From Thalassovita mediterranea (GTDB lineage Bacteria > Pseudomonadota > Alphaproteobacteria > Caulobacterales > Hyphomonadaceae): a stretch of DNA of 64,000 nt. The stretch lies in the NCBI GenBank assembly GCA_019448215.1, contig CP080408.1:2108001-2172000 (forward strand). The letters are read 5' to 3'. The translations under genes and the position numbers were made by a program. Below are positions 1-64,000 of this stretch, in pieces. Numbering within the stretch: the stretch's first letter is position 1; each line of letters starts with the position of its first letter. The notes beneath the pieces were generated by a model, which was not told where the DNA came from, did no database searches, and worked only from the letters and a program-made list of their open reading frames with translations.

Positions 1-847
1 GAAGCAATGAAGGCAGGCCAATGACGGCGTCGAGGCGTCCAGTAAAAACGCCAGACAGCCCGAAAAACCCGTAAGCGAGAAAGATCACCGACGATGACGC
101 CTCATCGCGAATGCCCGGCAGGCCGCCCGCGCTGACGACTCTGTCAGCGGCAAAGGAGAAAAAGATCGCATTCACGAAACCAAAGACGAAGGCAGCCGCG
201 TACAGAGGCGCCATATTCCTCGACCACAGTGATGGCGATGGCGAGCGTGGCGGTTCCTGATCGCTGGCGGCCCCACCTGGCACACCGAAAGCGATGATTA
301 CAGTTGTCAGAACACCTGCACCGGCAAATACCATCCAGGCGACCGCCCAGCGCATTAGGTCGACCACAACGCCAAGATAAAGCGCTGCAGCCAGCATGAT
401 GCCGATGCTGGTGCCGGCTGCGATCGTCGACAGGGTCCGGGCCTGCTTGGCTAAGGGCGCAATTTGTTCGACGGCTTTATTGAATGGCGCCCAGCATAAA
501 CCAGCGCTGGCGCTCGCCAACAGCACACCCACCAGTATCTGAGTGGCTCCACTTGCCGCTGAGATGACGACGAAGCCAGCCGTCGCTGCGAGCGTGCCTG
601 TGAGCACAGAGTCGCGCGAGCCGTATCGGTCAACGATCCACGCCGCAGCGGGCAAAGCAATCAGAAACCCGACCAGACCCGCACTCGCAATAATACCTGC
701 GCGTGTGGCGGTCAGGTCGAAAGCTTCGCGAAACTCTGGGAGGAATAGGCCGTAGCCGATCCGCGCCGGTCCAAAGGCGATGGCGGTCGCCAGAAAACCA
801 GCGAAGGCAATGAGGTTCGAAGAGCGTGTCCGGTCGGCCTTCGGAAT
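1..847 (-). CDS. MFS transporter (partial; probable ATT start)
   Basis: This is a major facilitator superfamily permease that runs off the left edge of the window. The minus-strand frame reads about 282 residues of alternating hydrophobic segments, beginning IAFAGFLATAIAFGPARIGY, with the loop DRYGSRD typical of the MFS loop 2-3 motif. The frame has no ATG, GTG or TTG near its beginning, and an in-frame TGA lies at 853-851. An ATT codon at 847-845 follows a strong GGAGG (858-854) with a 6-nt spacer, so I place the start there (MPKADRTR...). ATT is a rare but real bacterial start codon. The gene follows the esterase and oxygenase genes on the same strand after about 110 bp. The substrate is unknown. 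A sequencing frameshift near the start is the alternative. Confidence 0.7.
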   Translation of the reverse strand, partial: MPKADRTRSSNLIAFAGFLATAIAFGPARIGYGLFLPEFREAFDLTATRAGIIASAGLVGFLIALPAAAWIVDRYGSRDSVLTGTLAATAGFVVISAASGATQILVGVLLASASAGLCWAPFNKAVEQIAPLAKQARTLSTIAAGTSIGIMLAAALYLGVVVDLMRWAVAWMVFAGAGVLTTVIIAFGVPGGAASDQEPPRSPSPSLWSRNMAPLYAAAFVFGFVNAIFFSFAADRVVSAGGLPGIRDEASSSVIFLAYGFFGLSGVFTGRLDAVIGLPSLL

Positions 848-956
848 ATCTCACCTCCGGCTTCGTGTTCAGACCATCTGCTTTATCAAATCAAAATCCG
901 GATGAGCGTTCCATGACAGGACCAGCTTTCCCTGAGAACGCCGACAGGAAGATCAA

Positions 957-1844
957 CTAGTCCTGCGCCCGGTCTGGCTCGCCGCCTTCGACCAGATACC
1001 AGGGCGTCGGTCCGTAATCATAAGGGGGCTCGGCATAGAGCAGCCGGAAGGCATGCAACGCGGCCTGATGGAAGATTGTCGCGTGTGTTTCCGTGGCCGA
1101 GAGGTCGTCGAAATGAACCTCGACACCCGCTTCGACGGCCGCATCGTAGAGCTGGTCGATGGCGTCCTGCATCGTGCCACCTTCGTCAGCGGCTGCAATG
1201 AACAGGCGCTTGCCCACATAGTCATGTGCCGACATCAGGCGCGCAGCTTCAACACCGAGCGCCTTGTCATCCCACCAGAGGCTCGGGCTGATCGCGAGAT
1301 AGTCGTCGAAAGCGTCCGGGCTTTTCAGATAGGTGTCAGCGACAAACAGGCCGGCAAGCGACTCGCCGATCAGGGCGCTTTCATCGCGCACCGGGAAGTT
1401 TGCCTCCACGAAGGGCTTCACCTCATCGGTCAGGAACGTGCGGAAGTCCTCAGCGTCACCAGAGGTCGGAAATTCGGCCACATAGCGCTCATCGCTGGCT
1501 CGCGGCGTCAGCTCATTCTGGCGGTCATCGGTTTCGATGCCGACCACGACCATTGGCTCAAACGTCCAGGATAGCGCGCCGAGCTGCGCAAGTCCGGTGA
1601 TGTGAAACCAGTCCTGCTGCGTGCCGCCATCGATCAGGTAGAGCACGCGGTAGGGTGCGCGCGGGTCTTCATCTGCGTGCGACGGCACCCAGACATTGAT
1701 GGTGCGCGTCTCACCCAGCGTTTCGGACTGGATTGTATAGGTCTCGCCGAACTCAATCGGCTCCTGCGCGAAAGCCTTGGGGCCGCCTTGCCCGCTCACC
1801 CATAGCGAAAGCGCAAGAGCGAGCGCAGCAAGCCGGACGCGCAT
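957..1844 (-). CDS. Secreted alpha/beta-hydrolase esterase (Fes/IroE-like)
   Basis: This is a 295-aa serine hydrolase of the putative esterase (PF00756-like) group, related to siderophore esterases and S-formylglutathione-hydrolase-like folds. It has an N-terminal signal peptide (residues 1 to about 26, ending AFAQ). The early strand reads YRVLYLIDGG, the nucleophile elbow is GESLAG near residue 160, and ETHATIFH near residue 258 probably carries the catalytic histidine. Its start overlaps the stop of the upstream oxygenase gene as TGATG, which suggests translational coupling. The natural substrate cannot be read from the sequence. A ferric-siderophore or acyl-ester substrate is possible from the family, but no siderophore genes are in the window. 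Confidence 0.8.
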   Translation of the reverse strand: MRVRLAALALALSLWVSGQGGPKAFAQEPIEFGETYTIQSETLGETRTINVWVPSHADEDPRAPYRVLYLIDGGTQQDWFHITGLAQLGALSWTFEPMVVVGIETDDRQNELTPRASDERYVAEFPTSGDAEDFRTFLTDEVKPFVEANFPVRDESALIGESLAGLFVADTYLKSPDAFDDYLAISPSLWWDDKALGVEAARLMSAHDYVGKRLFIAAADEGGTMQDAIDQLYDAAVEAGVEVHFDDLSATETHATIFHQAALHAFRLLYAEPPYDYGPTPWYLVEGGEPDRAQD

Positions 1845-2785
1845 CAGGCCTTCACCAGCCCGATCTCGCGCAGGCGCTCCATCAGGTAGTCCTGCGCCGT
1901 GATCGGCGGCTGTGTCTTGCCACCTTCCTCAAGGCATTGCGGCAGCTGCTCGATCAGGAAGTCCTGATTGAAGTGCAGGAAGAATGGCGTCGAATAGCGC
2001 GGGAATTTCGCGCGTTCCGGCTCCGGATTCACAACGCGGTGCGTCGTCGACGGCAGGACGCCGCCTGTCAGGCGCTGCAGCATGTCACCGCAATTGATGA
2101 CGAGCGAGCCGGCAGGCGGGTTCACCGACAGCCAGTCGCCGGAACGGTGCAGGACTTCAAGGCCTGCCTCCTCAGCCCCCAGCAGCAGCGTGATGACGTT
2201 GATGTCCTCATGCGCGGCGGCGCGGACCGTGCCTTTTGGTGGCGGGTTGTCCTGCGGCGGGTAGTGAAGCAGGCGGAGGATGGAGTTGCCGCTCTCGACC
2301 TTGTCGTCAAACCAGTCTTCCGGCAGCTCAAGATGGAGGGCAACAGCGCGCAGCAGGTCGCGGCCGAACTCGTCCATCTCGGTATAGAATGCATACGTGG
2401 CGGCATCGAACTCCGGCACCTCGTCGACGACAGGCGTGTCCTTCATCGTCGCGCGGTATTTGGAGTCTTCAGGCAGCTTGCGGCCCGTATGCCAGAACTC
2501 TTTCAGGTCAGCGGCCTTCTGGCCCTTGGCGTTCTCGGTGCCGAACGGCGTGTAGCCGCGCTGACGGCCACCTTCGGCATCGTGGTACTTTTCCTTGGCG
2601 TCCTTCGACAGCGCAAAGAAGGCCTTCGCTGCGTCATTTGCCTCGTCAATGATGGCCTGATTGACGGGGTGACCCGTGATGACGGCGAACCCTGTCTCGC
2701 GGAAGGAGCTGCCAAGCCGCTTTGAAAATGCCTGCTTGTCCTCTTGCCAGAGGCTGTAGGGGATCGGTTCGAAAAGGTTGCTCAT
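1844..2785 (-). CDS. Isopenicillin N synthase-like 2-oxoglutarate/Fe(II) oxygenase
   Basis: This is a 313-aa cytosolic non-haem iron oxygenase of the isopenicillin-N-synthase-like family. The N-terminal DIOX_N region contains the family-typical GFAVITGHPV. The 2OG-FeII core shows the metal facial triad: HED (in AAAHEDINVITLLL) and a distal His in STTHRVVNP. The 2-oxoglutarate-binding Arg/Ser pair is in RYSTPFF. I chose the ATG that gives MSNLFEPIPYSL, because the 27 upstream residues are atypical. It is the first gene of a probable operon with the esterase (TGATG overlap). Many such proteins are of unknown substrate; a tailoring or catabolic hydroxylation is inferred only from the family. Confidence 0.82.
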   Translation of the reverse strand: MSNLFEPIPYSLWQEDKQAFSKRLGSSFRETGFAVITGHPVNQAIIDEANDAAKAFFALSKDAKEKYHDAEGGRQRGYTPFGTENAKGQKAADLKEFWHTGRKLPEDSKYRATMKDTPVVDEVPEFDAATYAFYTEMDEFGRDLLRAVALHLELPEDWFDDKVESGNSILRLLHYPPQDNPPPKGTVRAAAHEDINVITLLLGAEEAGLEVLHRSGDWLSVNPPAGSLVINCGDMLQRLTGGVLPSTTHRVVNPEPERAKFPRYSTPFFLHFNQDFLIEQLPQCLEEGGKTQPPITAQDYLMERLREIGLVKA

Positions 2786-3112
2786 TGCATCTGCCTTGTC
2801 TGTTCCAGGCCGGAAAACTATCGCGCGGCGGCCTTCGCGCCAATGCGTCTGTTTGCCATTAGCCAAGCAAGGGCTTGCGGCAAAGTCCGCTCCAACAGCA
2901 TCTCTGCAGCCAGAATTGCGCCAAGTGTAAACGCGGCGCCGCCTATCGTTAACACAGGCGCGCTTTCAGGCCGATCCTGTTAACCATGTGGCAAAATCCT
3001 GAGCGCAACCTCTTCCCTGTCACAAGACGTGACGGATGGACAAAAGCCCATCGGCCAAGCGGACGCAAAGACAGCCGCAAACCGACGGGCTCTGGGTTAA
3101 AGGAAGAAGACA
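2786..3112. promoter_or_regulatory. Divergent intergenic region with inverted repeat
   Basis: About 327 bp separate the oxygenase gene (-) from the Sel1 gene (+), with no convincing coding sequence. An imperfect inverted repeat, GTTAACACAGG (2948-2958) against CCTGTTAAC (2976-2984), lies in it and could be an operator or a transcript hairpin. No promoter is assigned. Confidence 0.35.
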
Positions 3113-3388
3113 ATGCCGTATTCAGAAATGGCGATGGATGTCGCCCCTGAAACTGGTCTCAGCGAACACGCGACGGCCGAAGAACTCTGCAAGGTTGGCC
3201 TTGCCTATTCGACCGGTGTTGGCGTCGATGCCGACATGGTTGCCGCGCACAAATGGTTCAATCTGGCTGTGCTCAAGGGCTCCGAAGAGGCCAAGGAATA
3301 CCGCCAGCAGATGTCTGACATGCTCTCGAGTGAAGAGATCAAGCAGGCGCTCAAATCTGCACGCGACTGGCTTCAGCTGATGAACTGA
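3113..3388 (+). CDS. Small Sel1-repeat protein
   Basis: This 91-aa protein holds one clear Sel1-like (TPR-related) repeat: LCKVGLAYSTGVGVDADMVA followed by AHKWFNLAVLKGSEEAKEYR. A short acidic helical tail ends in DWLQLMN. No signal peptide or membrane segment is seen, so it is probably cytoplasmic and acts through protein-protein contacts. AGGAAG just upstream of the ATG supports the start. It converges on the hfsD-like gene with only 24 bp between the stops. Single-repeat Sel1 proteins of this size are recurrent in Caulobacterales; their roles are mostly unknown. Confidence 0.75.
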   Translation: MPYSEMAMDVAPETGLSEHATAEELCKVGLAYSTGVGVDADMVAAHKWFNLAVLKGSEEAKEYRQQMSDMLSSEEIKQALKSARDWLQLMN

Positions 3389-3412
3389 TCTCGCCGGGCA
3401 GGCGGGCCTGAA

Positions 3413-4120
3413 CTAGCGCCCGCGAAAATCGCCCGCGAGATCATAATACAGTGAAAAGTCGATCGGCAGCGCAGAGCGGAACCACTGTTCCATGAACAGA
3501 TTTTCTTCAGCGATTGCCGAACGGGGCACATAGACCACGTCGAAACGGCGAAGCGGCGTAAAGTCCGCAAGCCTTGGGTCATTCAGCCCGGCGCGGATAT
3601 CGATGACAGCCGTCATCAGCTCGCCGCCCGGCATCCGGCGCATCAGCGCCACCTGGTTTGGCTTGGCGCCATTGGTGAAGCCGCCCGCCATGATAACCGC
3701 CTGCAGCGGATCGATCTGGCCTGGCAGGTCCATCATGCCCGGCGCCTGAACTTCGCCGCCAACAAAGATTTTCTGACTGTCGAACGCCACCGGAATGACG
3801 TCGACATCGGGGTATCGCAGCTCTCCCGCATAAGCCTGTACAAGCTCGGCCTGGATTTCAGCCGGCGTGCGCGCCGATGCCTGCACCGCGCCGACATAGG
3901 GCAGGGTGAGAGAGCCATCAGGCGCAATGCGGATATCGCGGTTCAGCTCTGGCGCAGAATTGAAGACGATCGAAACCGTATCGCCCGGCGCGAGCAGGTA
4001 TGGCTGGTCGCGGCCATCCTCGTGACGCCACTCTGCGACAGGGAAATACTCCGAAGGCGTCGGCGTGACTGACTGGCAGGCACCAAGGACAAGAGCAGAT
4101 GCGGCGAGAAGATTTCGCAT
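3413..4120 (-). CDS. hfsD: Polysaccharide export outer-membrane lipoprotein (HfsD/Wza-like)
   Basis: This is a 235-aa OPX-family protein that would form or gate the outer-membrane channel for exopolysaccharide. It has a lipoprotein signal, with MRNLLAASALVLGAC giving the lipobox LGAC at Cys15. The Poly_export segment follows (LAPGDTVSIVFNSAPELNRD and DGSLTLPYVGAVQASARTPA), then one SLBB-like segment (KIFVGGEVQAPGMMDLPG). Its short length, without Wza's C-terminal helix barrel, fits the HfsD group. It is divergent from the Wzz-like gene, and the surrounding set matches the Caulobacter hfs genes. The symbol is assigned on gene-set synteny and domain type, not on a database match. Confidence 0.8.
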   Translation of the reverse strand: MRNLLAASALVLGACQSVTPTPSEYFPVAEWRHEDGRDQPYLLAPGDTVSIVFNSAPELNRDIRIAPDGSLTLPYVGAVQASARTPAEIQAELVQAYAGELRYPDVDVIPVAFDSQKIFVGGEVQAPGMMDLPGQIDPLQAVIMAGGFTNGAKPNQVALMRRMPGGELMTAVIDIRAGLNDPRLADFTPLRRFDVVYVPRSAIAEENLFMEQWFRSALPIDFSLYYDLAGDFRGR

Positions 4121-4268
4121 GGCGCTGGCTCACGATCTCTTTGCTGATTTGTGTACAGTCTGAGGCTCGGCGTTAATGTTTAAGGAATTATCAAGCCACG
4201 TGCCTGAATAAGCCAGATAGGGGGTTTGCGTTTGATTTGCTCCCGGCCACCTTCAGGGATGACCGTAA
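4121..4268. promoter_or_regulatory. Divergent hfsD/hfsA promoter region
   Basis: These 148 bp separate the divergent export and chain-length genes and must hold both promoters. An AT-rich stretch (GTTAATGTTTAAGGAATTA, 4172-4190) stands out from the GC-rich surroundings. I cannot assign -35/-10 boxes with confidence. Confidence 0.4.
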
Positions 4269-5780
4269 ATGTCGAATTCAGCCGATTGGGGAGCGAGACA
4301 ACCGCAGCAGGGCGGCGCTATGCCCGTGCGCTCACGCCCCCGTATAGGCCCGGCCGACCTGATCCTGCAGCTCTGGCGGGCAAAATGGCTGATGATCCTC
4401 GTCTTCATCCCGATCTTCCTCGTCGGGCTGCTCGTCGCATTCCAGATGCCAAAGTCATACGAGGCGACCTCGCGGCTTTATGTGCGTATTGGCGACGAAA
4501 ACGTCTACCGCCCGCGCGTCGGCGCAGAGCTTCAGGGCGTCGCGCCTGAAGAGGAACTTCTCATCCAGGCAGAACTCGAAGTTCTCCGCAGTCCCGTGAT
4601 CGCAGAACGCGTCCTCACTGAATTCGGCCTCGAACAGGTCTACCCGAAACTCGCTGACGCCCGCGATGAGAAGATCGCTGCCAGCCCGCCATCTGAACAT
4701 GCAGCCATTGAGGAAGAAGCCTTCCGTAAGGGTGTCATAGGCCTTCAGAAGGATTTCAGCTCCGGCACGGCGCCCAAGACCCCTGTGATCAGCACGGCGC
4801 TGGAGCACAAGGAAGCCGCGCTCACGGCTGCCCTCCTGAACTACTGGATCAACACATATCTCGACTATCGCAACGAGGTGTTCTCGACCAATGGCTCTGA
4901 CAGCCTGCAGGAACAGCGCGTAAAGTTCGAGGGCCAGCTGCTCGATGTCGAAGAAGACATTCGCGACTTCTTGCGCCGGCACAATATCGGTGACTTCGAA
5001 AGCGAGCGCGCCACCGCCCAGCAGCTCTTCTCGACCGTTTCAGCTGAGCTTCTGACCAACCAGTCCCGCGCGAGCGCCGTTGATGGCCAACTCGACATCT
5101 ATAATCAGCAGCTTGCGCGCCTCGACCCGCAGCAGGACCTCTATGTCGAGGACAGCTCCGCGCAGACGCTCATGCAGCTTCGCATTGAGCGCGAGGATCT
5201 CCTGTCTCGCTACACGGAACAGTCGCAGCGCGTCCAGGCGATCGACCGCCGGATCGCTCAGGTCGAAAACTACCTTTCTTCGCGCGATGGCCTTGCCGGC
5301 ACGACCCGCCGCGGCCCGAACCCGGTCTATCAGACCATCGAACAGTCCGCCTCGTCCCTTCAGGCAGAGCAGCAGTCACTCGCGCTTCAAGAAGCAGAGC
5401 TCAACCGGCAGCTCGCCCGCGTCGAAGCGCGCCTCAGCCGCCTCAACGAACTCGCCCCAGAGTGGCAGGAGCTTCAGCGTCGCAAGGCTCTGATGGAACG
5501 CAATGTCGAGAACTTCTCGGTTCGCGAAGTTGAGGAACGTGCCCTCTCGGAAATTTCTGGCCAGACGGCAGACAGCGTCCGCGTACTGGAGCCGGCGCGC
5601 GTACCGGTCAAAGGCAAGAGTCTCAAAATGGTGGTTGCTGCGCTTGGCTTCCTGTTTGCTGGTTTCACGGCGCTCATGGCGGGTCTGCTCTGGGCACTCA
5701 CGCGGCGCGGCTTTGCAACAGCCCGCTCGGTAGAGCGCACGACCGGCCTTAAAGTCGTGGGATCGCTCAAGACGGTCTGA
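4269..5780 (+). CDS. hfsA: Wzz/GumC-type chain-length determinant (HfsA-like)
   Basis: This is a 503-aa inner-membrane polysaccharide co-polymerase. A Wzz domain begins with transmembrane segment 1 (WLMILVFIPIFLVGLLVAF, about residues 38-56). A long periplasmic, largely coiled-coil region rich in Q/E/R follows, including SRYTEQSQRVQAIDRRIAQV. The GNVR-like portion ends with PARVPVKGKSLK, and transmembrane segment 2 (VVAALGFLFAGFTALMAGLL) lies near the C-terminus. No cytoplasmic kinase domain is fused; the kinase-like protein is the next gene. The role is to set chain length and bridge to the outer-membrane exporter. It is first in a four-gene + strand run together with the HfsB- and HfsC-like genes. 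Confidence 0.83.
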   Translation: MSNSADWGARQPQQGGAMPVRSRPRIGPADLILQLWRAKWLMILVFIPIFLVGLLVAFQMPKSYEATSRLYVRIGDENVYRPRVGAELQGVAPEEELLIQAELEVLRSPVIAERVLTEFGLEQVYPKLADARDEKIAASPPSEHAAIEEEAFRKGVIGLQKDFSSGTAPKTPVISTALEHKEAALTAALLNYWINTYLDYRNEVFSTNGSDSLQEQRVKFEGQLLDVEEDIRDFLRRHNIGDFESERATAQQLFSTVSAELLTNQSRASAVDGQLDIYNQQLARLDPQQDLYVEDSSAQTLMQLRIEREDLLSRYTEQSQRVQAIDRRIAQVENYLSSRDGLAGTTRRGPNPVYQTIEQSASSLQAEQQSLALQEAELNRQLARVEARLSRLNELAPEWQELQRRKALMERNVENFSVREVEERALSEISGQTADSVRVLEPARVPVKGKSLKMVVAALGFLFAGFTALMAGLLWALTRRGFATARSVERTTGLKVVGSLKTV

Positions 5781-5863
5781 AAGTAACCGGGCACCATCAA
5801 CAGCATTAAGAAAACCGTTAACCAGCAGCATGCTAGGCCCGACGCAGTAGGGAACAGGATGCG

Positions 5864-6565
5864 ATGAAAGATTTGCGGCGAAGAATGGACCCGGTCTGTA
5901 AGGCCGTCGCGCGTGTGACCCCGGAAGCGGGCGCGCGGTGCGTGATGTTCATGTCTGCACGGGCAGAAGAAGGCACGACCAGCGTCGCCGCCTCTGTGGC
6001 GCTGCGCTGCGCGTCCCAGTCATCACGGCCAACCTGGCTTGTAGATCTTGGCCTTCGCCAGAACGCGGTCTTCCGGTCTTTCCAGAAGGGCTTTGCCCGC
6101 GATGTCGGAAAACCGGGCCGTGCCTTTGATGGATCGCTTCGTACACTTCCTATCTATTCCGTGACCCCGGCGCTGTCGGGCGGACGCCAGGAAAGTCAGC
6201 AGAAAAGTCTTCTGTCTGTGCACCCCATCCAGGGCTCGCGTCTCTTCGTGACCCGCTTTCGCAATGAGGGTGTGCGCAAGGGACAGCGCGTACAGCTGCG
6301 CGCAAGGCCAGACTGGTGGCAGCAGGTCAGGCGCGCGGCCGGGCTCGTCATTGTCGATGCCCCATCTCTCGACCGATCGCAGGCAGGACTGGCTGTCGCA
6401 GGTCAGATGGACGGCGTCTTCATCGTCCTTGAGGCAGATTCCACCGGCGCCGATGAAGTGATTGCCCTGCGCGAGGCGATCGAGGCGCATGGCGGCCATG
6501 TCGCCGGTGTCGTCATGAACAGGATTGGTTCCGATGCCAGTTTCGCCGACCGGCTTGCAGGATAA
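5864..6565 (+). CDS. hfsB: Degenerate BY-kinase/ParA-like protein (HfsB-like)
   Basis: This 233-aa protein has the fold signature of the cytoplasmic CpsD/Wzc autokinase partner. MSARAEEGTTSVAASVA (about residues 30-46) occupies the Walker A position, WLVDLGLRQ (58-66) the Walker A' position and LVIVDAPSLD (161-170) the Walker B position. The Walker A lysine of GxGKT/S is absent (EEGTTS), and there is no C-terminal tyrosine cluster. It is therefore unlikely to be an ordinary tyrosine autokinase. Known HfsB proteins are likewise short kinase-domain homologues acting with HfsA. It overlaps the next gene by 32 bp. Its place between chain-length and polymerase genes supports a structural or regulatory role in holdfast polysaccharide assembly. 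Confidence 0.72.
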   Translation: MKDLRRRMDPVCKAVARVTPEAGARCVMFMSARAEEGTTSVAASVALRCASQSSRPTWLVDLGLRQNAVFRSFQKGFARDVGKPGRAFDGSLRTLPIYSVTPALSGGRQESQQKSLLSVHPIQGSRLFVTRFRNEGVRKGQRVQLRARPDWWQQVRRAAGLVIVDAPSLDRSQAGLAVAGQMDGVFIVLEADSTGADEVIALREAIEAHGGHVAGVVMNRIGSDASFADRLAG

Positions 6566-7877
6566 TCAGCGCACGCTGACTCAGACTGTCATTCTGGCGA
6601 TAGAGCTGGGACTGACCTTCATCTGCCTCGTCCTCTTTACCGAGGGTCTCCTGCCTCGGCTTTTCGCCTCCGAATACGATACAGACAGCAGCGCCTTCCT
6701 GCGCCTCCTCTGGCTGCCAGTGTACGGACTGGTAGCAATCGGTTGTCTCTGGAAATTCAGGACTATGGTCTCGCTCGCGGTGCGGATGCCGTTTCTGATT
6801 GCCCTGCTGGCGGTAACGGCCGCCTCTTTTCTCTGGTCGCTGGACCCGGCGCTGACACAGCGGCGCTCCATCGCCGTCGTTGCGACAAGTCTCGCAGGCT
6901 TCTATCTCGCCGCGCGCTATGACTGGCGCACGCTGCTGCGCCTGATGGGCGTGGTCTGGCTTTTCATGGCCGTGGTCTCGATCGGCTCGGTCATCATTGC
7001 ACCGGGATTTTCAATCATGACCGAGGTGCATCCTGGTGCCTGGCGGGGGCTCTGGTGGGAAAAGAATACACTCGGTGGCCACATGGCCCGCGCCGCCTTC
7101 CTCTGCGCATTCCTTTACATTCTTGACCGTCCATGGAGACCGGTCTGGGGCGTCGCCGTCGTCCTTTGTAGTGCGCTCGTCCTCGCTTCGACGTCCAAGA
7201 CGGCTCTGCTCGGCATGTTGCTCGGCTTCGGTATCCTGTTTGCCGGATGGGTCAGCCGCAAGGGCGCGGCGATCACGATTACGGGTCTCTGGACGGGCAT
7301 CATCCTGTCCTCGGGCTTTGCAGCAATCATGATCATTGAGCCGGGCATCATCCTCAATCTTCTCGGGCGCGACGCCACCCTGACCGGACGCACCGATATC
7401 TGGAGCGTTCTGACCGATGCCATTCTTGACCGCCCGCTTCTTGGGTATGGGTACGGCGCGTTCTGGCAGCTTGATTCGATGCCGGCCTACCGCGTGCGCT
7501 CTGCCACCGAATGGCTTGTGCCAACGGCGCATAATGGGTGGCTTGAAGTTGCATTGAGCGTCGGTCTGATCGGCCTCGCTCTGCTATTGGCGAACTTCGT
7601 ACTCTTTGTCCTGCGCGCGGCCTGGTTCTCTATCGACAACTGGCTCGGCATTTTTGCGCTGGGTGTCGCAGGTCAGTTCCTGTTGGTGAGTATCTCGGAG
7701 AGCAATGCGCTCCAGCAGAACGCCATCATCTGGGTCACCTATGTGGCGATTGCAGCAAAGACGGCGATCAGCCTGAAGCGGCCAGCCGAACTGCCTTATT
7801 CACCGCCGCGCCATCTCGCTGGCAGGCGCCAGCGGGCTGCTGTCATTGGCGGGGGTGCTGGTACCAGCCGTATTTAG
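6534..7877 (+). CDS. hfsC: Wzy/O-antigen-ligase-family polysaccharide polymerase (HfsC-like)
   Basis: This is a 447-aa polytopic inner-membrane protein with about 10-12 hydrophobic segments and the Wzy_C/O-antigen-ligase family signature. The large periplasmic loop contains LTGRTDIWSVLTDAI, then GYGYGAFWQ and TAHNGWLEVALSVGLIGL, the conserved H/N/G/W pattern of ExoQ/RfaL-type enzymes. It would polymerise lipid-linked repeat units. I use the ATG giving MPVSPTGLQ rather than the TTG 9 bp upstream. It overlaps the preceding gene by 32 bp. Its 3' end overlaps the convergent glycosyltransferase gene by 78 bp, which is unusual. Confidence 0.8.
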   Translation: MPVSPTGLQDNQRTLTQTVILAIELGLTFICLVLFTEGLLPRLFASEYDTDSSAFLRLLWLPVYGLVAIGCLWKFRTMVSLAVRMPFLIALLAVTAASFLWSLDPALTQRRSIAVVATSLAGFYLAARYDWRTLLRLMGVVWLFMAVVSIGSVIIAPGFSIMTEVHPGAWRGLWWEKNTLGGHMARAAFLCAFLYILDRPWRPVWGVAVVLCSALVLASTSKTALLGMLLGFGILFAGWVSRKGAAITITGLWTGIILSSGFAAIMIIEPGIILNLLGRDATLTGRTDIWSVLTDAILDRPLLGYGYGAFWQLDSMPAYRVRSATEWLVPTAHNGWLEVALSVGLIGLALLLANFVLFVLRAAWFSIDNWLGIFALGVAGQFLLVSISESNALQQNAIIWVTYVAIAAKTAISLKRPAELPYSPPRHLAGRRQRAAVIGGGAGTSRI

Positions 7878-8831
7878 GACCGGCTTTTTCTGCATTGGCA
7901 CCTGCGTAACCGTTGACGTGCCGTAGAACCGGAAGTGCACCCAGAAGAAGATCTTGCCGAGACCGCGCACAGCCTTATCAGCCTCATAGGCGCGGTTCTT
8001 GTTTCCAATGATACGCAAACCCAGCCAGCGCAGGGCGTGAAGCCCGAATTTGCCGCCGCCAACAAGGATCCAGAAGACAAGATGATCATAGCGGGGCGGC
8101 TTGCGTTTGCGGGCGAGCGTCACTGGGCCCTGACCATAAGCAAAGGCGCGCCGGAGCGTGTATTTCAGTGAAATACGCTGCGGCAGCGGAAACTCATTCA
8201 CGGGTGCGTTCGCCGCCCAGGCGAACTTGCCGCCATTAGACCGGATACGTTCAAACAGCAGGTCATCTTCGCCGCCGCTTTCATTCATGCGTGTATCGAA
8301 CCAGTTCTCAGCCAAGGGCACCTGGCGCACATCGATGAGGCAGTTGCCACATCCGAACGGCTTCTCGATGAAACCGGGTGAGAGGTTTGGCTCGCGCGCG
8401 AAAAAGTCTTCAAAATAGGCGCGGTGCTTGGTGATCGTGTCAGGCAACATTGTGTGCACGGGACCGAACGTCACGGCAGCGCCAAAAGTCTTGTAGGCTT
8501 CAAGCAGCTGATCGAGCCAGTGGGTGGGGGCCGCCTGATCATCATCCAGAAAAGCCACGAGAGAGGTATCAAGCGCTTTCACGGCCGCATTGCGTGCATT
8601 CGCGACGCCAGCTTCCGGCACATGCATATAGGACAGCCTGAGCGAAGCGGGTGCCTTTTCGGCAAGCGTGTCAATAGTCAGGCGTGCTGAAGCGTCGGCT
8701 GAATTGTCGGCAACGATCAGCCTGAAGCCAGAGCGCGCTGCGCCCTGCCAGAACAGACTCTCCACGGCCCGGCGCAGACTTTCCGGCCGGTTATATGTGG
8801 GGATGACAACAGTGAGCACATCTCGGGTCAA
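7800..8831 (-). CDS. hfsL: GT2 glycosyltransferase (HfsL-like)
   Basis: This is a 343-aa family-2 (GT-A fold) glycosyltransferase. It starts VLTVVIPTYNRPESLRRAVESL, the GT2 nucleotide-binding start. The metal-binding acidic motif is LVAFLDDDQAA near residue 96, and the acceptor-side acidic motif is NESGGEDDLLFERI. A hydrophobic segment near residue 255 may attach it to the membrane. The start codon is TTG, overlapping the deacetylase stop as TTGA; an ATG is not available near the conserved start. It is the last gene of the hfsE-G-H-L-like minus-strand run. The symbol is tentative, because several GT2 genes (hfsG, hfsJ, hfsL) occur in holdfast systems. Confidence 0.75.
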   Translation of the reverse strand: MTRDVLTVVIPTYNRPESLRRAVESLFWQGAARSGFRLIVADNSADASARLTIDTLAEKAPASLRLSYMHVPEAGVANARNAAVKALDTSLVAFLDDDQAAPTHWLDQLLEAYKTFGAAVTFGPVHTMLPDTITKHRAYFEDFFAREPNLSPGFIEKPFGCGNCLIDVRQVPLAENWFDTRMNESGGEDDLLFERIRSNGGKFAWAANAPVNEFPLPQRISLKYTLRRAFAYGQGPVTLARKRKPPRYDHLVFWILVGGGKFGLHALRWLGLRIIGNKNRAYEADKAVRGLGKIFFWVHFRFYGTSTVTQVPMQKKPVLNTAGTSTPANDSSPLAPASEMARR

Positions 8832-9613
8832 TGTTTGTCCCGGGCCAGGATCGCGTCGAGCGCATCTGATGGTGTCGGCATGCGTGCGCCGGTATCACGT
8901 GCCAGCCGGACAAGACGGCGCAGGTGGGCTGGCGTCGTACCCCAGCGGCTGTGATTTTCCCGCACATCGTGTGTGAACACAAAGATCCAGGACGGGTTGT
9001 GCGCAGATGCCTCGATCACGGCTGCGGCGCGCTCAATGCTGCTCTCGTCAGCATTAAGTTCCAGCGCGGTCAGCTGCATCAGGTCAGCCCCTTTCAGGTT
9101 CACGCCGGCATGGATACCGCGAACGGCATCAAAGCGTGTGGCAAGACGCGGCTTCAGGTCCGCGCGGGTCTCGCCATAAGGCCATGCAAACTGGCGGACA
9201 ATCTCATTGTGTCCCATGGAGACAAGATTGCGCAGATTGGCGTCAATATCAGCAAGAACGATCGATGCGGGTGCCTGGCTACAATCCAGATGGGTCTGCG
9301 TATGCGCGCCGATTTCGTGACCGGCGGCGGTGAGCGCCTGAAGGTCGCGTTCGTCGAACAGGTCGCCAAGATGATTGCTCGTGCCCGCCATGCCCGTGCA
9401 GGCATAGTAGCAGCCCTTTGCGCCAACCTCGTCCAATATCTCGGCGCCGGTGTCGGCGGCAGATTTGGGAAAGTCATCAAAGGTGAAACAGATACGGGTG
9501 CGGCGCGGCGTTGCGCCAAGCGGACGCGCGCGATGCCAGCGTGCGGCACGCCGGCGGACTTTCGCCAGAAGCGAGTCTGATGGCTGGTAGGCTGAAAGCG
9601 TGGCTGCGGTCAT
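8828..9613 (-). CDS. hfsH: Polysaccharide deacetylase (HfsH-like)
   Basis: This is a 261-aa NodB-homology carbohydrate esterase (CE4). Motif 1 is TFDDF, with the catalytic Asp and metal-binding Asp. Motif 2 is HTQTH (H-x3-H metal site). The segment RQFAWPYGETR corresponds to motif 3, and FTHDVRENHSRWG to the C-terminal His motif. It would deacetylate GlcNAc-like residues in the polymer, which in Caulobacter holdfast is needed for cohesion. No signal peptide is seen, consistent with cytoplasmic action on lipid-linked precursors. Start chosen at the ATG with GAGGGAG upstream, giving an ATGA overlap with the preceding gene. Confidence 0.84.
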   Translation of the reverse strand: MTAATLSAYQPSDSLLAKVRRRAARWHRARPLGATPRRTRICFTFDDFPKSAADTGAEILDEVGAKGCYYACTGMAGTSNHLGDLFDERDLQALTAAGHEIGAHTQTHLDCSQAPASIVLADIDANLRNLVSMGHNEIVRQFAWPYGETRADLKPRLATRFDAVRGIHAGVNLKGADLMQLTALELNADESSIERAAAVIEASAHNPSWIFVFTHDVRENHSRWGTTPAHLRRLVRLARDTGARMPTPSDALDAILARDKH

Positions 9614-10596
9614 CGTATCTCCCTCGAATATGCCAGCGCCCGATAGGTCTTCAAGCATGCAAGTCGCAGGCCATCGGGAAGCGTAGCTGATCGCGCGCCG
9701 AAGCGTGCTAGGCCCTGCAGAAATCGGCGGGCCGGCAAGTTTCTGAATTTGCAGGCTATTCGGTACAGCTGCATCGACTTTACAGCGTCCGGATGGCGCT
9801 CTGCGAGCCGTGCAAAATTATGTCCTGAGCCGCCAAATTTGCGCAGCAGCGTATCGGTATTATCCAGTCCGAGATGCGTCGCGGTGTTGTCGATATGGCG
9901 CACGGGATAGGCTTCCACGACATTGAGGCCCCAGTCGACATCCTCCCATCCCCAGCCCTTGAAGCCATCATCAAAGGGGACGTCCTCCAGCACACGGCGG
10001 TGAACGAGGATGTTGGACGTGAAGACATAGCGTCCCGGTTCCTTTTGCCGCTCGGCCGCTGCAAGGCATTCGGACGCGAGCGACTGGGCGGCATGCAGCC
10101 GCGTCGGCGCTGTGACTTTGGCGTGCTGAAGGCTGAAGCCGCCAGCTATAAGGGAAGGGCCATCGCAGTCTCGGATCGCCGTCAGATAGCGCTCGATGAA
10201 CTTCCCATCGTCCGGCTTCATGTCGGCGTCGAGAAAGAGGATCCAGTCGCTCTCGCTAAGCTCATAGAGGCGATTGCGGGCATGCGCGCGGCCAAGATTG
10301 CCAGAGGCCGTGACGAGGCGCGCCGGTCCAGGATAAGCTTCCAGCCAGGTCTTCAGCTGGGCTGTCAGCTGCGGGTCGCCGCTGCCATCATCATAGATCA
10401 GCACGTTAGCGCGCTCGGCGCCGCCGGCCGCAGAAAGGTCAGCGATGAGCGATGAGGCATCATAGCGATAGCAGGGCACACACACGGTCAGCTCGCTCGC
10501 GCCCGCCTTGCCATTCGACCAGTGTTCTTCGCCAGGGGCGAGGTCTGCCTTGCTCATATGCTCACCCGGCAAAGTCATGAGATCACAATCTGCCAT
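9610..10596 (-). CDS. hfsG: GT2 glycosyltransferase (HfsG-like)
   Basis: This is a 328-aa GT2 glycosyltransferase. The Rossmann-like start ELTVCVPCYRYDASSLIADL is followed by LIYDDGSGD (acidic nucleotide-binding motif), DWILFLDADMKPDDGKFIE (DAD metal motif near residue 122) and GWGWEDVDWGLNVVEAYP. That last pattern is the C-terminal galactosyltransferase-like ED motif. It probably adds a hexosamine to the lipid-linked holdfast repeat. It follows the initiating transferase gene with 1 bp between stop and start, and overlaps the deacetylase gene as ATGA, so the four genes are probably one transcript. An internal ATG (residue 14) is an alternative start. Confidence 0.8.
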   Translation of the reverse strand: MADCDLMTLPGEHMSKADLAPGEEHWSNGKAGASELTVCVPCYRYDASSLIADLSAAGGAERANVLIYDDGSGDPQLTAQLKTWLEAYPGPARLVTASGNLGRAHARNRLYELSESDWILFLDADMKPDDGKFIERYLTAIRDCDGPSLIAGGFSLQHAKVTAPTRLHAAQSLASECLAAAERQKEPGRYVFTSNILVHRRVLEDVPFDDGFKGWGWEDVDWGLNVVEAYPVRHIDNTATHLGLDNTDTLLRKFGGSGHNFARLAERHPDAVKSMQLYRIACKFRNLPARRFLQGLARFGARSATLPDGLRLACLKTYRALAYSREIR

Positions 10597-10597
10597 T

Positions 10598-12130
10598 CTA
10601 GCGCTGGCGCTTGAAGTCGCCGAGCAGGCAAGGCGCGGTGATGACCATGATGAACACGTCGAACCAGAAAGAGGCGCGGTTCACATACTCCATGTCGAGG
10701 CGGATACGTTCGCGCACTTCCTCGCGCGTATGGACCGGGCCGCGGGAGCCATTGACCTGCGCCCAGCCTGTAATGCCCGGCTTTACCCGGTGGCGGTGCG
10801 CATAATCGCCAACAATGCCCTGAACCTCATCATTCTCTGCCGTCATGCCGATGGCATGCGGGCGCGGGCCAACGATCGACATCTCCCCGCGCAGTACATT
10901 GATCAGTTGCGGCAGCTCATCGAGCGAGGTCGCACGAATGATCCGGCCAACGCGCGTGACCCGCTCATCGTCGCTCACTGTCTGCTGCGACATTCTTTCT
11001 TCGGCCTGGGGATTGTCGCGCATGGAGCGGAATTTCCAGACACGGATGACCTGATTGTTGAAGCCCTGGCGGCGCTGACGGAACAGGACCGGCCCCGGGC
11101 TCTCCAGCTTCACGGCAATTGCCGTAATCAGCAGGATCGGGCTGAACGCGACCAGCATCAGGCTCGCAAACACGATATCGGCAACGCGCTTTACGGTGGC
11201 ACGGCGATTATCGTCCGGCGCGCCGGAGACATAGGCGGCAGGCGACCTTGCAATCTCGGCAAGGCTTTCTGTTTCCGGGTCGAAGCCTTCAAGATCAAGC
11301 AGGAGGACAACGCGCTGCGGCAGGACACGCAGGCGGTCGATCAATTCACGCACGCGGTGGCGCGCATCCGACGTGACCGTCACAACGATACGGTCGATCT
11401 CCGGCAGGCGATCCCAGTTCATGAGATCATCAAGACGGCCGAGCACAGGCACGCCTGCCATGGACTTTGGCGCGCGCGACAGCCGGTCATCGAACACGCC
11501 GACAACGTTCAGTTCACGCGTCTCGTCATTGCGCAACAGGAGACGCTGCGCATTCGGCGTCGCGCCAACCAGCACGACATTCTCTGAAAGGGCGCCATTG
11601 CGCGTCAGCACCTTGAACAGGACGATAAAGTGAGCGTGGATGCCAACACTGACGCAAAAGCTGAGATAGGCCGCGCCCATCACCCAGCGCGTATGCTCTT
11701 CGCCATAGAGAAGCGCCGTCACGAGACAGAGGGCCGCGAGCCCATATCCCGCCCCGATCGCCGCGCGGATCATGTGCTCGGTGACAGGACGCGCATAGGA
11801 CAGCGCATAGGCCTGGCTCGCCTTGAGGCCCCAGCGCACGGCGAAAGGCATCACTGCAAATGGCAGGACGAGATTGACCGGAGAGTAGAGAAGGCTGTGG
11901 CCCGTCAGGTACAGCGTGAACCACGCAATGAAAGCCGCGCCAGCAAAATCGACGATCTTGAGGGCCGCCCGCAGAAGGTCTCGATTGATTGGATGGTGGC
12001 GTTGCTGAATGCGCTGCGCCCCCGCCGAAAGATCGGCAGGCGACGTCGATGCCGTTGAAACGAGATGAGCCGCTTCATCAGGTCGATTACTATTGGCCGC
12101 TTCGGCCAGTCTGGATAATCCTTCGGCCAT
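10598..12130 (-). CDS. hfsE: Undecaprenyl-phosphate sugar phosphotransferase (HfsE/WcaJ-like)
   Basis: This is a polyprenyl-phosphate hexose-1-phosphate transferase of about 510 aa that starts repeat-unit synthesis on undecaprenyl phosphate. The N-terminal half carries four hydrophobic segments and a CoA-binding-like domain (VVLVGATPNAQRLL). The C-terminal catalytic bacterial-sugar-transferase domain shows FRQRRQGFNNQVIRVWKFRSM, then RVGRIIRATSLDELPQLINV and the signature MSIVGPRPHA. It heads the hfsE-G-H-L-like operon. I used the ATG at 12130; a TTG at 12148 would add six residues. Confidence 0.85.
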   Translation of the reverse strand: MAEGLSRLAEAANSNRPDEAAHLVSTASTSPADLSAGAQRIQQRHHPINRDLLRAALKIVDFAGAAFIAWFTLYLTGHSLLYSPVNLVLPFAVMPFAVRWGLKASQAYALSYARPVTEHMIRAAIGAGYGLAALCLVTALLYGEEHTRWVMGAAYLSFCVSVGIHAHFIVLFKVLTRNGALSENVVLVGATPNAQRLLLRNDETRELNVVGVFDDRLSRAPKSMAGVPVLGRLDDLMNWDRLPEIDRIVVTVTSDARHRVRELIDRLRVLPQRVVLLLDLEGFDPETESLAEIARSPAAYVSGAPDDNRRATVKRVADIVFASLMLVAFSPILLITAIAVKLESPGPVLFRQRRQGFNNQVIRVWKFRSMRDNPQAEERMSQQTVSDDERVTRVGRIIRATSLDELPQLINVLRGEMSIVGPRPHAIGMTAENDEVQGIVGDYAHRHRVKPGITGWAQVNGSRGPVHTREEVRERIRLDMEYVNRASFWFDVFIMVITAPCLLGDFKRQR

Positions 12131-12265
12131 CGCCTCGGTCTCATGCAACTGAGATCATCTACTGCCAGAACAGCATCAATATTGCCTTTTTTGCATGTTT
12201 CAAATTTCAACTAATCTTGTCAGACGCCTGAAAAGCCTCGCCATATCGGCGAGATCAGTGCGTGA

Positions 12266-13339
12266 TCAGATCTTGTCCTTATACCAGTCCCGGGTCAGGA
12301 AGCCGTCGATCAGGTCGCAGATCAGGCCAATCTCGGTGAGCGTTTCGACATAGCGGGCCGGGTCCATCAGCGGCTTGAAGATAGAGCCAGCCTCGAACTG
12401 GTCTTTCGCCTCCAGCGCAATCGTCAGGTGGCCTTCCTCGAATACGCCGCGAAGCTTGGAGCCCTTGAAATGGCGCTCCAGCGCGATCAGCCGCTCCATC
12501 CGGTCAGGCGTCAGCAGGGTCCGTGCCTCAACCTGGTCTGTCGAATAGACCGTGAAGGCGTCTTCCAGCTCCTTCGACACCAGCTGCACTTCCTGCATGC
12601 CGTTCTTGCGGCCCCAGCTCCACCAGCCATCGCGCGCGAGCAACGTGCGCCCAAGGAAGCGGTCAGGGTATTCGATATTGAGCAACAGGCCCTGAAACTT
12701 GGTCACCGTGCGCCGGTTCTTGCCTGAGCCCTGCTGCTGGGTGAGCTTGCACTCAACCATGGTAAAGGCGGCATCTGCGCGCACGCCTTCGATCAGGTCC
12801 TCGAACTTGCGCGTGTCATAGGTCGGCATCAGGCCGACCGCTTTCAGCCGCTCGAAAGCCGGGGTCGGCGGCTCATCTCCTTTCGAGAAGACGGTCGACC
12901 GGTTGGCGCTAACCCATGTGCCAAGACTGCGCAGGCTGCTCACGCCCGAAAAGTCCTGGTGCAGCGTCTGATAGGTAAAGCCGAACGGCTCACACGCAGC
13001 CCCGACGACCAGCTGCTTGGTCTGTGACTTCATTGTGAATACAGGCATCCAGACGGCCGCGCAGGCGATGAAGGTCGCGACGATCCCGGCAAAGATGCCG
13101 AATGGGAAGATGGCCTCGAACCCGAAGGCGATGATGGCGGCAAAGACCAGCGCGGCGATGAAAGCACCGGTCGCAATCGTATGCATGATCGCGCGCTTGA
13201 TGACCGCCTTGCGCTCTTCTTCCATCTCGGACAATCGCGGCGCGAGCCGGTCCTGCCAGAGAAGGCGCGCGGCCTCATGCTCCGGGCGGACCGGATGAAG
13301 GCGCGTGAAGTGATCCTCCAGCGTCATCGATTTCGACAT
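12266..13339 (-). CDS. DUF3137 membrane protein
   Basis: This 357-aa protein has a helical N-terminus, two closely spaced transmembrane segments (TGAFIAALVFAAIIAFGF and FAGIVATFIACAAVWMPVF, about residues 57-98) and a cytoplasmic C-terminal region. It matches the DUF3137 pattern (VECKLTQQQ... FQGLLLNIEYP... FTVYSTDQVEARTLLTP). Proteins of this family have no established function and are often described as Galanin-like. It sits between the hfs cluster and the MarR gene but has its own spacing (117 bp and 46 bp), so I do not assign it to either unit. Confidence 0.75.
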   Translation of the reverse strand: MSKSMTLEDHFTRLHPVRPEHEAARLLWQDRLAPRLSEMEEERKAVIKRAIMHTIATGAFIAALVFAAIIAFGFEAIFPFGIFAGIVATFIACAAVWMPVFTMKSQTKQLVVGAACEPFGFTYQTLHQDFSGVSSLRSLGTWVSANRSTVFSKGDEPPTPAFERLKAVGLMPTYDTRKFEDLIEGVRADAAFTMVECKLTQQQGSGKNRRTVTKFQGLLLNIEYPDRFLGRTLLARDGWWSWGRKNGMQEVQLVSKELEDAFTVYSTDQVEARTLLTPDRMERLIALERHFKGSKLRGVFEEGHLTIALEAKDQFEAGSIFKPLMDPARYVETLTEIGLICDLIDGFLTRDWYKDKI

Positions 13340-13385
13340 CTACTTCCCCCAATTGCCTTCGCGCAGACGGCGCGCCTGGCGCCCT

Positions 13386-13865
13386 TCAGTCCTCGCCTCT
13401 GTCCCACAGATCGCGCTCTGGAGATGCTATTTGCGCCAGCCGGGTTAGCAAGCTGTGAAGCGCCTCTGCATCTTCCGGGCTGAGGGCTGCCAGCAATTCC
13501 TGTTCGTACGCCAGTGCCCGCGGAATGACAGCATTGTAGACCTCACGCCCTGCCGTGGAGAGGCCAAGTGCCGACTTGCGCCTGTCGGCAACATCCGAAG
13601 TGCGCGTCACCAGCCCCCGGTCGATCAGGCTCGCTGTGGCCCGGCTCACAGCCGGCTTGTCCATCAGCGTGCGTGCCGCGACCTCGGTCGATGTGATCCC
13701 CTCGCTCTCGCCAAGGACCGCCAGGATCCGCCACTGCCAGATCGAGATATCGAACTCGCGCTCATACATGTCGGCGATCTTCCGTGAGACCGCGTTGGAC
13801 AGCACTGAGAGCCTGTAGGGCAGGAAATTGTCGAGGCGAAGCTTGTCACCGGCATCGTCATTCAT
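13386..13865 (-). CDS. MarR-family transcriptional regulator of the hppD operon
   Basis: This is a 159-aa winged-helix MarR-type regulator. The helix-turn-helix lies at about residues 58-82 (EGITSTEVAARTLMDKPAVSR), followed by the wing VADRRKSALGLSTAGR, whose DRR motif is typical of the family. A dimerisation helix pair flanks it. It is divergently transcribed from hppD with an 18-bp palindrome in the shared promoter. By analogy with HmgR/HpdA-type systems it probably represses hppD until an aromatic ligand is bound. The ligand is inferred (tyrosine or homogentisate pathway compound). Confidence 0.82.
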   Translation of the reverse strand: MNDDAGDKLRLDNFLPYRLSVLSNAVSRKIADMYEREFDISIWQWRILAVLGESEGITSTEVAARTLMDKPAVSRATASLIDRGLVTRTSDVADRRKSALGLSTAGREVYNAVIPRALAYEQELLAALSPEDAEALHSLLTRLAQIASPERDLWDRGED

Positions 13866-13905
13866 GATCGGGCGAGGTCCTACCTTTGCGCGAGTTAACT
13901 TGATT

Positions 13906-13923
13906 TAGTTGCAAATGAAACTA
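13906..13923. promoter_or_regulatory. Probable MarR operator upstream of hppD
   Basis: The palindrome TAGTTGCAAATGAAACTA is an inverted repeat TAGTT-N8-AACTA of the size expected for a MarR dimer. It lies between the divergent MarR and hppD genes. A second GCAACT at 13938-13943 is an inverted copy of AGTTGC at 13907-13912 and may be another half-site. Binding by the neighbouring regulator is inference. Confidence 0.55.
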
Positions 13924-13959
13924 TTATCGAGTCAAACGCAACTTTTGGAGGTTAAGCAC

Positions 13960-15066
13960 ATGGCAGACCTGTTTGAAAATCCAGCTGGCCTCGATGGCTT
14001 TGAATTCATCGAATTTTCTGCGCCTGAGAAGGGCCAGCTCGAACCCGTTTTCGAAGTCATGGGCTTCACCAAAGTCGCCAAGCACCGTTCCAAGGATGTT
14101 GAGCTGTGGCGCCAGGGTGGCATAAACCTCATCACCAATTACGAAAAAGGCTCCCCGGCCTATTACTTCGCCAAGGAACATGGGCCGAGCGCCTGTGGCA
14201 TGGGCTTCCGCGTCCGTAACGCGAAAGCGGCCTATGACCATCTTCTCGCCAATGATGCAGAGCCATGCGACGTGCCGACCGGCCCGATGGAGCTGAAGCT
14301 CCCGGCCATTCGCGGCATTGGCCATTCGCTCATCTATCTAATCGACCGCTATGATGATGGTGAAGGCGGTCTCTCTATCTATGACATTGATTTTGAATAC
14401 CTGCCGGGCGTCGAGAAATTTCCTGAAGGCTGCGGCTTCAAGCTCGTCGATCACCTGACCCACAATGTCTATAAGGGCCGGATGAAGTACTGGGCTGACT
14501 TCTATGAGAAGCTCTTCAACTTCCAGGAAATCCGCTATTTCGATATCAAGGGCGAATATACTGGCCTCACCTCGCAGGCGCTGACCGCCCCTGACGGCAA
14601 AATCCGTATTCCGCTCAATGAGGAAGCCGAAGGCGGCAAGGGCCAGATCGAGGAATTCCTCCGCGAATACAACGGTGAAGGCATCCAGCACATCGCCCTT
14701 ATCTGCGATGATCTCGTTGCCGCCTATGACAAGCTGAAAGCGCGCGGCGTGCCGATGATGACGCCGCCGCCAGACACCTATTACGAGATGCTGAGCGAGC
14801 GCCTGCCGGGCCACGGCGAAGACGAGAATGCGCTGAAGACGCGCGGCCTCCTGCTCGACGGTACGACCGAAGGTGGCGAACCACGCCTTCTCTTCCAGAT
14901 TTTCGCAGAGCCGCAAGTCGGCCCTGTCTTCTTCGAATTCATCCAGCGCAAGGGTGACTACAAGCAGGGTTTCGGCGAAGGTAACTTCAAGGCGCTGTTC
15001 GAAAGCATGGAACGCGACCAGATCAAGCGCGGCGCGCTGAAGGTCGATCAGAAGGAAGATGCATAA
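13960..15066 (+). CDS. hppD: 4-hydroxyphenylpyruvate dioxygenase
   Basis: This 368-aa Fe(II) dioxygenase converts 4-hydroxyphenylpyruvate to homogentisate in tyrosine catabolism. It has two VOC modules. All three iron ligands are recognisable: His in [13 protein letters not shown], His in [13 protein letters not shown] and Glu in [12 protein letters not shown]. The C-terminal gating helix ([18 protein letters not shown]) is also present. The ATG giving MADLFENP is preceded by GGAGG with an 8-nt spacer; the longer TTG reading would run through the operator and is rejected. The stop overlaps the next gene's ATG as TAATG. Homogentisate dioxygenase is not in the window. Confidence 0.95.
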
Positions 15067-15623
15067 TGGCCACTGCTGCTCCTAAACTTGGCGGCGTTCA
15101 TCACGTCGCCTATCGCTGCAAGGATGCGAAAGAGACGGTCGAGTTCTACAACAAGCTGCTCGGCATGGACTTCCAGCTCGCCATTGCAGAAGACAAGGTG
15201 CCCTCCACAGGTGCGCCTGATCCTTACATGCACGTCTTCCTTGATGCGGGGAATGGCAATGTCCTCGCCTTCTTTGAGCTTCCGACCAAGCCTGACATGG
15301 ACCGTGACCGCAATACGCCCGAATGGGTCCAGCACATCGCCTTTAAGGTGGAGACGATGGATGACCTCATGAACGCCAAGGCGCGGGCTGAGGAAATGGG
15401 CCTCGATGTCGTCGGCCCGACCCATCACGGCATCTTCAAGTCGATCTACTTCTTCGACCCGAATGGCCACCGGCTCGAGCTTGCCTGCGACATCGGCACG
15501 CCAGACCAGCTGGCACAGCTGAAATCCGTCGCGCAAGACATGCTGGACGAATGGTCCCAGACCAAGAAAGCCCCGCGCCACGCCGCATGGCTCCACGAAA
15601 AGATCGCCAACGAAACGGCCTAA
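15066..15623 (+). CDS. VOC-family (glyoxalase-fold) dioxygenase-like protein
   Basis: This is a 185-aa vicinal-oxygen-chelate protein. Candidate metal ligands are His in GGVHHVAYRC, His in WVQHIAFKVE and Glu in GHRLELACDIG, the positions used in glyoxalase/extradiol-type VOC enzymes. It is translationally coupled to hppD (TAATG) and followed by a strong terminator, so the two form one operon under the MarR operator. It probably acts on an aromatic-pathway intermediate or a toxic by-product, but no reaction can be assigned from sequence. It is not a second HPPD, since it has only one VOC unit. Confidence 0.8.
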   Translation: MATAAPKLGGVHHVAYRCKDAKETVEFYNKLLGMDFQLAIAEDKVPSTGAPDPYMHVFLDAGNGNVLAFFELPTKPDMDRDRNTPEWVQHIAFKVETMDDLMNAKARAEEMGLDVVGPTHHGIFKSIYFFDPNGHRLELACDIGTPDQLAQLKSVAQDMLDEWSQTKKAPRHAAWLHEKIANETA

Positions 15624-15648
15624 GCTACTTCTTGAAGTGAACATTGAG

Positions 15649-15674
15649 AACGCCGCCTTAACGGGCGGCGTTTT
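15649..15674 (+). terminator. Rho-independent terminator after the hppD operon
   Basis: A 9-bp perfect stem AACGCCGCC/GGCGGCGTT with a 6-nt loop (TTAACG) runs into TTTT, 26 bp after the VOC stop codon. Confidence 0.85.
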
Positions 15675-15749
15675 CTGTTTCCGCAATCTATACGGGCAAC
15701 CGATCCGAAAGTCCCGCGTTCGTACTTAACGGCACGCAAGGACTTCCCC

Positions 15750-16259
15750 ATGACTGACACGACGTTGCGCATCAACGGCGAAGAGCGAGAGCTTTCGGCC
15801 GATCCGCGCACTACGCTTCTCGACGCTCTTCGAAATCATCTCGGACTGACCGGCTCGAAAAAGGGCTGTGACCATGGCCAGTGCGGGGCCTGCACCGTTA
15901 TGGTGAACGGGCGGCGCATCAATAGCTGCCTGACCCTCGCCTGCATGCATGACGGTGATGAGATCACCACGGTCGAAGGGCTCGGTGAGCCGGGCAACCT
16001 CTCTCCGTTGCAGGCCGCTTTCGTTAAACATGACGGCTTCCAGTGTGGCTACTGCACGCCGGGCCAGATCTGCTCGGCAACTGCGATGCTGCAGGAGATC
16101 AAGGACAACTGGCCCAGCAATGTCTCGGACAGCCTGACCGGCGAGGCAAAACTCACGCCCGAAGAAATCTCCGAACGCATGAGCGGCAATCTCTGCCGGT
16201 GCGCGGCCTATCCGAACATTGTCGACGCCATCCGCGAAGCCGCGGAGGCAAACTCATGA
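15750..16259 (+). CDS. paoA: Aldehyde oxidoreductase [2Fe-2S] subunit (PaoA-like)
   Basis: This is a 169-aa iron-sulfur subunit of a xanthine-oxidase-family molybdenum enzyme. The plant-type [2Fe-2S] site is in GCDHGQCGACTVMVNG, with a further Cys in NSCLTLAC. The second, helical [2Fe-2S] domain has CGYCTPGQIC and NLCRCAAYPNI. It passes electrons from the molybdopterin subunit to the FAD subunit. Unlike E. coli PaoA, no Tat signal peptide is present, so a cytoplasmic location is expected. It is the first gene of a tightly overlapping three-gene operon. Confidence 0.9.
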   Translation: MTDTTLRINGEERELSADPRTTLLDALRNHLGLTGSKKGCDHGQCGACTVMVNGRRINSCLTLACMHDGDEITTVEGLGEPGNLSPLQAAFVKHDGFQCGYCTPGQICSATAMLQEIKDNWPSNVSDSLTGEAKLTPEEISERMSGNLCRCAAYPNIVDAIREAAEANS

Positions 16260-17242
16260 GGCCGTTCGACTATCACCGCTCTGAAGATGGCCGCGATGCC
16301 GTGAAAGCCGCCAGTGAGGAAGGCGCGCTGTTCATCGCAGGCGGCACCAACCTCCTCGACCTGATGAAGCTCGACCTCATGACGCCGAGCCGTCTCGTAG
16401 ATATCAACCGGATCGGCCTGAAAGACATCAAGCCAACCGATGATGGTGGGCTCACGATCGGCGCGTTGGTCACGAACAGTGATTGCGCTGCCGACGCCCG
16501 TATCCGCGAGGACTACGCTGTCCTCTCCCGCGCCATCCTTGCAGGTGCCAGCGGCCAGCTCCGCAACAAGGCCACCACGGGCGGCAATCTCTGCCAGCGC
16601 ACGCGGTGCTACTATTTCTATGACCCGGACATGGCCTGCAACAAGCGCCAGCCGGGGTCTGGCTGCTTTGCCATAGGCGGGGCAAACCGCATCCATGCCA
16701 TCCTTGGCGCGAGCGATGCGTGTATCGCGACTTATCCCGGCGATATGGCTGTCGCCATGGCCGCGCTTGATGCGCAGGTCGTGATCGAAGGGCAGGGCGG
16801 CGATACGCGCACCGTGCCCGTTCGCGACTTCCACCGCCTGCCGGGCGACAAGCCGGACAAGGACAACATCCTCGAACCCGGCGAGCTCATCACCCATGTA
16901 ACCCTACCGGCGCCCGCAAAAGGCCGTCACATCTATCGCAAGGTCCGCGACCGGGCCTCCTATGCTTTCGCACTCGTCTCGATCGCTGCCGTGGTCGAGA
17001 TGGATGCAGGCAGGATCGCGTCAGCCTCGCTCGCTTTCGGCGGTCTCGCGCACAAGCCATGGCACGACCCGGCCATCGGCGACCTGCTCAACGGTGAGGC
17101 GCCATCCGAGGCGCTGTTCGACAAGGCCGCCGACATCCTGCTCGCCGACGCGAAAGGGCAGGGCAGCAATGATTTCAAGATTCCGCTCGCCCGGCGCACG
17201 CTCAAAGCTGTGCTGCGCGAAGCGACAGGAGAGCGCTCATGA
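16256..17242 (+). CDS. paoB: Aldehyde oxidoreductase FAD-binding subunit (PaoB-like)
   Basis: This is a 328-aa FAD-binding subunit of the CO-dehydrogenase/xanthine-dehydrogenase medium-chain type. The flavin motif is FIAGGTNLLDLMK near residue 30, followed by TTGGNLCQRTRCYYFYDP. The cysteine-containing insert in that second segment, continuing to MACNKRQPGSGC, matches the extra [4Fe-4S] cluster insert known in E. coli PaoB and distinguishes this group from ordinary xanthine dehydrogenase. The ATG giving MRPFDYHR overlaps the upstream stop as ATGA; a longer in-frame opening inside paoA is a shadow. It overlaps paoC by ATGA. Confidence 0.9.
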   Translation: MRPFDYHRSEDGRDAVKAASEEGALFIAGGTNLLDLMKLDLMTPSRLVDINRIGLKDIKPTDDGGLTIGALVTNSDCAADARIREDYAVLSRAILAGASGQLRNKATTGGNLCQRTRCYYFYDPDMACNKRQPGSGCFAIGGANRIHAILGASDACIATYPGDMAVAMAALDAQVVIEGQGGDTRTVPVRDFHRLPGDKPDKDNILEPGELITHVTLPAPAKGRHIYRKVRDRASYAFALVSIAAVVEMDAGRIASASLAFGGLAHKPWHDPAIGDLLNGEAPSEALFDKAADILLADAKGQGSNDFKIPLARRTLKAVLREATGERS

Positions 17243-19455
17243 CACGCCATCTCAAAATGGACACACCGGCAACCGCACGGCTTCTCGACCAGTTGCCGAG
17301 CCAGCTCACCGGCAAGCCGATGGACCGTCCCGACGGCCCAAAGAAAGTCTCCGGCACAGCGACCTACGCCCATGAGTGGCAGCTCGACGGGAAAGTCTTC
17401 GGCGTCCTCGCCCGCGCGCCTGTCTCCAAAGGTAAGCTGGTCCGCGTCGACAAGTCGGCGCTCGATAAGCTCCCCGGCATCCTCGGCGTCTTCAGCGATG
17501 ACCGTTTCCTGCGCAATCCGGCGCAAGGCACCGCGAACGAGGCCCCCGTCCAGGGCGTCTCTGAAATCTCCTATTTCGGGCAGCCTATCGCGCTCGTCGT
17601 AGCTGAAACCTTTGAGCAGGCCCGCCACGGCGCCCATATGCTGGAACTGGTCTGCGAAGCCGACACCGACGGCGTCTATGACCCCGAGGCCAACAACCTT
17701 TCGCCCGAAAAGCCCGAAGACGACCAGCTCGATCAGGGCGATCTCGACAAGGCCATGGCAGAGGCCGCCTTCACCGTCGACTCCACCTATCGCACGCCAA
17801 ATCACAACAGCGCCGCCATGGAGCCGCACTGCTCCATCGCCAGCTGGGAGGGCGACCAGCTCACCCTCCATGGCAGCTACCAGATGGTGAAGTACAATGT
17901 GAACGAGCTCGCCGACTCCCTTGGTATTGAACCGGAAAAAGTGCGCATTCTGTCGCCTTTCGTCGGCGGCGGTTTCGGCTCAAAACTCGGTATCGCGCCC
18001 GAGGCGGTCGCTGCTGCGATCGCGGCGAAGGAGATCGGCCGCCCCGTCTGCGTGACGCTCACCCGCCAGCAGGTTTTCGAGAACGTCATGCGCCGCTCGG
18101 AGTCGCGCCAGCGCCTGCGTCTCGCTGCTGACGAAACCGGCAAGCTTACTGGCATCGGCCATGAATGCCTCGTCTCCAACCTGCCGGGCGAAGCCTTCCA
18201 CGAGCCCGTCCTGCAGGCGACCCACTTCATCTATGGCGGCGAAAACCGGCGCCTCGGCATGGAAGTCGCGCGCCTCAACCGGATGTGCGCAGGCTCTGTC
18301 CGCGCGCCCGGCGAGGCGATCGGCATGCAGGTGCTGGAAAACGCGATGGACGAGCTCGCGCACACATCAGGTATCGACCCCGTCGAGCTTAGAAAGCGCA
18401 ACATCCCTGAGACCCATCCAGAAGAAGGCACGCCCTACAGCTCCCGCCCTTTCGCTGAGGCGCTGGACGAAGGCGCTAAACGCTTCGGTTGGGACAAGCG
18501 CAACTCGAAGCCCGGCCAGCAGCGCGAAGGCGAATGGCTCATCGGCATGGGCATGGCGGCCGCTGCCCGCGTCAACATGCTCATGGAATCGAAGGCGCGC
18601 GTCACGCTGAACAAGGATGGCAGCGCTATCGTCGAAACCGACATGACCGATATCGGCACCGGCACCTACGCGATCCTCACCCAGCTTTGCTGCGACATGC
18701 TTGGCCTCACGCCGGAGCAGGTCGAGACCCGCCTCGGCGACAGCAATTTCCCGAAGGCGTCTGGCTCCGGCGGCTCCTTTGGTGCGGCGTCTTCAGGCTC
18801 TTCAGTCTACCTCGCCTGCCAGGACATTCGCGGCGAACTCGCCCGCAGGCTTGGCTGTGACGAAGACGAGCTTCAGCTCGAAAACGGCAAGGTTTCGGGC
18901 GGCGGCAAGCAAAGCGCGCTCACAGACCTTCTCGCTGGCGAGAACATCGAAGGCGAAGGCCACATAGAGCCCGGCGAGACGATGGAAAAGGCAAAGCAGG
19001 CCACCTATGGCTCCTACTTCGCCGAAGTCGCCGTGAATGCCGTGACTGGTGAAACCCGCGTGCGCCGTATGCTCGGCGTGTTCGGGGCAGGGCGCATCCT
19101 CAACCACAAGACGGCCACCTCGCAATGCTATGGCGGCATGACCTGGGGCATCGGCATGGCACTTCATGAAGCGATGGAGTTCGACCCGCGCGACGGCCAC
19201 GTCGTCAATAATGACTTCGCCGAATACCATGTCCCAGTGAACCTCGACGTGCCGCAGCTCGACGTCGTCCTGCTCGAGGAGCGTGATGACTGGGCAAGCC
19301 CCATTCAGGCCAAGGGCCTGGGTGAGCTTGGCCTCTGCGGCGCGGGCGCAGCCGTCACGAACGCCATCTTCAATGCCACCGGCGTGCGCGTCTACGACTA
19401 TCCGGCTACGCTGGACAAGATACTTGGCGGCTTGCCAGAGCTGGAGATGGCCTGA
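17239..19455 (+). CDS. paoC: Aldehyde oxidoreductase molybdopterin subunit (PaoC-like)
   Basis: This 738-aa catalytic subunit binds molybdenum cofactor and oxidises aldehydes to carboxylic acids. Its length is close to E. coli PaoC (about 732 aa). Visible motifs are FVGGGFGSKLGIAPE (Mo-co contact loop), GSVRAPGEAIGMQVLENAMDELA, GSGGSFGAASSGSSVY, and the C-terminal KGLGELGLCGAGAAVTNAIF containing the expected catalytic Glu. No PaoD/XdhC-type maturation gene lies next to it, so Mo-co insertion must depend on a gene elsewhere. The real substrate is unknown; aromatic aldehydes are preferred by characterised PaoABC enzymes. Confidence 0.9.
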   Translation: MTRHLKMDTPATARLLDQLPSQLTGKPMDRPDGPKKVSGTATYAHEWQLDGKVFGVLARAPVSKGKLVRVDKSALDKLPGILGVFSDDRFLRNPAQGTANEAPVQGVSEISYFGQPIALVVAETFEQARHGAHMLELVCEADTDGVYDPEANNLSPEKPEDDQLDQGDLDKAMAEAAFTVDSTYRTPNHNSAAMEPHCSIASWEGDQLTLHGSYQMVKYNVNELADSLGIEPEKVRILSPFVGGGFGSKLGIAPEAVAAAIAAKEIGRPVCVTLTRQQVFENVMRRSESRQRLRLAADETGKLTGIGHECLVSNLPGEAFHEPVLQATHFIYGGENRRLGMEVARLNRMCAGSVRAPGEAIGMQVLENAMDELAHTSGIDPVELRKRNIPETHPEEGTPYSSRPFAEALDEGAKRFGWDKRNSKPGQQREGEWLIGMGMAAAARVNMLMESKARVTLNKDGSAIVETDMTDIGTGTYAILTQLCCDMLGLTPEQVETRLGDSNFPKASGSGGSFGAASSGSSVYLACQDIRGELARRLGCDEDELQLENGKVSGGGKQSALTDLLAGENIEGEGHIEPGETMEKAKQATYGSYFAEVAVNAVTGETRVRRMLGVFGAGRILNHKTATSQCYGGMTWGIGMALHEAMEFDPRDGHVVNNDFAEYHVPVNLDVPQLDVVLLEERDDWASPIQAKGLGELGLCGAGAAVTNAIFNATGVRVYDYPATLDKILGGLPELEMA

Positions 19456-19545
19456 GTGTCTTCCGGCTTTGGGCTGGAGGCCAGCTCTTTGTAGACTTGA
19501 AGGGATCGATATCGCATTCTTCACCTGATCGAGGGGGAGAATGCG

Positions 19546-21324
19546 ATGCGATCCGTTAGCCGCTGCCTGCTTGGGGGCGCACTTGGCGCCCTCATCCTGT
19601 CATCCTGCGTCTCCGGGGAAGAGGCAGGCAATGACGCGCCGACGCCAGCTTTCATCGACCCGATCATTTTGTCGCAGAACCGCTGCGGCGGACAGGCTGA
19701 GCCGCTCGGCGGCAAGGATGAAACCATCGCTTCGCCAGCCGCGGTCAGTTTCGATTTCGAAGCGCCTTTCGCCTTTCCCGCCAAGGTGGTCTCCCACTTC
19801 CATTATCCGGTCGCCACAACGAGCGCAGACGCCCAGACCTGGTTCGATACCGGGCTCGCGCACATGGCGAACTTCAACCACAATGAAGCCATCGCCGCCT
19901 TCCGGGAGGCCCAGCGCCTCGACCCCGATTGCGCCATGTGTTTCTGGGGAGAGGGGCTCGCCTTCGGCAGCAATATCAACGCATCCTTCGTCCCGACACG
20001 CGGCGCGGCTGGACTGATTGCGGCCGGGAAGGCCGCCTCGCTGGTTTCATCCACCTCCGAGCGGGAAGCCGCCCTCATCTCGGCGCTGGCGACGCGTTAT
20101 CGCCAGAATGAGGCCGGAGAGGTCATCGAGGACGCCGAAACCTATGCCGACCGCATGGATGTCGTCTCGCGCCGCTACGGCGATGACAAGCTGATCCTGG
20201 CCCTGGCGGCCGAAGCGAACATGAACACACAGCCCTGGGACTATTGGCAGGCCGGCGCGCGCATCCCGAAGGGCCGCACAGCCCGCACGCTTGAACTGCT
20301 CGATACAGCTCTGGCGATCGACCCTGACTATGCCCCGCCAATCCATCTCTACATCCACGCCACCGAAGCCTCGGTAGACCCGTTCCGCGCCGAAGCCTTT
20401 GCTGACAGGCTGCACAAACAGGATCTCGGCATCGGCCATATCGTCCATATGCCGTCCCATATCTATCTGCGGCTGGGGCGCTGGAAGAAAGCCATTCAGG
20501 CCAATATCGACGCCATCGCTGCTGATGAAGCCTACATTGCCGAGAGCGCGAATGGCGGCTTCTATGGCGCCGTCTACTATCCCCACAATGTCCACTTCGT
20601 GATCGCCAATGCCCAGCTTGGCGGCGACGCTGCGACGGCGCTGTCCATGGCAGACAAGCTGTCGAATATCGTCACGATAGACCCGGCTTCCTCATCCCCA
20701 TTCGGTGAGCGTGTAGCCGCCGCTGAACTGTTCACCCTCCTGCAATTTGGCTCCGACGCCGACGTCCTGGCCTATGAAGCCCCGTCATCGGCTCATCTCT
20801 TCGCACAGATGGCCTGGCACCATGCCCGCGGCGTCGTTCTGGCAAGACAGGGCGCGCTGGAGGAAGCGCGCGCTGAACTCGCCGCGCTCCGCGCCTTGCC
20901 AGAGGCAGACGGCTTCGATGCCTATGCCGCCCGCGGCGCGCCTTTGCCGAGTCTCGTCGATATCGCCGCTCATGTTCTTGAGGGCCGCGTCGCCGCAGCT
21001 GAAGGCAACTATGCAGCGGCCATCGATGGCATGGAATCCGCAGCCACCGCGCAGGAACAGCTTCCCTATTTCGAACCCGCCTGGTGGTACTATCCCGTCC
21101 GCCAATCGCTCGGCGCCTATTTGCTGCTAGACGGCCAGACCGACCGCGCCGAACGCGAATTCTTCAAGACCCTCATCGAGTCCCCAAACAACGCCTACTC
21201 CCTCTTCGGCCTTGCCGAAACCTACGCTGCACGCGGGAATGAACGCTCCGAAGCCTATGCGAGACACCTGTTCAACGAAGCCTGGCTAGGCGGTGCGGAT
21301 GTGCCTTCGCTGGCAGACCTTTGA
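19546..21324 (+). CDS. TPR-repeat lipoprotein
   Basis: This is a 592-aa tetratricopeptide-repeat protein with a lipoprotein signal (LGGALGALILSSC, lipobox SSC at about Cys21). A conserved block follows: WFDTGLAHMANFNHNEAIAAF, then LDPDCAMCFWGEGLAFG with a CxxC-like pair. This block recurs in large uncharacterised TPR proteins of proteobacteria. Further TPR-like helices run through the rest (LDTALAIDPDYAPPIHLYIH, GRWKKAIQANIDAI). It is probably anchored in the outer or inner membrane facing the periplasm. It lies 90 bp after paoC in the same direction but has its own ribosome-binding site; a functional link to paoABC is not shown. Confidence 0.75.
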   Translation: MRSVSRCLLGGALGALILSSCVSGEEAGNDAPTPAFIDPIILSQNRCGGQAEPLGGKDETIASPAAVSFDFEAPFAFPAKVVSHFHYPVATTSADAQTWFDTGLAHMANFNHNEAIAAFREAQRLDPDCAMCFWGEGLAFGSNINASFVPTRGAAGLIAAGKAASLVSSTSEREAALISALATRYRQNEAGEVIEDAETYADRMDVVSRRYGDDKLILALAAEANMNTQPWDYWQAGARIPKGRTARTLELLDTALAIDPDYAPPIHLYIHATEASVDPFRAEAFADRLHKQDLGIGHIVHMPSHIYLRLGRWKKAIQANIDAIAADEAYIAESANGGFYGAVYYPHNVHFVIANAQLGGDAATALSMADKLSNIVTIDPASSSPFGERVAAAELFTLLQFGSDADVLAYEAPSSAHLFAQMAWHHARGVVLARQGALEEARAELAALRALPEADGFDAYAARGAPLPSLVDIAAHVLEGRVAAAEGNYAAAIDGMESAATAQEQLPYFEPAWWYYPVRQSLGAYLLLDGQTDRAEREFFKTLIESPNNAYSLFGLAETYAARGNERSEAYARHLFNEAWLGGADVPSLADL

Positions 21325-21357
21325 TTGACGCTCGGCAGGAAGACATAGTCCCTGGCT

Positions 21358-21466
21358 TTCCGACAACCCCTGCGCATGCAGGGGGCCAGGGTGCTTCGTC
21401 TGACACGTCATGTCCCAGCTTGAGGTACCATTATGGATACCTGCCTGCGCAGGTATCTCCGGCAAG
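21358..21466. repeat. Composite palindromic repeat, copy A
   Basis: This copy contains two hairpins: CCCCTGC/GCAGGGG (21367-21384) and GATACCTGC/GCAGGTATC (21436-21457). The order and spacers match copy B at 21645-21780, including the shared link GGTGCTT..CTGA and ATGGAT.CCTGCC. Confidence 0.7.
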
Positions 21467-21505
21467 CGGCGCGCAATTTTATACGTGCCTCTCTAAGTCC
21501 GCGTC

Positions 21506-21535
21506 ACCCTCGACGGGCAAAGCCCGTCTGAGGGT
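21506..21535. repeat. Hairpin element with ACCCTC/GAGGGT ends
   Basis: ACCCTC and GAGGGT flank GACGGGC-aaa-GCCCGTC, giving a nearly continuous 30-nt hairpin. Its outer part resembles the inverse of the nearby 21592-21616 element (TCGAGGGTGACG). Confidence 0.65.
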
Positions 21536-21591
21536 CCATCTCCCATCATCGCCGCCATGCGTGTGCTCTCAATTCAGAAGATGGACGCTCA

Positions 21592-21616
21592 GACCGCGTC
21601 CCGCGGTCGAGGGTGA
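21592..21616. repeat. Hairpin element GACCGCG/CGCGGTC
   Basis: A 7-bp stem with a 3-nt loop (21592-21608) is followed by GAGGGTGA. The tail is the reverse complement of the TCACCCTC before the 21506 element, so the two elements face each other. Confidence 0.55.
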
Positions 21617-21644
21617 CGCTCCGGTTTGGGGTCTATTCGTACCA

Positions 21645-21780
21645 TTCCGAAGACCCCTGCGAAGGCAGGGGTCCAAGGTGCTTTGGCTGAACCGTTAGCT
21701 TCCGGCTTTGGGTCCCACCATGGATGCCTGCCCCTCATCCTGAGCGAAGCCGAAGGACGCAGGCATCTTCGGACGGCAAA
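21645..21780. repeat. Composite palindromic repeat, copy B (with insert)
   Basis: This is the second copy of the composite repeat: GACCCCTGC/GCAGGGGTC (21652-21673) and GATGCCTGC/GCAGGCATC (21723-21767). The second hairpin's loop is enlarged by about 23 nt containing TCATCCTGAGCGAAGC, itself like a widespread bacterial dispersed repeat. Confidence 0.7.
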
Positions 21781-21984
21781 GGACGGAAACGTGATGTCAG
21801 CGTGGCTTCTTCCCGCATGCGGGGGAAGTGGCCTGCGAAGCAGGTCGACGGGGGCTGTGGGACAAAACAAATCCATCCTCACCCTCACAAACCTGCCCCA
21901 TACTACACGCCTCCCATCACCAGACAGGGCGGTCCGGACCGACCGGGTGGAGGTGGCTTCGAAGCTGGTCTGCCCTTGGGCAGA

Positions 21985-22009
21985 TCAATCGATCCAGTGG
22001 ATCGATTGA
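21985..22009. repeat. 25-bp perfect palindrome
   Basis: TCAATCGATCCA and TGGATCGATTGA pair over 12 bp around a single central base. No coding sequence surrounds it. It could be a protein-binding site or a cruciform or transcript hairpin. Confidence 0.7.
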
Positions 22010-22215
22010 AAGCGCAGAAGGCCGCGGCAGCGGCTCGCTTGAGAGCCATGCAGCGGAGAGTGCGAAGGTGACCGGTGCTGCGGGTGGGGTGTAACGCCCC
22101 TGCCATGTGGTCGGCGTCATGTGGGGTAATCAGTGCTGCGCAGGCTGTCCTGCGTACGAAAATGTTTCCGAGACGGGCCGGGAGTGAGACATCCGAACGG
22201 CCGATACCCTTCGCA

Positions 22216-22292
22216 GGGCGCGTCCATGGCGCACGCTCTACAGCCACGCCGAAAGGCTGGCATTACCTACAGCGTCCACCCTGGACGCGCCC
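22216..22292. repeat. 11-bp inverted repeat bounding 55 nt
   Basis: GGGCGCGTCCA (22216-22226) is perfectly inverted as TGGACGCGCCC (22282-22292). The 55 nt between contain no gene. It may be a small palindromic element or a structured transcript. Confidence 0.55.
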
Positions 22293-22374
22293 GGCCCTGT
22301 CATTTCAGGGCGAGACTGATGCGTACCGCCAGCGGGAAGCCCCGCGCGGCGATATTGGTGTTTTAGTTCCTATT

Positions 22375-22396
22375 CCCCTCTCCCTTGGGAGAGGGG
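22375..22396. repeat. Hairpin repeat CCCCTCTCCC/GGGAGAGGGG
   Basis: A 10-bp perfect stem with a 2-nt loop, followed by GCTAGGGGTGAGGGG. It is of the same type as the 22512-22533 element, which has the same purine/pyrimidine layout. Confidence 0.7.
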
Positions 22397-22511
22397 CTAG
22401 GGGTGAGGGGGGAGCCGCGCCAAGGCACCGTGAATCAGCGGCAGTGAAGCGCTTCTGATGATCGCTGCAAAACTTAGCATCTGGTGAGAGGTCGCTTCCC
22501 CTCATCCCCGA

Positions 22512-22533
22512 CCCTTCTCCCGAGGGAGAAGGG
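22512..22533. repeat. Hairpin repeat CCCTTCTCCC/GGGAGAAGGG
   Basis: A 10-bp perfect stem with a 2-nt loop, preceded by CCCCTCATCCCCGA. It is the near-inverse partner of the 22375-22396 element, about 115 bp away. Confidence 0.7.
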
Positions 22534-22560
22534 AGAAGAACAGCGCCTGCCTCACGAGAT

Positions 22561-22577
22561 CCCGGATCAAGTCCGGG
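22561..22577. repeat. REP-like palindrome CCCGGA-TCAAG-TCCGGG
   Basis: The short palindrome CCCGGATCAAGTCCGGG is of a form found many times in alphaproteobacterial intergenic DNA. Here it is a single copy inside the repeat cluster. Confidence 0.65.
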
Positions 22578-22707
22578 AGGAGCGGTTGGTTGAGGCGTTC
22601 GAAAAGCCCGCCTCCAACACCAGCCCTAACACAAACCAGATTTCCCCTTCCGCAACCCATGTCACCCGCCTAATCTCAATCCAAAACCCGTTGGGAGGGA
22701 AAACCGC

Positions 22708-24699
22708 ATGACCTACAGACTTGCCGTATCGGCATTCGCGCTCGCATTCGCATCAATGTCCGCCTTCGCGCACACAGAGGGCAGCGAGGTCGATGTCCCG
22801 GCGCCGCCGCCAGCGGGCGAGGCTAGCGAAGCAACCTCTGCCGCGAACCGCGCCGTCGCAGAGCGCCTGCCACTCAATGATCAGGGTGATTTCGACGACG
22901 CCTCACGCGGCTTTCTTGCGGCAATCGAGGGCGACGCCATTCTGGACGAGGACGGCAACACGGTCTGGGCCATTCCGCAATTCGATTTCCTTCAGGGCGA
23001 GGCGCCCGCCACGGTGAACCCATCGCTCTGGCGCCAGTCTGCACTCGCGGCAAAGCATGGCCTATTCGAAGTGAAAGACGGGATCTGGCAGGTGCGCGGC
23101 TATGACCTCTCAGTGATGACCATCATTCGCGGCGAGACCGGCTGGATCATCGTCGATCCGCTGACGGTGAAGGAAACGGCCGCCGCCGCACTCAAACTGG
23201 TCAACGACACGCTGGGTGAGCGGCCGGTGACGGGCGTTCTGTATACCCACGCCCACGCCGACCATTTTGGCGGTGCCCGCGGCGTGATCAGCGAGGAAGA
23301 GATTGAGACCCGCAATGTGCCCGTCCTCGCGCCGATCGGTTTCACTGAAGCTGCCGTCGCCGAAAACCTCATCGCGGGTAATCTGATGCAGCGCCGCGCC
23401 GTTCTCATGTTCGGCAATACCATCCCGCGGTCGCCAGAAGCTGTGGTCGGGACGGGTCTTGGCCCTGGCCTGCCGCAGGGCACAACGGGCCTCATCCTGC
23501 CGACAGAAGAAATCGAAGGCTGGGGCACCGTCCGCGAGATTGACGGCGTGACGTTCGAATTCATGGATGCTGGCGGCACCGAAGCGCCCGCTGAATTCAT
23601 GTTCTACCTGCCGGAGTTTGACGCGCTCTGCACCGCGGAAGTCGCGACCGGGACCTTCCATAATGTGCTGACCTCGCGCGGCGCCAAAGTTCGCGATGCC
23701 CTGAAATGGAGCCGGGTGATTGACCGCGCGCTCGCCGACTATGGCAACCGCTCAGACGTTGTCTTTGCGTCCCACCACTGGCCAAGCTGGGGCCAGGAGA
23801 ATGTCGAGAGCTTCCTGCGTAACCAGCGCGACACTTATCGCTATGTCCACGATCAGACGCTCCGCCGCGCCAATGCAGGCGCAACGATGACCGAGGCCGC
23901 TGAGACAATCCCCGAGCCAGCCTTTAGCCTGGAGGACTTCTCGACGCGCGGCTATTACGGGACGCTGAACCACAATTCCAAGGCGGTATATCAATACTAT
24001 TATGGCTGGTGGAGCGGCGTGCCCGCCAATTATCACGCTCTGCCGGATGAAGAGACAGCGCCCCGCTATGTCGAGGCGATGGGCGGTCTTGATACGGTTC
24101 TGGCACGCGGGGCAGAGGCCTATGAAGAGGGCGACTACCGCTGGGCCGCAGAGCTTTTCAACAAGGCCGTCTTCGCCGAACCAGGCAACCAGTCCGCAAA
24201 AAACTGGCTGGCGGCGGCCTATGAACAGATGGGCTTTCAGGCTGAAAGCGGGTCCTGGCGCAGCTATTTCCTGACCGCGGCCTCAGAGCTGCGAAATGGC
24301 TTGCCGCAGGCCGGTGCCCCGAACCTCGGCAATGCCGACTTCCTCGCCGCTGTGCCGACGCTTGATCTCTTTGATGCCCTCGCCAGCCGCTACAATCCTG
24401 AAAAGCTCTCGCGTGAGCCATTCACCGTCGCCTTCGCATTCAGCGACACCGGCGAAAACATCCGCGTCGAGGTTGGACGCGACGTGATCGTGCCGCGCGG
24501 CGTCACTGAGGTCGGTGACACGGCGGCGACCCTGAAAATGACGCGGGCCGACTTCAACAGGCTGATCCTGCGCGAAGCTGGCGTGCCTCAACTTGTCGGC
24601 TCTGGCGCCCTTTTAATTGGAGGGGAGGGGGCAGCTGCTGCCGCATTCCTGGGTGCGCTCGACCAGCCGGACTTCTGGTTCCCTGTGGTGACGCCCTGA
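22708..24699 (+). CDS. Secreted alkyl sulfatase (SdsA-type metallo-beta-lactamase fold)
   Basis: This 663-aa periplasmic enzyme has the length and domain order of Pseudomonas SdsA1. A signal peptide (residues 1 to about 21, SAFAHTEG) precedes a metallo-beta-lactamase domain with the zinc motif YTHAHADHFGG near residue 185, and ligands in CTAEVATGTFHN and VVFASHHWPSWGQ. An alkyl-sulfatase dimerisation domain follows (LNHNSKAVYQYYYGWWSG and EEGDYRWAAELFNKAVFAEPGN). The C-terminal SCP2-like domain ends FWFPVVTP. It would hydrolyse primary or secondary alkyl sulfates (SDS-like surfactants) to alcohols, which fits the lipid-catabolic character of the right part of the window. Confidence 0.88.
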   Translation: MTYRLAVSAFALAFASMSAFAHTEGSEVDVPAPPPAGEASEATSAANRAVAERLPLNDQGDFDDASRGFLAAIEGDAILDEDGNTVWAIPQFDFLQGEAPATVNPSLWRQSALAAKHGLFEVKDGIWQVRGYDLSVMTIIRGETGWIIVDPLTVKETAAAALKLVNDTLGERPVTGVLYTHAHADHFGGARGVISEEEIETRNVPVLAPIGFTEAAVAENLIAGNLMQRRAVLMFGNTIPRSPEAVVGTGLGPGLPQGTTGLILPTEEIEGWGTVREIDGVTFEFMDAGGTEAPAEFMFYLPEFDALCTAEVATGTFHNVLTSRGAKVRDALKWSRVIDRALADYGNRSDVVFASHHWPSWGQENVESFLRNQRDTYRYVHDQTLRRANAGATMTEAAETIPEPAFSLEDFSTRGYYGTLNHNSKAVYQYYYGWWSGVPANYHALPDEETAPRYVEAMGGLDTVLARGAEAYEEGDYRWAAELFNKAVFAEPGNQSAKNWLAAAYEQMGFQAESGSWRSYFLTAASELRNGLPQAGAPNLGNADFLAAVPTLDLFDALASRYNPEKLSREPFTVAFAFSDTGENIRVEVGRDVIVPRGVTEVGDTAATLKMTRADFNRLILREAGVPQLVGSGALLIGGEGAAAAAFLGALDQPDFWFPVVTP

Positions 24700-24770
24700 T
24701 GCGATATGCAGACGGCACTGATTGGCCTCTTGCCCGCGCAGAGCCATCCGGTTAGTCAGGCAATCTGGTT

Positions 24771-24860
24771 GGAGAGGTGGCCGAGTGGCTGAAGGCGCGC
24801 CCCTGCTAAGGGCGTATACGTTTACGCGTATCGAGGGTTCGAATCCCTTCCTCTCCGCCA
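24771..24860 (+). tRNA. tRNA-Ser (GCT)
   Basis: A full cloverleaf is readable: acceptor stem GGAGAGG/CCTCTCC, anticodon stem CGCCC/GGGCG with loop CTGCTAA (anticodon GCT), a long class II variable arm, the T arm GAGGGTTCGAATCCCTT, and an encoded CCA (24858-24860). It reads AGC/AGU codons. Confidence 0.95.
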
Positions 24861-24920
24861 GCCAGTTTCCTTGCTTTCCAAACTGTTTGATCAGCCCGCG
24901 TTCCGCAATTTCGTATCGAG

Positions 24921-25562
24921 CTATTTACCGCGCCCGAGCCTAACAGCTGCTGCCGCCTTGTCGGCAATGGCCTGCCAGTCACCTGATGCCATTTCGTCAG
25001 CGGTGGCGATCCACGATCCGCCGACAGCAACGACGTTTGGCAGGGAAAGATAGTCTGCAGCGTTCTCAGGCGTCACGCCGCCCGTCGGCATGAAATCAAT
25101 GTGAGGCAGGGGCGCCGACAGGGCTTTGAGGAATTTCGCCCCACCAGCGGCTTCTGCCGGGAAGAATTTCAGGACGCCATAGCCTTCATCGAAACGTGCC
25201 ATCGCCTCGCTTGCCGTCGAAACGCCAGGCAGGATGACACCGTCATGGTTTGAAAGCGCATCCAGCAGAAGCGGAGATGCGCCGGGCGTCACCAGAAAGT
25301 CAGCGCCTGCCTTGAGAGAGGCGTCGACGTCGCCTTCAGAAATGATCGTACCCGCACCAACGAGCAGCCTGTCATCGACATGCGACATGCGGCGGATGAC
25401 TTCGAGGGCCGCAGGCGTGCGCAATGTGATCTCAACCGAAGAAAGCCCGCCGCGAAGCAGCGCTTCTGCAAGCGGTTCGGCATGATCGGCTTCGTGGACG
25501 GTCAGCACCGGGACGATGGGGGCCTTGTCTATGGCGGCGCGAAAAGCGGTCATGGTCTTCAT
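24921..25562 (-). CDS. eda: KDPG aldolase (Entner-Doudoroff)
   Basis: This 213-aa class I aldolase splits 2-keto-3-deoxy-6-phosphogluconate into pyruvate and glyceraldehyde-3-phosphate. Visible motifs are PVLTVHEADHAEPLAEALLRGG, VEITLRTPAAL (catalytic Glu), GAGTIISEGDVDASLKAGADF and the Schiff-base Lys in VLKFFPAEAAGGAKFLKAL. The phosphate-binding PTGGVTPENAADYL is also present. It is the last gene of the zwf-edd-glk-eda operon and its start overlaps the glk stop as ATGA. Confidence 0.95.
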   Translation of the reverse strand: MKTMTAFRAAIDKAPIVPVLTVHEADHAEPLAEALLRGGLSSVEITLRTPAALEVIRRMSHVDDRLLVGAGTIISEGDVDASLKAGADFLVTPGASPLLLDALSNHDGVILPGVSTASEAMARFDEGYGVLKFFPAEAAGGAKFLKALSAPLPHIDFMPTGGVTPENAADYLSLPNVVAVGGSWIATADEMASGDWQAIADKAAAAVRLGRGK

Positions 25563-26539
25563 GGGACGGGCCCCTCGTCATATTCCAGTGCGGCCGCCCC
25601 GATGAGCGCGGCCTCTCCCGACATCAGGATGCGGATCGGGATGGGCTGCATATAATCGCTCATTGGCCCGCGTTGCAAAAACCGGTCAATGGCTTCAGGT
25701 GCGGCAATCCAGTCAGCGAGCTCTTCTGCCACACCGCCGGTCACGACTACACCGCCTCGTGCGCCATTTATGAGCGCCGCATCGCCGAGCGCATAGAGCG
25801 TGCCCCGCGCCTTGATTTCGCATATATCCCGGCAGATCGGGTCGCCCTGCCGCGCCAGCTCTTCCACCTTTGCCGGGTGAGTTTTCTCCCACGGAACGCC
25901 GTCAATATCGCAAAGCGCCTTGTGGACGGCGTCGAAGCCCGAACCGGACAGGACAAGCTCCCGCGAGACATAGGCATGGGTTTCGCGCAGCTTTTCTGCC
26001 AGCGCCCACTCACGCGGTGTCGCGGGAGCGAACGCTGCATGGCCGCCCTCCCCCGTCAGCACTCTCCATCCTGTCGTCCCGACGGGGATGAGCGTTGCCA
26101 TGCCGAGACCAGTCCCCGGGCCAGACACAAGAATGGGATGGCGCGCTGATGTATCAGGCTCACCTTTGCGGACGAGGCGGAAGGCGTCGCCCGGCAGCTC
26201 CGGAATCGCCCGCGCCATGGCGGCATAATCATTGACGAGACGCACCGAGCTGAGGCCGCAATTCTCCTGCAGACGTTGCGTGTCGACGATCCAGTCGCGA
26301 TTGGTGAGCTTGACGCGTCCTTTCTGGACGGGACCAGCGAGCGCGATCAGAGCCCGCTTGGGCGCGCCCTTGCCGAGCTTGTTCAAGTAGAGGCCGAGTG
26401 CATCGTCAAACCGCTCAAAATCATCGCCCGGCATGACTGAGACGTCAGAGACGACCGGCTTGCCCGCAAAGCCCTGACTGGCAACGGCGAACCTGACATT
26501 CGTGCCGCCTATATCCCCGACGAGGACCGGATCAGCCAT
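25559..26539 (-). CDS. glk: Glucokinase
   Basis: This is a 326-aa Glk-type glucokinase that phosphorylates glucose for the Entner-Doudoroff pathway. Motifs are the ATP-binding LVGDIGGTNVRFAVAS at the N-terminus, VRLVNDYAAMARAIP, GPGTGLGMATLIP and GEGGHAAFAPATPREW. The start giving MADPVLVGD overlaps the edd stop by 8 nt. A longer in-frame opening (65 extra residues) lies inside edd and lacks family character. Placement between edd and eda is common in alphaproteobacteria. Confidence 0.94.
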   Translation of the reverse strand: MADPVLVGDIGGTNVRFAVASQGFAGKPVVSDVSVMPGDDFERFDDALGLYLNKLGKGAPKRALIALAGPVQKGRVKLTNRDWIVDTQRLQENCGLSSVRLVNDYAAMARAIPELPGDAFRLVRKGEPDTSARHPILVSGPGTGLGMATLIPVGTTGWRVLTGEGGHAAFAPATPREWALAEKLRETHAYVSRELVLSGSGFDAVHKALCDIDGVPWEKTHPAKVEELARQGDPICRDICEIKARGTLYALGDAALINGARGGVVVTGGVAEELADWIAAPEAIDRFLQRGPMSDYMQPIPIRILMSGEAALIGAAALEYDEGPVP

Positions 26540-28376
26540 GGCTGCCACCCGGCAGCGGCAGAAAGAATTCAAACAGGCTACCGCCCGTGTCTGGCCGGCT
26601 GGCATTGTTACGGAAGGCGCCGAAAAGCTCACGCCCAAGGCCCTGACCCTGAATGTTCGGGCGGAACTGGGCGGGCTCGCGCGCCTCGAACACGGATGGA
26701 TCGCAATCGATGTCGAGTTCGCCCGTTTCCGCATCGAGCCGGATCATGTCGCCATCCTGAACGCGCGCCAGCGGGCCGCCGCGTGCGGCCTCCGGGCTGA
26801 CATGGATGGCCGCCGGGATCTTGCCGCTCGCCCCGGACATCCGCCCGTCAGTGACAAGCGCGACCCTGAAACCCTTGTCCTGAAGCGCACCGAGCGCGGG
26901 CGACAGCGCATGAAGCTCCGGCATGCCATTGGCGGCTGGCCCCTGAAACCGGACGACAGCGACAAAGTCCTTGTCGAGCTCGCCAGCCTTGAAGGCGTCC
27001 TTGAGGGCTTCCTGATCGTCGAAGACGCGTGCAGGCGCTTCGATAATCCGCCGGTCTTCCTTGACCGATGAGACCTTGATGACGCCCCGCCCAAGTGGGC
27101 CGTTCAGCATGCGAAGACCGCCTTCCTTCTGGAACGGGTCGCTCGCAGGGCGGACAATATCCGTGTCGCCGCTGCTTTCAGATGCATCCCGGAAAGCGAC
27201 CTCACCATCCTTGAGCCACGGCTCTTTCGCATGGTCTGCGATTGTGCCCATGATGCCGCGCGCCTCTCCATTGAGAAGGCCCGCTTCAAGTAGCTCACGC
27301 ATGACAAAACTCATGCCGCCTGCGGCCTGGAAATGGTTCACATCGGCAGGCCCGTTTGGATAGATGCGGCAGAGAAGCGGCGTGATCTCGCTGACATCTG
27401 CAAAGTCCTCCAGCTCGACCTGATAGCCGCTGGCGGCCGCCATCGCCGGAATGTGAAGCGCGTGATTGGTAGAGCCGCCGGTCGCCATCAGGCCGACCAT
27501 GGCGTTCACCCAGCTGCGCGCATCGATCATCTCGCCCATTGGCGTGTAGTCGCGCTTTACCGTCAGTTCGACGACACGCTTCACCGCCGCCCGTGTCAGC
27601 GCTTCGCGCAGCGGCGTGCCGGGGTTCTCGAAGGCGGCGCCGGGAATGTGCATCCCCATGACTTCCATCAGCATCTGGTTCGAGTTCGCCGTGCCGTAGA
27701 AAGTGCAGGTGCCGGGGCTGTGATAGCTTTCGGCCTCGGCTTTCAGCAGGGCATCGCGGTCGACATTGCCGAGCGCGTATTCCTGCCGGATGCGCTGTTT
27801 CTCGGGGTTCGGCAGACCGGAAGGCATCGGCCCGCCCGGCACGAAGACGTGCGGCAGCCAGCCAAAGCGTAGCGCCGCAATCATCAGCCCCGGTACGATC
27901 TTGTCGCAGATGCCGAGATGCAGTGCGCCGTCGAACATGTCGTGGCTGAGCGAGACGGCTGAGGCTAGGGCGATCACGTCGCGTGAAAAGAGCGACAGCT
28001 CCATGCCCTGCTGGCCCTGCGTGACGCCATCGCACATGGCCGGGACACCACCTGCTACTTGCGCGGTCGCGTTCACCTTTCGCGCCGCATCGCGGATGAT
28101 CTTTGGATAGTCCTCATACGGGGCATGTGCCGAGAGCATGTCATTATAGGCGGTGATGATGCCGATATTCGGCCAGTTCGCGCCGAGAAGCTGGGTCTTG
28201 TCCATGACGGCGCAGCCTGCCGACGCGTGGGCGAGATTGCCGTCAGCCAGCTTTTGCCGTGCAAAGCCGTCTGGTTTACGGCCGCGGATCAGCTCCAGAT
28301 AGGTCGCGCGCGTTTCAGAGGACCGCTTCTCGATCCGCTCTGTCACTTCCTGAATTTTGGGATGCAGGGATGTCAT
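26532..28376 (-). CDS. edd: 6-phosphogluconate dehydratase
   Basis: This 614-aa [4Fe-4S] dehydratase of the IlvD/Edd family converts 6-phosphogluconate to KDPG. Recognisable parts are [20 protein letters not shown], the cluster-region Cys in [17 protein letters not shown], a second in [30 protein letters not shown] and [20 protein letters not shown]. The start giving [11 protein letters not shown] overlaps the zwf stop as ATGA, which fixes it against the slightly longer reading. Confidence 0.96.
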
Positions 28377-29842
28377 TTGCCGTTGCTCCACCAGTCTCGC
28401 CCGTCCTGACGCAGCAGCATGCGCGCCTCCACGGGTCCGTCTTCAAGTCCGGCCGCATAGGTATGGATCGGCGTATTGGCTGCCGCCCAGCCTTCAAGCA
28501 GGCCATCGACCCACTCCCAGGCTTCCTCGACTTCCTCGCGCCGCATGAAGAGGGCGAGGTTTCCGCGAACCACATCCATGAGCAGGCGCTCATAGGCATC
28601 GGGATACCGCACCTGAAACGATTCCGCATAGGAGAGGTTCAACGGCAGTGACTGCACGCGCAGGCCGCCGGGGCCCGGCTCCTTGATCTGGACGTAAAGC
28701 TGCACGCCTTCATCAGGCTGCAGGCGGATGATCAGCCTGTTGGAATGGGCCTGATCCTCTCCGAACATGGCATGCGGCGCTTCGCGGAACTGGACCATGA
28801 TCTCTGAATGGCGCGACCGCATGCGTTTGCCGGTTCGAAGATAGAAAGGCACGCGCGCCCATCGCCAATTGTCGACCCATGCCTTGATGGCGACGAAGGT
28901 TTCGGTCTTGCTGTTCCCGTCATCGAGCTCTTCGAGATAGCCTTTGACCTTTTCGCCATCGACCGTGCCGGGCCCGTATTGCGCCCTCACCGTGTCCTCA
29001 CCGACGCACTTGGCCACCATCGGTCGGAGGGCATTGAGAACCTTGATCTTCTCGGTGCGGATTTCGTCAGCCTCAATGGAATTCGGAGGCTCCATCGCAA
29101 TCAGGCAGAGAAGCTGGAGCAGGTGGTTCTGCAGCATGTCGCGGACAGCGCCAGCGCTGTCATAATAGCCTGCACGTTCGCCGACGCCGACATCCTCGGA
29201 CACAGTGATCTGGATATGGTCGATGGCGGTGCGGTTCCAGAGCGGCTCGAACAGCGTATTGCCAAAGCGCAGGACCAGCAGGTTCTGCACTGTCTCTTTC
29301 CCAAGATAGTGGTCGATGCGGTAGATATGGTCTTCGGCAAACACCGCCCCTACACCGCTATTGATCGCTTTTGCGGACTCCAGATCGGTGCCAATCGGCT
29401 TTTCCAGAACGACGCGCGCATCCCCTCCGGCAAGGCCCGCAGCGCCAATCGCTTCACAGATCGGCACATAGATTTTCGGGGTCACCGCCAGATAGAAGAT
29501 GGCGGGCCGGTCATCGCCGCCGAGGCGCTCTTTCAGGCCGGACCAGTCCGCATCAGGGTCGGTCGCGTCCATTGTTGCGAAGGAGAGCAGCTTCTCGAAC
29601 TTCGCCCAGCAATCCTTTTCGATGCTGTCCTTGGTGTGCGCCTCACAGGCCTCGAAGGCGAAGGCACGGAAGTCCTCGTCGGACATTTCAGTGCGCGAGA
29701 CACCGACAATGCGCGAGTCCTCGGGGATCTGCCCATCGGCATAGCGGTGATAGAGCGCAGGCAGAAGCTTGCGCTGGCTAAGATCGCCCGTGCCGCCGAA
29801 AATGACGAGGTCGAACGTCCCGACAGGAATAAATTTGGCCAT
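28373..29842 (-). CDS. zwf: Glucose-6-phosphate 1-dehydrogenase
   Basis: This 489-aa NADP-dependent enzyme is the first step of the oxidative and Entner-Doudoroff route. The N-terminal Rossmann motif is IFGGTGDLSQRKLLPALY. The catalytic signature is RIDHYLGKETVQNLLVLRFGN. The substrate site includes YYDSAGAVRDMLQNHLLQLLCL, and the family-typical FREAPHAMFG is also present. It leads the four-gene operon. The 439-bp upstream region holds its promoter. Confidence 0.96.
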   Translation of the reverse strand: MAKFIPVGTFDLVIFGGTGDLSQRKLLPALYHRYADGQIPEDSRIVGVSRTEMSDEDFRAFAFEACEAHTKDSIEKDCWAKFEKLLSFATMDATDPDADWSGLKERLGGDDRPAIFYLAVTPKIYVPICEAIGAAGLAGGDARVVLEKPIGTDLESAKAINSGVGAVFAEDHIYRIDHYLGKETVQNLLVLRFGNTLFEPLWNRTAIDHIQITVSEDVGVGERAGYYDSAGAVRDMLQNHLLQLLCLIAMEPPNSIEADEIRTEKIKVLNALRPMVAKCVGEDTVRAQYGPGTVDGEKVKGYLEELDDGNSKTETFVAIKAWVDNWRWARVPFYLRTGKRMRSRHSEIMVQFREAPHAMFGEDQAHSNRLIIRLQPDEGVQLYVQIKEPGPGGLRVQSLPLNLSYAESFQVRYPDAYERLLMDVVRGNLALFMRREEVEEAWEWVDGLLEGWAAANTPIHTYAAGLEDGPVEARMLLRQDGRDWWSNGK

Positions 29843-30281
29843 GTCTAATGGGACTTAAGCAGGCCAGCGATGCTGTCAAAGGAAGACCGGCGAGAAACCG
29901 GATTTATCCCGTTCCATGGACAGGATGGCGACAGATTGTGCCCGTCGGCTGGTCTGGTCAGGGCGGCGGTGAGGTCAGAACACTTAGTTAAAACTCAGGG
30001 AGTTTGACACGTGGGCAGCCATTTCGATCATATCGAAAACAGAGGGTGTTGTGATCAGAAGCGTCGCTGTCTTTTCCATGTGAAGCTGATCAAAGTCATC
30101 ATAGCCGAAAAACAGGTCTTCGTCTGTGGATGCCCGAAACTGAACCGGATTTGGACTTGTGAGAAATTCGATGCGTCTGGCTCAATTCTTGCTAGCAGTC
30201 TCCACAAGATATACTAGATTCTGTATTGCTGATTACAGGTTTTGGACGGCGGAAACGCCGGGCTGGCAGGGAATAAAACAG
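29843..30281. promoter_or_regulatory. Divergent zwf / response-regulator intergenic region
   Basis: No credible gene lies here. A perfect 6-bp inverted repeat AAACTC-AGG-GAGTTT (29991-30005) may be an operator or stem-loop. TTGCTA (30187) with TATACT (about 30208) is a weak promoter candidate for the + strand gene, with a shortish 15-nt spacer. Confidence 0.35.
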
Positions 30282-30932
30282 TTGGCAGAGCGCGCAGGTT
30301 CAATCGCGATCATCGACGATCACGACCTGTTTCTACAGGGGCTGGCGCTAATCGTTCAGCGTGATTTTCCTTCGTTTCAGGTCGAGACTGTCACCGAGGC
30401 TTCGGAGATCCTGAACAAGCTCTCGGCCGGGACCCGGTTTGATCTGATCATCTGCGACCTCATCATGAGCGAGATGAATGGTCTCGCTTTCGTCGATACG
30501 ATCCGCAAGCAGGGTCACCGCGTGCCCGTCCTGATGCTGTCCGGCATCAATTCAGCCCCGCCGATTGCCGAAATGCAGGCCGTGGGGGCAAATGGCTTCA
30601 TCCATAAATCGCAAGGTAGCCGTTCGCTCAGCCATGCTGTCGATGCGGTCCGCTCCAATCCGTTCGGGTTTCAGGATTTCAGCAAACCGGCTCGCGCCAT
30701 CGGAGACTCCGAGGTCGGGGAAGATTGTATTGCCGACCTTCCGAAACTCGGCGACCGGCAGATCGAAGTGCTGAGACTGTTGAGTGGCGGAGGACAAAAT
30801 AGCGAGATCGCACGTGCGCTTTCGATCAGCGAGAACACGGTCAAAACCCATCTCAAATATATCTTCGTCGAGCTTGGCGTCAGCCGCCGCACCGAATGCG
30901 TCCAGCGCGCGCAGCAACTCGGTTTGATCTAG
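30282..30932 (+). CDS. NarL/FixJ-type response regulator
   Basis: This 216-aa protein has a receiver domain followed by a LuxR-type helix-turn-helix. Receiver residues are the acidic pair in IAIIDDHDLF, the phospho-acceptor Asp in LIICDLIMSEMNGL, a Ser in MLSGI and the Lys in GFIHKSQGS. The HTH is LGDRQIEVLRLLSGGGQNSE continuing to ISENTVKTHLKYIF. I start at a TTG preceded by AGGGA, because the 41 upstream in-frame residues (from a GTG at 30159) lack family character; that longer form cannot be excluded. It converges on the hybrid kinase gene with 19 bp between the stops, so the pair may form one signalling system. Confidence 0.82.
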   Translation: MAERAGSIAIIDDHDLFLQGLALIVQRDFPSFQVETVTEASEILNKLSAGTRFDLIICDLIMSEMNGLAFVDTIRKQGHRVPVLMLSGINSAPPIAEMQAVGANGFIHKSQGSRSLSHAVDAVRSNPFGFQDFSKPARAIGDSEVGEDCIADLPKLGDRQIEVLRLLSGGGQNSEIARALSISENTVKTHLKYIFVELGVSRRTECVQRAQQLGLI

Positions 30933-30951
30933 GCGCAGCCTGCAGACTGCG

Positions 30952-32712
30952 TCAGGCGAATGTCCTGTCTGCGGCAGCCAGCAGCTTGCCCAGCATGTGC
31001 CGCAGATTGTCCGGCGCGACCGGCTTGAGCATGACGTGAATACCAAGCCCGGCCACTTCTTCCTCGATATTGGCGATATCGCCCGTCATCAGGATGGCCG
31101 GCGTATTGCGACCAGACAGGCCTCTCAGCTGGCGAATGACGTCGACGCCCCCATCCAGCCCCGCGCCGAGGCGCCTGTCGACAAGAAGGATGTCGGGGAC
31201 TTGCTGGCTCGAGCCCAACAGTCGGGTCGCCTGCTCACCATTGGCGGCGGTGTAGGTCCGGCAGCCCCAGCTGGTCAGGAGGGCATTCATCCCGTCGCGC
31301 ACCGGCTTCATGTCATCGACGATCAGGCAAAGAGGAGCGCTGGCGAAGGGTTTCGCATCCTGCGGTTTTGAAACTGTCGCGTCAGAGGGCGGGCGTGCAG
31401 CAGCGGGCAAGACGAGCGACCATCTCGTGCCGCTTCCGGGCGCAGAATTCAGCTGTAGCTCAACGTCCAGCAAGACAGCCAGTCGCCGGACGATCGAAAG
31501 TCCAAGACCGAGCCCCGGCTTTGCCGCCTGTCCGGTATGGTTGAGCCGGACATACTCATCGAAAATGTTTTCCTGCTGGTCTTTCGGAATGCCCGGGCCG
31601 GTGTCGGCGATCTCGATGACGGGCGCGGAACCGCTGTGTTGGAGCTTGAAGCTGATTTGCCCGGGCGGCGGCGTATAGCGAAGGGCGTTGGAGAGAAGAT
31701 TGCTGATGATGCGACTGAGAAGGACAGGGTCGGTCTGGGCGGAGACCTTCTCCATGGCCGCCTTCAAGATCAGTCCTTCAATCTCAGCCTGGGTCGTAAA
31801 CTGGTGGAGGAGGGGTTTCAGCAGAGCTTCGAGATCCACTGTCTGAATGTCTGGAACCACCGCGCCGCTATCGATCCGCGTGATATCGACGATACCGCGC
31901 AACAGGTCGCTCAATCCCTGCCGGGTCTCGTCGATCTGGTCGAGCAGTTCTTTCTGCCGCTCACTCGTCAGCTCATTGCGGAGTGTTTCGATGAAGAAGC
32001 CTTGCGCGTGGAGAGGTTGTGACAGGTCATGGCTGGTCGCAGCGAGGAAACGTGTGCGCTCCTCGCTGGCTTTCTCGATCTGCTTGTTACGTTCAACGAG
32101 CTGATCGGTCAGCGCCTGGTTGCGGCGGGCGATGATGCCGTCGCGCGTATCACGGTCAGTCCTGCCACTGACCATGATGCCGAACAGATAGTAGAGAATG
32201 ATACCCAGCGCCGCCATCTGCGTGCCGCCATCGAGCGCGTAAATCCAGTAGGCTGCGAAAGGCAGCATGGTGCAGCTGGCAAGCGCGATGAAGCCCGGCC
32301 GGTATTCCGATCCGGGCAGCATGCCGCCGACGGTAATGGCGAAGACCATATTGCTGGCAACGAACAGCGAAAGAAGGTCGTCCCCGTCGACCTGGAGGCT
32401 GGCAAATACGGTCCAGACCAGACCAGTCAGGCAGCAGACAATAATGTGTCCGCGCAGATACCTTTTATAGTTTGATGCCGTGAGGTCGCCACGTGGATTG
32501 AACTTGGCATGGATGTAGGTGACGCCAACCATCGCGGACGCCGCGCAGAACCATAGCGCCGCAAATTCGGTCTTGCCGAAAGCGATGATCATGATGGTCA
32601 GGTAGACGATCACGGCTTCGACGAAGACGCAGGAGCGCACGACATTGTCGCGGAGCAGGCGTGCCTGTTCGAGCTCTATCCGTAGCGCACCTGTTTGTTC
32701 TGGTGTCTGCAT
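30952..32712 (-). CDS. Hybrid histidine kinase with C-terminal receiver domain
   Basis: This 586-aa membrane sensor has about six hydrophobic segments in the first 190 residues with no large periplasmic domain. A short coiled linker (QLVERNKQIEKASEERT) leads to the HisKA box RFLAATSHDLSQPLHAQGFF and a HATPase with N-box ISNLLSNALRYT and G-boxes EIADTGPGIP and PGLGLGLSIVRRL. The C-terminal receiver has LCLIVDDMKPVRDG and phospho-Asp in ILLVDRRLG. The H-box HDLSQPL resembles the HDLRQPL subgroup found with NarL-like regulators. The ATG giving MQTPEQTG is preferred over a TTG 54 nt upstream. The signal sensed is unknown. Confidence 0.85.
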   Translation of the reverse strand: MQTPEQTGALRIELEQARLLRDNVVRSCVFVEAVIVYLTIMIIAFGKTEFAALWFCAASAMVGVTYIHAKFNPRGDLTASNYKRYLRGHIIVCCLTGLVWTVFASLQVDGDDLLSLFVASNMVFAITVGGMLPGSEYRPGFIALASCTMLPFAAYWIYALDGGTQMAALGIILYYLFGIMVSGRTDRDTRDGIIARRNQALTDQLVERNKQIEKASEERTRFLAATSHDLSQPLHAQGFFIETLRNELTSERQKELLDQIDETRQGLSDLLRGIVDITRIDSGAVVPDIQTVDLEALLKPLLHQFTTQAEIEGLILKAAMEKVSAQTDPVLLSRIISNLLSNALRYTPPPGQISFKLQHSGSAPVIEIADTGPGIPKDQQENIFDEYVRLNHTGQAAKPGLGLGLSIVRRLAVLLDVELQLNSAPGSGTRWSLVLPAAARPPSDATVSKPQDAKPFASAPLCLIVDDMKPVRDGMNALLTSWGCRTYTAANGEQATRLLGSSQQVPDILLVDRRLGAGLDGGVDVIRQLRGLSGRNTPAILMTGDIANIEEEVAGLGIHVMLKPVAPDNLRHMLGKLLAAADRTFA

Positions 32713-32826
32713 GTCCCCCGCACCCGAATCTGCGATGCCTTCTCGACATTCGCATTGGGCCCACAAAAGTCTTGCGCCGACAAGGCGCTTCGCACAACCT
32801 TGGGGTTCGCAGAAATAGGTCTTTAG

Positions 32827-35553
32827 GTGTTAGCGGCTGGCTCACGAGAGGCTGTGAGAAACCGATCGGATGGGGTGACCTTGGGTATACGTAAACTTGA
32901 ACGGCTTGCCGCGCGCAGCGGCTTGCTCGGCGCCGTCTTCAGCTTTCTGGTGGGTCCTGCGTCCGCTCAGATCCCGCCACAGACGGCCTACGACGAGATG
33001 ACGGGAGATTTGTTCGAGACCGATGCTTGTGAGGCGGTGGCCAATCCTATCTGGCTCGTCCCGAACACACACGGCACCGCAACCGGTTGGCTGACGGGCT
33101 TCGCGCGTGAGCGGAACTACATGGTCAACAATTACAGCTCGCTCCTTGATGCTTCTGAGGAGGCAGGATTTCCGTTCAGCTTCTCTGAAGTGCCTACAGC
33201 CATTGCCATGGAAGAGCTGGCGCCTGATGCTTTCGAGCGCTTCAAGATCGCGCTTGGTGAAGAGAAAGTCTCCATCGCAAACGCCTTCATGCTCGAGTTT
33301 GAGCCTTCGTTGGTTCAGGCGGCAACGATCATGAAAATGGGGCGCACCGGGATAGATTGGTATGAAAAAGCTCTCGGTGTGCGGCCCGATAATGCATGGT
33401 TTATCGATGTTCTCGGCGTGACGCCAAATATGGCTGAGTTTCTCGATCTGCTCGGCATCCGCACCATGATGCACGTGCGAAACGCCGAGACGAAAGACCA
33501 GCTCTATTACTTGCAAGCTGCAAGCGGTGCACAGACCATAGTTTCATCAATGAATAACTATGCGCAGTGGCGGATCAGCTATCGGGAAACCGGGCCGTTG
33601 CCTCAACACTGGCGCGAACACATGATGCGGGAGCTGTACCCCGAGATCGCTTACCAGCCGCAGATTCCGTTCGTCTGGCCGATTGGTGCAGGAGATTACT
33701 CGGCGAAGCCTGAGGATCCTCGACGACTGTATGAAATGACTGGAGAGGTGAAGGAGCAGACCGGCAGGGTCGCTTGTCTCGGCACGCTCGACGACTATTG
33801 GGCGAGCATTGAAGCTGCAGATATCGACCGCAGCAGCCTGAAAACTGTCTCCACCCCAAGCCTGTTTGCCTACAACGCGTTCTGGGGAAACCTTCCCCAG
33901 ATCAAGCAGGGCTTCCGTGCAACCGAATCCCGGCTTGTATCAACAGAGATCGCGGCTTCGCTCCTCTCGATGGACAATGCCAATACGTATCCTGCCCAGG
34001 AGCTGGATGACGCCTGGTGGCTGCTTCTGCTCAATTCAGACCGGGCACTTCAATGGGGTGCTGGCGCGGGCGATGCATTCATCGGTGATCGTGACTGGAA
34101 CTATATGGACCGGGAGACCTCGGTAAATCGGCGCCTCGACCAGATATCGGGTGAATTTGGGAGTGGTTTCGCATTCGACCCGATCGCGTGGCAGCGGACC
34201 TATCCCTTCTATTGGCCGGAGACCGAACGCCGACCGCTCAATGCGGTCTGCGAGGCCTCAACGCGTGACGATGGCGCCTGGTGCCGAGGGGCGCTCATGC
34301 CGATGGGGACAGTCGAACTGGAGACGTCGGGGGCCGGGTTGCCCGTGGCGGAGCCATTCACGGGCAACGTTGAAGCAGGCGATTTGACCGTGGAATTCGA
34401 CCAGCGCACCGGCGACATCATTGCGCTCCAGAGCAAAAACATGTCTGAGCCCATCAAAGGACGGCTGAACGAGTTGGTCTGGTATGTTGACCATCAGACA
34501 CCAGAGCAGGACTTCAGCCCGACAGACCTTCTGGCCCCATGGTCCGGGCGCGAGATAATCGGCCGCACATCTGAAATCGAAGCCGAATTCAAACAGTACA
34601 GGGGCGACGTCTACACGACTGTCCAGATCACCAGCATTGCCGACGACGGAAGCCATTTCGAACGGTATGTATTCATCCCGCATACCGGCGATCAGATCCG
34701 TTTCCAGACGGTGTCAAAAAATGTCCCCTATGGCCGGATGCTGGTTGCCAGGCACGATCTTGCGGCGGCGATTGAACAATCGCTTCGCGGCACGCCTTTC
34801 GGGTTCGATAGGGACAGGCCGCGACCGAGCAGGGGCATGGACGATGTGCGCGCTTCCCATGACCACTTTTATCTGGGGCTGAATGACTCAATTGCGCCAG
34901 CATCGCTCTGGTCCAGTCACCACCTTCAGAACGGACACGGTATCGTTCTTCTCGATCAGGGCCTTTCGGGCCGCGAATGGGGTGAGACGTTTGTCGATCA
35001 CTTCCTGATGAATGCCCAACCGCACTACCGGGCCAAGGAGAATGAACTCTACTCAGGGCAGCCCGAACGCGTTTTCAACTATGCAATTGTGTCTTCGAGT
35101 GGTGAAGATCCCGCCCGGTCTGCGCGTGCAGCAAAAGAATTGGTGTATCCGCTTCTGGAAACTGGCCGACTGAGGCGTGGTGTTGAGGTCTCTGAGACCA
35201 TCGTTGTCGAAGCGGTCTCTCGCGAGCAAAATGAGATCAGAATCCTCGCGCAGAACTTATCGCCGAGCCAGGTCGAGGTGTCGTTCAGGATCCCATGGCC
35301 ACATGACTCCGCGCTTCTCTATGGCTCTGCAGCGTCACCGGATGGCGAGCTTAACACGCGAGAAGAGACAAGGAACTCAGTGCGATACAGCTTTCGGGCT
35401 GCGCCAGGCGACGCATTCGAGATCATCCTGAAGACGCTTGAGCCGGTATCCGAAGTTGCACTTCGCGAAGGTTGGGAGGACCTTGTGCCTCAATCAAAGC
35501 TGCACACGCTTGATTTCAGGGACACATCCCTTGTTGGACACCCGCCTGAATAA
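32827..35553 (+). CDS. GH38-like secreted protein (alpha-mannosidase-type fold, atypical site)
   Basis: This is a 908-aa exported protein. A signal peptide ends at about residue 48 (FLVGPASAQ). The segments LVPNTHGTATGWLTGFARER and NAWFIDVLGVTPNMAEFLDLLGI align by eye with the HSHNDPGW-type and D-P-F-G-type active-site motifs of glycoside hydrolase family 38. A later beta-rich half (VYTTVQITSIADDGSHFERYVFI) resembles the GH38 C-terminal domain. The candidate nucleophile Asp (FIDVLG) is kept, but the zinc-ligand Asp after His is Thr (THGT) and the HHD motif is not found. Activity may be altered or absent. The start is uncertain; GTG codons at 32827 and 32854 are both possible. Confidence 0.6.
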   Translation: MLAAGSREAVRNRSDGVTLGIRKLERLAARSGLLGAVFSFLVGPASAQIPPQTAYDEMTGDLFETDACEAVANPIWLVPNTHGTATGWLTGFARERNYMVNNYSSLLDASEEAGFPFSFSEVPTAIAMEELAPDAFERFKIALGEEKVSIANAFMLEFEPSLVQAATIMKMGRTGIDWYEKALGVRPDNAWFIDVLGVTPNMAEFLDLLGIRTMMHVRNAETKDQLYYLQAASGAQTIVSSMNNYAQWRISYRETGPLPQHWREHMMRELYPEIAYQPQIPFVWPIGAGDYSAKPEDPRRLYEMTGEVKEQTGRVACLGTLDDYWASIEAADIDRSSLKTVSTPSLFAYNAFWGNLPQIKQGFRATESRLVSTEIAASLLSMDNANTYPAQELDDAWWLLLLNSDRALQWGAGAGDAFIGDRDWNYMDRETSVNRRLDQISGEFGSGFAFDPIAWQRTYPFYWPETERRPLNAVCEASTRDDGAWCRGALMPMGTVELETSGAGLPVAEPFTGNVEAGDLTVEFDQRTGDIIALQSKNMSEPIKGRLNELVWYVDHQTPEQDFSPTDLLAPWSGREIIGRTSEIEAEFKQYRGDVYTTVQITSIADDGSHFERYVFIPHTGDQIRFQTVSKNVPYGRMLVARHDLAAAIEQSLRGTPFGFDRDRPRPSRGMDDVRASHDHFYLGLNDSIAPASLWSSHHLQNGHGIVLLDQGLSGREWGETFVDHFLMNAQPHYRAKENELYSGQPERVFNYAIVSSSGEDPARSARAAKELVYPLLETGRLRRGVEVSETIVVEAVSREQNEIRILAQNLSPSQVEVSFRIPWPHDSALLYGSAASPDGELNTREETRNSVRYSFRAAPGDAFEIILKTLEPVSEVALREGWEDLVPQSKLHTLDFRDTSLVGHPPE

Positions 35554-35598
35554 CTGACTGACGCCGAATCCGCTTTAGGAAGAGGTATGCCAATCGCG

Positions 35599-37407
35599 CT
35601 ACACCCGCTCAAGCCCGGCAAGGGTCAGCGAAGGACAAGGGATGGCTTCGGGGCTGGTGGTCTTGGCGTCCTTGCTGAAGGCGGCCTGCACGCAGTCGAG
35701 GTCCAGGTCCTCCATGGCGTCATAGGTGTTGAGATAGACATTCCCGCTCAGCTCATCGAGGAAGTGTGAGCGCTGCAGCCGGTCCATGACAGGGCCTTTG
35801 ACCTCTGACAGGTGGAGTTTGATGCCTGCATCGCGAAGCCGGAGATTGATCGCTTCGAGGCTTTCCAGACCGCTTGCGTCGATCCGGTTCACGGCTGAGC
35901 ACATGAGGACGAGGTGTTTGAGATCCGGCCTGTTGCTGACAACGCAATAGACGGTGTCCTCAAGAAAGCGCGCATTCGCGAAATAGAGGCTCTCATCGAT
36001 CCGGATGGTGAGGACCGTGTCGGAAATGACCACGCGGTGACGGTTCACATTGCGGAAGTGGTGCGTGCCCGGCACCTGTCCGACGAGGGCAAAGTGCGGA
36101 CGGCTGGTATTGTAGAGATGAAGGAAGAGCGAGAGGCCGACGCCCGTGGTGACGCCAAGCTCCACGCCGGCAAACAGCGTGACGAGGATCGTCGCGGCCA
36201 TCGCGCTGAAATCAGACTTTGAATAGGACCAGACCTGGCGGAGCGCCTTGAAGTCGACGAGCGATAGGACGGCGACGATGATGGTCGCTGCCAGCACCGC
36301 CTGCGGCAGGAAGAAGAGGTAGGGTGTCAGGAACAGCGTTGCGAGAGCGATACCGACAGCCGTGAAAGCGCCTGCGGCCGGGGTTTCAGCACCTGCATCA
36401 AAGTTCACCGCTGAGCGGGCGAGACCGCCCGTGACCGGGTAGCCGCTCGAGATACCTGCTGCGAGGCTGGAGACACCGAGGCCGACCAGTTCCTGATCCG
36501 GGTCCACGCGCTGACGGCGCTTGGCCGCGAGCGTCTGGGCCACCGATACCGATTCCACGAAGCCGATCAGGCTGATCAGGGCTGCAGAACCTAAAAGCTG
36601 CATCCAGATTTCGCGGTCGAAGGCCGGAAGGCCGATTTCGGGCAGGTTGCGCGGCACCTCTCCGAGGATGCGGACACCGTCCTCATCTAGCTGCAGAAAG
36701 GCGACAGCGAGAATGCTCGCGACTACGGCGAAGACCGGTCCGGTGCGCGTCATGATGGCTGCGGCTTTTTCCGGCAAGCCAAGCTTCATCAGCGCGGGCC
36801 TCAGGAATTTACGCGAGCCAAACAGGAAAATGAGCGAGGCCGCGCCAATGATGAAAGTCGGCGCGTTCGTGTCGGCCACATTGGCAATGAGGGATGTGAC
36901 GATCTCCAGCAGGTTTCCGCCGCCTGCATTGATGCCCAGAATATGCTTCAGCTGGGACGCCGCGATGATTATCCCCGACGCCGTGATGAAGCCGGAGACA
37001 ACAGGGTGGCTGAGGAAGTTGGCCAGAAACCCGGCACGCAACAGGCCAAGCACCAGAAGGATCGCCCCTGACAGGAAAGCGAGGATCAGCGCGGCCTGTA
37101 TGTAGGCCTCGCTGCCTTGCGGTGCGATCTTGCTGGCAGCGGCCGCGGTCATCAGCGAGAGGATGGCCACAGGGCCGACAGCCAGCGTCCGGCTGGTCCC
37201 GAAGACTGCATAGGCGATGAGCGGCAGGATGGATGCATAAAGCCCGATCTGGGGTGGCAGGCCCGCCAGCATCGCATAGGCCAGCGATTGCGGGATCAGC
37301 ATGATCGTCACAATCACCGCCGCGATCAGATCGTTGATCAGCGTGTCGCGGCGGTATTCGCGGCCCCATTCGAGTATGGGGAAATATCTGGCGGCTCGGA
37401 ATGCCAT
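35599..37407 (-). CDS. SulP-family anion transporter with STAS domain
   Basis: This is a 602-aa inner-membrane SLC26/SulP permease. The N-terminal region carries the family signature DLIAAVIVTIMLIPQSLAYAMLAGLPPQIGLY and VGPVAILSLMTAAA, followed by 12-14 hydrophobic helices. The C-terminal STAS domain (about residues 440-560) contains LVLMCSAVNRIDASGLESLEAI. Substrates of the family are sulfate, bicarbonate and related anions. It follows the persulfide-dioxygenase-like gene on the same strand (19 bp gap), so sulfur oxyanion transport is the likely role here by context. Confidence 0.88.
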   Translation of the reverse strand: MAFRAARYFPILEWGREYRRDTLINDLIAAVIVTIMLIPQSLAYAMLAGLPPQIGLYASILPLIAYAVFGTSRTLAVGPVAILSLMTAAAASKIAPQGSEAYIQAALILAFLSGAILLVLGLLRAGFLANFLSHPVVSGFITASGIIIAASQLKHILGINAGGGNLLEIVTSLIANVADTNAPTFIIGAASLIFLFGSRKFLRPALMKLGLPEKAAAIMTRTGPVFAVVASILAVAFLQLDEDGVRILGEVPRNLPEIGLPAFDREIWMQLLGSAALISLIGFVESVSVAQTLAAKRRQRVDPDQELVGLGVSSLAAGISSGYPVTGGLARSAVNFDAGAETPAAGAFTAVGIALATLFLTPYLFFLPQAVLAATIIVAVLSLVDFKALRQVWSYSKSDFSAMAATILVTLFAGVELGVTTGVGLSLFLHLYNTSRPHFALVGQVPGTHHFRNVNRHRVVISDTVLTIRIDESLYFANARFLEDTVYCVVSNRPDLKHLVLMCSAVNRIDASGLESLEAINLRLRDAGIKLHLSEVKGPVMDRLQRSHFLDELSGNVYLNTYDAMEDLDLDCVQAAFSKDAKTTSPEAIPCPSLTLAGLERV

Positions 37408-37426
37408 GTTCGGCGTCCTTAAGGGT

Positions 37427-38293
37427 TTAGAGCGCGTTGATCGGGATCTTCATGTAGCGTTTGCCATTCTCCTCGGCGGGCGGCATTTCGCCGGCGCGCA
37501 TATTGATCTGCACCGATGGCAGGATGAGTTTTGGCATGGCGAGCGTAGCATCGCGCTCGGTGCGCATCTTCACAAACTCTTCTTTCGAGATGCCCGTATG
37601 GACGTGTTTATTGTGCGCCTTCTCCTCGGCGATCGTGGTCTCCCACACATACTCATCGCGGCCCGGTGCCTTGTAGTCATGGCAGAGGAATACGCGTGTC
37701 TCGCCGGGCAGCGCAAACAGCTTCTGGATTGAGTCGTAGAGCGTGCCGGCGTCCCCGCCCGGGAAGTCGCAGCGCGCCGTGCCGAAGTCAGGCATGAAGA
37801 TCGTATCGCCGACGAAAAGCGCATCACCGATCAGGTGGCTCATGCAGGCAGGCGTGTGGCCCGGCGTGTGGATGGCGCGGGCATGGATATTGCCCACCTT
37901 GTAGGTCTCACCATCCTTGAACAAATGGTCGAACTGGCTGCCATCGGTGTGGAATTCCTGGCCTTCATTGAAGATCTCACCGAACACTTTCTGAACCGTG
38001 GCGATGTGCTCGCCGATGCCCGTGCGCCCGCCTAGCTGGCTCTTGATGTAAGGCGCTGCTGTCAGGTGATCGGCGTGGACATGGGTGTCGATGATCCAGT
38101 CGACGGTGAGGCCGGCTTCCTTGACGAAAGCGATCATGACGTCTGCTGAGTCTGTTTTTGTACGGCCGGATGCCTGGTCGAAGTCGAGCAGTGAATCAAC
38201 GATGGCTGCCTGCTTGGTGGCCTTGTCCCAGACCACATAGCTGATTGTATTCGTGGCCTCGTCAAAGAAGCCTTTCACTTCGGGTTTCGTCAT
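37427..38293 (-). CDS. blh: MBL-fold persulfide dioxygenase-like hydrolase (Blh)
   Basis: This 288-aa metallo-beta-lactamase-fold protein is of the Blh/ETHE1-related group that oxidises glutathione persulfide to sulfite. Metal motif THVHADHLTAAPYIK lies near residue 73, with further ligands in HTPGHTPACMSHLIGD and VGDTIFMPDFGTARCDFPGG, and FLCHDYKAPGRDEYVWETT. The DFGTARCDFPGG segment is typical of persulfide dioxygenases. Its start overlaps the ArsR-family regulator stop as ATGA, the usual bigR-blh arrangement in Rhizobiales and other alphaproteobacteria. It is cytoplasmic. Confidence 0.86.
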   Translation of the reverse strand: MTKPEVKGFFDEATNTISYVVWDKATKQAAIVDSLLDFDQASGRTKTDSADVMIAFVKEAGLTVDWIIDTHVHADHLTAAPYIKSQLGGRTGIGEHIATVQKVFGEIFNEGQEFHTDGSQFDHLFKDGETYKVGNIHARAIHTPGHTPACMSHLIGDALFVGDTIFMPDFGTARCDFPGGDAGTLYDSIQKLFALPGETRVFLCHDYKAPGRDEYVWETTIAEEKAHNKHVHTGISKEEFVKMRTERDATLAMPKLILPSVQINMRAGEMPPAEENGKRYMKIPINAL

Positions 38294-38643
38294 CGGTTTT
38301 CTCCTTCGGGCTCTGGCTCAAAGCGGACGTCCGGGTCCGCGTTCGAGCCGAGCATCACGGTGCAGATTGCGTCGACCAGCGCATGAACGCGTGCATCGAT
38401 CAGCGAATAGTGAACGACCTTGCCATCCCGGCGGGCTGAGATGATGTCTTCCTCGCGAAGCTTGGCGAGTTCACGCGAGAGCCGGGGCTGGGGAATTTCG
38501 AGCTGGACCTCAAGTTCGCCAACGCTCATCTCGCCGCCGCGAAGCTGGCAGCAGACCATGAGCCGGTCCGGATGTGACAGGGACTTCAGAAGCGTGGTCG
38601 CCTCGCGGGCGAGCGGCTCCATGTTTTTCACATCCTTGATCAT
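38290..38643 (-). CDS. bigR: ArsR-family persulfide sensor (BigR/SqrR-like)
   Basis: This 117-aa winged-helix repressor has recognition helix IPQPRLSRELAKLREEDIIS and wing ARRDGKVVHYSL. Cysteines in RLMVCCQLRGG and in the C-terminal helix VDAICTVML sit at the positions of the two redox cysteines of BigR/SqrR. In those proteins they form a tetrasulfide bridge and release DNA. It overlaps blh (ATGA) and is divergent from the YeeE/YedE pair with a palindrome between. An ATG at 38622 has a better AAGGA sequence upstream and would shorten the protein to 110 aa. Confidence 0.85.
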   Translation of the reverse strand: MIKDVKNMEPLAREATTLLKSLSHPDRLMVCCQLRGGEMSVGELEVQLEIPQPRLSRELAKLREEDIISARRDGKVVHYSLIDARVHALVDAICTVMLGSNADPDVRFEPEPEGENR

Positions 38644-38682
38644 AGCGAGGTCCGATACATCTTGCGCAAAGTCACTTTACAT

Positions 38683-38698
38683 TTTACATAAGCGTAAA
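38683..38698. promoter_or_regulatory. Probable BigR/SqrR operator
   Basis: TTTACATAAGCGTAAA is an inverted repeat TTTAC-N6-GTAAA in the 77-bp divergent region between bigR and the YeeE/YedE genes. A direct partial copy (CTTTACATTT) precedes it. AT-rich palindromes of this kind are bound by ArsR-type regulators; binding here is inferred. Confidence 0.55.
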
Positions 38699-38720
38699 TT
38701 GTTAGTTTGGGAAGTCGAAA

Positions 38721-39146
38721 GTGGAAAATTTCACACCTGTCAGCGCCAGCATCGGCGGAGCCTTCATTGGCCTGTCAGCCGTCCTGCTCATGGCGTTTCA
38801 CGGACGGATTGCCGGGATCAGCGGCCTGTTCTCCGGCACGGTCTTCGCGGCCAAGGGTGACCGGAGCTGGCGTGTTTTCTTTGTGCTGGGGCTGGTGGCG
38901 GCGCCGCTCGTCTACTGGCTCGCAGCTGCTGAGAAGCCTGCGTTTGAACTGGAGGCAGGCTGGCCGCTCATCATCGCTGGTGGCTTGCTGGTCGGCTTTG
39001 GCACGCGGCTTGGCTCGGGCTGCACGAGCGGACATGGCGTCTGCGGCCTGTCACGCCTGTCGCCGCGGTCCATGGTGTCGGTCGTGCTGTTCATGGCCGC
39101 CGGCATGGCGACTGTCGCGCTTCTCAAACCCCTGATCGGAGCCTGA
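38721..39146 (+). CDS. YeeE/YedE-family sulfur transporter, first half
   Basis: This 141-aa inner-membrane protein has four hydrophobic segments and the family signature RLGSGCTSGHGVCGLSRLSPRS, with the conserved cysteines proposed to relay sulfur species. In larger homologues (TsuA type, thiosulfate uptake) this half and the next are fused. Here they are two genes whose stop and start overlap as TGATG. Control by the divergent BigR-like repressor is likely. The transported species is inferred to be thiosulfate, persulfide or related sulfur. Confidence 0.84.
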   Translation: MENFTPVSASIGGAFIGLSAVLLMAFHGRIAGISGLFSGTVFAAKGDRSWRVFFVLGLVAAPLVYWLAAAEKPAFELEAGWPLIIAGGLLVGFGTRLGSGCTSGHGVCGLSRLSPRSMVSVVLFMAAGMATVALLKPLIGA

Positions 39147-39580
39147 TGCTCATGGCACGTAATCTCATGGCCCTTCTGGCGGGCCTCACCTTTGGTCTCG
39201 GGCTGGTTATCTCGCAAATGGTCAACCCGGCAAAAGTAATCGCCTTCCTCGACCTCTTCGGGAATTGGGACCCGTCGCTTGCCTTCGTCATGGGCGCCGC
39301 GCTCATCGTGACGGCAGTTGGCTATCGCCTCGTCTGGCTGCGCCCACGCCCCGTTCTGGCAGAGAGCTTCCAGGTGCCGGGCAACCGCAAGGTCGACGCG
39401 AAGCTCGCGACAGGCGCTGTCCTGTTCGGCATCGGTTGGGGCCTTGTCGGTCTCTGCCCGGGGCCAGCGATCGCGGCGCTTACGATTGGCGGCGTTCCAG
39501 CGCTCGGTTTCCTTGCGGCGATGGCAGCGGGCATGCTGGCCTTCGAGCTGTTCGACCGGCGCGCTGCAAAGGCAGCCTAG
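39146..39580 (+). CDS. YeeE/YedE-family sulfur transporter, second half
   Basis: This 144-aa membrane protein (DUF6691-like half of a split YeeE/YedE transporter) has GLTFGLGLVISQMVNPAKVIAFLDLFGNWD followed by WGLVGLCPGPAIAALTIGG, whose Cys is the conserved sulfur-contact residue. It is coupled to the preceding gene. Its TAG stop shares the palindrome CTAG with the stop of the convergent enoyl-CoA hydratase gene (4-bp tail overlap). Confidence 0.84.
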   Translation: MLMARNLMALLAGLTFGLGLVISQMVNPAKVIAFLDLFGNWDPSLAFVMGAALIVTAVGYRLVWLRPRPVLAESFQVPGNRKVDAKLATGAVLFGIGWGLVGLCPGPAIAALTIGGVPALGFLAAMAAGMLAFELFDRRAAKAA

Positions 39581-40383
39581 CGGCCTTTGAAGACAGGCGG
39601 GCGTTTCTCCAGAAAGCTCGCCACGCCTTCCTTGTGATCCTTGGTCTGCATCAGCGCGCGGATGGTTTCGATCGCCCACGCGCCAAGCTCGCGCGGGTCG
39701 CCATAGGTCCCCTTGCGGATGCCTTCCTTCATATAGCGAAGCGCGAGCGGCGGGTTCTCTGCAATGCGCCCGGCAAGCGCTCTTGCCTCATCCATCAGCT
39801 GCTCATGCGGAACGGTGCGGGAGACGAGGCCGATGCGCTCTGCCTCCTGCGCGTCGATCACGTCTCCGGTGAACAGAAGCTCGGCGGCCTTGGCGGGCCC
39901 GACAATCGAGGGCAGGCGGTAGAAGCCGCCCACATCACAAACGAGGCCGCGCTTGATGAACATCTCAGAGAACTTCGCCTTGTCTGAGGCGATGCGGATA
40001 TCGGCGTAAAGCGCAAGCTCCATGCCCCAGCCAATGGCGGCGCCGTTGATGGCCGCGATCAGAGGCTTGTCGCATTCGAGCGCAGCCATCGCTGCAGGGG
40101 TTGGCTGGTGACGGACGGTTGGGGACTTTGGCGCGGCGTCCTTTGGCTTCGGCGCGGCCATGATCTCGCGGACATCATCGCCAGAACAGAAGGCCGGGTC
40201 TGCCCCGGTCACGATCACGCAGCGTACATCGGCGTCTGTGACAGCCCGGCGCAGCGCGCGCTCCAGCCGGTCATAGGCGTCGAAATTGAGTGCATTGCGC
40301 CGCTCTGGCCGGTTCAGGGTGATCGTCGCAATATGATTGTCGACCTCATAAAGGACGCTGGCGGCAGTGTCTGTCTCTGACAT
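39577..40383 (-). CDS. Enoyl-CoA hydratase/isomerase family protein
   Basis: This is a 268-aa crotonase-fold enzyme. Motifs are ATITLNRPERRNALNFDAYDRL, GADPAFCSGDDVREIM (oxyanion hole), CDKPLIAAINGAAIGWGMELALYADIRIAS and RGLVCDVGGFYRLPSIVGPAKA. In standard hydratases two Glu residues are catalytic. Here the second position lies in VCDVGGFYRLP with Asp/Gly, so hydratase activity is not certain and an isomerase or other crotonase reaction is possible. It stands alone between the sulfur genes and tRNA-Leu. Confidence 0.82.
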   Translation of the reverse strand: MSETDTAASVLYEVDNHIATITLNRPERRNALNFDAYDRLERALRRAVTDADVRCVIVTGADPAFCSGDDVREIMAAPKPKDAAPKSPTVRHQPTPAAMAALECDKPLIAAINGAAIGWGMELALYADIRIASDKAKFSEMFIKRGLVCDVGGFYRLPSIVGPAKAAELLFTGDVIDAQEAERIGLVSRTVPHEQLMDEARALAGRIAENPPLALRYMKEGIRKGTYGDPRELGAWAIETIRALMQTKDHKEGVASFLEKRPPVFKGR

Positions 40384-40576
40384 GGTGTCTCTCCCTGCGG
40401 TGTATCAGACGCCTGCTCTTGCGGCGGCGTTCATCTTCCAGCGCTAGCGGGCTGACGCATGGGAGGGTCAAGCGCTGTTTTGCCCGCAGAAATAAGTTGC
40501 CGCTTGCTGGTCATCTCACTGGAATTTCGCGTTGACCTCGGCGCGCAGCAGTCCTATCAACCCGCCTTCCGAAAGT

Positions 40577-40661
40577 GCCCAGGTGGCGGAACTGGTAGAC
40601 GCGCACGGTTCAGGTCCGTGTGGAGCAATCCGTGGAGGTTCGAGTCCTCTCCTGGGCACCA
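40577..40661 (+). tRNA. tRNA-Leu (CAG)
   Basis: Acceptor stem GCCCAGG/CCTGGGC, anticodon stem CACGG/CCGTG with loop TTCAGGT (anticodon CAG), a class II variable arm, T arm GGAGGTTCGAGTCCTCT, and an encoded CCA. Its 3' end is the left attachment site of the island. Confidence 0.95.
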
Positions 40662-40662
40662 T
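40646..40662 (+). repeat. attL (tRNA-Leu 3' end)
   Basis: CCTCTCCTGGGCACCAT in the T-stem/acceptor/CCA end of tRNA-Leu is the left direct repeat of the island. Confidence 0.8.
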
Positions 40663-40753
40663 CGGAAAATCCCAAAACGTCCAATGCGGCCCTTAAAGCC
40701 TTCTAAAGTAGAGCTTTTTTGATATCAGACCCTCTCGCATTGTCCGATGCGGT

Positions 40754-40844
40754 GCGGGTATGTGCGTTGGCATGCGGGTATTTTGCGGGTAGATTTGCGG
40801 GTATCGTGGGTAAGAATACCCGCTTTGCTGACCGAGATACCCGC
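40754..40844. repeat. GCGGGTA heptamer array (integrase arm sites?)
   Basis: Four direct GCGGGTA copies (40754, 40774, 40785, 40797) and two inverted TACCCGC copies (40817, 40838) lie between attL and the integrase ATG. The last ends 1 bp before the ATG. The heptamer recurs near attR, as expected for arm-type binding sites. Occupancy would also cover the int promoter or ribosome-binding site. Confidence 0.65.
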
Positions 40845-40845
40845 A

Positions 40846-42039
40846 ATGCCGCTCACCGATATTCAACTTCGCCAGCTCAAACCGCGAGAAAAAGACTACA
40901 AGAGCGCCGACGGCGGCGGTCTATATGTTCACGTCAGCAAGACCGGCTCACGGCTTTGGCGGCTACGCTATCGCTTTGATGGCAAGGAAAAGCTTTTGGC
41001 CTTCGGGGCATATCCGGCGATCAGTCTGGCGCGGGCGCGAGAGCTTCGGGCAGAAGCCAAAGCCCTCCTGGCTGAGGGCATAGATCCCGGCGCGCACGCG
41101 AAGGCGCAGAAGGCAGCGCAAGAAGCGGTCACCGAACACACCTTCTCGAAGATAGCCGCAGAACTGCTGGAGAAGCTGCGTAAAGAAGGCAAGGCGGACG
41201 TCACGCTTTCGAAGAAACAATGGCTCCTGGATATGGCGAATGCCGCTTTTGGTAATCGACCCATAACAGCGATTACGGCCGCTGATATCTTGAAGCCGCT
41301 TGAGAAGGTGCAAGACAAAGGCAATTACGAAACCGCCAGACGCTTGCGCTCCACAATCGGGCAAGTGTTTCGATATGCCATTGCGACCGCGAAGGCAGAA
41401 AACGATCCCACATTTGGTTTGAGAGGTGCGCTGATCACGCCAAGGGTCTCGCACATGGCAGCGATTACAGACTGGGACGGCTTTGCAGCGCTCCTGAAAG
41501 CCATCTGGATTTATGACGGCGGTTCACCCTCAACACGCGCCGCTTTGAAGCTGATGGCGCTCCTGTACACGCGCCCAGGCGAAATGCGGTTGGCGTTGTG
41601 GGAAGAGTTCGATCTTGAGCGCGCTATCTGGACCATTCCAGCGGATCGCACAAAGATGCGTCGGGAGCATGTGAAGCCATTGCCTCCTCTCGCAGTCGAG
41701 ATTCTTCAAGGTCTGCAAGTTGAAACCGGTAGCAACTACCGCGCCTTTCCGTCATCGATCGCGCGCGACAAGCCGATAAGCGAAAACACGCTTAATCAGG
41801 CGCTACGCCGCATGGGCTTTGACAAGCACGAGCACACCTCGCACGGTTTTCGAGCGAGTGCGTCCAGCTTGCTGAATGAAAGCGGTCTTTGGAATGCTGA
41901 TGCGATCGAAGCGGAGCTTGGTCATGTTGGTGCGGATGAAGTGCGTAGGGCCTATCACCGCTCGCTCTATTGGGACGAGCGCGTGAAGATGGCGAACTGG
42001 TGGGCCAGACAAATTGCACGGGAGTTTTCCACAGCCTAG
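40846..42039 (+). CDS. int: Tyrosine site-specific integrase (P4/IntS type)
   Basis: This is a 397-aa tRNA-associated integrase. The N-terminal DUF4102 arm-binding domain (MPLTDIQLRQLKPREKDYKS, with DGGGLYVHV and LLAFGAYPAISLARARE) precedes a core-binding SAM-like domain (about residues 105-190). The catalytic domain carries Arg in YTRPGEMRL, the HxxR motif HGFRAS and the nucleophile Tyr in RAYHRSLYWDERVKM. I start at the ATG giving MPLTDIQ; the frame stays open upstream for 33 codons, but that DNA is the heptamer array. It catalyses integration and excision at tRNA-Leu. Confidence 0.93.
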   Translation: MPLTDIQLRQLKPREKDYKSADGGGLYVHVSKTGSRLWRLRYRFDGKEKLLAFGAYPAISLARARELRAEAKALLAEGIDPGAHAKAQKAAQEAVTEHTFSKIAAELLEKLRKEGKADVTLSKKQWLLDMANAAFGNRPITAITAADILKPLEKVQDKGNYETARRLRSTIGQVFRYAIATAKAENDPTFGLRGALITPRVSHMAAITDWDGFAALLKAIWIYDGGSPSTRAALKLMALLYTRPGEMRLALWEEFDLERAIWTIPADRTKMRREHVKPLPPLAVEILQGLQVETGSNYRAFPSSIARDKPISENTLNQALRRMGFDKHEHTSHGFRASASSLLNESGLWNADAIEAELGHVGADEVRRAYHRSLYWDERVKMANWWARQIAREFSTA

Positions 42040-42150
42040 GATTTTGCTTTGCATGGGCGGAACATAAAAAGTACGCTTGAAACAAAACTGTCACAAAAGG
42101 ACCATACGGTACGCTATAGGTTGTTATGGGATCGGCTAGGAGCACCAGAT

Positions 42151-42873
42151 ATGGGCGTGAAGCATTGCCTGGAGGACTTTGAAAGCCAAGGGGCAGACTG
42201 GGACCCGGTTTTCGATAACGCGCCTATAGATGCGTGGTCGCGGTATCGAAACGTCTCGAAATTCTGGCTTCTTTCTGATGAACTGAAGGTGCAAGACGCG
42301 GCGCTTCTGGTTCTGGGTCTCGAGCCGCAGTTGGCGCGTTATAAGGTTGACCGTTGCGTTGATAAGGACCTTCCGAGTGGATACGAGGCAATATTGTCAG
42401 CCCTCAGAGCGGCCATAAAAGGCGGCAAAGTAGAGGGTCTCGTTCTGCCTTGCTATGAAGAGGTATATCCGGAAGGCATCGAAGAGGTGAAGGACTCAAT
42501 GGACGCAAGAAGTTCTTGGGTGTGCAGAGAGAGTTTAATGGCATGGCTTGAAAGTTGCGGCCTGACGGATTGCTTCTTTTTTCAGGACCGCCGGAATAGA
42601 GCTGCTTTCAGTGACCCGGCACACGCGCGGTACTCCGCAAAGCTTGCGGCAGTGGTGGAGGCTTGGCAGTCATTCGACGAGAACTCAGTTGAGCCTGGCA
42701 CCGTGAAGCAGCGTTTAGCAAAGTGGCTCAGGTTGAATGCTGCCCGTTTTGGGCTCACCAATGAAGATGGAAATCCGAGCGAATCCGTTATTGAGGAACT
42801 CGCCAAAGTTGCAAATTGGGCGACCTCCGGAGGCGCTCCAAGGCAAATGGGCGAAAATTCTATCCCATTTTAA
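42151..42873 (+). CDS. Unknown island protein
   Basis: I do not recognise this 240-aa protein. The start ATG follows AGGAG with an 8-nt spacer (42138-42142). It is soluble and mixed-charge, with Trp-rich helices: KFWLLSDELKVQDAALLVLG, SSWVCRESLMAWLESCGLTD and VKQRLAKWLRLNAARFGLTN. The C-terminal part resembles the helical tail often seen in integrase-adjacent island proteins. No signal peptide, membrane segment or catalytic motif is visible. Position directly after int suggests an excision, regulation or accessory role, but this is only context. Confidence 0.65.
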   Translation: MGVKHCLEDFESQGADWDPVFDNAPIDAWSRYRNVSKFWLLSDELKVQDAALLVLGLEPQLARYKVDRCVDKDLPSGYEAILSALRAAIKGGKVEGLVLPCYEEVYPEGIEEVKDSMDARSSWVCRESLMAWLESCGLTDCFFFQDRRNRAAFSDPAHARYSAKLAAVVEAWQSFDENSVEPGTVKQRLAKWLRLNAARFGLTNEDGNPSESVIEELAKVANWATSGGAPRQMGENSIPF

Positions 42874-43048
42874 TTTTCGCGCTATTTCAATGTATTATGC
42901 GCTCCGCCGCTGTGTATCTTCTAAGGTTTTGAGTCAAGCCAGCAATAGGTTGTCGTCTTACCTGGTCTGAACTTTCTGAAACCGTGGGGCCTATTATCAC
43001 CGGCCTCTACGCTGGACTTTATTGTCACCGCAAAGACGGAGACAAACT

Positions 43049-43255
43049 ATGTTCCACCATTCCGAACTTCCTGAAACGGGCTTCCTTCGCCTGAAGTCCA
43101 TCCTCGCGCCTCATGGTCCCATCCCTGTCAGCAAATCGACTTGGTGGGCTGGTGTGAAAGACGGGCGCTTTCCGCAGCCGAAGAAGCTGGGCGCACGCGT
43201 GACCGTCTGGCGTGTCGAAGACATTCGTGAGCTGATCGAGAAGGGCGCGGCTTAG
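43049..43255 (+). CDS. AlpA-family excisionase/regulator
   Basis: This 68-aa protein has the AlpA/MerR-like winged HTH layout. GFLRLKSILAPHGPIPVSKS continues into TWWAGVKDGRFPQPKKLGARVTVWRVEDIRELIEKG, whose FPxPxKLGxRxxxWxxxDI pattern is diagnostic of AlpA. GGAG lies upstream of the ATG. AlpA proteins activate integrase expression or act as directionality factors for P4-like elements, which fits an island with a P4-type integrase. Confidence 0.85.
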   Translation: MFHHSELPETGFLRLKSILAPHGPIPVSKSTWWAGVKDGRFPQPKKLGARVTVWRVEDIRELIEKGAA

Positions 43256-43277
43256 TTGCCGGGTAGGAGCGGCTGCT

Positions 43278-43694
43278 TTGTCCTATGCTCTATTTTCAGT
43301 TCGTCGAAAGGATCTTCCACACGCGCGGATTTATGACCACTATCTTGAACATGCATCATGGAGAGAGCTTTCGCCGTTTGCATTCAAGGCAATCGTTATG
43401 CTGATGGCTAGCTATCGGCCAGACCAAGCAAATGTCTTCCCAGTGGGCGAAAGCCGCATGGCTGAAACGATCGGATGCGCGCCTGCGACTGCCAAAAATG
43501 CGATTGATGAGTTGATTGAAGGCGGTTTTCTTAAGCTTGAACAAAAAGGCCGCAACAGAGGCAAGGCGTCGGGCCGGGAAAGGATCGTTTCGCTGACGCA
43601 GTACGACACAGAGACGAGCGTTGGCGATCCGAGTTTGCCCGTGAAGACCTGGCAGCGGAAGCAAAAGTCGGCACACCTTAAATCTGTGGTGTGA
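43278..43694 (+). CDS. HTH-domain island protein
   Basis: This 138-aa protein probably starts at TTG with AGGAG about 9 nt upstream. The central helices ELSPFAFKAIVMLMASYRPD and VFPVGESRMAETIGCAPATAKNAIDELIEGGFLKLEQKG form a winged helix-turn-helix like those in plasmid and island replication or regulatory proteins. The C-terminus is basic (KTWQRKQKSAHLKS). It is the third small gene downstream of int. A role in replication or transcription control of the island is plausible but not demonstrated. Confidence 0.62.
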   Translation: MSYALFSVRRKDLPHARIYDHYLEHASWRELSPFAFKAIVMLMASYRPDQANVFPVGESRMAETIGCAPATAKNAIDELIEGGFLKLEQKGRNRGKASGRERIVSLTQYDTETSVGDPSLPVKTWQRKQKSAHLKSVV

Positions 43695-43729
43695 ACGCCT
43701 ACAATCTGATGCGTCTGACGAGAACTGGG

Positions 43730-43852
43730 CATGCTGGTGAACCTGAGAAAACCTAAGCTACAGCAAGTGTTTAATCGAGATGTAGCTGGAGCCAGTAATT
43801 CCCGTTCGAACCATATAGCGTTGCAGCAGACATGCTGAACCTGACAAAACCT
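43730..43852. repeat. Imperfect direct repeat pair in the island
   Basis: CATGCTGGTGAACCTGAGAA followed by AACCT (43730-43754) recurs as CATGCTGAACCTGACAAAAC followed by CT (43831-43852), about 100 bp apart in a 274-bp non-coding gap. Downstream is a GC-rich hairpin CCGCTC-ACAC-GAGCGG (about 43876-43891). It may be a control or origin site. Confidence 0.4.
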
Positions 43853-43968
43853 GACGCTGAGCCTAACGCCGCCCCGCCGCTCACACGAGCGGGGCAAGGC
43901 GGGCGGCGGTCCAGTAAGGTCCCGACACATCCACTTCCCACATGATTGCGAAAACCGAGGACTGACAC

Positions 43969-44565
43969 ATGGGCGGATACGGATCTGGAAGACATGCGCG
44001 ATGCGCCGCCAGGAGCGATCAGTTTCATAAGCTGGATCTGGCGGACTTTCCCCGTGAATGGTTTCAGCGTCACCTGTCCGGCACGGTCACTTGGTCACGC
44101 GGTGATCATAAGACCGGCAGCGTTGGCTACCGCCTGTCGCCCGATCGCATGGTGTTGCGCTACAGCGTGCCGAAAGATGGCGAGCGCCAGCACATAGAGG
44201 AAAGCTTTGTCATGTGCCCAACTGAGCAGCCGCTAGGCGGGCAGCGTTGGTGGATTGAGTGCAATGGTTGCGGACGCCAATGCAGGGTACTCTATGGCGC
44301 GACATACTTCCGCTGCAGGCAATGCCGCCGCCTCACCTACGAAAGCCAATATGAGCGCATCTATGCCCCTGGCGTGACCCGTGCGATGCGCGTGCGCAAG
44401 AAGCTGAAGGGTGAGATTGGTCTCGCCTATGCTTTCCCCGATCGTCCTAAGGGCATGCATTGGAAGACCTATTACCGGCTGCAGGAGGCGGACTGGGCAG
44501 CGCAGATACGGATTGATGCTGTACTCGCACAAAGCGTTTTAAGGTTGGGGCGAAAGCGGTCGTAG
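43969..44565 (+). CDS. MGGYGSGR-type zinc-ribbon protein
   Basis: This 198-aa protein starts MGGYGSGRHARCAARSDQFH, an N-terminus that recurs in uncharacterised proteins on proteobacterial mobile elements. The middle has a probable zinc ribbon: WWIECNGCGRQCRVLYGATY followed by FRCRQCRRLTYESQYE (Cys pairs CxxC and CxxC). A basic region RAMRVRKKLKGEIG and helical tail with WKTYYRLQ follow. The zinc ribbon and basic surface suggest nucleic-acid binding. It sits immediately before the Type III R-M genes in the same direction, 272 bp away. Function unknown. Confidence 0.72.
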   Translation: MGGYGSGRHARCAARSDQFHKLDLADFPREWFQRHLSGTVTWSRGDHKTGSVGYRLSPDRMVLRYSVPKDGERQHIEESFVMCPTEQPLGGQRWWIECNGCGRQCRVLYGATYFRCRQCRRLTYESQYERIYAPGVTRAMRVRKKLKGEIGLAYAFPDRPKGMHWKTYYRLQEADWAAQIRIDAVLAQSVLRLGRKRS

Positions 44566-44837
44566 GGGGGGCATGGCAATCTCTGAGACTACAAGCGCTA
44601 AAACCGGCTTCATATCCTTTCCGCGCGTCTCCTCAGTTCAAGAATTGGGAGGGGGACGAAAATGTTGGAAACGTTTCCGCGCGATACCGGCGGCTTTCCG
44701 AAGTTGAAACGCTAACCCAATTTTCTCGTGCGCGTGCGCAAGAGGACGCAGCTAACTCAAAGATTGAGACTTGAAGGCGTTGCGGCTTTGGCCTTCGATG
44801 ATTTCGCACGTTCCTAAAGCCAAGAAGCGATTCCTTC

Positions 44838-46745
44838 ATGCAAAACCTTCTCGATGACCTGACAGAACTTCTCCAGGCCGAACAGGCATTCATCTCGGAT
44901 GGGGCGATCCTCAAGAATGCGGTGATCGAGGCGGCGCTGAACATGGATGCTCGCTTGTTGGAATTGCTGATGCAGTCCGACACAATCAAGGCGCATTTTT
45001 TTACGCCGGTGGCGGGCGCGCTGGTCTTCGACAAGGTGAAGTTTCAGGACTTCGTGTCCAACAAAGCCTTCTTGCCCGACAGCTACACTGCCTTCAAGAA
45101 CCGGATCGGCCTGACGGATGGGCGCGGCGATTACCTGAGCCAATCGCGCGACGTGGTGCTGGCGTGGCCCTATAAGGACTGCGTGCTGGAAGGCGGCATG
45201 ACGAAAGAGGACCGGGGCCGCAACGAGGTGTTCTGGAACACGACGTTGGCCCCCGATGACATTACGCGGCTGTTTGAACCCAAGGCGCTGACCGGCTGGG
45301 AACGCTGGGATGCGGAGGCCGTGGCAGAGGGCAAGGCCAAGCCCGTGGGCGCGGTGTCGGAGGACGACAACCTGCTTATCAAGGGCAACAATCTGCTGGC
45401 GCTGTATTCGCTGAAAGCGCGCTATGCCGGTAAGGTGAAGCTGATCTATATCGACCCGCCCTATAATACCGGCAACGACGGGTTCCGGTACAATGACCGC
45501 TTCAACCATTCTGCATGGCTGACGTTTATGCGGAACCGGCTTGAGGTGGCGAAAGAGTTGCTAAGCCGGGATGGCACGATCTTCGTCAATTTGGACGATG
45601 GCGAGGCGCACTATTGCAAAGTGATGATGGACGACTTGTTTGGACGTGAGAACTTCATCGCAAACTTCGTTTGGGAGAAGGCGGACAGTCCCCGTATGGA
45701 TGCCATTCACGTGTCAAGTCGTCATGACCACATCTTGGCCTACGCGAAAGACAAGGAGCGAGCGCACTGGAAGCACCTGCAAGTTAGTGATGAGGACATT
45801 GGGGAACATTATACGAAGCAAGACGAAAAAGGCCGAAAATATTATACTAAGCCGCTGAGGGCGATGGGTGGGCAAGGTGACACCAGAGTAGCACGCCCAA
45901 ACCTGTATTACGCCTTGACTGCACCGGATGGCACAGAGGTTTTCCCGGTTCGGCAAGATGGGCGGGACGGTGCTTGGCGGTGGAGTAGAGGTAAATCTCA
46001 GAGCGAGGCTGATCGTATTGAGTGGGTGTCAAATGATGGTAACTGGACACCTTATTACCGGATTTATGCTGACCAAAATAGCACTCGTCCGCCGGAGACC
46101 ATTTGGTTTAACGCAGACGTAGGAGGAAACCGAACTTCTCGGTCCGAGGCCAAAGGGCTATTCGGGGATGCAGACTTTTCCATAACGCCGAAGCCAGAAA
46201 AACTCTTGCGCCGCATAATCGAGATAGCAACGGACGCTGGCGATACTGTTTTGGATTTCTTTTCAGGTTCTGGAACGACACCTTCGGTGGCTCATAAGTT
46301 GGGTAGAAAATGGCTTGCCGTGGAGCAGATGGACTACATCCTTGATCTACCAAACTCACGCCTCAAGAAAGTCGTCGCAGGGGAACAGGGCGGTATCTCT
46401 AAAGCTGTCGAGTGGCAAGGCGGCGGATCGTTTGTCTATGCCGAACTCGCGGCCTCCAATTCCGCATTTGCTGACCGTATTGAAGCGGCGCCGGACATGG
46501 CAGCGCTACAAGCCATACATGCCGACATCCAAGCCACCGGCTATCTGCGCTATGACGTTGATCTGAGCGCCTTCGACACCGACGACTTCGCCGTACTTCC
46601 ATTGGACGACGCCAAGCGCGTGTTGATGGACTGCCTCGATGCCAACCACCTGTGTGTCAATCTGGGTTCTCTAGGGGATGCGGACTTTAACATCTCCGAC
46701 GAAGACGCCCGCGCGACCCGCTCTTTCTATGGGCTGGACGCATGA
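44838..46745 (+). CDS. mod: Type III restriction-modification methyltransferase
   Basis: This is a 635-aa beta-class N6-adenine methyltransferase, the modification and recognition subunit of a Type III system. Catalytic motif IV DPPYNTGNDGF is near residue 206 and precedes the SAM-binding motif I VLDFFSGSGTTPSVAHKLGRKW near residue 472, the beta-class order. The intervening region (about 280-440) is the target-recognition domain and its DNA is visibly more AT-rich than both flanks. The stop overlaps the res start as ATGA. Methylation of one strand of an asymmetric site is expected. Confidence 0.93.
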   Translation: MQNLLDDLTELLQAEQAFISDGAILKNAVIEAALNMDARLLELLMQSDTIKAHFFTPVAGALVFDKVKFQDFVSNKAFLPDSYTAFKNRIGLTDGRGDYLSQSRDVVLAWPYKDCVLEGGMTKEDRGRNEVFWNTTLAPDDITRLFEPKALTGWERWDAEAVAEGKAKPVGAVSEDDNLLIKGNNLLALYSLKARYAGKVKLIYIDPPYNTGNDGFRYNDRFNHSAWLTFMRNRLEVAKELLSRDGTIFVNLDDGEAHYCKVMMDDLFGRENFIANFVWEKADSPRMDAIHVSSRHDHILAYAKDKERAHWKHLQVSDEDIGEHYTKQDEKGRKYYTKPLRAMGGQGDTRVARPNLYYALTAPDGTEVFPVRQDGRDGAWRWSRGKSQSEADRIEWVSNDGNWTPYYRIYADQNSTRPPETIWFNADVGGNRTSRSEAKGLFGDADFSITPKPEKLLRRIIEIATDAGDTVLDFFSGSGTTPSVAHKLGRKWLAVEQMDYILDLPNSRLKKVVAGEQGGISKAVEWQGGGSFVYAELAASNSAFADRIEAAPDMAALQAIHADIQATGYLRYDVDLSAFDTDDFAVLPLDDAKRVLMDCLDANHLCVNLGSLGDADFNISDEDARATRSFYGLDA

Positions 46746-49372
46746 GCCAGACCCTTACCGAACAGATTGACGCAGTTGCCAAGTTTGGGATGCTCAAGGC
46801 CAACATCCCCGACGACGTTACCGGTAATCTAGCGTCCAAGATCAAGTTGCGCCCATATCAGCGCACGGCGCTGGAACGCTGGCTGTTCTACATCGACAAA
46901 TACGACGCGCGCCCCAAGGCCCCGCACTTGCTGTTCCACATGGCCACGGGCAGCGGCAAGACGGTGCTGATGGCGGCGCTGATCCTAGATTTGTATCAGC
47001 GCGGCTATCGCAACTTCCTGTTCTTCGTGAACTCCGCCCAGATCATCGAGAAGACCAAGGACAACTTCCTCAACCCCGCATCGGCCAAGCACCTGTTCGC
47101 GCCAACAGTGCGGATTGATAACAAGCCCGTGGATATCCGCGCAGTGGACACCTTCGACGCGGTGAACACGGACGCGATCAACATCCACTTCACCACCATT
47201 CAAGGGCTGCACACAAGGATGCAGGCCCCAAAAGAGAACGCCGTCACAATCGAAGACTTCCGCGATTACAAGGTGGTGATGATCTCGGACGAAGCACACC
47301 ACCTGAACGCCGAGACCAAGAAGACGCTGACGCAAGGCGAGAAGGCAGAGAAGGCCAGTTGGGAAGGCACGGTATCCGAGATTTTCCGCCAGCACCCAGA
47401 AAACATGCTGTTGGAGTTTACCGCGACGGTGGACCTGAGCCATGAGGCGATACGGGCGAAGTATGCCGACAAGATACTTTACGACTACTCGCTGCGGCAG
47501 TTTCGGGAAGACGGCTATTCCAAGGACATCGAGTTGCGGCAGGCCGATTTGCCACCCGAGGCCCGGATGATGCAGGCGATGGTCCTGAGCCAATACCGCC
47601 GCAAGGTGGCCGAGGCGCATGGGCTGCATTGTAAGCCGGTGATCCTGATGAAGTCCAAGACGATCAAGGAAAGCGCCGACAACGAAGCCGCATTCACGGC
47701 GATGGTCGCGGGACTGACGGGCGAGGCGCTCGAAGCGCTTAGGGCGGCTTCTGGGGGCGATGAGACCCTTTCGCGAGCCTTCGCCTTCATCATGGATGAA
47801 AGGGACATGAGCGGAGCGGATTTCGCCCGTGAGCTAAAGGGCGATTTTGCGCCCGAGAAGGTGGTGAACGTCAACAACCCCAAGGATTTGGAAAACAGAC
47901 AAATAGAACTCAACGCCTTGGAGGACCGTGACAACGAGATACGGGTGATCTTCGCCGTCGATAAGCTGAACGAAGGCTGGGACGTACTAAACCTGTTTGA
48001 CATTGTGCGCCTGTACGACACTCGCGACGGGAAGGCCAACAAAGTGGGCAAGACCACGATGGCCGAGGCTCAGTTGATCGGACGCGGAGCGAGGTACTTC
48101 CCCTTCGTGGCTCCGAACCAGCCTGACGCGGTTCAGGAAAAGCGCAAGTACGATAGCGCGATCGAGCATCCTCTAAGAATACTGGAAGAGCTTCACTATC
48201 ACTGCTCCCACAACCCGAAATACATCCTAGACATCCGAAATGCCCTTCGCGAAACGGGTATGCTGGATGAGGCGGCGAGAACTGTATCGCTAAAGCTGAA
48301 AGCGAGCTTCAAGGACACAGACTTCTACAAGTCGGAATTTGTCTGGCTGAATGAGCGAAAAGCCAATTCGAGAGAAGGTATTTGCGAGCTGCAGGCATAC
48401 CAAGTCGGGACACAATTTTCTTACCCCACACTAATGACCGGCCGCATTACAGAGAGCTCTGCTTTCGGTGGGGCGCAGCCAGGCTCTGAGAAGGCTGGAG
48501 AAGAGCCCGTTTCCAGAGAGTTCAAGCTTTCGGACTTTGGGCGACCAATCTTGCAGTTCGCATTGGACGCGAACGCATTTTTTCACTTCAGCAAACTTCG
48601 CTCCTACTTCCCGGAGCTGCAGGGCATTGCTGAGTTCATGACAACGCAAAGCTATTTGGGCGGCGTCACCGTCAGCGTGCGTGGCCTGCCGTCCGATTTG
48701 GCAAACCTACGGGCCGGTCAAAAGCTTGAAATAACCCAATATATCCTCAACCAGATAGAGGCCGGTATCAAGCGTGAGAGTATCGACTTTGTAGGCACGA
48801 GGGATTTCAAGCCTCACCTCATCCGTGAGCGCTTCATCGACACCAGACTAAAACTTCGCTTGGAAGGTGAAACGGGCCGCAGCTGGGCGGAAAGTGAGAT
48901 TCCGGGGCTCGATCAGATCGATCTGAATAGCAAGGACTGGCATGCCTACGATGACTGCTATGGCACCGATCAGGAGAAGCACTTCGTAAAATTCATGCAC
49001 GATCAGGCCGAACGGTTGATGGATCTCTATGAAGAGTTCTATCTTCTTAGGAATGAGAAGGCTGTAAAGGTCTACGCTTTTAGGGACGGGCGAGCTTTTG
49101 AGCCGGACTTTCTGCTATTCCTGAAGAAGAAAGGGGCAGCTAAGGCGACCATGATGCAGCTGTTCATAGAGCCTAAGGGACAGCACCTGCTCCAAGACGA
49201 TGCGTGGAAAGCGGATTTCCTGTCGGACGTGCACAAGGAAGCGCGGATTGAACTGGTCACTCAAAGCAAGGACTACGCGGTCTATGGCCTGCCATTCTTC
49301 AACGAAACAGGCGCGACCAACAAGACGTTCAAGGATGCATTTGAGCCATTCTTAGAGACGAATGGCGAGTAA
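46742..49372 (+). CDS. res: Type III restriction endonuclease subunit
   Basis: This is an 876-aa SF2 helicase-nuclease. Walker A is MATGSGKTVLMAALILDLYQ near residue 75, motif II is ISDEAHHLN near 181, and further helicase motifs are LEFTATVDLSHEA and TMAEAQLIGRGARYFPF. The C-terminal PD-(D/E)xK nuclease is seen in FEPDFLLFLKKKGAAK followed by LFIEPKGQHLL. It forms a complex with Mod and cleaves unmodified DNA after ATP-driven communication between sites. The last third (from about 48150) has lower GC codon choice than the first two thirds. The frame is intact. Confidence 0.93.
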   Translation: MSQTLTEQIDAVAKFGMLKANIPDDVTGNLASKIKLRPYQRTALERWLFYIDKYDARPKAPHLLFHMATGSGKTVLMAALILDLYQRGYRNFLFFVNSAQIIEKTKDNFLNPASAKHLFAPTVRIDNKPVDIRAVDTFDAVNTDAINIHFTTIQGLHTRMQAPKENAVTIEDFRDYKVVMISDEAHHLNAETKKTLTQGEKAEKASWEGTVSEIFRQHPENMLLEFTATVDLSHEAIRAKYADKILYDYSLRQFREDGYSKDIELRQADLPPEARMMQAMVLSQYRRKVAEAHGLHCKPVILMKSKTIKESADNEAAFTAMVAGLTGEALEALRAASGGDETLSRAFAFIMDERDMSGADFARELKGDFAPEKVVNVNNPKDLENRQIELNALEDRDNEIRVIFAVDKLNEGWDVLNLFDIVRLYDTRDGKANKVGKTTMAEAQLIGRGARYFPFVAPNQPDAVQEKRKYDSAIEHPLRILEELHYHCSHNPKYILDIRNALRETGMLDEAARTVSLKLKASFKDTDFYKSEFVWLNERKANSREGICELQAYQVGTQFSYPTLMTGRITESSAFGGAQPGSEKAGEEPVSREFKLSDFGRPILQFALDANAFFHFSKLRSYFPELQGIAEFMTTQSYLGGVTVSVRGLPSDLANLRAGQKLEITQYILNQIEAGIKRESIDFVGTRDFKPHLIRERFIDTRLKLRLEGETGRSWAESEIPGLDQIDLNSKDWHAYDDCYGTDQEKHFVKFMHDQAERLMDLYEEFYLLRNEKAVKVYAFRDGRAFEPDFLLFLKKKGAAKATMMQLFIEPKGQHLLQDDAWKADFLSDVHKEARIELVTQSKDYAVYGLPFFNETGATNKTFKDAFEPFLETNGE

Positions 49373-49408
49373 ATAACGCTCCGAACCGGCAGAGCACCCA
49401 AGATTATT

Positions 49409-49427
49409 GCGGGTACATTTGCGGGTA
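49409..49427. repeat. GCGGGTA pair near attR
   Basis: Two direct GCGGGTA copies (49409-49415, 49421-49427) spaced as in TTGCGGGTA-N5-GCGGGTA at 40784-40803. They are the right-end counterparts of the heptamer array next to int. Confidence 0.65.
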
Positions 49428-49488
49428 TTTTGACAGACGACTTTCTAAATATCCAAATTAATCAAGAGATTGATTGGTGGGTTTGATG

Positions 49489-49504
49489 CCTCTCCTGGCA
49501 CCAT
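49489..49504 (+). repeat. attR (imperfect copy of tRNA-Leu end)
   Basis: CCTCTCCTGGCACCAT matches attL except for one missing G (CCTGG-CACC). It marks the right edge of the island. Flanks differ from the tRNA outside this block. Confidence 0.78.
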
Positions 49505-49623
49505 TTTCGGGTTTGTTTTCCTTGATAATTCAGCTGCTTGCGCTGGGGCATCGGCCCGGCGTGAATTGTGGTATACTTTCGTGAGAGCCGCTTTTGCGGG
49601 TCGCTGTACAGTTTCGTCAGAGT

Positions 49624-50649
49624 ATGCGCAGGCCGATGTCCAGAGCATTTGTAGAGATCGGGGATATCCAGCCGCTCGTTGATGCAGCGGTTGAGCATGG
49701 CGTCGATCTTGCGCCTTTCATTCAGCGCTCAGACGAGGGCGGCGACGCCAGGATCGAGATTGCTGACTATTTCCGCATCCAGAGATCGCTGGCGCTCGCG
49801 TCTGACGACCTCACGGCGGTCATCTCCAGCCGGAAGCTGACCTTCAAGACCGGCCAGTTTCTCATCGCACAGATGCAGAATGCCACCTCGCTCATGGCGA
49901 CGATCGAGATCCTCGCTGAGCATATGAACATGATGCATGGTGACACGTATAACTCGGTCCGGTTCGGCGATAGCCGCCTGGCCCTGATCATTGATGACAG
50001 TCATTTTCCGTATCGCTCGCGTGAGAATACTGACTTCGTCGAGCTGGTCGGCGATTGCCTGACGATCAAGATCCACTGCCTGCTGGACAGTCTGACCGAA
50101 GGGGCAGCGAGTGCGGCGCTACGGCGGATCAAGCTCAAGCGACGGCGAGGCGAGACGCGCCGGCCGCAGAACGCATTCTGGTCGGTACCACTCGAGTATG
50201 GCGCGCCAGCCTATGAGCTGATCTACGATTTCGACCTTGCCTGCGCACCGCTTCAGATCCGCGAAACTGTCGATATGAGTACGGACGGACTGTTCTCGCG
50301 CGTCATCAGCCACCTTGATGCGCGCGAAGCGATTGACGGAGAGCGCAGCATTGCGGCGCGTACGCGTGATTTGCTGGAGGATGGTCTTTCGCGCCAGTCT
50401 GACGTGGCCCGAAAGCTGGATATCAGCGTCGCAACACTGCGCCGGCGCCTCTCGGAAGAGGGGGTCCAGTTCCGCGATCTCTTGCTTGAGACACGCCTCC
50501 TGCGCGCTGAAGGCATGCTGAAACGGGGCGCCTCCGTGGCACAGGCGACCGAGGCGCTGGATTATTCCGACATCCGCGCTTTCAACCGCGCCTTCAAGCG
50601 CTGGAAGGGGAAGACGCCCGCCGCGTTTGCGCAGGATTTCCAGTCCTGA
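49624..50649 (+). CDS. AraC-family regulator (arabinose-binding-like N-domain)
   Basis: This is a 341-aa regulator of the group with a long N-terminal ligand domain (about residues 1-200) and a C-terminal AraC HTH. The N-domain includes FIQRSDEGGDARIEIADYFR and MATIEILAEHMNMMHGDTYN. The HTH reads QSDVARKLDISVATLRRRLS, then EDLLLETRLLRA-like helices (RDLLLETRLLRAEGML), and EALDYSDIRAFNRAFKRWKGKTPAAF. Members of this group commonly control fatty-acid, alkane or sterol-type acyl catabolism. It is just outside the island and upstream of the TonB receptor gene, which it may activate. The ATG at 49636 is an alternative start. Confidence 0.82.
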   Translation: MRRPMSRAFVEIGDIQPLVDAAVEHGVDLAPFIQRSDEGGDARIEIADYFRIQRSLALASDDLTAVISSRKLTFKTGQFLIAQMQNATSLMATIEILAEHMNMMHGDTYNSVRFGDSRLALIIDDSHFPYRSRENTDFVELVGDCLTIKIHCLLDSLTEGAASAALRRIKLKRRRGETRRPQNAFWSVPLEYGAPAYELIYDFDLACAPLQIRETVDMSTDGLFSRVISHLDAREAIDGERSIAARTRDLLEDGLSRQSDVARKLDISVATLRRRLSEEGVQFRDLLLETRLLRAEGMLKRGASVAQATEALDYSDIRAFNRAFKRWKGKTPAAFAQDFQS

Positions 50650-50764
50650 TCACCGTCGATTGAGCGAAAGTGTTCACTGGCCTTGACGATAAGTGTCATG
50701 GCGGCGACCCGGCAAGATGAGACACCTGCCTGCAATGCGCGAAGATGCATGAAGGGAGGATATC

Positions 50765-53119
50765 ATGAAACTTTGTACCCCGCATTCCGCTCGCCTGGCG
50801 CTCGTCTCGGTCATTGCCCTGACCGCCGGTATGGCCGCTACGGCCCAGACCGACACAGCCGCTTCCGATACGGCTGACGAAGTCCAGGACCAGCGCCGCT
50901 TCAATACGGTGACCGTCACCGCCCAGCGCCGCGAACAGAGCCTTGTCGACGTTCCGCTGTCCGTTTCGGCCTTTGATGGCGAGCTTCTGGCAGACCTTGG
51001 CGTGGCTGACCTGACAGAAGTCGCGAAGATTTCGCCGAACGTAACGCTGGAAGTTTCCCGCGGCACGAACACGACGCTGTCGGCCTTTATCCGCGGCGTT
51101 GGCCAGCAGGACCCAGTCGCAGGCTTTGAGGCTGGCGTCGGTATCTATGTCGATGACGTCTACCTCAACCGTCCGCAGGGCGCTGTGCTTGATGTCTATG
51201 ACGTTGAGCGCGTCGAAGTCCTGCGTGGCCCGCAAGGCACGCTCTATGGTCGCAACACGATTGGTGGCGCGATCAAATACGTGACGCGCGGTCTCTCGGA
51301 TGAGCCGACCTTTGAAGCCAATGTCAAAGTTGGTAGCTACAGCCAGCTTGATGGCGTCCTGACCACATCGCTGCCAGTGACGGACACCTTCCGTGTCGGC
51401 GCAGCTGTTGCGAGCTTTAACCGTGAGGGCTTCGGTGAAAACCGGATCACCGGCGAAGAGAACTATAACAAGGAACTCTTCGGTGCGCGTGTTTCAGCCG
51501 AGCTCGACCTTGCCGATAATTTCCAGCTGCGCGCTGCGGCCGACTACTCGCTGGACAAGTCGAACGCCCGTCAGGGCCACCGTCTGATTCCGGACCAGTT
51601 CCCGCCTTTCACCTATCCGGTGCTTGGCGACGTGTTTGACACGCGCGCTGGCCTGAATGCGGTCGACCAGCGCGTCGAAGCCTATGGCGGCTCTCTCATC
51701 GCTGAGTGGGACCTCAACGACAACTGGACGATCAAGAATATCCTGGCTTACCGCGAGGATGAAAGCACCTCGCCGATCGACTTTGACTCGCTGCCTGAAG
51801 CCGATGTCGACGTCCCGGCGATCTATGAGAACGACCAGTTCTCCGAAGAGCTTCAGTTCCTCTATTCGGGCGACCGTCTGAACGGTCTCATCGGTGTCTA
51901 CTATCTCGACGCCAATGCTTCGACCGTCTTCGACGTGCTGCTGGCCACGACCGGTGCTGTCCTCAATCTTCCGGGTCTCAATGCGCAGACCTTTGGTGAT
52001 GTGGGCACGGAAACCTGGTCGATCTTTGGTGATTTCACCTATGACCTGACCGATCAGTGGTCGCTCTCGCTTGGCGGGCGCTACACTGAGGATACACGCA
52101 CCTCGCTCGTTCAGCGTCGCACCTATATCGGCGGCTTCTCCGAATTCTTCGGCGGCGCAGGCATCCCGATCGCGACAACGTCAGACTTTAATGGCGAAGC
52201 GACGTTTGACGATTTCAGCCCGCGCATCTCGCTCAGCTATGCGGTGACGCCAGAGTCGAACCTCTATGCGACCTACTCGCAGGGCTTCAAAGGCGGCTCT
52301 TTCGACCCACGCGGTCAGACGACGGCGGCACCTGACCTCAATCAGGATGGCACGGTTTCGCAGGATGAAATCTACACCTTCATGCAGTTCGACCCGGAAG
52401 AGGTCGACTCCTACGAGGTGGGTTACAAGGCGAGCCAGCTTGGCGGCCGTGTGAACTACAGCCTCGCGGGTTTCTATTCCGATTATAAGGACGTGCAGGT
52501 GCCTGGTTCTATCGGTGTCGATACCGATGGTGACGGCGTCAACGACTCCTTCTCGGGCGTGACCACGAATGCCGGCGCGGCGACGATCTGGGGCGTCGAG
52601 TTCGAAGGGACAGCAACGCTTGCCGAAGACATGGCGCGCGCAGGCGACCTTCTGAACCTTGGCTGGTCTGTCGGTTATCTCGATGCGCAGTATGACGAGT
52701 TCATCGATGCTTTCGGCAATGATGTCTCTGACCAGCGCGTTATCCAGAACACGCCAGACTGGACCGCGAACGGCCGGATTTCCTATGACACGCCGTTTGC
52801 CGGGGGCAATCTGCTTCTCAACACGCAGCTTTCCTATCGCGGCGAGTCCAGCCAGTTCGAAGTGCCAAACCCGTTCCTCGATCAGGACGCGTTCACGCTT
52901 TGGGATGCCAGCATCCGCTGGGAAACCGAGGATGGCCGTTGGGGCTTCAATCTGACCGGCAAGAACCTCACCGATGAAGAGTACATCGTTGCTGGCTATA
53001 ACTTCGTGACGGTGAACCCGAACGGCACGTTCACGCCAACGCTGGGTCTCGAAGGCACGCTGACCGCCTTCTATGGCGACCCGCGTACGGTGACGGCCGG
53101 TATCGACTACCGGTTCTAG
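50765..53119 (+). CDS. TonB-dependent receptor
   Basis: This is a 784-aa outer-membrane active transporter. It has a signal peptide (residues 1 to about 28, GMAATAQ), then a TonB-box-like region (FNTVTVTAQRREQSLVDVPLSVSAFDGELL) and a plug ending VEVLRGPQGTLYGRNTIGGAIKYVTRG. A 22-strand barrel follows, closing with the terminal motif TVTAGIDYRF. GGAGG precedes the ATG. It belongs to the iron-complex/vitamin-like TonB group widespread in Hyphomonadaceae and sphingomonads, where it often imports hydrophobic organic substrates. It is followed by a terminator and then by a hydrolase-MFS pair. Confidence 0.92.
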   Translation: MKLCTPHSARLALVSVIALTAGMAATAQTDTAASDTADEVQDQRRFNTVTVTAQRREQSLVDVPLSVSAFDGELLADLGVADLTEVAKISPNVTLEVSRGTNTTLSAFIRGVGQQDPVAGFEAGVGIYVDDVYLNRPQGAVLDVYDVERVEVLRGPQGTLYGRNTIGGAIKYVTRGLSDEPTFEANVKVGSYSQLDGVLTTSLPVTDTFRVGAAVASFNREGFGENRITGEENYNKELFGARVSAELDLADNFQLRAAADYSLDKSNARQGHRLIPDQFPPFTYPVLGDVFDTRAGLNAVDQRVEAYGGSLIAEWDLNDNWTIKNILAYREDESTSPIDFDSLPEADVDVPAIYENDQFSEELQFLYSGDRLNGLIGVYYLDANASTVFDVLLATTGAVLNLPGLNAQTFGDVGTETWSIFGDFTYDLTDQWSLSLGGRYTEDTRTSLVQRRTYIGGFSEFFGGAGIPIATTSDFNGEATFDDFSPRISLSYAVTPESNLYATYSQGFKGGSFDPRGQTTAAPDLNQDGTVSQDEIYTFMQFDPEEVDSYEVGYKASQLGGRVNYSLAGFYSDYKDVQVPGSIGVDTDGDGVNDSFSGVTTNAGAATIWGVEFEGTATLAEDMARAGDLLNLGWSVGYLDAQYDEFIDAFGNDVSDQRVIQNTPDWTANGRISYDTPFAGGNLLLNTQLSYRGESSQFEVPNPFLDQDAFTLWDASIRWETEDGRWGFNLTGKNLTDEEYIVAGYNFVTVNPNGTFTPTLGLEGTLTAFYGDPRTVTAGIDYRF

Positions 53120-53138
53120 TCAGATCTTTCCTCCCAAG

Positions 53139-53182
53139 GGGTGCGGCGGGCGCCAGTTTGTGCCGGCCGCACCCTGTTTTTT
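53139..53182 (+). terminator. Rho-independent terminator after TonB receptor
   Basis: A 9-bp stem GGGTGCGGC/GCCGCACCC (53139-53147 with 53166-53174) is followed by TGTTTTTT. It lies 20 bp after the receptor stop. Confidence 0.8.
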
Positions 53183-53198
53183 ACGGTAGGGACGTGCC

Positions 53199-54059
53199 TT
53201 GAGCGATATTCACTACAAGTCCGCCGACGGTCTCGACCTGTTCGCGAAATCCTACGGTCCGGAGGATGCCTCGCTCAGCGTGATCTGCATGCACGGGCTG
53301 ACGCGGAACCATAAGGATTTCGAGCCGATGATTGAGCGGCTTGGACCTCAGTACCGTTTTATCGCGGTCGATGTTCGGGGGCGTGGCCAGTCGGATTGGT
53401 CGACCAAGCCTGAAACGTACTCGCCGCAAGTCTATGCACAGGACATGTTCGCGCTCGCTGACCAGCTTCAGCTCTCCCGCATGGCGTTGATCGGAACCTC
53501 CATGGGCGGCCTCATGGCCATGATCATGGGGAGGGTCGCGCCGGAGCGGATCAGTGGAATGGTCCTCAACGATGTCGGCCCCGTGGTGAACCCGGCTGGC
53601 CTTGCGCGGATCGCCGCCTATTCGAAGGACCCCAAGCCTGCCCCGACATGGCAAGCGGCGGCCGAGAAAGTGAAAGCCGCGCAGGCCGACGCCTTTCCGG
53701 GCTTTGGCGATGATGACTGGATGGCATTCGCAAAGAGGACATGGCGCGAGGAGCCAGATGGCTCTGTGCGTGCAGACTATGACCCCGAAATCACGCGCTC
53801 GCTCGGCGAAGCGAAGGCCGGGCTTATGACCAGATTTGCGATGTGGCGTCTGTTTGGGTCACTGAAATCGGTGCCGATTCTGATCCTGCGCGGCGAGACG
53901 TCCGACATCCTGACGACATCGACCGCCAAACGGATGGCGCGCCGGCATCCAGCCAGCGAGCTAGTGACCATTCCGGATCGCGGCCATGCACCTCTGCTTG
54001 ATGAGCCCGCCACCATCAGCGCCATTTCGACATTCCTTCAGCGCCTGGAGACCAAGTGA
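53199..54059 (+). CDS. Alpha/beta hydrolase
   Basis: This is a 286-aa cytosolic alpha/beta hydrolase. The oxyanion region is VICMHGLTRNHKDFEPM, the nucleophile elbow is GTSMGGLMAM near residue 103, an acid is likely in ILRGETSDIL, and the catalytic His is in IPDRGHAPLLDEP. The start codon is TTG with AGGGA upstream; no ATG precedes the conserved beginning (SDIHYKSADGLDLFA). The stop overlaps the MFS start (TGATG), so the two are co-translated. It may cleave an ester brought in by the neighbouring receptor or permease. Confidence 0.84.
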   Translation: MSDIHYKSADGLDLFAKSYGPEDASLSVICMHGLTRNHKDFEPMIERLGPQYRFIAVDVRGRGQSDWSTKPETYSPQVYAQDMFALADQLQLSRMALIGTSMGGLMAMIMGRVAPERISGMVLNDVGPVVNPAGLARIAAYSKDPKPAPTWQAAAEKVKAAQADAFPGFGDDDWMAFAKRTWREEPDGSVRADYDPEITRSLGEAKAGLMTRFAMWRLFGSLKSVPILILRGETSDILTTSTAKRMARRHPASELVTIPDRGHAPLLDEPATISAISTFLQRLETK

Positions 54060-55360
54060 TGAGCCAGCAAGCCGCCGCCCCGAGCACCAGTTCAGTCCCC
54101 GGGCGCGCCTGGGTGCTTGCTGTCCTGACCCTTGTCTACACGTTCAACCATGTTGACCGGCAGATCCTCATCACCGTCATCGAGCCGATCAAGGCGGAGT
54201 TTGGTTTTTCCGATGGGCAGATTGGCTGGCTGACGGGCCTCGCTTTCGCAGCGCTATACGCCACGCTGGGTATTCCGGTGGCCATGTGGGCGGATCGCGG
54301 TAACCGGCGCAATATCATCGCGCTCGCGCTCACCATCTGGTCCGGTATGACGGCGCTGTCGGGCTTTGCGCAAAACTTCTGGCATCTCTTTCTTGCCCGT
54401 ATGGGCGTGGGCATTGGCGAGTCCGGTGGCACGCCGCCCGCGACCAGCATGATTGCAGACCTCTATCCGCCCCAGCAGCGGGCCTTTGCGCTTGGTGTCT
54501 ACACCTGCGGGATCGGCTTCGGGATCATGATCGGCTACATTCTGGGCGCTTATGTTTACGCCCATTTCGGATGGCGCGCGGCTTTCTTTGCCGCCGGTAT
54601 TCCGGGGCTTGTCCTCGCCCTGCTGGTCCGCTTCACGGTGAAGGAGCCGGTGCGCGGTTTTTCTGACGCGAGCCAGCCGACTGAGGACGCGCCGGGCTTC
54701 GGCGAGACCATGAAGTTCATGCTGAGCCAGCGCAGCTACATGCTCATCCTGCTTGGCTGTCTTCTCATCTGTATCTCGGCTAACGCCTTCGTCGCGTTTA
54801 CCTCCAGCTATCTGCAGCGCACATTCGATCTGCAGCCACAGGATGTCTCCTTGCCGCTCGGGCTGCTCATCGGCGGTGTCGGCGGGGCAGGGGCCATGAT
54901 CCTTGGCGCGACGTGTGACCGGCTCTCGACAAAGGATTTGCGCTGGCGTCCATGGATCATCGCCGCGACCAGCGCTGTCGCGCTACCATTTGCCTGGATG
55001 TTCCTGAGCGCGCGGACCGTTGAGATGGCCTATATCTGGAACATCGTTCCGAGCTTTGTCGGTCTCATCTACGCCTCCATCGCCTATACAGCGACGCAGG
55101 AGCTGGTGCGGGTCCGGATGCGCTCGGTTGGCGCCGCTTTCACCCTGTTCTGCCTGACCCTTATCGGCATCGGCGGGGGACCGCTCATCGCGGGCACGAT
55201 CAGCGACTATTTCGCGGCGGCCGGTCATGCGAGCCCGCTGGCGGATGCCCTGAAGGTGATCCTTGGCTTCAACGCCGCAAGCGTGATCTGTCTGATTCTT
55301 GCTGCGCGCTATTACCGCGATGATGCGGCGCGTGCCATGAAGGCCAGCATCGCCTCCTGA
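54059..55360 (+). CDS. MFS transporter (spinster-like)
   Basis: This is a 433-aa inner-membrane permease with about 12 hydrophobic helices. The N-terminal part has TFNHVDRQILITVIEPIKAEFGFSD, GWLTGLAFAALYATLGIPVAMWADRGNRR (MFS motif A) and ARMGVGIGESGGTPPATSMIADLYPPQQR, which is characteristic of the spinster-like subgroup. That subgroup is frequent in sphingomonads and Hyphomonadaceae next to TonB receptors. It is translationally coupled to the preceding hydrolase gene. The ATG is chosen over an in-frame GTG 3 nt upstream. Confidence 0.88.
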   Translation: MSQQAAAPSTSSVPGRAWVLAVLTLVYTFNHVDRQILITVIEPIKAEFGFSDGQIGWLTGLAFAALYATLGIPVAMWADRGNRRNIIALALTIWSGMTALSGFAQNFWHLFLARMGVGIGESGGTPPATSMIADLYPPQQRAFALGVYTCGIGFGIMIGYILGAYVYAHFGWRAAFFAAGIPGLVLALLVRFTVKEPVRGFSDASQPTEDAPGFGETMKFMLSQRSYMLILLGCLLICISANAFVAFTSSYLQRTFDLQPQDVSLPLGLLIGGVGGAGAMILGATCDRLSTKDLRWRPWIIAATSAVALPFAWMFLSARTVEMAYIWNIVPSFVGLIYASIAYTATQELVRVRMRSVGAAFTLFCLTLIGIGGGPLIAGTISDYFAAAGHASPLADALKVILGFNAASVICLILAARYYRDDAARAMKASIAS

Positions 55361-55458
55361 GGCCTTCCGCATACGCATGGATTCGCGCGACGGTTGAAGA
55401 GGGCTGGACAAGCCGTCAAACCGCTGATTAGCGTGCGTGGGGGGAAGGGGAGAGTTTC

Positions 55459-55707
55459 ATGAAACTCTGTATTATGGACGGTGATACCGTTCTGCTGAAC
55501 ATTGAAGATCACCGGGTGGACCTGCCAAGCTCTGAACGTGAGCGGGCGACATCCATGATGCTTCTGAGCGAGGCGCTCGTGCTGCTCGCCAATGCGTGTG
55601 AGGCCGACGCGATTGAGGAAGCCGCGTCCGAGATGAGCGACTCCATCCGTGCGAGCATGACGATGCGTGTGCGCGCAGACGAGATTATCGAGAAAACCAA
55701 GCACTAG
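55459..55707 (+). CDS. Small acidic protein of unknown function
   Basis: I do not recognise this 82-aa protein. It begins MKLCIMDGDTVLLNIEDHRV and is helical after residue 27 (RERATSMMLLSEALVLLANA, then EADAIEEAASEMSDSIRASM). It has no signal peptide or membrane span. GGGGAGAG lies upstream of the ATG. A shared bidirectional terminator separates it from the convergent TonB receptor gene. Size and composition are typical of a cytoplasmic helical mini-protein. Confidence 0.55.
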   Translation: MKLCIMDGDTVLLNIEDHRVDLPSSERERATSMMLLSEALVLLANACEADAIEEAASEMSDSIRASMTMRVRADEIIEKTKH

Positions 55708-55768
55708 TCTGGAAGCTGTGGATCGGCGCAAGGCCGCGCAGAGCGTACCTTTTCTCTCAGCCAATAAA

Positions 55769-55798
55769 AAAGCGCCGACCCCACGAGGCCGGCACTTT
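55769..55798. terminator. Bidirectional terminator
   Basis: AAAGCGCCG (55769-55777) pairs with CGGCACTTT (55790-55798), with one mismatch. A-run before and T-run after let it work for the 82-aa gene and the convergent receptor gene. Confidence 0.7.
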
Positions 55799-55829
55799 CT
55801 GTTTTGGTCGGGCAAAAGACCCTTTGGGC

Positions 55830-58448
55830 CTAGAACCGGTAGGACAGGCTCGCACCATAGGTCCGCGGCTTGCCAGCAAAGCGCATGATCACGTTCGCGT
55901 TCGAGGTGATCTGCTGCCAGTAATACTCGTCGGTGAGGTTCTTGCCCCAGAGCGAGACTTCCCAGCCGCTGTTCAGTGAATAGAGCGCGACCGACCCGTT
56001 GAGCAGGCCGTAGGAGTCGATGTCGTACAGCGGGTTGTCCGGGTCGCCAGCCGTGGAGTCGCTCTGCCAGCGGCCGTTGAGTGCAGCGGAGAAGCCGAGG
56101 CTCTCATTCAGCGGACGATCATAGAGGAAGGTCAGGCTTGCTGCCGTTTCCGGGCTGTACAGGAACGGATCGCCCTGAACATTGGTCGGCCGTCCAGCAA
56201 AGTCGAACGTGTCGAAGCTGCCATACTCGGTGTTGAGCAGGGTCAGACCACCGATTGCCGTCAGATTGTCCGTCAGCAGCCAGGTGATTTCAGCGTCGAG
56301 GCCGTAGGCTTCAGCTTCCGGAGCGTTCTGGAGCTGCGAGAGCGCCGTGTAGATCGGATCCGGGAAGAACTGTGCACCCTGCTTGTCGGTGTAGTCATAG
56401 TAGAACAGGGCAGCGTTTGCCTGCATGCGGCCGTCGAGAAGACCAGCTTTCATGCCGACTTCATAGGCAAGCAGGCTTTCCTGCGTCGCCGGGAAGTTCT
56501 GCTCTGCCTTCGATGCAGCGTTCACCGGAGTTGCAGCCGACTTGTAGCCTTTCGACACGGACGCAAAGAGGAGGAGGTCCTGGAAGCGCTCTGGCGTGTA
56601 GTTCGCCACAACGCGCCAAGAGACGTTGTCTTCCTTCACATTCGACACCACAGGGCCGAACGCGTTGTTCACATCGCTATAGGTGTTACAGCCATTCTCC
56701 AGAACCGGAGCCGGTGGCACGTTCACGTTCGGATAGAAGTTCACGAAGAAGAAGCGGTTGAAGACGTTCACGTTCGGCTGCATCGAGCCATCAATGTCCG
56801 CCGAGCAACCGACATAATCCTGCTCGTCTTCGGTATACCGAACGCCTGTGATGAGCTCCCATTCTGGGGTCAGACGCCAGTTGGCATTCGCAAAGATGCT
56901 TGCGCTGGTCGACTCGAACTCACCGATGTCCTGATACTTCTGGAAGGAACCGAGAAGTTCATTCGGCGTGTATGGCAGGCCGGTTTCCGGATCGACGTTG
57001 ATTGCGTTGATGAAGGCCTGTGTCTGCGCGACGAGGGCTGGCGGCAGGGCGCCAACTGGCACGCCGTTAAGAAGGGCGAGCGTATTGGCAGTGTCATAGG
57101 CAAGGCCCGTCGCGACAGCACTGATGAAGTTGCTGTTTGCGTTGTCGCGCAGCAGTGTCTGGTTGGCGTCGGTGATCTCGTCCTTGGAGTAGTAGGCACC
57201 GACCATCCAGTCAGCGATGCCGGTTGAGCCTTCAAGACGAAGTTCCTGGCTGAAGGAATCAATCTCAGCATTGATGTCCTGAAGAAGGATCGCGGCAGGC
57301 GCACCCGACCAGTCCAGAAGCGCTTCGCGTTCAAGCTGGTTGTAGCCGGTCAGCGACACGACCCGCATGCCGTTATCAAGACCCCAGTCGACGCCAAGCT
57401 TGTAGGCATTGAAGGTCGAGTCTTCTTCAAGCGGTCCGCGGAAGCCGGTGATACCAAATTCGGTATCTGCGCGGGCCGTGTACGGGGCCCAGTCGGCTTG
57501 CTCAGCCTCGGTCGGATTGTTGTTCAGCACATAGTTGACGACGCCGGGGGCGTTCGCACCCGCACCGCCACCAGCGAACGGGCTGAACGGGTTGGTTGCC
57601 GGCGTAAGACCGATGGCCTGACCACCAATGGTGTCAGACTGGTTGGTCCAGCCATTCCATGACAGGTCAACATCGATATTGCTGGTCGGCTGCCAGGCGA
57701 TGGCCGCACGGAAGCCGAGCTTGTCGACCTTGCCGCGGTCTTCGTTTGGACGGGTATCGGAGCGCTGCCAGCCTTCGTCGCTGGTCTCCTGACGGGCCGC
57801 GAGGCGGAACTGCAGCGTATCAGCGATCGGCACGTTGATCATGCCTTCATAGTTGAAGGTATCATAATTGCCGACATCGGCGACCAGGAACAGTTCGTGC
57901 TCGTCAGATGGCTTGTTGGTGACAACGTTGATCAGGCCGGCCGTGGTGTTGCGGCCAAAGAGGGTGCCTTGCGGGCCTTTCAGGACTTCGACGCGGTTCA
58001 CGTCGAACACCGGGCCTGAGTTCATGAACGGGAACGGATAGGCGACTTCGTCGACATAGGTACCGACCGTGGACGTCGCCGAGACGTTGATCGTGTTGAA
58101 GCCGATGCCGCGAAGCGTGTAGGTCGGCACGCCCTGATAGGATTGCGAGACCGAGAAGCTCGGGATGACTGATTGAAGGTCATCGACGCTATCGACGCGG
58201 AGGTCTTCGATCTGGTCTTCACCGAAAGCCTGGATCGACATTGGCACGTCGAGAACGGACTCCTCGCGGCGCTGGGCGGTCACCTGGATCGAAGTGAGGC
58301 GACGCTGGGCCTCTTCAGGTTCCTGCTGCGTGGTGGTGACCGTCTCGTCGCTCGAGGTGTCCTGCGCAAAAGCCGGCGACAGGCCTGCTGCAAGCGCGAT
58401 AGCCGTGCTCGAGATGAGGGTGTGGCGTAGTGTGACTCGTTGGATCAA
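55830..58448 (-). CDS. TonB-dependent receptor (large)
   Basis: This is an 872-aa outer-membrane receptor. The start codon is TTG, with GGAGG 5 nt upstream; it gives MIQRVTLRHTLISSTAIALAAGLSPAFAQ, a clear signal peptide. The plug shows RRLTSIQVTAQRREESVLDVPMSIQAFG, VEVLKGPQGTLFGRNTTAGLINVVTNKPS, and the barrel ends in TYGASLSYRF. It lies opposite the acyl-CoA dehydrogenase gene's direction of control region but on the same strand, 117 bp downstream of it. A role in uptake of a hydrophobic or organic substrate is inferred from its catabolic neighbours. Confidence 0.92.
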   Translation of the reverse strand: MIQRVTLRHTLISSTAIALAAGLSPAFAQDTSSDETVTTTQQEPEEAQRRLTSIQVTAQRREESVLDVPMSIQAFGEDQIEDLRVDSVDDLQSVIPSFSVSQSYQGVPTYTLRGIGFNTINVSATSTVGTYVDEVAYPFPFMNSGPVFDVNRVEVLKGPQGTLFGRNTTAGLINVVTNKPSDEHELFLVADVGNYDTFNYEGMINVPIADTLQFRLAARQETSDEGWQRSDTRPNEDRGKVDKLGFRAAIAWQPTSNIDVDLSWNGWTNQSDTIGGQAIGLTPATNPFSPFAGGGAGANAPGVVNYVLNNNPTEAEQADWAPYTARADTEFGITGFRGPLEEDSTFNAYKLGVDWGLDNGMRVVSLTGYNQLEREALLDWSGAPAAILLQDINAEIDSFSQELRLEGSTGIADWMVGAYYSKDEITDANQTLLRDNANSNFISAVATGLAYDTANTLALLNGVPVGALPPALVAQTQAFINAINVDPETGLPYTPNELLGSFQKYQDIGEFESTSASIFANANWRLTPEWELITGVRYTEDEQDYVGCSADIDGSMQPNVNVFNRFFFVNFYPNVNVPPAPVLENGCNTYSDVNNAFGPVVSNVKEDNVSWRVVANYTPERFQDLLLFASVSKGYKSAATPVNAASKAEQNFPATQESLLAYEVGMKAGLLDGRMQANAALFYYDYTDKQGAQFFPDPIYTALSQLQNAPEAEAYGLDAEITWLLTDNLTAIGGLTLLNTEYGSFDTFDFAGRPTNVQGDPFLYSPETAASLTFLYDRPLNESLGFSAALNGRWQSDSTAGDPDNPLYDIDSYGLLNGSVALYSLNSGWEVSLWGKNLTDEYYWQQITSNANVIMRFAGKPRTYGASLSYRF

Positions 58449-58565
58449 ATTTTCCTCCCTGGGATTCCGGCTTTTGACCGGTTGTTATGCCCGGGGAGGG
58501 TCGCCTCAGAGTCATTCCCAAACAAGCTATTGAAACTGACAGGGGATGCAATTCTGCAACAATTG

Positions 58566-59768
58566 CTAGAGGCCCAGGAGCAGCTTCGCCATCACGTTCC
58601 GCTGAACCTCGTTCGAGCCGCCATAGATCGTAGCCGCGCGGTTGTTGAGATAGCGGGGCATTGCGGTCAAGCTGTAGTCCGGGCCGACGGGTTCGACGTT
58701 GGAGCCGGGTTGGCGCGCAGCCATCTGGTCGACATTTCCGTAAAGGCCTGCCGCTTCAATCCCGAGCGTATCGACCTTTTGCATCACTTCGGTGCGCGCA
58801 GTCTTGAGCATGGATGAGGCTGCACCGGGATTCTGGCCACCCGCGAGAGCAGACGCAACGCGTTGCTCTGTGACGGTAATGGCTTCAAGCGCGATCCTTG
58901 TGTCAGAGAAGCGACGCTTGAAGGCAGGATCGCTCGCCAGCGGCTTGCCATCATGGCCTGCCTCTGCATGCGCCATGACGCGAACCCGCTCCAATGCTGC
59001 CTCAATGCCTGCGGAGGACCCGCCTCCGCGCTCAAATTCGAGCAGATATTTGGCGACGGTCCAGCCGTCATTCTCTTCTCCAAGGCGGCCTGATTTCGGC
59101 ACGCGGACATCGTCGAAGAAAACCTGGTTCACTTCATGCTCGCCGGCCATGGTGATGATTGGTTCGACACGGATGCCTGGCGTCTTCATGTCGAGCAGGA
59201 GGAATGTGATGCCTTGCTGCGGCTTTCCTTCGGTCGACGTGCGTACGAGACAGAACATCTTGTTCGCGTGATGGGCCTGCGTCGTCCAGATCTTGGAGCC
59301 ATTCAGAATATAGTCGTCGCCGTCGGACACCGCGCGCATCTGGAGGCTGGCAAGGTCAGAGCCAGAGCCGGGCTCTGAATAGCCCTGACACCAATAGTCT
59401 TCACCATTCAGGATGCGCGGCAGGTAATAGGCTTTCTGCTCCTCAGTGCCGTAGCCCATGATGCAGGGGCCAACCATCTGCAGCCCCATGGGCGAGAGAG
59501 ACGGCGTGCCAGCCTTCGCGCACTCCGACGCGAAGATGTATTTCTGCATCTCGTCCCAGCCCGGGCCGCCATACTCTTCCGGCCAATGCGGCGCAGCCCA
59601 GCCCTTTTCATTCAGGATTTTGAGCCAGGGCAGGTTATGTTCGGGCTCGCTGAAGGCACTCGTGGTCAGACGTCCTGCTTTCGCAAGTTCCGGTGGCAGG
59701 TTTTCTGCGAGGAAGCTGCGGACTTCCTCACGAAACAGTTCATGCTTCTTTTCGAGTGCTAACTTCAT
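58566..59768 (-). CDS. Acyl-CoA dehydrogenase
   Basis: This is a 400-aa FAD-dependent acyl-CoA dehydrogenase. Motifs are WPEEYGGPGWDEMQKYIFASE, the FAD-binding YWCQGYSEPGSGSDLASLQMRA, GSKIWTTQAHHANKMFCLVRT, and the C-terminal RYLNNRAATIYGGSNEVQRNVMAKLLLGL. The last is the standard C-terminal signature. In this subgroup (FadE-like, often paired as heteromers in sterol degradation) the catalytic base differs, and I cannot place it. The gene is divergent from the LuxR-like regulator gene by 101 bp. Confidence 0.9.
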   Translation of the reverse strand: MKLALEKKHELFREEVRSFLAENLPPELAKAGRLTTSAFSEPEHNLPWLKILNEKGWAAPHWPEEYGGPGWDEMQKYIFASECAKAGTPSLSPMGLQMVGPCIMGYGTEEQKAYYLPRILNGEDYWCQGYSEPGSGSDLASLQMRAVSDGDDYILNGSKIWTTQAHHANKMFCLVRTSTEGKPQQGITFLLLDMKTPGIRVEPIITMAGEHEVNQVFFDDVRVPKSGRLGEENDGWTVAKYLLEFERGGGSSAGIEAALERVRVMAHAEAGHDGKPLASDPAFKRRFSDTRIALEAITVTEQRVASALAGGQNPGAASSMLKTARTEVMQKVDTLGIEAAGLYGNVDQMAARQPGSNVEPVGPDYSLTAMPRYLNNRAATIYGGSNEVQRNVMAKLLLGL

Positions 59769-59869
59769 CCCTGCGCCCTTTTTCTGATGATCGGTGTCGA
59801 CATGTCTTAGCGGCAGGGTTGCAGAATAGCGCGGTCAAGAACAAGCTAATACTAATAATAGGTCAGATC

Positions 59870-60616
59870 ATGTCCAACGCATTGTCCTCCCGGTCGCTCG
59901 AAGATGCTTTGCTGTCCCTTGCCCGCGAAGTCGCTGATGCTGGCAAGCGCATAGGATTGCCCTTCAATGCTGTGAGTGCAGATATCTCCAGCCCAGAGCC
60001 CATGTGCGATGCCGAAGGCCGCCCCTTTGCCGAGACAATCTTTCACTGGATCGATCCCAAGCTCGAATACTGGAAAGATCGGATGTTTGCCCTGCGCTCA
60101 ACTCTGGTTCATGCGACGCGCACCTGCGCTGAGCCCTTCTTCTATTCCGGTGGGAAGGTCATGAGCTGGCGGCCAAATGATGCGCTCGTTGCAGCTACGG
60201 ACCCGGACCAGTACGCAGCGGCAAACATCGGTGCGGCGATTATCTGCCCGGTCCATCTTCCCGGTGGCGCGATCGGTGCCGTTGTCTGGGCTTCTGATCA
60301 GGCGATCGACATCACCGAAGCCTTCGCCCAGCAGGCAGACTACCTGCACGCGCTCGCCCTGCGGTTCGTTGCCACCTATCACGATGCGCGCGATCTGGGG
60401 CCGCAGGGGCCTGCGGTCTATCTCACGCGCCGTGAAATCCAGTGCCTGAAATGGGCGGCTGCTGGCAAGACGGATGCAGAAATAGCCACAATCATGGACA
60501 TTTCAGTGCCAACGGTGCGGTTCCACATCACCAATAGCGCGACCAAGCTTGGCGTGGCCGGAAAGGCCCGCGCCATCCAGCGCGCCTCGACGCTGGGCTA
60601 TATTGGTCACGAATAG
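59870..60616 (+). CDS. LuxR-family regulator (solo, autoinducer-binding-like domain)
   Basis: This 248-aa regulator has an N-terminal ligand-type domain (about residues 20-165: FHWIDPKLEYWKDRMFALRS, PFFYSGGKVMSW, AAIICPVHLPGGAIGAVVWA) and a C-terminal LuxR HTH (VYLTRREIQCLKWAAAGKTDAEIATI and VRFHITNSATKLG). No luxI-type synthase is in the window, so it is a solo. The N-domain is only loosely like the acyl-homoserine-lactone fold, and the usual YxxxD ligand motif is not clearly present. It may sense an acyl-CoA or other catabolite. It starts at the ATG giving MSNALSSRS; a longer opening overlaps the divergent dehydrogenase gene. Confidence 0.78.
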   Translation: MSNALSSRSLEDALLSLAREVADAGKRIGLPFNAVSADISSPEPMCDAEGRPFAETIFHWIDPKLEYWKDRMFALRSTLVHATRTCAEPFFYSGGKVMSWRPNDALVAATDPDQYAAANIGAAIICPVHLPGGAIGAVVWASDQAIDITEAFAQQADYLHALALRFVATYHDARDLGPQGPAVYLTRREIQCLKWAAAGKTDAEIATIMDISVPTVRFHITNSATKLGVAGKARAIQRASTLGYIGHE

Positions 60617-60619
60617 GCT

Positions 60620-60641
60620 CGCCGGACCTTTCGGCCCGGCG
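60620..60641. terminator. Weak bidirectional stem-loop
   Basis: CGCCGG and CCGGCG (60620-60625, 60636-60641) pair between the convergent LuxR-like and synthetase genes. There is no T-run, so function as a terminator is uncertain. Confidence 0.3.
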
Positions 60642-60654
60642 TCACCCTGCAGGT

Positions 60655-62346
60655 CTAGATATTGGCGCTCAGCCTGTCGCGTAGCTCGCGCTTGAGGAAC
60701 TTGCCGCTGGCATTGCGGGGCAGGGGCTCATCAAGGATCCAGATGTAACGAGGCACCTTGTGCTTCGCCATGATCGCGGCGCAATGCTCGCGGATCGCGT
60801 CTTCGGTGACCTGCTTGCCGGGCTTTGCAACGATGGCTGCGCCAACTTCTTCGCCAAGGCGCTCATCGGGGATGCCGAAGACAGAACATTCGGCAACGTC
60901 ATTGTGGCGATAAAGGGCCGCTTCGACCTCAGCGCAGTAGATGTTTTCGCCGCCGCGCAGGACCATGTCCTTCTTGCGGTCCACGATATAGATGAAGCCA
61001 TCCTCATCCATCTTGGCGATGTCGCCAGTGTGAAGCCATCCACCATCCGTGATGGTCTCCGCCGTCGCTTCAGGGCGGTTGATATACCCCTTGATGACGG
61101 ATGAGCCGCGCACCCAGAGCTCACCGCGCTCACCGGTCGGGACTTCATTGCCATCAGGGTCGACGCATTTGGCCTCATAGCTCGGCATGGCCGGGCCTGC
61201 GCTATCTGGCCTGTCAACATAGAAGTCTGCGGCGATGGAGGTAATGATCCCGCAGGTTTCGGTCATGCCATAGCCCGTATTCGGGCGGGCCGTGGCGACC
61301 TTCTCCTCAATGGCAAGCACGAGGTCCGGCGGCACCTGCGCCCCGCCGCCACCAAGCGCGAGGAGGCTGGACGTATCGGTCTTGTCGAAATCTGGATGGT
61401 TGATCAGCTCACGTGCCATGACGGGAACGCCGCTGACCGTCATAATGCGATGCTTCTCGATCAGCCGCAGCGCTTCGCCCGCTTCCCATTTATACATCAG
61501 CACCATCTTCCCGCCCGCCGCGGTCACCGCATAGGCGGCGCAATTATTGGCCGTCACGTGGAAGAGGGGCGTATTGATCAGCGTCACCGGAACAGGTGGT
61601 GGATCAGGCGGCACCTCGCCCGTCGCATACATCACCGCCAGCGCAGATGAGGCGCGCGCATAGAGCATATTGTAGAGGTTCGACACGCAGCCGCGATGGG
61701 TAAGTTGGGCGCCCTTCGGAAACCCGGTGGTGCCGGACGTGTAGAAGATGCAGGCGTCGCTGTCCGGGTCGACGGTGACATCAGGAAGGTCGCCGCCGGT
61801 CGCGATAACGTCTTTCCAGTCGATGACATCTTCGGGCACCTCATCAAGGCGCACGCCGACCAGTTTGGCGCCCTGTACCATGTCCGGCTTCTGGCGCACG
61901 CGGGCGAGGCGTTCCTCGTCGAGGAAAAGCACGGCCGGATCGGAGTCCTTCAGCGCGTAGGCCATCTCCTCAGCGGTCCACCAGGCATTCATGCCCACGA
62001 CGGTGATGCCGACCGCGCAGCAGGCCCAGTAGATAATCATCCATTCGGGGAAATTGCGCATGGAGATCGCGACGCGGTCGCCGGGCTTCACGCCCTGCTT
62101 GAACAGCCAGTTCGCGACCGAGTTGGAGAGCGCGTGCGTCTCGCCATAGGTCAGCTTTTCGTCGTGATAGATCAGATAGTCGCGGTCAGCGAATTCAAGC
62201 GTCGAGAGCCAGACTTCACGCACGCTGGGCGGAGCGGTCTTCCAGGCCCGGATCCGGTTGCCGAGAATTTCCTGCTCGACGATTTCAAAGTCGCCGCCTG
62301 GGCCGGTGAGTTCGCTTTTGGCCCGCTTGAGTTCCTCGTAGTACAT
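60655..62346 (-). CDS. Acyl-CoA synthetase (AMP-binding)
   Basis: This 563-aa ATP-dependent acid-CoA ligase would activate a carboxylic acid for beta-oxidation. Motifs in order are the P-loop IFYTSGTTGFPKGAQLTHRG, LALGGGGAQVPPDLV, TGYGMTETCGIITS (A5), GWLHTGDIAKMDEDGFIYIVDRKKDMVLRG (A7-A8), and the C-terminal catalytic Lys in LPRNASGKFLKREL (A10). The acid specificity is not readable. It neighbours an acyl-CoA dehydrogenase and two TonB receptor units, supporting a degradation cluster for a hydrophobic acid. Confidence 0.92.
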   Translation of the reverse strand: MYYEELKRAKSELTGPGGDFEIVEQEILGNRIRAWKTAPPSVREVWLSTLEFADRDYLIYHDEKLTYGETHALSNSVANWLFKQGVKPGDRVAISMRNFPEWMIIYWACCAVGITVVGMNAWWTAEEMAYALKDSDPAVLFLDEERLARVRQKPDMVQGAKLVGVRLDEVPEDVIDWKDVIATGGDLPDVTVDPDSDACIFYTSGTTGFPKGAQLTHRGCVSNLYNMLYARASSALAVMYATGEVPPDPPPVPVTLINTPLFHVTANNCAAYAVTAAGGKMVLMYKWEAGEALRLIEKHRIMTVSGVPVMARELINHPDFDKTDTSSLLALGGGGAQVPPDLVLAIEEKVATARPNTGYGMTETCGIITSIAADFYVDRPDSAGPAMPSYEAKCVDPDGNEVPTGERGELWVRGSSVIKGYINRPEATAETITDGGWLHTGDIAKMDEDGFIYIVDRKKDMVLRGGENIYCAEVEAALYRHNDVAECSVFGIPDERLGEEVGAAIVAKPGKQVTEDAIREHCAAIMAKHKVPRYIWILDEPLPRNASGKFLKRELRDRLSANI

Positions 62347-62417
62347 GTTCCGCCCTGTGTTTTATGTTTCGGCCACTCTTACACTGAGTTGGCCGTCCGA
62401 AAACACCGGACGCGGCG

Positions 62418-63851
62418 TCAGCCTCCGAAGGCGGCGTATATCCCGACGCGGCGGCGGAGCGCTTCGTAGCGGGCCTGAAGTTCTCCGTCCTCAGCTGACA
62501 AGGTCTGGCGCTGGGCATCGATCAGGCTCAGCAGGCTCTCGGCGCCTTCGCGGTACCGGATTTCAATCAGGTCGCGGGCGCGCGTGGCTGCCTCGAGAGC
62601 GCCAGACCTGAAGGCTGTTTCCTCCACGGCGTAATTATAGCCTAGCAGCGCGGCGTCCGCCTCTGTCAGCGCGTCGAGCACTGTGCCTTCGAAATTGGCC
62701 CGAGCCGCTTCGACATCCGCTTCCGCCTGCTCAATCTGTGCACGGGTCAGCGGCAGGTTGAAGATGCCCCAGCTCAGCCGCGGACCGAAATTATAGCCCA
62801 GCGCATCGGCGCTGAAGAGCTCGCTGGGCTCGCCAGCCTGGTAGTTTGCCTGCCCGGAGAGTGTCAGGCTTGGATAGAGGTCAGCCGTTTCAATACCGAC
62901 CCTGTAGGTCGCAGCAGCAAGCTGGCGCTCGGCCGCGCGGATATCGGGCCGGCGGCGAAGAAGCTCCTTCGGCTGGCCGATCTCGACCGGGCCGAAAGCC
63001 TCCACCGGCTCAAGTGCGTCGGTGCCGCCCGGCTGGAGCGCTGGATACGTCTCATAGAAATCAGGAAGGGTGTAACCGGTGAGGCGTGCGAGCCCAGTTA
63101 CGGTCTGCGCGCGGGCCGCTTTCAGCGCGCTGACCGCCGCCTTGGTCGTCTGCACCAGATTGGTCTGGCGCTCGACATCGATATCGGCCACTTCACCCGC
63201 TTCACGCAGGCGAACAGTCAGGCCAAGCACATCCTCCTGGCGTTCGACATTCCTCTCATTCACTGAAATGCGGGCATCGAGCTCGCGAAGGGTGAGATAG
63301 GTGCGCGCTGTTTCAGCCAGGATCGCGCGCGCCGCATCGGCTGCAATTGCCTCGCGCCCGCCGAGCGCCGCTTCGGCCTGCGCAATGCCGTTCGCCGTGC
63401 GTCCGAACAGATCAGCCTGCCAGCTGAGTTCTGCGCCCGCAGAGTACAGAGTTTGCGCTTCAAACTCGAAAGGTACGTTGGCGCCAAGGCTCGCGGCTGA
63501 CTGCTTCTGGCGTACCACCGACGCGTTGAGGGCACCCATTGGCAAGGCGGCAGAGCGCGCAGCGCCCAGGGCCGCCTGCGCATTGGCGACATTCGCAGCC
63601 GCCTCCTCGATGCTTGGATTGCGAGCCTTTGCGTCCTCGATCAGTGCCGTCAACAGTTCGTCATTGAACGCCGTCCACCAGTCGGACCGGGGCAGCTGGC
63701 CGGGCGCGAGCACATCGGAATCTCCAGCGACCCAACTATCCTGATAGACTTCTGTCTCTGGCGGATCATATTCAGGCCCGACGGTCAGGCACGCTGAGAG
63801 GGAGAGCGCGCAGGCAGCAACTGCCGGTATCCGAAGCAGAGTTTTCATCAT
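62418..63851 (-). CDS. NodT-family outer-membrane efflux lipoprotein
   Basis: This 477-aa TolC-like outer-membrane subunit belongs to an RND or ABC efflux pump. The lipoprotein signal ends in LSLSACLTVGPEYDPPE, where YxPP after the Cys is typical of the OprM/NodT group. Two outer-membrane efflux repeats follow, with DARISVNERNVERQEDVLGLTVRLREAG in the first and ADLYPSLTLSGQANYQAGE in the second. The start is at one of two adjacent ATGs after AGGA. A divergent gene at the right edge may encode a partner subunit. Confidence 0.85.
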   Translation of the reverse strand: MMKTLLRIPAVAACALSLSACLTVGPEYDPPETEVYQDSWVAGDSDVLAPGQLPRSDWWTAFNDELLTALIEDAKARNPSIEEAAANVANAQAALGAARSAALPMGALNASVVRQKQSAASLGANVPFEFEAQTLYSAGAELSWQADLFGRTANGIAQAEAALGGREAIAADAARAILAETARTYLTLRELDARISVNERNVERQEDVLGLTVRLREAGEVADIDVERQTNLVQTTKAAVSALKAARAQTVTGLARLTGYTLPDFYETYPALQPGGTDALEPVEAFGPVEIGQPKELLRRRPDIRAAERQLAAATYRVGIETADLYPSLTLSGQANYQAGEPSELFSADALGYNFGPRLSWGIFNLPLTRAQIEQAEADVEAARANFEGTVLDALTEADAALLGYNYAVEETAFRSGALEAATRARDLIEIRYREGAESLLSLIDAQRQTLSAEDGELQARYEALRRRVGIYAAFGG

Positions 63852-63946
63852 GACAGTCCTGCGGCTCGCTGACCTCTTGTCTGTAACCTGTCGATCTATA
63901 TCCAATCGAACAAGAGACCTAATGCGCCAACAAGATCGAAACAGCC

Positions 63947-64000
63947 ATGTCTGAAGATTACCGATCACAGGAATCTGAAAAGAAGCCGAGCTGGATCTGG
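63947..64000 (+). CDS. Start of divergent gene (partial)
   Basis: Eighteen codons are present (MSEDYRSQESEKKPSWIW) before the window ends. The polar, lysine-rich start followed by SWIW is typical of the cytoplasmic tail just before the first membrane segment of periplasmic adaptor (HlyD-type) proteins, which would match the neighbouring NodT gene. With so little sequence this is a guess; the ribosome-binding site is weak. Confidence 0.4.
   Translation, partial: MSEDYRSQESEKKPSWIW

What the first reader, a model, noticed from the sequence alone, without database searches (positions are those of the whole stretch)
40646..49504. tRNA-Leu island dedicated to a Type III restriction-modification system
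A P4-type integrase next to tRNA-Leu, an AlpA regulator, and mod-res between direct repeats of the tRNA end form a minimal mobile defence island of about 8.9 kb. Intact mod and res frames imply a working system. The unknown proteins between integrase and mod are the most likely place for additional defence or control functions.
Basis: partly seen in the sequence, partly recalled or inferred. Interest (0 to 1): 0.65.

Follow-up and report, generated by a model that had tools for sequence, protein, structure and literature searches.

The report
Mobile tRNA island carrying type III restriction
A 9-kilobase mobile DNA element has inserted at the end of a leucine tRNA gene of a Henriciella-like bacterium and brought a DNA-cutting defence system; its far end lacks one base in a way that, by precedent, should damage the tRNA gene if the element ever leaves.

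Summary
An ~8.8 kb island lies between tRNA-Leu(CAG) and a copy of the tRNA 3' end at 49489-49503: P4-type integrase, unknown ORF274, AlpA, a winged-helix protein, a zinc-ribbon protein (GSGR), then intact type III mod-res. One relative has the empty site (flanks 92-94% identical); another holds an unrelated element in the same tRNA. 'Same core, other cargo' succeeds: all eight related loci whose cargo I submitted carry restriction-modification-type genes, of differing types. Two corrections. The right copy is not an exact repeat: it lacks one base (tRNA nt 70). Random decay is unlikely: the same position is missing in 14 of 22 other loci of this integrase family with a recognisable right copy, in tRNAs with nine anticodons. 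This attachment-site damage is known, and in Shewanella excision of such an element spoils tmRNA; here excision should damage the only tRNA-Leu(CAG) found in the genome. Second, the unknown core proteins look like DNA-transaction or control proteins rather than extra defence; 17 of 72 ORF274 homologues, all alphaproteobacterial, end in an SSB-like C-terminal tip, which the window's copy keeps only in part. New member of a known kind.

The parts
40577..40661 (+). tRNA-Leu(CAG), integration target (attL side); only CAG-anticodon Leu tRNA found in the genome
   Evidence: ARAGORN
40646..40662 (+). left copy of attachment core CCTCTCCTGGGCACCAT
40783..40804 (+). arm-type direct repeat, left end; inverted partial copies follow at 40815-40823 and 40837-40846
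   Evidence: role inferred
40846..42039 (+). P4-type tyrosine integrase (searches used 40849-42036, without the first Met, or 40747-42036)
42049..42873 (+). ORF274, unknown core protein (possible ATG start 42151); ends GENSIPF, a partial SSB-like tip
43022..43255 (+). AlpA-type excisionase/regulator
   Evidence: Pfam; experimental precedent
43278..43694 (+). 138-aa winged-helix protein, weakly like phage replication initiators / DnaD-like loaders
   Evidence: (below cut-off)
43969..44565 (+). GSGR protein, 198 aa, four invariant Cys (C98, C101, C116, C119), zinc-ribbon-like; no model above cut-off in the four libraries
44838..46745 (+). type III modification subunit (mod)
46742..49372 (+). type III restriction subunit (res), helicase plus PD-(D/E)xK-like motif
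49407..49428 (+). arm-type direct repeat, right end
   Evidence: role inferred
49489..49504 (+). right copy of attachment core lacking one base (tRNA nt 70): CCTCTCCTGG-CACCAT

Best explanation
This is a small integrated mobile element whose P4-type tyrosine integrase inserted it at the 3' end of tRNA-Leu(CAG); AlpA most likely acts as its excisionase or activator. Its pay-load slot, between the GSGR gene and the right end, holds a type III restriction-modification pair that should methylate one strand of an asymmetric motif (m6A) and cut unmodified incoming DNA. The tRNA end at the right end of the island lacks nucleotide 70. By the Shewanella CP4So precedent, Int/AlpA-driven excision would join the tRNA to this damaged end and spoil the only tRNA-Leu(CAG) found in the genome, so loss of the island should be costly to the cell. 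Shown: anatomy, empty site, another occupant of the site, differing RM cargo behind the same core, recurrence of the one-base loss, one tRNA-Leu(CAG) gene. Inferred: activity of integrase, AlpA and RM; that excision transfers the deletion to the tRNA; that this selects for retention.
For: Empty site with 92-94% identical flanks and an intact tRNA end in G001. Same tRNA followed by a ~24.8 kb element in G012, with a 582-aa ORF that reads as a serine recombinase. Core genes recur beside tRNA-Leu(CAG), Leu(TAA), Thr and Phe tRNAs; in 8 of 8 loci whose cargo I submitted at least one protein matches a methyltransferase or restriction-enzyme model at E<=1e-10 (20 hand-picked proteins, 15 with a match; right end known for 5 of the 8). 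One base missing at a place compatible with position -7 of the right copy in 14 of 22 other loci with a right copy (13 of 21, plus L195). Precedents: Islander and CP4So. One CAG Leu tRNA found; CTG is 39% of 1422 Leu codons in window ORFs outside the island. Joining the flanks gives an 84-nt tRNA whose folded acceptor stem has a bulge (-30.7 against -37.8 kcal/mol).
Against: No excision, methylation or restriction was measured. ARAGORN still calls the joined product a tRNA-Leu. A tRNA-Leu(TAG) exists and may read CUG by wobble, so loss need not be lethal. 5 of 22 right copies are exact, two of them (L103, L107) in the window's own family, and 3 differ otherwise. Res has no sequence relative of known structure at E<=0.001 and no homologue at E<=1e-40 in the 298 other genomes of the order sample, so its biochemistry is by family only. 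If the crossover lay 3' of nt 70, excision would be harmless.
Confidence: 0.78

Rival explanations
1. The missing base is carried by the element's own attP and the crossover lies 3' of nt 70, so excision restores a normal tRNA and there is no lock-in.
For: Sequence left of the core (TTTGATG before CCTCTCC) is shared by the window, L101, L105, L106 and L197 in different genomes and so is probably element-derived; the crossover cannot be placed more closely from these data.
Against: In Shewanella CP4So, with a P4-like integrase and AlpA, excision transfers the deletion to the RNA gene; Islander describes the deletion as lying in the tDNA fragment and places tRNA-gene crossovers in general at the anticodon loop, T loop or T/acceptor junction, all 5' of nt 70.
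Confidence: 0.25
2. The island is an immobile remnant; the att deletion is decay and the RM genes are now resident genes.
For: Right copy imperfect; the window's ORF274 keeps only part of the tail seen in relatives.
Against: Integrase, AlpA, mod and res frames are all open; the deletion recurs at the same place in unrelated tRNAs; arm-like repeats remain at both ends.
Confidence: 0.12
3. An ordinary chromosomal RM locus that happens to sit by a tRNA.
For: None found.
Against: Contiguous empty site in G001, shared core with changing cargo, lower GC.
Confidence: 0.01

Closest known systems
P4-type cryptic prophage CP4So at ssrA (Shewanella oneidensis), PMC5148205
   Same: P4-like integrase at the 3' end of an RNA gene, AlpA excisionase, one-base loss in the RNA gene on excision deduced from the two att sites (passages read)
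   Different: Target there is tmRNA and damage on excision was measured; here it is tRNA-Leu, the cargo is type III RM, and excision is only predicted
Islander tDNA islands with 'damage' (148 of 3919), PMC4383910
   Same: [quoted passage not shown] nt 70 (passages and one section read)
   Different: Islander counts islands; the parts I read do not tie the damage to this core or to an RM cargo slot
I55-type tmRNA islands of Pseudomonas / phage defence elements, PMC12595487
   Same: Tyrosine integrase, alpA, direct repeats, differing phage-defence cargo, no recognised transfer genes (passages read)
   Different: Those share a ~18 kb region with YqaJ and other genes; this core is ORF274-AlpA-wHTH-GSGR and the whole island is under 9 kb
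EcoP15I and other type III RM
   Same: Mod resembles EcoP15I Mod (4zcf, 7.5e-36) and another solved Mod (6k0w, 3.9e-37); Res has type III helicase family domains
   Different: Res has no sequence match to a solved structure at E<=0.001

Membership tests
tRNA-integrated genomic island | integrase gene next to a tRNA, island bounded by tRNA and a fragment of its 3' end | tested here: met
tRNA-integrated genomic island | empty or differently occupied site in relatives | tested here: met
   G001 empty, G012 other element
P4-type integrase family | Arm-DNA-bind_3 + Phage_int_M + catalytic domain | tested here: met
   NCBIfam PRK09692 matched below its cut-off
P4-type phage satellite | helper-dependent packaging; capsid-remodelling, primase or packaging-site functions | tested here: inconclusive
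   PHROG matches of the 7 island proteins were integrases, methyltransferases, helicases and weak replication-initiator/loader or unknown families; packaging itself not testable
Type III restriction-modification | Mod N6/N4 MTase with DPPY before FxGxG and a type III N-terminal domain | tested here: met
Type III restriction-modification | Res with SF2 helicase and PD-(D/E)xK nuclease, adjacent to mod | tested here: met
   ResIII over cut-off, PADLOC REase_III, motifs; nuclease assigned by motif only
Type III restriction-modification | methylation of an asymmetric site and cleavage between two sites | not testable with these tools
   needs methylome and assay
Islands with att damage (Williams/Islander) | deletion in tDNA fragment 3 bp upstream of the discriminator | tested here: met
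   in the window the lost base lies in a run of three G, so -6 to -8 are equivalent
I55-type islands | shared YqaJ region at the 3' end besides intY and alpA | tested here: not met
   no such Pfam family among the island proteins; only 116 bases lie between res and the right core

The most novel reading that the evidence does not exclude
ORF274, the gene next to the integrase, founds a protein family (no model in the four libraries searched) in proteobacterial tRNA islands, many of whose alphaproteobacterial members carry a mimic of the SSB C-terminal tip on a flexible tail. The mimic would let the element's probably DNA-binding protein dock on host SSB-partner proteins (such as PriA, RecO, DnaG or RecQ) during excision, replication or re-integration. 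Combined with att damage that makes excision costly, it would be part of how a restriction-modification island controls when it leaves.
Probability: 0.3. Interest if true: 0.65.

Novelty: new member of a known kind. Interest (0 to 1): 0.45.

Why it matters
It shows one compact integration core standing in front of differing restriction-modification systems in Hyphomonadaceae and relatives, and gives a directly testable case of the old 'attachment-site damage' puzzle: an RM island whose departure should break what appears to be a single-copy tRNA gene. It also names two core protein families without a library model, one with an SSB-like tail in many members, that could explain how islands without transfer genes handle their own DNA.

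Tried and rejected
Random decay of the right repeat was my first reading of the missing G; rejected when the same position was hit in other tRNAs. I then thought the regular deletion might be new; rejected on reading Islander and the CP4So paper. Extra defence in the unknown genes: no PADLOC match at E<=0.01 for ORF274, AlpA, wHTH or GSGR. ORF274 as a known fold: the model is good (pLDDT 86), but Foldseek gave no hit at E<=0.001 in PDB or BFVD; the VIA second look gave at best Z 4.1 (a phage Xis, tied with papillomavirus-type E1 and a topoisomerase chain) and Z 2.6 to a phage P2 DNA-binding protein, too weak to assign. The GSGR model is poor (pLDDT 64, 4 sequences) and was not searched. The pooled PADLOC comparison (92 ORFs downstream of ORF274 from 37 loci against 92 sampled at random from 142 upstream ORFs) gave 272 against 29 matched models. 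It counts overlapping models, not proteins; the first 25 models are shown for each side; the controls also held one MTase_III protein; no shown model matched more than 4 of 92 cargo ORFs; and loci with unknown right ends may include chromosomal genes. It is only supporting. Phage origin: viral contigs gave 1 confirmed locus for ORF274 and 2 for GSGR, and PHROGs no match for either. SSB-tip mimics in mobile elements in print: none seen among the 15 papers listed of 2,616 or the 9 listed of 9, titles and abstract starts only. This element family in print: none seen in the listings, of which only PMC12595487 was opened.

Full report
Observation. The island is real. tRNA-Leu(CAG) lies at 40577-40661 and is followed by a P4-type integrase (40846-42039), ORF274 (42049-42873), AlpA (43022-43255), a 138-aa winged-helix protein (43278-43694), a 198-aa protein beginning MGGYGSGR (43969-44565), mod (44838-46745) and res (46742-49372), all on the + strand. 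Pfam supports integrase, AlpA, mod and res above cut-off; the winged-helix and zinc-ribbon matches are below cut-off. PADLOC gives MTase_III 1.8e-172 and REase_III 4.9e-149. Catalytic motifs are present. Mod is related to EcoP15I Mod and other solved type III Mods; Res has no solved sequence relative at E<=0.001, and in the order sample only the own genome matched it at E<=1e-40 (1 of 299).

Ends. The tRNA 3' end CCTCTCCTGGGCACCAT reappears at 49489-49504 as CCTCTCCTGG-CACCAT. Within one edit it occurs once in the 20 kb scanned, and 1 of 1000 mononucleotide shuffles matched. TTGCGGGTA-type repeats stand between tRNA and integrase and again just inside the right end; similar pairs, with other sequences, occur in L103, L104, L107, L108 and L117. 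I read these as integrase arm sites (inference).

Mobility. Among 29 genomes of the genus (own one included), G001 carries both flanks joined, 94% (left) and 92% (right) identical, with a full tRNA end and no island. In G012 the same tRNA is followed by about 24.8 kb with a 582-aa serine-recombinase-like and a VirD4-like ORF; these two names are my reading of the translations, not a domain search. The genus is Henriciella-like: the contig length of G003 equals that of Henriciella barbarensis NZ_QWGB01000005.

Same core, other cargo. Homologues of ORF274 occur in 18 of 299 genomes of the order sample and of GSGR in 35 of 299, own genome included. I fetched 20 stretches around such hits. Integrase, ORF274, AlpA, winged-helix and GSGR recur in order, mostly beside tRNA-Leu(CAG), also Leu(TAA), Thr and Phe, with members missing in several loci and some loci showing GSGR alone. 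I submitted 20 hand-picked large cargo proteins of 8 of these loci to PADLOC. All 8 loci held RM-type genes: type III mod (L101), type I M and R (L102), IIG (L103), a PDC-S11 protein and type I R (L106), type I M, S, R and PDC-S05 (L107), UvrD-like helicase plus MTase (L108), type III of another subfamily (L111), type I M (L112). 15 of 20 proteins matched at E<=1e-10; the 861-aa partner of the L101 mod, two L103 proteins, one L108 and one 2008-aa L112 protein did not. A right end was found for L101, L103, L106, L107 and L108 but not for L102, L111 and L112, so for these three the cargo is placed by nearness to the core only. Where the right end is known the last cargo gene stops about 90 to 130 bp before it in L101, L103, L104, L106, L108 and the window. 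In G003 the core sits at tRNA-Thr with a different tyrosine recombinase at its far end, so integration and cargo modules seem exchangeable. A pooled comparison with upstream control ORFs (272 against 29 PADLOC models, 92 ORFs each) points the same way but counts models, not proteins.

The missing base. I searched each locus with an integrase of this family directly beside a tRNA for the last 16 tRNA bases, allowing one edit of any kind. Of 69 distinct loci (5 duplicates removed), 21 gave a right copy; the locus L149 gave one only in its longer version L195, making 22. Fourteen lack exactly one base at a place compatible with position -7 from the terminal A (tRNA nt 70), in tRNAs that ARAGORN calls Leu, Phe, Thr, Met, Gly and SeC (nine anticodons). 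In most the base lies in a short run, so the position is ambiguous by one or two; in L187 (Massilia, tRNA-Met) it is not. Five are exact (L103, L107, L199, L216, L224; L216 without shared arm repeats), one has an extra base in the same run (L201), two differ only at the outermost base (L198, L215). For 47 loci no right copy was found; some of these loci are short. The window is a further case of the deletion. [quoted passage not shown] passages and a section read), citing Williams 2003 (not held; its abstract, as I recall it, says a P4-subfamily integrase promotes damage at attachment sites, perhaps adaptively). In Shewanella oneidensis excision of the P4-like CP4So, which needs AlpA, deletes a U at the 3' end of tmRNA and abolishes its function (passages read).

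Consequence here. The genome has 43 tRNA-family matches. ARAGORN finds one Leu tRNA each with CAG, GAG, TAG, TAA and CAA; one weak match was not called by ARAGORN (L278). CTG makes up 39% of 1422 Leu codons in window ORFs outside the island. Joining the flanks as excision would do leaves an 84-nt tRNA with a bulged acceptor stem, -30.7 against -37.8 kcal/mol, which ARAGORN still recognises as a tRNA. I infer that leaving costs the cell its only tRNA-Leu(CAG); tRNA-Leu(TAG) might partly cover CUG. The undamaged empty site in G001 is then more likely ancestral than an excision scar.

Unknown core proteins. ORF274 matches nothing in Pfam (E<=0.001), NCBIfam, PHROGs or PADLOC (E<=0.01). A profile scan found 70 loci in Alpha-, Beta- and Gammaproteobacteria and one viral contig; in 37 of these 71 loci an integrase of this family lies directly upstream on the same strand. 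Seventeen of 72 distinct near-full-length members end in an SSB-like tip such as DLDDEIPF, against 0 of 4365 other six-frame ORFs of at least 100 codons in the same loci; the own SSB ends DFNQDFEDEIPF. All 17 come from alphaproteobacterial records or from genomes of the window's own order; not all alphaproteobacterial members have it (L100, L115 and others lack it), and I did not count those. Some share more of the SSB tail (GPREDFSADLDGEIPF). The window's copy ends GENSIPF and fails my rule of two acidic residues; it is the only one of 226 stop-to-stop frames of at least 100 codons in the window ending in [IVL]PF. The AlphaFold model is confident (pLDDT 86); the fold comparison was inconclusive, with weak matches that include winged-helix DNA-binding proteins such as a phage Xis at Z 4.1. 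The GSGR protein has four invariant cysteines and also occurs outside this core. My reading, an inference, is that these genes serve excision, replication or regulation, not defence.

Verdict. A new member of the known kind 'tRNA-integrated, P4-type, defence-carrying island'. Its two less ordinary aspects are the predicted cost of excision and the SSB-tailed core family; neither is demonstrated.

Noticed in passing
G012:C22 about 6281-31094 (L050, L051): The same tRNA-Leu(CAG) site holds a ~24.8 kb element with a 582-aa serine-recombinase-like ORF and a VirD4-like ORF (read from translations), so the site is used by two recombinase classes.
   Followed up: partly
L010, L011 (G003, G006) against window 40484-49629: In these relatives the flanking genes are syntenic but no tRNA-Leu match lies between them; tRNA-Leu-like matches lie elsewhere (G003:C9:4340, G006:C49:32720), suggesting the tRNA block has moved.
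   Followed up: no
L100 (G003:C11:797000-807500): Core with 92% identical GSGR protein at tRNA-Thr, a different tyrosine recombinase at the far end, and exact 29-bp att repeats.
   Followed up: partly
window 43969-44565 and L113, L118, L119: GSGR family (MGGYGSGR... zinc ribbon) occurs in loci where this core was not detected and has no library model above cut-off; function unknown.
   Followed up: partly
L201 right copy at 10390 (oriented): One island has an extra base, not a missing one, in the same run of the right tRNA copy, which might mean slippage or misjoining at that point.
   Followed up: no
L105 (G002:C32): A shortened relative: ORF274 match over residues 21-94 only, two ORFs (301 and 509 aa) where L106 has one 788-aa restriction subunit with a similar start, yet still the one-base-short right copy.
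   Followed up: no
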